A DNA stretch of 6,141 nucleotides, from positions 1-6,141 of the forward strand of contig JAEOSH010000077.1 of assembly GCA_016840465.1 (NCBI GenBank). Direction: 5' to 3'. The notes under the pieces were generated by a model. It did no database searches. It had not been told where the DNA came from and saw nothing but the letters and a program-made list of their open reading frames with translations. The position numbers and the translations under genes were made by a program. Below, piece after piece: positions 1 through 6,141 of this stretch; position 1 is the first letter of the stretch; every line of letters starts with the position of its first letter. The DNA is from Candidatus Baldrarchaeum yapensis. Lineage in GTDB: Archaea; Asgardarchaeota; Baldrarchaeia; Baldrarchaeales; Baldrarchaeaceae.

Positions 1-15
1 CCTCACGTGCGTCCG
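1..15. repeat. terminal direct repeat, left copy
   Basis: The first 15 bases, CCTCACGTGCGTCCG, are identical to the last 15 (6127-6141). An exact match of this length at both extreme ends is very unlikely by chance, so it looks like the overlap of a circular or tandemly repeated sequence of 6126 bp unit length. The split radical SAM gene and the end-to-end RNA pairing point the same way. Confidence 0.9.
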
Positions 16-90
16 CCCACGCCTGATCGGGACCGCCCGGTCATCAGCACGGGCACCACGATCGATGTTCCCAGCCGGGTTTATAAAAGT
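1..90 (+). ncRNA. GC-rich structured segment, likely 3' continuation of RNA locus B
   Basis: No plausible protein is coded here. The segment is GC-rich and full of short stems: GCGT/ACGC around bases 10-23, then CTGAT/ATCAG enclosing GACC/GGTC at about 23-47 with a 3-nt bulge. Bases 47-61 are complementary to 5997-6012 over 15 bp with one bulged T, which makes sense only if this segment follows the right end of the window. A TATA-like run, TTTATAAAAG at 80-89, closes the segment and could serve either strand. I infer that it is the 3' part of the RNA or insertion that begins near 5816; alternatively it is a separate minus-strand RNA started from that TATA-like run. Confidence 0.4.
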
Positions 91-109
91 TGGGGTTTCC
101 ATGATGGTT

Positions 110-117
110 GAAAGTAT
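110..117. repeat. right flanking direct repeat of the locus-B insertion
   Basis: GAAAGTAT here matches GAAACGTAT at 5709-5717 with one base missing. Read across the closed ends, the two copies bracket the block carrying RNA locus B. Joining the left copy to base 118 gives a continuous radical SAM reading frame (GRNVSAIFIP), so this is either a target-site duplication or a crossover core. Confidence 0.5.
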
Positions 118-368
118 CGGCAATATTCATCCTAGTGAATAGTCGATGTTGGTGAGGTTGAGCGATAGCCGAGTTCATAGCCAGTGTGGATGACAGAATT
201 CCACTCCACATAATAGGGTATATGCCCGTACCAGGTATGCCTTGGAGGAGACCAACAGTTGAGGAGATGCGGAGGGCAGCGCTTCGCGCGAAAAGGCATC
301 TAAGGAGTGTTTCGTGGTCACTACCGTCGATAGAGGAGATATCGTATCTGAGCATCAGGTTGCTTTAA
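118..368 (+). pseudogene. radical SAM protein, C-terminal third (decayed)
   Basis: This is the tail of an archaeal radical SAM protein, probably of the pyruvate-formate-lyase-activating-enzyme-like group (COG1180-type). Pieced together over frameshifts it reads VSAIFI, IVDVGEVER, IAEFIASVDD, then RIPLHIIGYMPVPGMPWRRP and a helical tail ending at TAA 366-368. The PLHIIGYMPVPGMPW stretch matches the C-terminal barrel region I recall for these proteins. At least two frameshifts are visible, near 132-138 and near 163-165. The N-terminal portion with the cluster cysteines lies at 5251-5717, so this piece has no start and cannot work alone. With the front part the restored gene would be about 239 codons, close to my estimate of the family's normal length; nothing appears deleted between the halves. 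The family assignment is from memory of motifs; the substrate is unknown. Confidence 0.72.
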
Positions 369-390
369 TAAAAAGGAAGTTTTTGTTTTA
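366..390. terminator. T-rich bidirectional termination region between convergent genes
   Basis: The short gap between the convergent radical SAM pseudogene and the superoxide reductase gene has T-runs on both strands: GTTTTTGTTTT on the plus strand (379-389) and TCCTTTTTATTA on the minus strand (366-377). Archaeal polymerases terminate at such T-rich tracts. No strong hairpin is present. Confidence 0.4.
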
Positions 391-404
391 ACGTTCGGTA
401 GCGG

Positions 405-788
405 CTATTTTGACATCCACAATCCGTGGACGTTGCAGTATGCTCTAGCTTTGATATTATCAATCCCGGTTTTTACTTCAAAAGCCGCCTTCGGCTTGTC
501 TCCAAGGCTCAAAAACTTTCTGTAGACACCGTTGTTCGTTATCAGTTCTATCCATTCGATATGGTGCGCCTCGTTCATTGGATGCTCTACTGAACCAACC
601 CTTACGAGGATTCCCTCGTCCGTTGTTTCGATTATGGGCACGTGCTTCTCTCTGCCCTCATCCATCGTCCTTTCCTCTATTAGTTCCATGGGCTGTCCAC
701 AACAGACAAGCTTCCCCTTCCCAGGGTGTAGCACCTCGACAATATTCCCGCAGACGTTACATTTATAGATCTGCATCTCCTCGGTCAT
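405..788 (-). CDS. dfx: desulfoferrodoxin-type superoxide reductase
   Basis: A 127-residue cytoplasmic iron protein that reduces superoxide to hydrogen peroxide without making oxygen. It has the full two-domain form. The N-terminal desulforedoxin-like domain carries centre I ligands C10, C13, C29 and C30 (CNVCG, then CCGQPM). The C-terminal domain carries centre II ligands H49, H69, H75, C118 and H121 (EKHVP, EHPM..HH, YCNVHGLW), with the conserved E47-K48 pair beside the active site; spacing agrees with characterised desulfoferrodoxins. ATG at 788 is chosen because it begins the standard N-terminus; GTGAGATGA lies just upstream. It starts 16 nt after the rubrerythrin stop, so the two are almost certainly co-transcribed: rubrerythrin can remove the peroxide made here. 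No odd features. Identification is very secure. Confidence 0.96.
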   Translation of the reverse strand: MTEEMQIYKCNVCGNIVEVLHPGKGKLVCCGQPMELIEERTMDEGREKHVPIIETTDEGILVRVGSVEHPMNEAHHIEWIELITNNGVYRKFLSLGDKPKAAFEVKTGIDNIKARAYCNVHGLWMSK

Positions 789-804
789 GATCTCATCTCA
801 CTTT

Positions 805-1389
805 TTAATATTCCTCACAGAGAGGTTTGAAATACGCGCGAGAATGACCGCAGGAGGGGCATTCTTCCGGCGGCTCCTCCCCGTAGTGCACGTATCCGCA
901 CTCCATACATACCCACCATATCTTTTTCTTCTTCCTAAATATCGACCCCGCTTCCAACTCCTTCAATATCTTTCTGAATCTCTGCTCATGGTGTTCCTCG
1001 GCCCTGGCAATGGCCCTCAGCCTGTTTGCAACTTCTATAAGACCCTCACTTTCAGCAACATCGGCAAACTCGGGATACATTTTTGTGTGCTCGTAGTTTT
1101 CTCCTATTATTGCCGCCTTCAGGTTCTCGACCGTGCTTCCCAATACTATAGGGGCGCCGACCTCTACTTTTACTTCGTCGGGCGCGTTATTCGTCCTTCT
1201 CCTAATCTCATTGATAAGCTTAAAAAGGGTGCTTGCGTGCTCTCTTTCGTTTTCGGCGGTGATCTCAAAAACCTCTGCTATTTGCTCATACCCCTCCTTC
1301 CTAGCGACTTTTGCGTAGAACAAATAGCGATTTGCTGCCTGGGATTCGCCAACGAACGCCTTAACGAGATTATGGAGCGTTTTCTGCAA
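805..1389 (-). CDS. rbr: rubrerythrin (diiron peroxidase with C-terminal rubredoxin domain)
   Basis: A 194-residue cytoplasmic non-haem iron peroxidase that reduces hydrogen peroxide to water. The ferritin-like four-helix domain (about 1-145) has diiron ligands E15, E48xxH51, E97, E100 and E131xxH134 (motifs VGESQA, ENEREH, GENYEH, EEHH). The C-terminal rubredoxin domain has C161xxC164 and C177xxC180 (CMECG, CPSCG), binding one iron that passes electrons to the diiron site. The start is TTG at 1389: it gives the usual N-terminus (MQKTLHNLVKAF) and a strong GGAGGAGG site lies 8 nt upstream. An ATG at about 1397 is out of frame and stops quickly. First gene of an operon with the superoxide reductase. 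A TATA-like element and a perfect dyad lie directly upstream, suggesting redox control. Confidence 0.96.
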   Translation of the reverse strand: MQKTLHNLVKAFVGESQAANRYLFYAKVARKEGYEQIAEVFEITAENEREHASTLFKLINEIRRRTNNAPDEVKVEVGAPIVLGSTVENLKAAIIGENYEHTKMYPEFADVAESEGLIEVANRLRAIARAEEHHEQRFRKILKELEAGSIFRKKKKIWWVCMECGYVHYGEEPPEECPSCGHSRAYFKPLCEEY

Positions 1390-1426
1390 ACCTCATTCCT
1401 CCTCCTAAAACATAGGGTTTTCGTTG

Positions 1427-1437
1427 CCTTAAACTTT
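1427..1437 (-). promoter_or_regulatory. probable TATA box of the rbr-dfx operon
   Basis: On the minus strand this reads AAAGTTTAAGG. A start point about 25 nt downstream would fall near 1405 and give a leader of about 16 nt that holds the GGAGGAGG ribosome site. The placement is good; the match to the archaeal TATA consensus is moderate. Confidence 0.45.
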
Positions 1438-1440
1438 CTA

Positions 1441-1455
1441 GTAATGGAACATTAC
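1441..1455. promoter_or_regulatory. 15-bp dyad, candidate operator for rbr-dfx
   Basis: GTAATG-GAA-CATTAC is a perfect 6-bp inverted repeat with a 3-nt spacer. It lies only about 4 bp upstream of the TATA-like box, overlapping where TFB would contact its recognition element. A dimeric repressor bound here would block transcription of the two oxygen-defence genes. The regulator is not in the window. Confidence 0.5.
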
Positions 1456-1474
1456 GATGAGAAATTCGTTTGAT

Positions 1475-1484
1475 TGTTGCAACA
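1475..1484. promoter_or_regulatory. 10-bp perfect palindrome upstream of rbr
   Basis: TGTTGCAACA is a perfect palindrome 20 bp upstream of the 15-bp dyad. It may be a second regulator site; a short palindrome like this can also occur by chance. Confidence 0.25.
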
Positions 1485-1515
1485 TACTTTAACAATAAGA
1501 ACTCGGAAGCCTATG

Positions 1516-1528
1516 CACAAAAATTGTG
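1516..1528 (-). terminator. possible terminator after the aldolase operon
   Basis: On the minus strand CACAATTTTTGTG combines a 5-bp dyad with a T5 run, 13 bp past the aldolase stop. This suits archaeal T-tract termination of the three-gene operon before the rbr promoter; a regulatory site is an alternative. Confidence 0.35.
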
Positions 1529-1540
1529 TGGGAGGTGGTG

Positions 1541-2206
1541 TTATCTTCTACGTGTTCCTCTAAGCAGTCTATACATTTGAGTTCCGAATTTTATCGATTC
1601 TTCCGGAAGCAGATGGACGTCGCCTATGCCCGATGCGAGGATGTAGATCATTGCCGCTCGTTCTACAAGTTGCGTTACTAAAAACGCCTCTTCTAAATCC
1701 TTGCCACAACATAGGAGTCCGTGATTTGCGAGCAACACAGCATTTCTATCCTCTAATGCCGCGACGGCATTGTTTGCAAGTTCCTCCGTTCCGGGCATCG
1801 CGTATTCTGCAACTTTAACTTCCCCTCCGACGTGTGCGAGGAACTCGTCCACAAGTGGAGGTATGTTCTTTCTGGCCACCGCAAATGCCGATGCGAATAT
1901 CGGGTGGGTGTGTATCACCGCGCCCACGTCCTCTCTTGATCTGTAAATTGCCAAGTGCATTTTTATCTCTATTGAGGGGTTGCGTTTGCCCTCGATTCTC
2001 TTTCCGGAGAGGTCTACGACAACCAAGTCATCGGGTGTTAAATCCTCGTAATTCACTTGACTTGGGGTTACAACTATGAGGTTTGGGTCTTCTGGAACCC
2101 TTGCGCTTATATTTCCGGCCGATCCTACGACTAGTCCGGACTCTAAGATCTTCCTTCCGTACCTGACAACTTCGTTTTTTAATCCGGTGATATCCTTTCC
2201 GGACAT
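1541..2206 (-). CDS. class II aldolase (L-fuculose-phosphate aldolase family)
   Basis: A 221-residue zinc aldolase of the FucA/AraD/RhaD family. Members cleave ketose 1-phosphates to dihydroxyacetone phosphate plus an aldehyde, epimerise ribulose phosphate, or decarboxylate phosphorylated oxo-sugar acids. Visible features: the substrate-phosphate loop SAGNISAR (29-36) and TPSQ (47-50), catalytic-glutamate region PSIEIKMH with E80, zinc ligands H99 and H101 in IHTHP and H162 in ANHG, and Y135 in AEYAMPG. Length matches the family. ATG at 2206 is preceded by GAGGT at good spacing, and that site overlaps the kinase stop (9-nt gap), showing tight coupling. Archaeal relatives make lactaldehyde from fuculose phosphate for cofactor F420; here the kinase and dehydrogenase neighbours suggest instead the last step of a sugar or sugar-acid pathway. 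Family secure, substrate not. Confidence 0.9.
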   Translation of the reverse strand: MSGKDITGLKNEVVRYGRKILESGLVVGSAGNISARVPEDPNLIVVTPSQVNYEDLTPDDLVVVDLSGKRIEGKRNPSIEIKMHLAIYRSREDVGAVIHTHPIFASAFAVARKNIPPLVDEFLAHVGGEVKVAEYAMPGTEELANNAVAALEDRNAVLLANHGLLCCGKDLEEAFLVTQLVERAAMIYILASGIGDVHLLPEESIKFGTQMYRLLRGTRRR

Positions 2207-2215
2207 GGGTATACC

Positions 2216-3757
2216 TCACAGGAGGGATTCTGCTTTTAAATATAGTCTTTTCCATCTAGAATAGTGGGTGGTGTAGGCATTATGGTTTTTCTCATCGGCG
2301 TGAACCTCACGTGAGACCTTTACCATCGACCTCACGGCCGATTCAAAGTCGCGGTATTCGCGGATTCCGATCATTGCACATATTGCACATCCGAGACTAC
2401 TACTCTCCGTCACCTTGGGAATCTTCACACTAACTCCGAGCACATCGGATAATATTTGTACAAATAGTTTGTTTTTTGCCATTCCTCCGGTCACTATTGC
2501 GGCCAGTGGGGTGTATTTCGCAACTTCGCATATTGTTTCCAAGTTTGCTCTTATTGCGAATGCTATATTTTCGAGAATGGATCTTATGAAGTGACCCGCC
2601 GTTACTTGTCGAGCCCTGACAAGGACCTGTTGCGGGAAGAGAAAGACCGACGGCCTGATGGATACGAACTTTCGTGCATCCATTATTTGTGGACCGAGGG
2701 ATGAAACTAAGCCGTCGGATCCCACTGGTGCTTTTGATCCGAGTTTTTCCATGACTTCGTAAAGGACTTCATCCTTCTCTCTTATTTCGGGTGGCATTAG
2801 TGGTTTTGTGATGTTGTCCTTAAACCAGTCATAAACAAGGCCGGCGGCGCCTATGTTTGCTTCTAGTATCCATTTTCCAAGATACACGTGGCAGGTTGTC
2901 CAAATACGCATATGGGGGTCCAAAAGGGGAGAGTTTAGCACCATTTGGATGGGTGCTGTTGTCCCAGCTGCTATTCCCAGATCTTTATCGGCAATTACAC
3001 CCGCCCCGAGCATTGCACATTGGGTGTCTGCTCCTCCCACAATTACCTCGGTATTGTTACTTAATCCCAATTTGCTTGCCACCTCGCCTGTTATTGTTCC
3101 TATGGCCGTGCCTGGCTTTTCTATTTCCGGTAAAAGATACATTGGCAGACCAAGAGCTTCACATATTTCCTCGGACCATTCAAGTTTGTGAATATCGAGA
3201 AGCATTGTTTCGGCTGCGTTTGAGGGTTCTGAGACAATCTTACTCGATAATCTGTAAGTTACCCAGTCATTGATCGACAAAACCTTCCATATTTTGCTGA
3301 AGACCTCCGGGTTGTACCTTTTGAACCACAGAAGTCTGGGAAGCGCGAATAGAACTGGTGGCCAGTGTCCTGTTATTTCGAATATCCTATGGCCCATGGC
3401 TTTTTCTATTTCCGCCTGCACGAGAACCCCGCGTCCATCGGTGTTAGGTCCCGCGTACAGTTCTTTCCCCTCTTTGCTTATGAAAACGTAACTGTATCTC
3501 ATTCCAGTTACTGCGATCGCTCTTATTGCAGAACTGGGAACTCCGCTTCTGTCTATCGTTTTTCTAGCGGTTAAAACTATCTTATTCCAGAAGTCCTTTG
3601 GGTTGAACTCCACGGCATACGGCCTTGTGGGATCGTAGATATACTCCCATTTTGTGCGTTCTAAGGAGAGCATGTTCCCGTAGGAGTCAAAAATCGCGCA
3701 TCTTACCCCGCTAGTACCCGCGTCTATTGTGAGAACGTAAGGCTCCGGCATTGACAT
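2216..3757 (-). CDS. FGGY-family carbohydrate kinase (xylulokinase-like)
   Basis: A sugar kinase of about 513 residues that transfers phosphate from ATP to a sugar or sugar acid in the cytoplasm. Numbered from the ATG at 3757: the N-terminal phosphate loop IDAGTSGVRCAIFD (about 11-24), NDWVTYRL in the first actin-like domain, the catalytic aspartate D244 in VGGADTQ, the adenosine-side loop AAGTTAP (about 264-269), and the second FGGY signature around TGGMAKNKLFVQILSD (about 423-438). Length fits the family. It is not obviously glycerol kinase: the glycerol-contact motifs are not recognisable. ATG at 3757 overlaps the upstream stop (TGATG), implying translational coupling; GTG at 3760 and ATG at 3751 are alternatives. 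Lying between a dehydrogenase and an aldolase, it likely activates the substrate for cleavage. The substrate is unassigned. Confidence 0.9.
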   Translation of the reverse strand: MSMPEPYVLTIDAGTSGVRCAIFDSYGNMLSLERTKWEYIYDPTRPYAVEFNPKDFWNKIVLTARKTIDRSGVPSSAIRAIAVTGMRYSYVFISKEGKELYAGPNTDGRGVLVQAEIEKAMGHRIFEITGHWPPVLFALPRLLWFKRYNPEVFSKIWKVLSINDWVTYRLSSKIVSEPSNAAETMLLDIHKLEWSEEICEALGLPMYLLPEIEKPGTAIGTITGEVASKLGLSNNTEVIVGGADTQCAMLGAGVIADKDLGIAAGTTAPIQMVLNSPLLDPHMRIWTTCHVYLGKWILEANIGAAGLVYDWFKDNITKPLMPPEIREKDEVLYEVMEKLGSKAPVGSDGLVSSLGPQIMDARKFVSIRPSVFLFPQQVLVRARQVTAGHFIRSILENIAFAIRANLETICEVAKYTPLAAIVTGGMAKNKLFVQILSDVLGVSVKIPKVTESSSLGCAICAMIGIREYRDFESAVRSMVKVSREVHADEKNHNAYTTHYSRWKRLYLKAESLL

Positions 3758-4773
3758 CACGCTTGTCCCTTTTCTAATACTTCAGGATTGACAACGAACT
3801 TGGGGCGTTCACCTCTGATAAAGCGCTCAATGTCCTCCGCTAGGATCTTTGCCTGTCTATCTATTACCTCGTGTGTTGATCCGCCTATGTGCGGCGTTAC
3901 TATCACGTTATCGAATTCAAGCAACGGGTTTCTCGAATCTATTGGTTCCCTTGCCGAGACGTCTACCGCGGCGCCCGCAATCCATCCTTCTCTGAGGGCT
4001 TTTATCAAGGCGTCCTCCTTGACAACCGCCCCACTAGCCATGTTGATGAAGTACGCCGTTCTCTTCATTCTCCTGAATTGTTCCTCCTTGAACATGTAAA
4101 GGGTTTCGGGCGTTACAGCGCAGTGAACCGTTACTATATCGGATTCGCGCAAGAGGGTTTCGAAATCCACCTTTTTAGCACCGACTTCGCGCAGTCTCTC
4201 ATCGCCATCTCCCACATATGGGTCGTAGACGAGAATTCTTGTTCCAAATGGCACCAATCTCTTTGCAACGCGGTATCCTATTCTTCCAAAGCCCACGATT
4301 CCCACGGTTTTTCCTCCCAGTTCGAATCCTCTCAGCCTTTCGTAGGTATCGAGGAAGTCGTCAAATCCCCCGACCACGACTTTTTCCACGCGGAGCATTC
4401 TATCGGCGAGGCATATTTTACGTAGGAGCGCTATTATGAGCCCTATTGTGAGATCCGCGACGGCATCGGCATTTCTCCCGGGAGTGTAAAAGACGGGAAC
4501 CCCTTTTTTCGTCGCGGCGTCTACTGCGACGTTTCGGACCTCATTTCTACATACTCCCACGAACTTCAGATCGCAAGACTCGAATACCCGCTTCCCCACG
4601 AAGTCTACCTCTACTATTATCGCGTCGAAATTCTCCTCCCGTATTCGCCTGATGAAGTCGTTATCTGATAGAACCCTTCTCGTCTTGAGCCACGGTTCAT
4701 ACACTATCTCCATGTACTTTTCGAGAATCCGCATTCCCTCTTTCCCGAAAGCTGCGGTTATGAGCACCCGCAA
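3757..4773 (-). CDS. D-2-hydroxyacid dehydrogenase family protein, catalytic arginine replaced by serine
   Basis: A 338-residue protein of the D-isomer-specific 2-hydroxyacid dehydrogenase family (phosphoglycerate dehydrogenase, glyoxylate reductase and relatives), normally interconverting a 2-hydroxy acid and a 2-oxo acid with NAD(H). Split substrate domain at about 1-105 and 295-338; NAD-binding domain between, with GFGRIG (161-166) and D184 in VYDPY, suggesting NAD over NADP. Of the catalytic triad, E276 (REP) and H295 (TPHIGGST) are present, but the usual arginine of the N-x-x-R-G motif is S247 (NMASG; codon AGT at 4035-4033). No C-terminal ACT domain. The TTG start at 4773 gives the standard MRVLITAAFG; AAGGGA upstream is a weak ribosome site. 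First gene of the operon; its stop overlaps the kinase start. Fold certain, reaction uncertain. Confidence 0.9.
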   Translation of the reverse strand: MRVLITAAFGKEGMRILEKYMEIVYEPWLKTRRVLSDNDFIRRIREENFDAIIVEVDFVGKRVFESCDLKFVGVCRNEVRNVAVDAATKKGVPVFYTPGRNADAVADLTIGLIIALLRKICLADRMLRVEKVVVGGFDDFLDTYERLRGFELGGKTVGIVGFGRIGYRVAKRLVPFGTRILVYDPYVGDGDERLREVGAKKVDFETLLRESDIVTVHCAVTPETLYMFKEEQFRRMKRTAYFINMASGAVVKEDALIKALREGWIAGAAVDVSAREPIDSRNPLLEFDNVIVTPHIGGSTHEVIDRQAKILAEDIERFIRGERPKFVVNPEVLEKGQA

Positions 4774-4805
4774 TTTTATCCCTTTGCATAGTTACGGCGA
4801 AGGAC

Positions 4806-4818
4806 TTTTATTATTTTC
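4806..4818 (-). promoter_or_regulatory. probable TATA box of the dehydrogenase-kinase-aldolase operon
   Basis: The minus strand reads AAAATAATAAAAG, an A/T tract with archaeal TATA character. A start about 25 nt on, near 4786, gives a ~12-nt leader before the TTG start. It lies directly after the last hairpin of RNA locus A, so the operon may be transcribed from here, from the locus A promoter, or both. Confidence 0.45.
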
Positions 4819-4820
4819 AT

Positions 4821-5018
4821 GTCACTCGGACGTTCCGTTCTGACTCTCCGCCACTTTTGTTGCAATTGACGCGTGTGTGGCGGAGAGCCTTCCCGTCTCG
4901 GGGTCCATCGACGGGCTTTCGCGGGGAGCGGTACTCCGCGCGTCCATCTGCCCCTCGCTCCGCCCTTTCGGGCTTCCCTTCCTCTCACCGTCCCTCCCAC
5001 ATCCCGGGCGGAGCCCGC
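4821..5018 (-). ncRNA. candidate structured RNA, locus A
   Basis: About 198 nt with far higher GC than the neighbouring genes and no convincing protein. In RNA sense the visible elements are GCTCCGCCC (5014-5006) pairing with GGGCGGAGC (4965-4957); a competing GCCC-GAAA-GGGC tetraloop hairpin that shares the GGGC; a GC-rich hairpin at 4920-4940; CCCGTC/GACGGG at 4892-4915; an 11-bp stem CTCTCCGCCAC/GTGGCGGAGAG (4844-4854 with 4877-4887) whose loop holds GCAACAAAA; and a last hairpin at 4821-4844. The TATA box at 5035-5045 is correctly spaced for a start near 5015. Locus B shares the start motif GYGGGCTCCG, the CTCCGCCAC hairpin and the upstream 40-bp box. It could be a free RNA or a leader of the dehydrogenase operon. 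I do not recognise it as RNase P, SRP RNA or tRNA. Confidence 0.6.
4835..4864. repeat. inverted repeat shared by RNA loci A and B (hairpin segment), copy A
   Basis: These 30 bases match the reverse complement of 5929-5958 at 28 of 30 positions. They cover one arm and the loop of the CTCCGCCAC hairpin and the following CAGAACGG. Conservation of both stem and loop between two otherwise diverged loci suggests this is the functional core of the RNA. Confidence 0.85.
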
Positions 5019-5034
5019 TTAACACAACAGAAGT

Positions 5035-5045
5035 CCTTTATAAGG
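5035..5045 (-). promoter_or_regulatory. TATA box of RNA locus A
   Basis: CCTTATAAAGG on the minus strand is a strong archaeal TATA-like sequence. A start point about 25 nt downstream falls at 5014-5018, exactly where the GC-rich structured segment opens with GCGGGCTCCG. The sequence is a palindrome, so plus-strand activity cannot be excluded. Confidence 0.6.
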
Positions 5046-5058
5046 GTTTTGAGGTTGT

Positions 5059-5098
5059 AAAGGTGCGTGAAGGCAGCAAATGCAACACTATACGTTTC
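5059..5098. repeat. 40-bp box upstream of RNA locus A (inverted copy of 5709-5748)
   Basis: This matches the reverse complement of 5709-5748 at 37 of 40 positions. Both copies sit just upstream of an RNA-locus TATA box in the same relative orientation and begin, in the RNA sense, with GAAACGTATAGTGTTGCATT. It could be a shared promoter or activator element, or the terminal sequence of a mobile element. Confidence 0.85.
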
Positions 5099-5121
5099 CT
5101 CCCCGAGTTTCTCGAGGCGGA

Positions 5122-5157
5122 AGGAAAGTTATTAAATTATGGGTAACATCCTTTCCC
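5122..5157 (+). promoter_or_regulatory. hairpin and TATA-like run before the radical SAM pseudogene
   Basis: TTATTAAATTA at 5129-5139 resembles a TATA box for the plus-strand radical SAM gene. It lies inside an imperfect hairpin whose arms are GGAAAGTTA and TAAC-ATC-CTTTCC. A short dyad, GGTCA-TG-TGACC at 5180-5191, follows between the expected start point and the coding region and could be an operator. Confidence 0.3.
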
Positions 5158-5250
5158 TGAAAAGTAATACATGATAGGCGGTCATGTGACCATTTGCCGA
5201 GAAACAAATCGCAAGGACACAACTCACATCGATGCGTAGGGGGCGTTAAG

Positions 5251-5717
5251 GTGGGCGTGATGAAGTGGTGGCGGTGCAGAAATCCATTTTTTAGAAAGGT
5301 AACGTATGCGGAACGGTCAGGCACGATGTACGTTTACAGTTTTGGTTGCAACTGGGCGTGCCTAGTGTGTACTTAATAGGATAAAGGATCCATGTGAGGA
5401 GGACGGTTGCAGGAGGATTGAGGAACGAAGGATGGAGTACTATCGGAGTGGACTGATAAAAACTGTGAGGTTTCTTGGCGGGGAGCCCCTAATAAATCCC
5501 CAGTTGCCGGCCATAGCAAAGTTTGCGGCCGATTTGGGGGGTAAGGGTGGAAATTGGGCATACAAACCTTTCCGTGATGCCTCCCGATGTCGCCGAAAGT
5601 GCTGTTGTTAGCATAAAGGCCATTGATGAGGCATACATAGGAAGTATACTGGAAACTTTTCCAATAGGAATGTGCTCAGGAACTTTGAGAAGTACCACCA
5701 GAGGGGCAGAAACGTAT
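5251..5717 (+). pseudogene. radical SAM protein, N-terminal two thirds (decayed)
   Basis: Front part of the gene whose tail lies at 118-368. The best start is GTG 5251 with GGGGG eight bases upstream (ATG 5260 is the alternative), giving VMKWWRCRNPFF. The radical SAM cluster motif is intact: GCNWACLVC is CxxxCxxC, which would bind the 4Fe-4S cluster that cleaves S-adenosylmethionine. After a frameshift near 5373-5378 the frame continues with DPCEEDGC and the SAM-binding motif VRFLGGEP. A second shift in the G-run near 5535-5550 leads to VMPPDVAES and SIKAIDEA, and a third near 5640-5665 leads to NVLRNFEKYHQRGRNV. At 5709-5717 it meets the locus-B insertion. At least three frameshifts plus the interruption make it non-functional. 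Related archaeal proteins are annotated as pyruvate-formate-lyase activases, usually without proof. Confidence 0.8.
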
Positions 5718-5748
5718 AGTGTTGCATTTGTTGCCCTCATGCACCTTT
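5709..5748. repeat. 40-bp box upstream of RNA locus B (inverted copy of 5059-5098)
   Basis: This is the plus-strand copy of the box described for locus A. Its first nine bases, GAAACGTAT, are also the last sensible codons of the radical SAM front part (R-N-V), so the box begins exactly at the coding break. Confidence 0.85.
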
Positions 5749-5786
5749 GATGCACCGTAAAGCAATGAGGTGTGCTGATGCCGTAA

Positions 5787-5797
5787 CTTTATATTTG
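5787..5797 (+). promoter_or_regulatory. TATA box of RNA locus B
   Basis: CTTTATATTTG on the plus strand is a good archaeal TATA sequence. A start about 25 nt later, near 5816, lies three bases before the GC-rich segment beginning GGTGGGCTCCG, the same arrangement as at locus A. Confidence 0.6.
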
Positions 5798-5928
5798 TTT
5801 TCTCCACAAAGAAGATTTGGTGGGCTCCGATTTCCGAGAGCCCGCGGGCGATGAAGGTCCGGTGACGTACCGGAGAACCCGCGGTGAGGGGGTCGGAGCG
5901 TCGCCGCGATGAAGGTCTCCGCCACGAA

Positions 5929-5958
5929 TGCAACAAAAGTGGCGGAGAACCAGAACGG
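5929..5958. repeat. inverted repeat shared by RNA loci A and B (hairpin segment), copy B
   Basis: Copy B of the segment described at 4835-4864 (28 of 30 identical after reverse complementing). It includes the loop AATGCAACAAAA, the GTGGCGGAGA arm and CCAGAACGG, where locus A has GTCAGAACGG. Confidence 0.85.
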
Positions 5959-6126
5959 TATGCGGCTTAAGACAAACACCGTTCTGGTTCCCAGGCTCGT
6001 GGTTGCCCGTGCGTTATCTTTTGGAAACTAAGGGTATTTTGGGAACCCGCACGGGCTTCCCCCTCGGCCGCTTCATCCCTCTCGGCGGCCCATCGGGGGC
6101 CACATCGACGAGCACCACGGAGCCCG

Positions 6127-6141
6127 CCTCACGTGCGTCCG
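6127..6141. repeat. terminal direct repeat, right copy
   Basis: Identical to bases 1-15. If the two copies are one overlap, the unit length is 6126 bp and RNA locus B runs on into the first ~75 bases of the window. Confidence 0.9.

Follow-up and report, generated by a model that had tools for sequence, protein, structure and literature searches.

What are the two homologous, divergently oriented RNA loci on this archaeal contig? The window analyzed here, a stretch of 6,141 nucleotides, is the entire contig C82 of a Candidatus Baldrarchaeum yapensis assembly (2.27 Mb; 100 contigs, many of which break within repeats of the type found at these loci). An initial annotation, made from the sequence alone, read locus A (minus strand) and locus B (plus strand) as a selected structured RNA family that could not be matched to a known archaeal RNA. 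We asked what these loci are, how they are distributed, and how they might work.

Layout of loci A and B and a neighboring repeat family

Most of the layout described in the initial annotation was recovered in our analysis. The upstream boxes are real and measure 46 bp, lying as inverted copies at 5059-5104 (minus, A) and 5703-5748 (plus, B) with 41 of 46 positions identical. TATA-like boxes are present at 5037-5044 (minus, A) and 5787-5794 (plus, B; CTTTATAT), approximately 25 to 30 nt upstream of the start motifs GCGGGCTCCG (A, 5018-5009) and GTGGGCTCCG (B, 5820-5829); in A, the distance to the RNA start is about 26 nt. Both loci also have the hairpin CTCCGCCAC with TGCAACAAAAGTGGCGGAGAryCAGAACGG. 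The near identity of this segment (28/30) belongs to the 3' half of the hairpin and not to its loop, as had been claimed, and the loops of A and B are of unequal length. The likeness between the loci is far above chance, with about 18 occurrences of the box genome-wide, 13 of which are accompanied by an RNA body.

The lengths given earlier had to be revised. Locus A had been estimated at about 198 nt, and its scaffold spans 184 nt (5018-4835), plus flank. For B, at least 310 nt had been proposed, and family homology stops at 5958 (CAGAACGG). Reading B as an RNA of 305 nt with GGGCTCCG/CGGAGCCC (5822/6118) as its closing pair was also ruled out, because a different, independent repeat begins at 5999 and that pair thus joins two unrelated elements. 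Both folds are more stable than those of shuffled sequences (z = -2.9 for A and z = -4.2 for B, the folded B stretch taking in part of this second repeat).

No Rfam family matches the RNA of A or B, a check that the initial annotation had proposed. Searches of the window at gathering and relaxed thresholds gave only miRNA-type and virus cis-element noise, and neither the window RNA nor 14 related loci matched RAGATH-18 or any other family for the RNA. Naming the RNA from Rfam was therefore impossible. A tRNA/tmRNA search of A and B and a search of viral contigs were also negative.

The repeat at 5999-6141 (minus) belongs not to B but to a second family, of which it represents the 3' half. The same stretch is found on C8, C96, C88, C55, C74, C58, and C56, in several cases on contigs without B. 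The 5' half of the family, with left end and TATA box, lies at the opposite contig end (1-144, minus). Full copies (e.g., L025:5617-5887) have the left end GACTATTCAC, a TATA box, and an RNA-like body ending in the hairpin CCCGTGCG..CGCACGGG and CAACCAC, followed by variable flanks. Judging from this organization, the second family is probably a stand-alone guide-RNA (omegaRNA) element of a different transposon. The contig ends (1-15 and 6127-6141) share an identical 15 bp. A circular contig was ruled out, and these ends are an assembly break, because several other contigs are likewise broken at this point of the second repeat.

Gene-less copies of an IS607 element

Thirteen copies in the genome, A included, consist of the box, a TATA box, and an RNA body that ends in CAGAACGG or is cut by a contig end. 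Other box copies either lack an RNA body directly after the box (C76, C89b, and C96) or have divergent or deleted bodies (C75 and C1). The flanks of the 13 or more copies are mutually unrelated, and this delimits element A as a 266-bp nonautonomous IS607-type element (4835-5100, minus) with its left end at 5100, next to the target GGGG (5101-5104), and its right end at 4835. The same boundaries restore an open reading frame on C89, where a copy interrupts an ATPase gene: the joined flanks form a 563-amino-acid ORF in which PF01637 (ATPase_2) spans residues 28 to 277, across the junction at residue 126.

IS607 elements are bounded by GG (PMC10711439). Here, GG was present at all 15 left flanks, and the right end is ...CGG. 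The longer motif GGGG adjoins the left end at 11 of the 15 insertion sites, compared to a background of 6.1% (P = 5e-11), and the flanks of the copies, as candidate guides, are unique. Since GGGG is enriched at insertion sites and resembles the published TAMs of IS607 TnpBs (AGGAG and GAGGG), it is likely the TAM.

The A-type left-end box also precedes tnpA in a full element on C96, which is ordered left end, IS607 tnpA, tnpB, and right end (...GCGGAGAGTCAGAACGG). The ends of A and B are the ends of this element. Its tnpA encodes a serine recombinase (NF033518 transpos_IS607, 237 bits; cutoff, 110). Its tnpB matches NF040570 guided_TnpB (161.9 bits; cutoff, 100) and Pfam PF07282, and the protein has RuvC-type motifs with D183, E268, and D346/D348. 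In the small copies, the RNA body matches the C-terminal part of C96 TnpB, starting at residue ~322 or later and reaching residue ~412. These copies therefore contain the left end, a promoter, and the 3' end of tnpB together with the right end.

In the studied systems, TnpB guide RNAs lie at the tnpB 3' end (PMC11061315 and PMC10711439). The RNA of A derives from the tnpB 3' end plus the right end. Because the C96 tnpB 3' end is homologous to the A RNA, the assignment of A as a stand-alone gene for a TnpB omegaRNA (reRNA), with a TATA box of its own, is well supported by homology, with the DNA after ...AACGG as its predicted guide. The 184-nt scaffold (4835-5018, minus) is ordered S1 (5018 to c. 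4959), S2, S3, and a terminal hairpin, ending in ...AGTCAGAACGG; covariance model R1, which has A among its seeds, matches 4835-4949 with 124.5 bits. The predicted guide, AACGTCCGAGTGACATGAAA (4815-4834, minus), is formed by the first 20 nt past the right end. Frame 2 of the A RNA is open for 60 codons and cannot encode a nuclease because the RuvC part is missing. In C96 tnpB, the 5' stem and the core are separated by 78 nt encoding the zinc finger and the last RuvC motif; the stand-alone copies are without this segment and have kept both stem 1 and stem 2.

Element B (5707-5958, plus; 252 bp) has the same ends as A, namely, the left-end box with target GGGG (5703-5706) and the right end CAGAACGG, and a different scaffold in between. 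This scaffold (5820-5958, plus), delimited from repeat D4 and its fold, runs from a 5' hairpin (GGGCTC/GAGCCC) through two GCGATGAAGGTC modules (5848 and 5906) to a terminal hairpin (5917-5947), without S3. Model R1 matches B with 44.8 bits (E = 5e-13), mainly via the terminal hairpin, and only the terminal portion is common to B and the A-type RNA. No relative of the B body was found by BLAST in the phylum (227 genomes). In Alkanophaga, two weak loci (L207 and L209), each with a GATGAAGG hairpin, may be related to it. B is regarded as the same kind of RNA as A, with a divergent scaffold; its predicted guide is TATGCGGCTTAAGACAAACA (5959-5978, plus), the first 20 nt past the right end.

Some further observations concern the surroundings of these elements. 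A second right-end-like sequence, GGGAACCAGAACGG (5978-5991, minus), lies tail to tail with the right end of B at a distance of 20 bp, and the two form a 13-bp perfect inverted repeat. Between A and B, a decayed radical-SAM-like frame with a CNWACLVC motif (5266-5760, plus) is apparently disrupted by stops and by B. Elsewhere in the genome, the tnpB of a second IS607 tnpA-tnpB unit (L031; C55:21000-24002) is interrupted, in an intron- or intein-like manner, by an ORF that by eye resembles a LAGLIDADG homing endonuclease; the guide-RNA scaffold at the 3' end of this unit is a different one.

Covariation and distribution across archaea

The stems of the A-type RNA covary across archaea. The three helices of the core, evaluated on 18 sequences, are 94% paired and have 31 double-change cells, compared to 12.2 in shuffles and 1 to 7 when slid. 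A fourth, 5' stem, whose arms were paired by hand, has 27 double changes, compared to 7.7 in shuffles and 3 to 7 when slid, and it covaries in stand-alone copies (GCAGTCCC/GGGACTGC and GCTCCGCCC/GGGCGGAGC). Conserved secondary structure was found for the A type only. The A1 alignment was seeded by the terminal-hairpin pattern, and conservation of that hairpin is thus partly selected; a later model search recovered other terminal hairpins, still ending in AGAACGG or close to it. The idea of a selected structured RNA family is thereby upheld, with the correction that A and B are mobile-element copies rather than two host RNA genes. Despite lacking an Rfam match, the RNA is identifiable in kind, as an IS607-family TnpB omegaRNA/reRNA.

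A pattern scan of named genomes found tnpB-linked relatives in Methanoxibalbensis and two Thermoproteota, and stand-alone relatives in Methanocaldococcus, Thermoplasmata, Alkanophaga, Archaeoglobaceae, Geoarchaeota, and another archaeal metagenome-assembled genome (MAG). Bacterial matches to the 20-nt pattern (Kitasatospora, Sporosarcina, and others) were rejected as chance, being without the rest of the scaffold. Within the phylum, the core covariance model had matches in 19 of 227 genomes (12 of 61 genera). Many of these matches are 3' ends of tnpB genes. Among matches with 600 bp or more of sequence upstream, approximately 27 are preceded by less than 100 nt of TnpB similarity, including about a dozen of the 14 matches in one genome (G077); the TnpB panel may miss divergent TnpBs, and the weakest core-model matches may be false. 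TnpB homologues were found in all 13 carrier genomes tested, 11 of them above the cutoff.

Some genomes carry heavy loads of TnpB-type elements, namely, a Thermoproteota MAG (L079; 27 model matches in 1.4 Mb) and an Alkanophaga genome (L072; 13 model matches and 43 TnpB matches). Stand-alone copies in both include the left end, TATA box, and scaffold. The TATA box of A is conserved in further copies of this genome and in stand-alone elements from other archaea, and its position ~25 nt before the 5' stem recurs in several lineages. In the genus Methanocaldococcus, 6 of 14 genomes had matches, and one single-contig genome has several promoter-bearing stand-alone copies analogous to A. The A-type RNA is present in Methanocaldococcus sp. 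SG1 and in related genomes, and the genus is culturable. In a Thermoplasmata MAG, the right end of an RNA copy (L062:2771-2863, minus) lies 4 nt short of a tRNA gene (2692-2766, minus), and its predicted guide would equal the 5' end of the tRNA.

Proposed working, alternatives, and known systems

Our preferred explanation, to which we assign a probability of roughly 75%, is that A and B are gene-less IS607 elements that carry a promoter-driven TnpB guide scaffold and use TnpB in trans for retention. It rests on the element structure, the homology to the tnpB 3' end, mobility, the insertion motif, covariation, and distribution. An IS607 TnpA would move these miniature elements in trans and insert them at GG, preferably at GGGG. 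A transcript driven by the TATA box and running through the right end would comprise the scaffold and, as the guide, flanking DNA, and TnpB made elsewhere (from the full C96 element) would bind this scaffold in trans. After excision, the rejoined site (...GGGG plus flank) would match the guide beside the TAM and be cut, and the element would be copied back or kept. The occupied site would be spared because ...ACGG rather than GGGG precedes the flank. The guide role and the cutting are extrapolated from experiments on other IS607 TnpBs (PMC11061315 and PMC10711439). Transcription, the use of TnpB in trans, and the working of the altered scaffold of B are inferred. As this retention model expects, the sole genome match to the first 16 nt of the A guide (allowing up to 2 mismatches) is the flank of A itself.

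The most serious alternative is that the copies are passive internal-deletion derivatives, in which the tnpB 3' end is kept only as the right end for TnpA and the RNA is inert. Such deletion derivatives are common, and the PATEs of Haloquadratum arose from IS605-type elements by core deletion (PMC3119063). The small copies in this genome are also very similar (mostly 88 to 96% alike), which could reflect a recent burst without guide function. However, the retained part far exceeds a transposon end and includes the covarying 5' stem, the TATA box keeps its distance from that stem in several lineages, and the stems persist in stand-alone copies even though the 78-nt zinc-finger segment does not. 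We therefore consider passive derivatives improbable, if still worth bearing in mind.

Host-gene repression by TldR-type systems is the model for another alternative, in which exapted stand-alone RNAs direct TnpB, or a relative without nuclease activity, to host genes and thereby repress them. The copies do have their own promoters, their guides are fixed by position, and some lie beside or within genes. The one guide tested, that of A, matches only its own locus, though, the C96 TnpB retains its RuvC residues, and the flanks differ among copies and are unconserved, making this scenario very unlikely. That A and B are two noncoding RNA genes of the host, with no link to transposons and from an unknown archaeal family, as originally read, fits the promoters, the covariation, and the lack of an Rfam match but is contradicted by the C96 element, with which they share left and right ends, and by the 13 or more dispersed copies and the homology to the tnpB 3' end, and we give it hardly any credence.

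Descriptions of TnpB guide RNAs usually place them in cis, as products cut from the tnpB transcript. Read as gene-less elements with guide scaffolds, the A-type loci make the scaffold a separate gene that has its own promoter, is mobile, and is present in multiple copies. With such genes at 13 or more places, one nuclease could therefore carry a bank of independent guides, which is formally near the step from omegaRNA to CRISPR array. A broader picture, for which we see even odds, is that archaeal IS607 TnpBs are served by distributed, promoter-driven stand-alone guide genes (more than 13 in some genomes, in several phyla); these would be second-layer parasites borrowing transposase and nuclease for retention, and the B type would be a further class with a divergent TnpB. 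Whether gene-less elements persist via TnpB in trans becomes testable, and the stand-alone copies mark the part of the scaffold that is needed.

Guide-RNA loci away from the nuclease gene are known from stand-alone IscB omegaRNAs/HEARO, which differ in belonging to the IscB family and in having another scaffold, and there are hints of similar stand-alone guide-RNA elements for IscB and IS605. In the literature covered, which included few subscription journals, we found no description of promoter-bearing stand-alone IS607 guide-RNA elements. Three reports already document guide RNAs of TnpB, reRNAs of IS607, and archaeal elements with a deleted core (PMC11061315, PMC10711439, and PMC3119063). 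The reRNA of ISFba1, with its RAGATH-18 motif (Ren et al. 2024, PMC11061315), is similar in having an IS607 TnpB partner, a G-rich TAM, and a structured RNA at the right end with the flank as guide; in that study, 64% of RAGATH-18 RNAs adjoin IS607 tnpB. By comparison, the A-type RNA is archaeal, has no RAGATH-18/Rfam match, overlaps the tnpB 3' end with its scaffold, and has its own promoter in stand-alone copies. ISXfa1 (Yoon et al. 2023, PMC10711439) is likewise a GG-bounded IS607 element in which a fixed right-flanking nucleotide is part of the scaffold, whereas its reRNA is bacterial and encoded in cis with tnpB. The Haloquadratum PATEs are also archaeal, nonautonomous, core-deleted derivatives of TnpB-bearing transposons, but they are of the IS605 type with near-terminal palindromes, and no guide RNA is described in the passages covered of their report (PMC3119063). 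The IS200/IS605 omegaRNAs of Halobacterium (PMC12558985) are archaeal TnpB guide RNAs that have been shown to be expressed; unlike the A-type RNA, they are of the IS200/IS605 type and tied to transposase loci.
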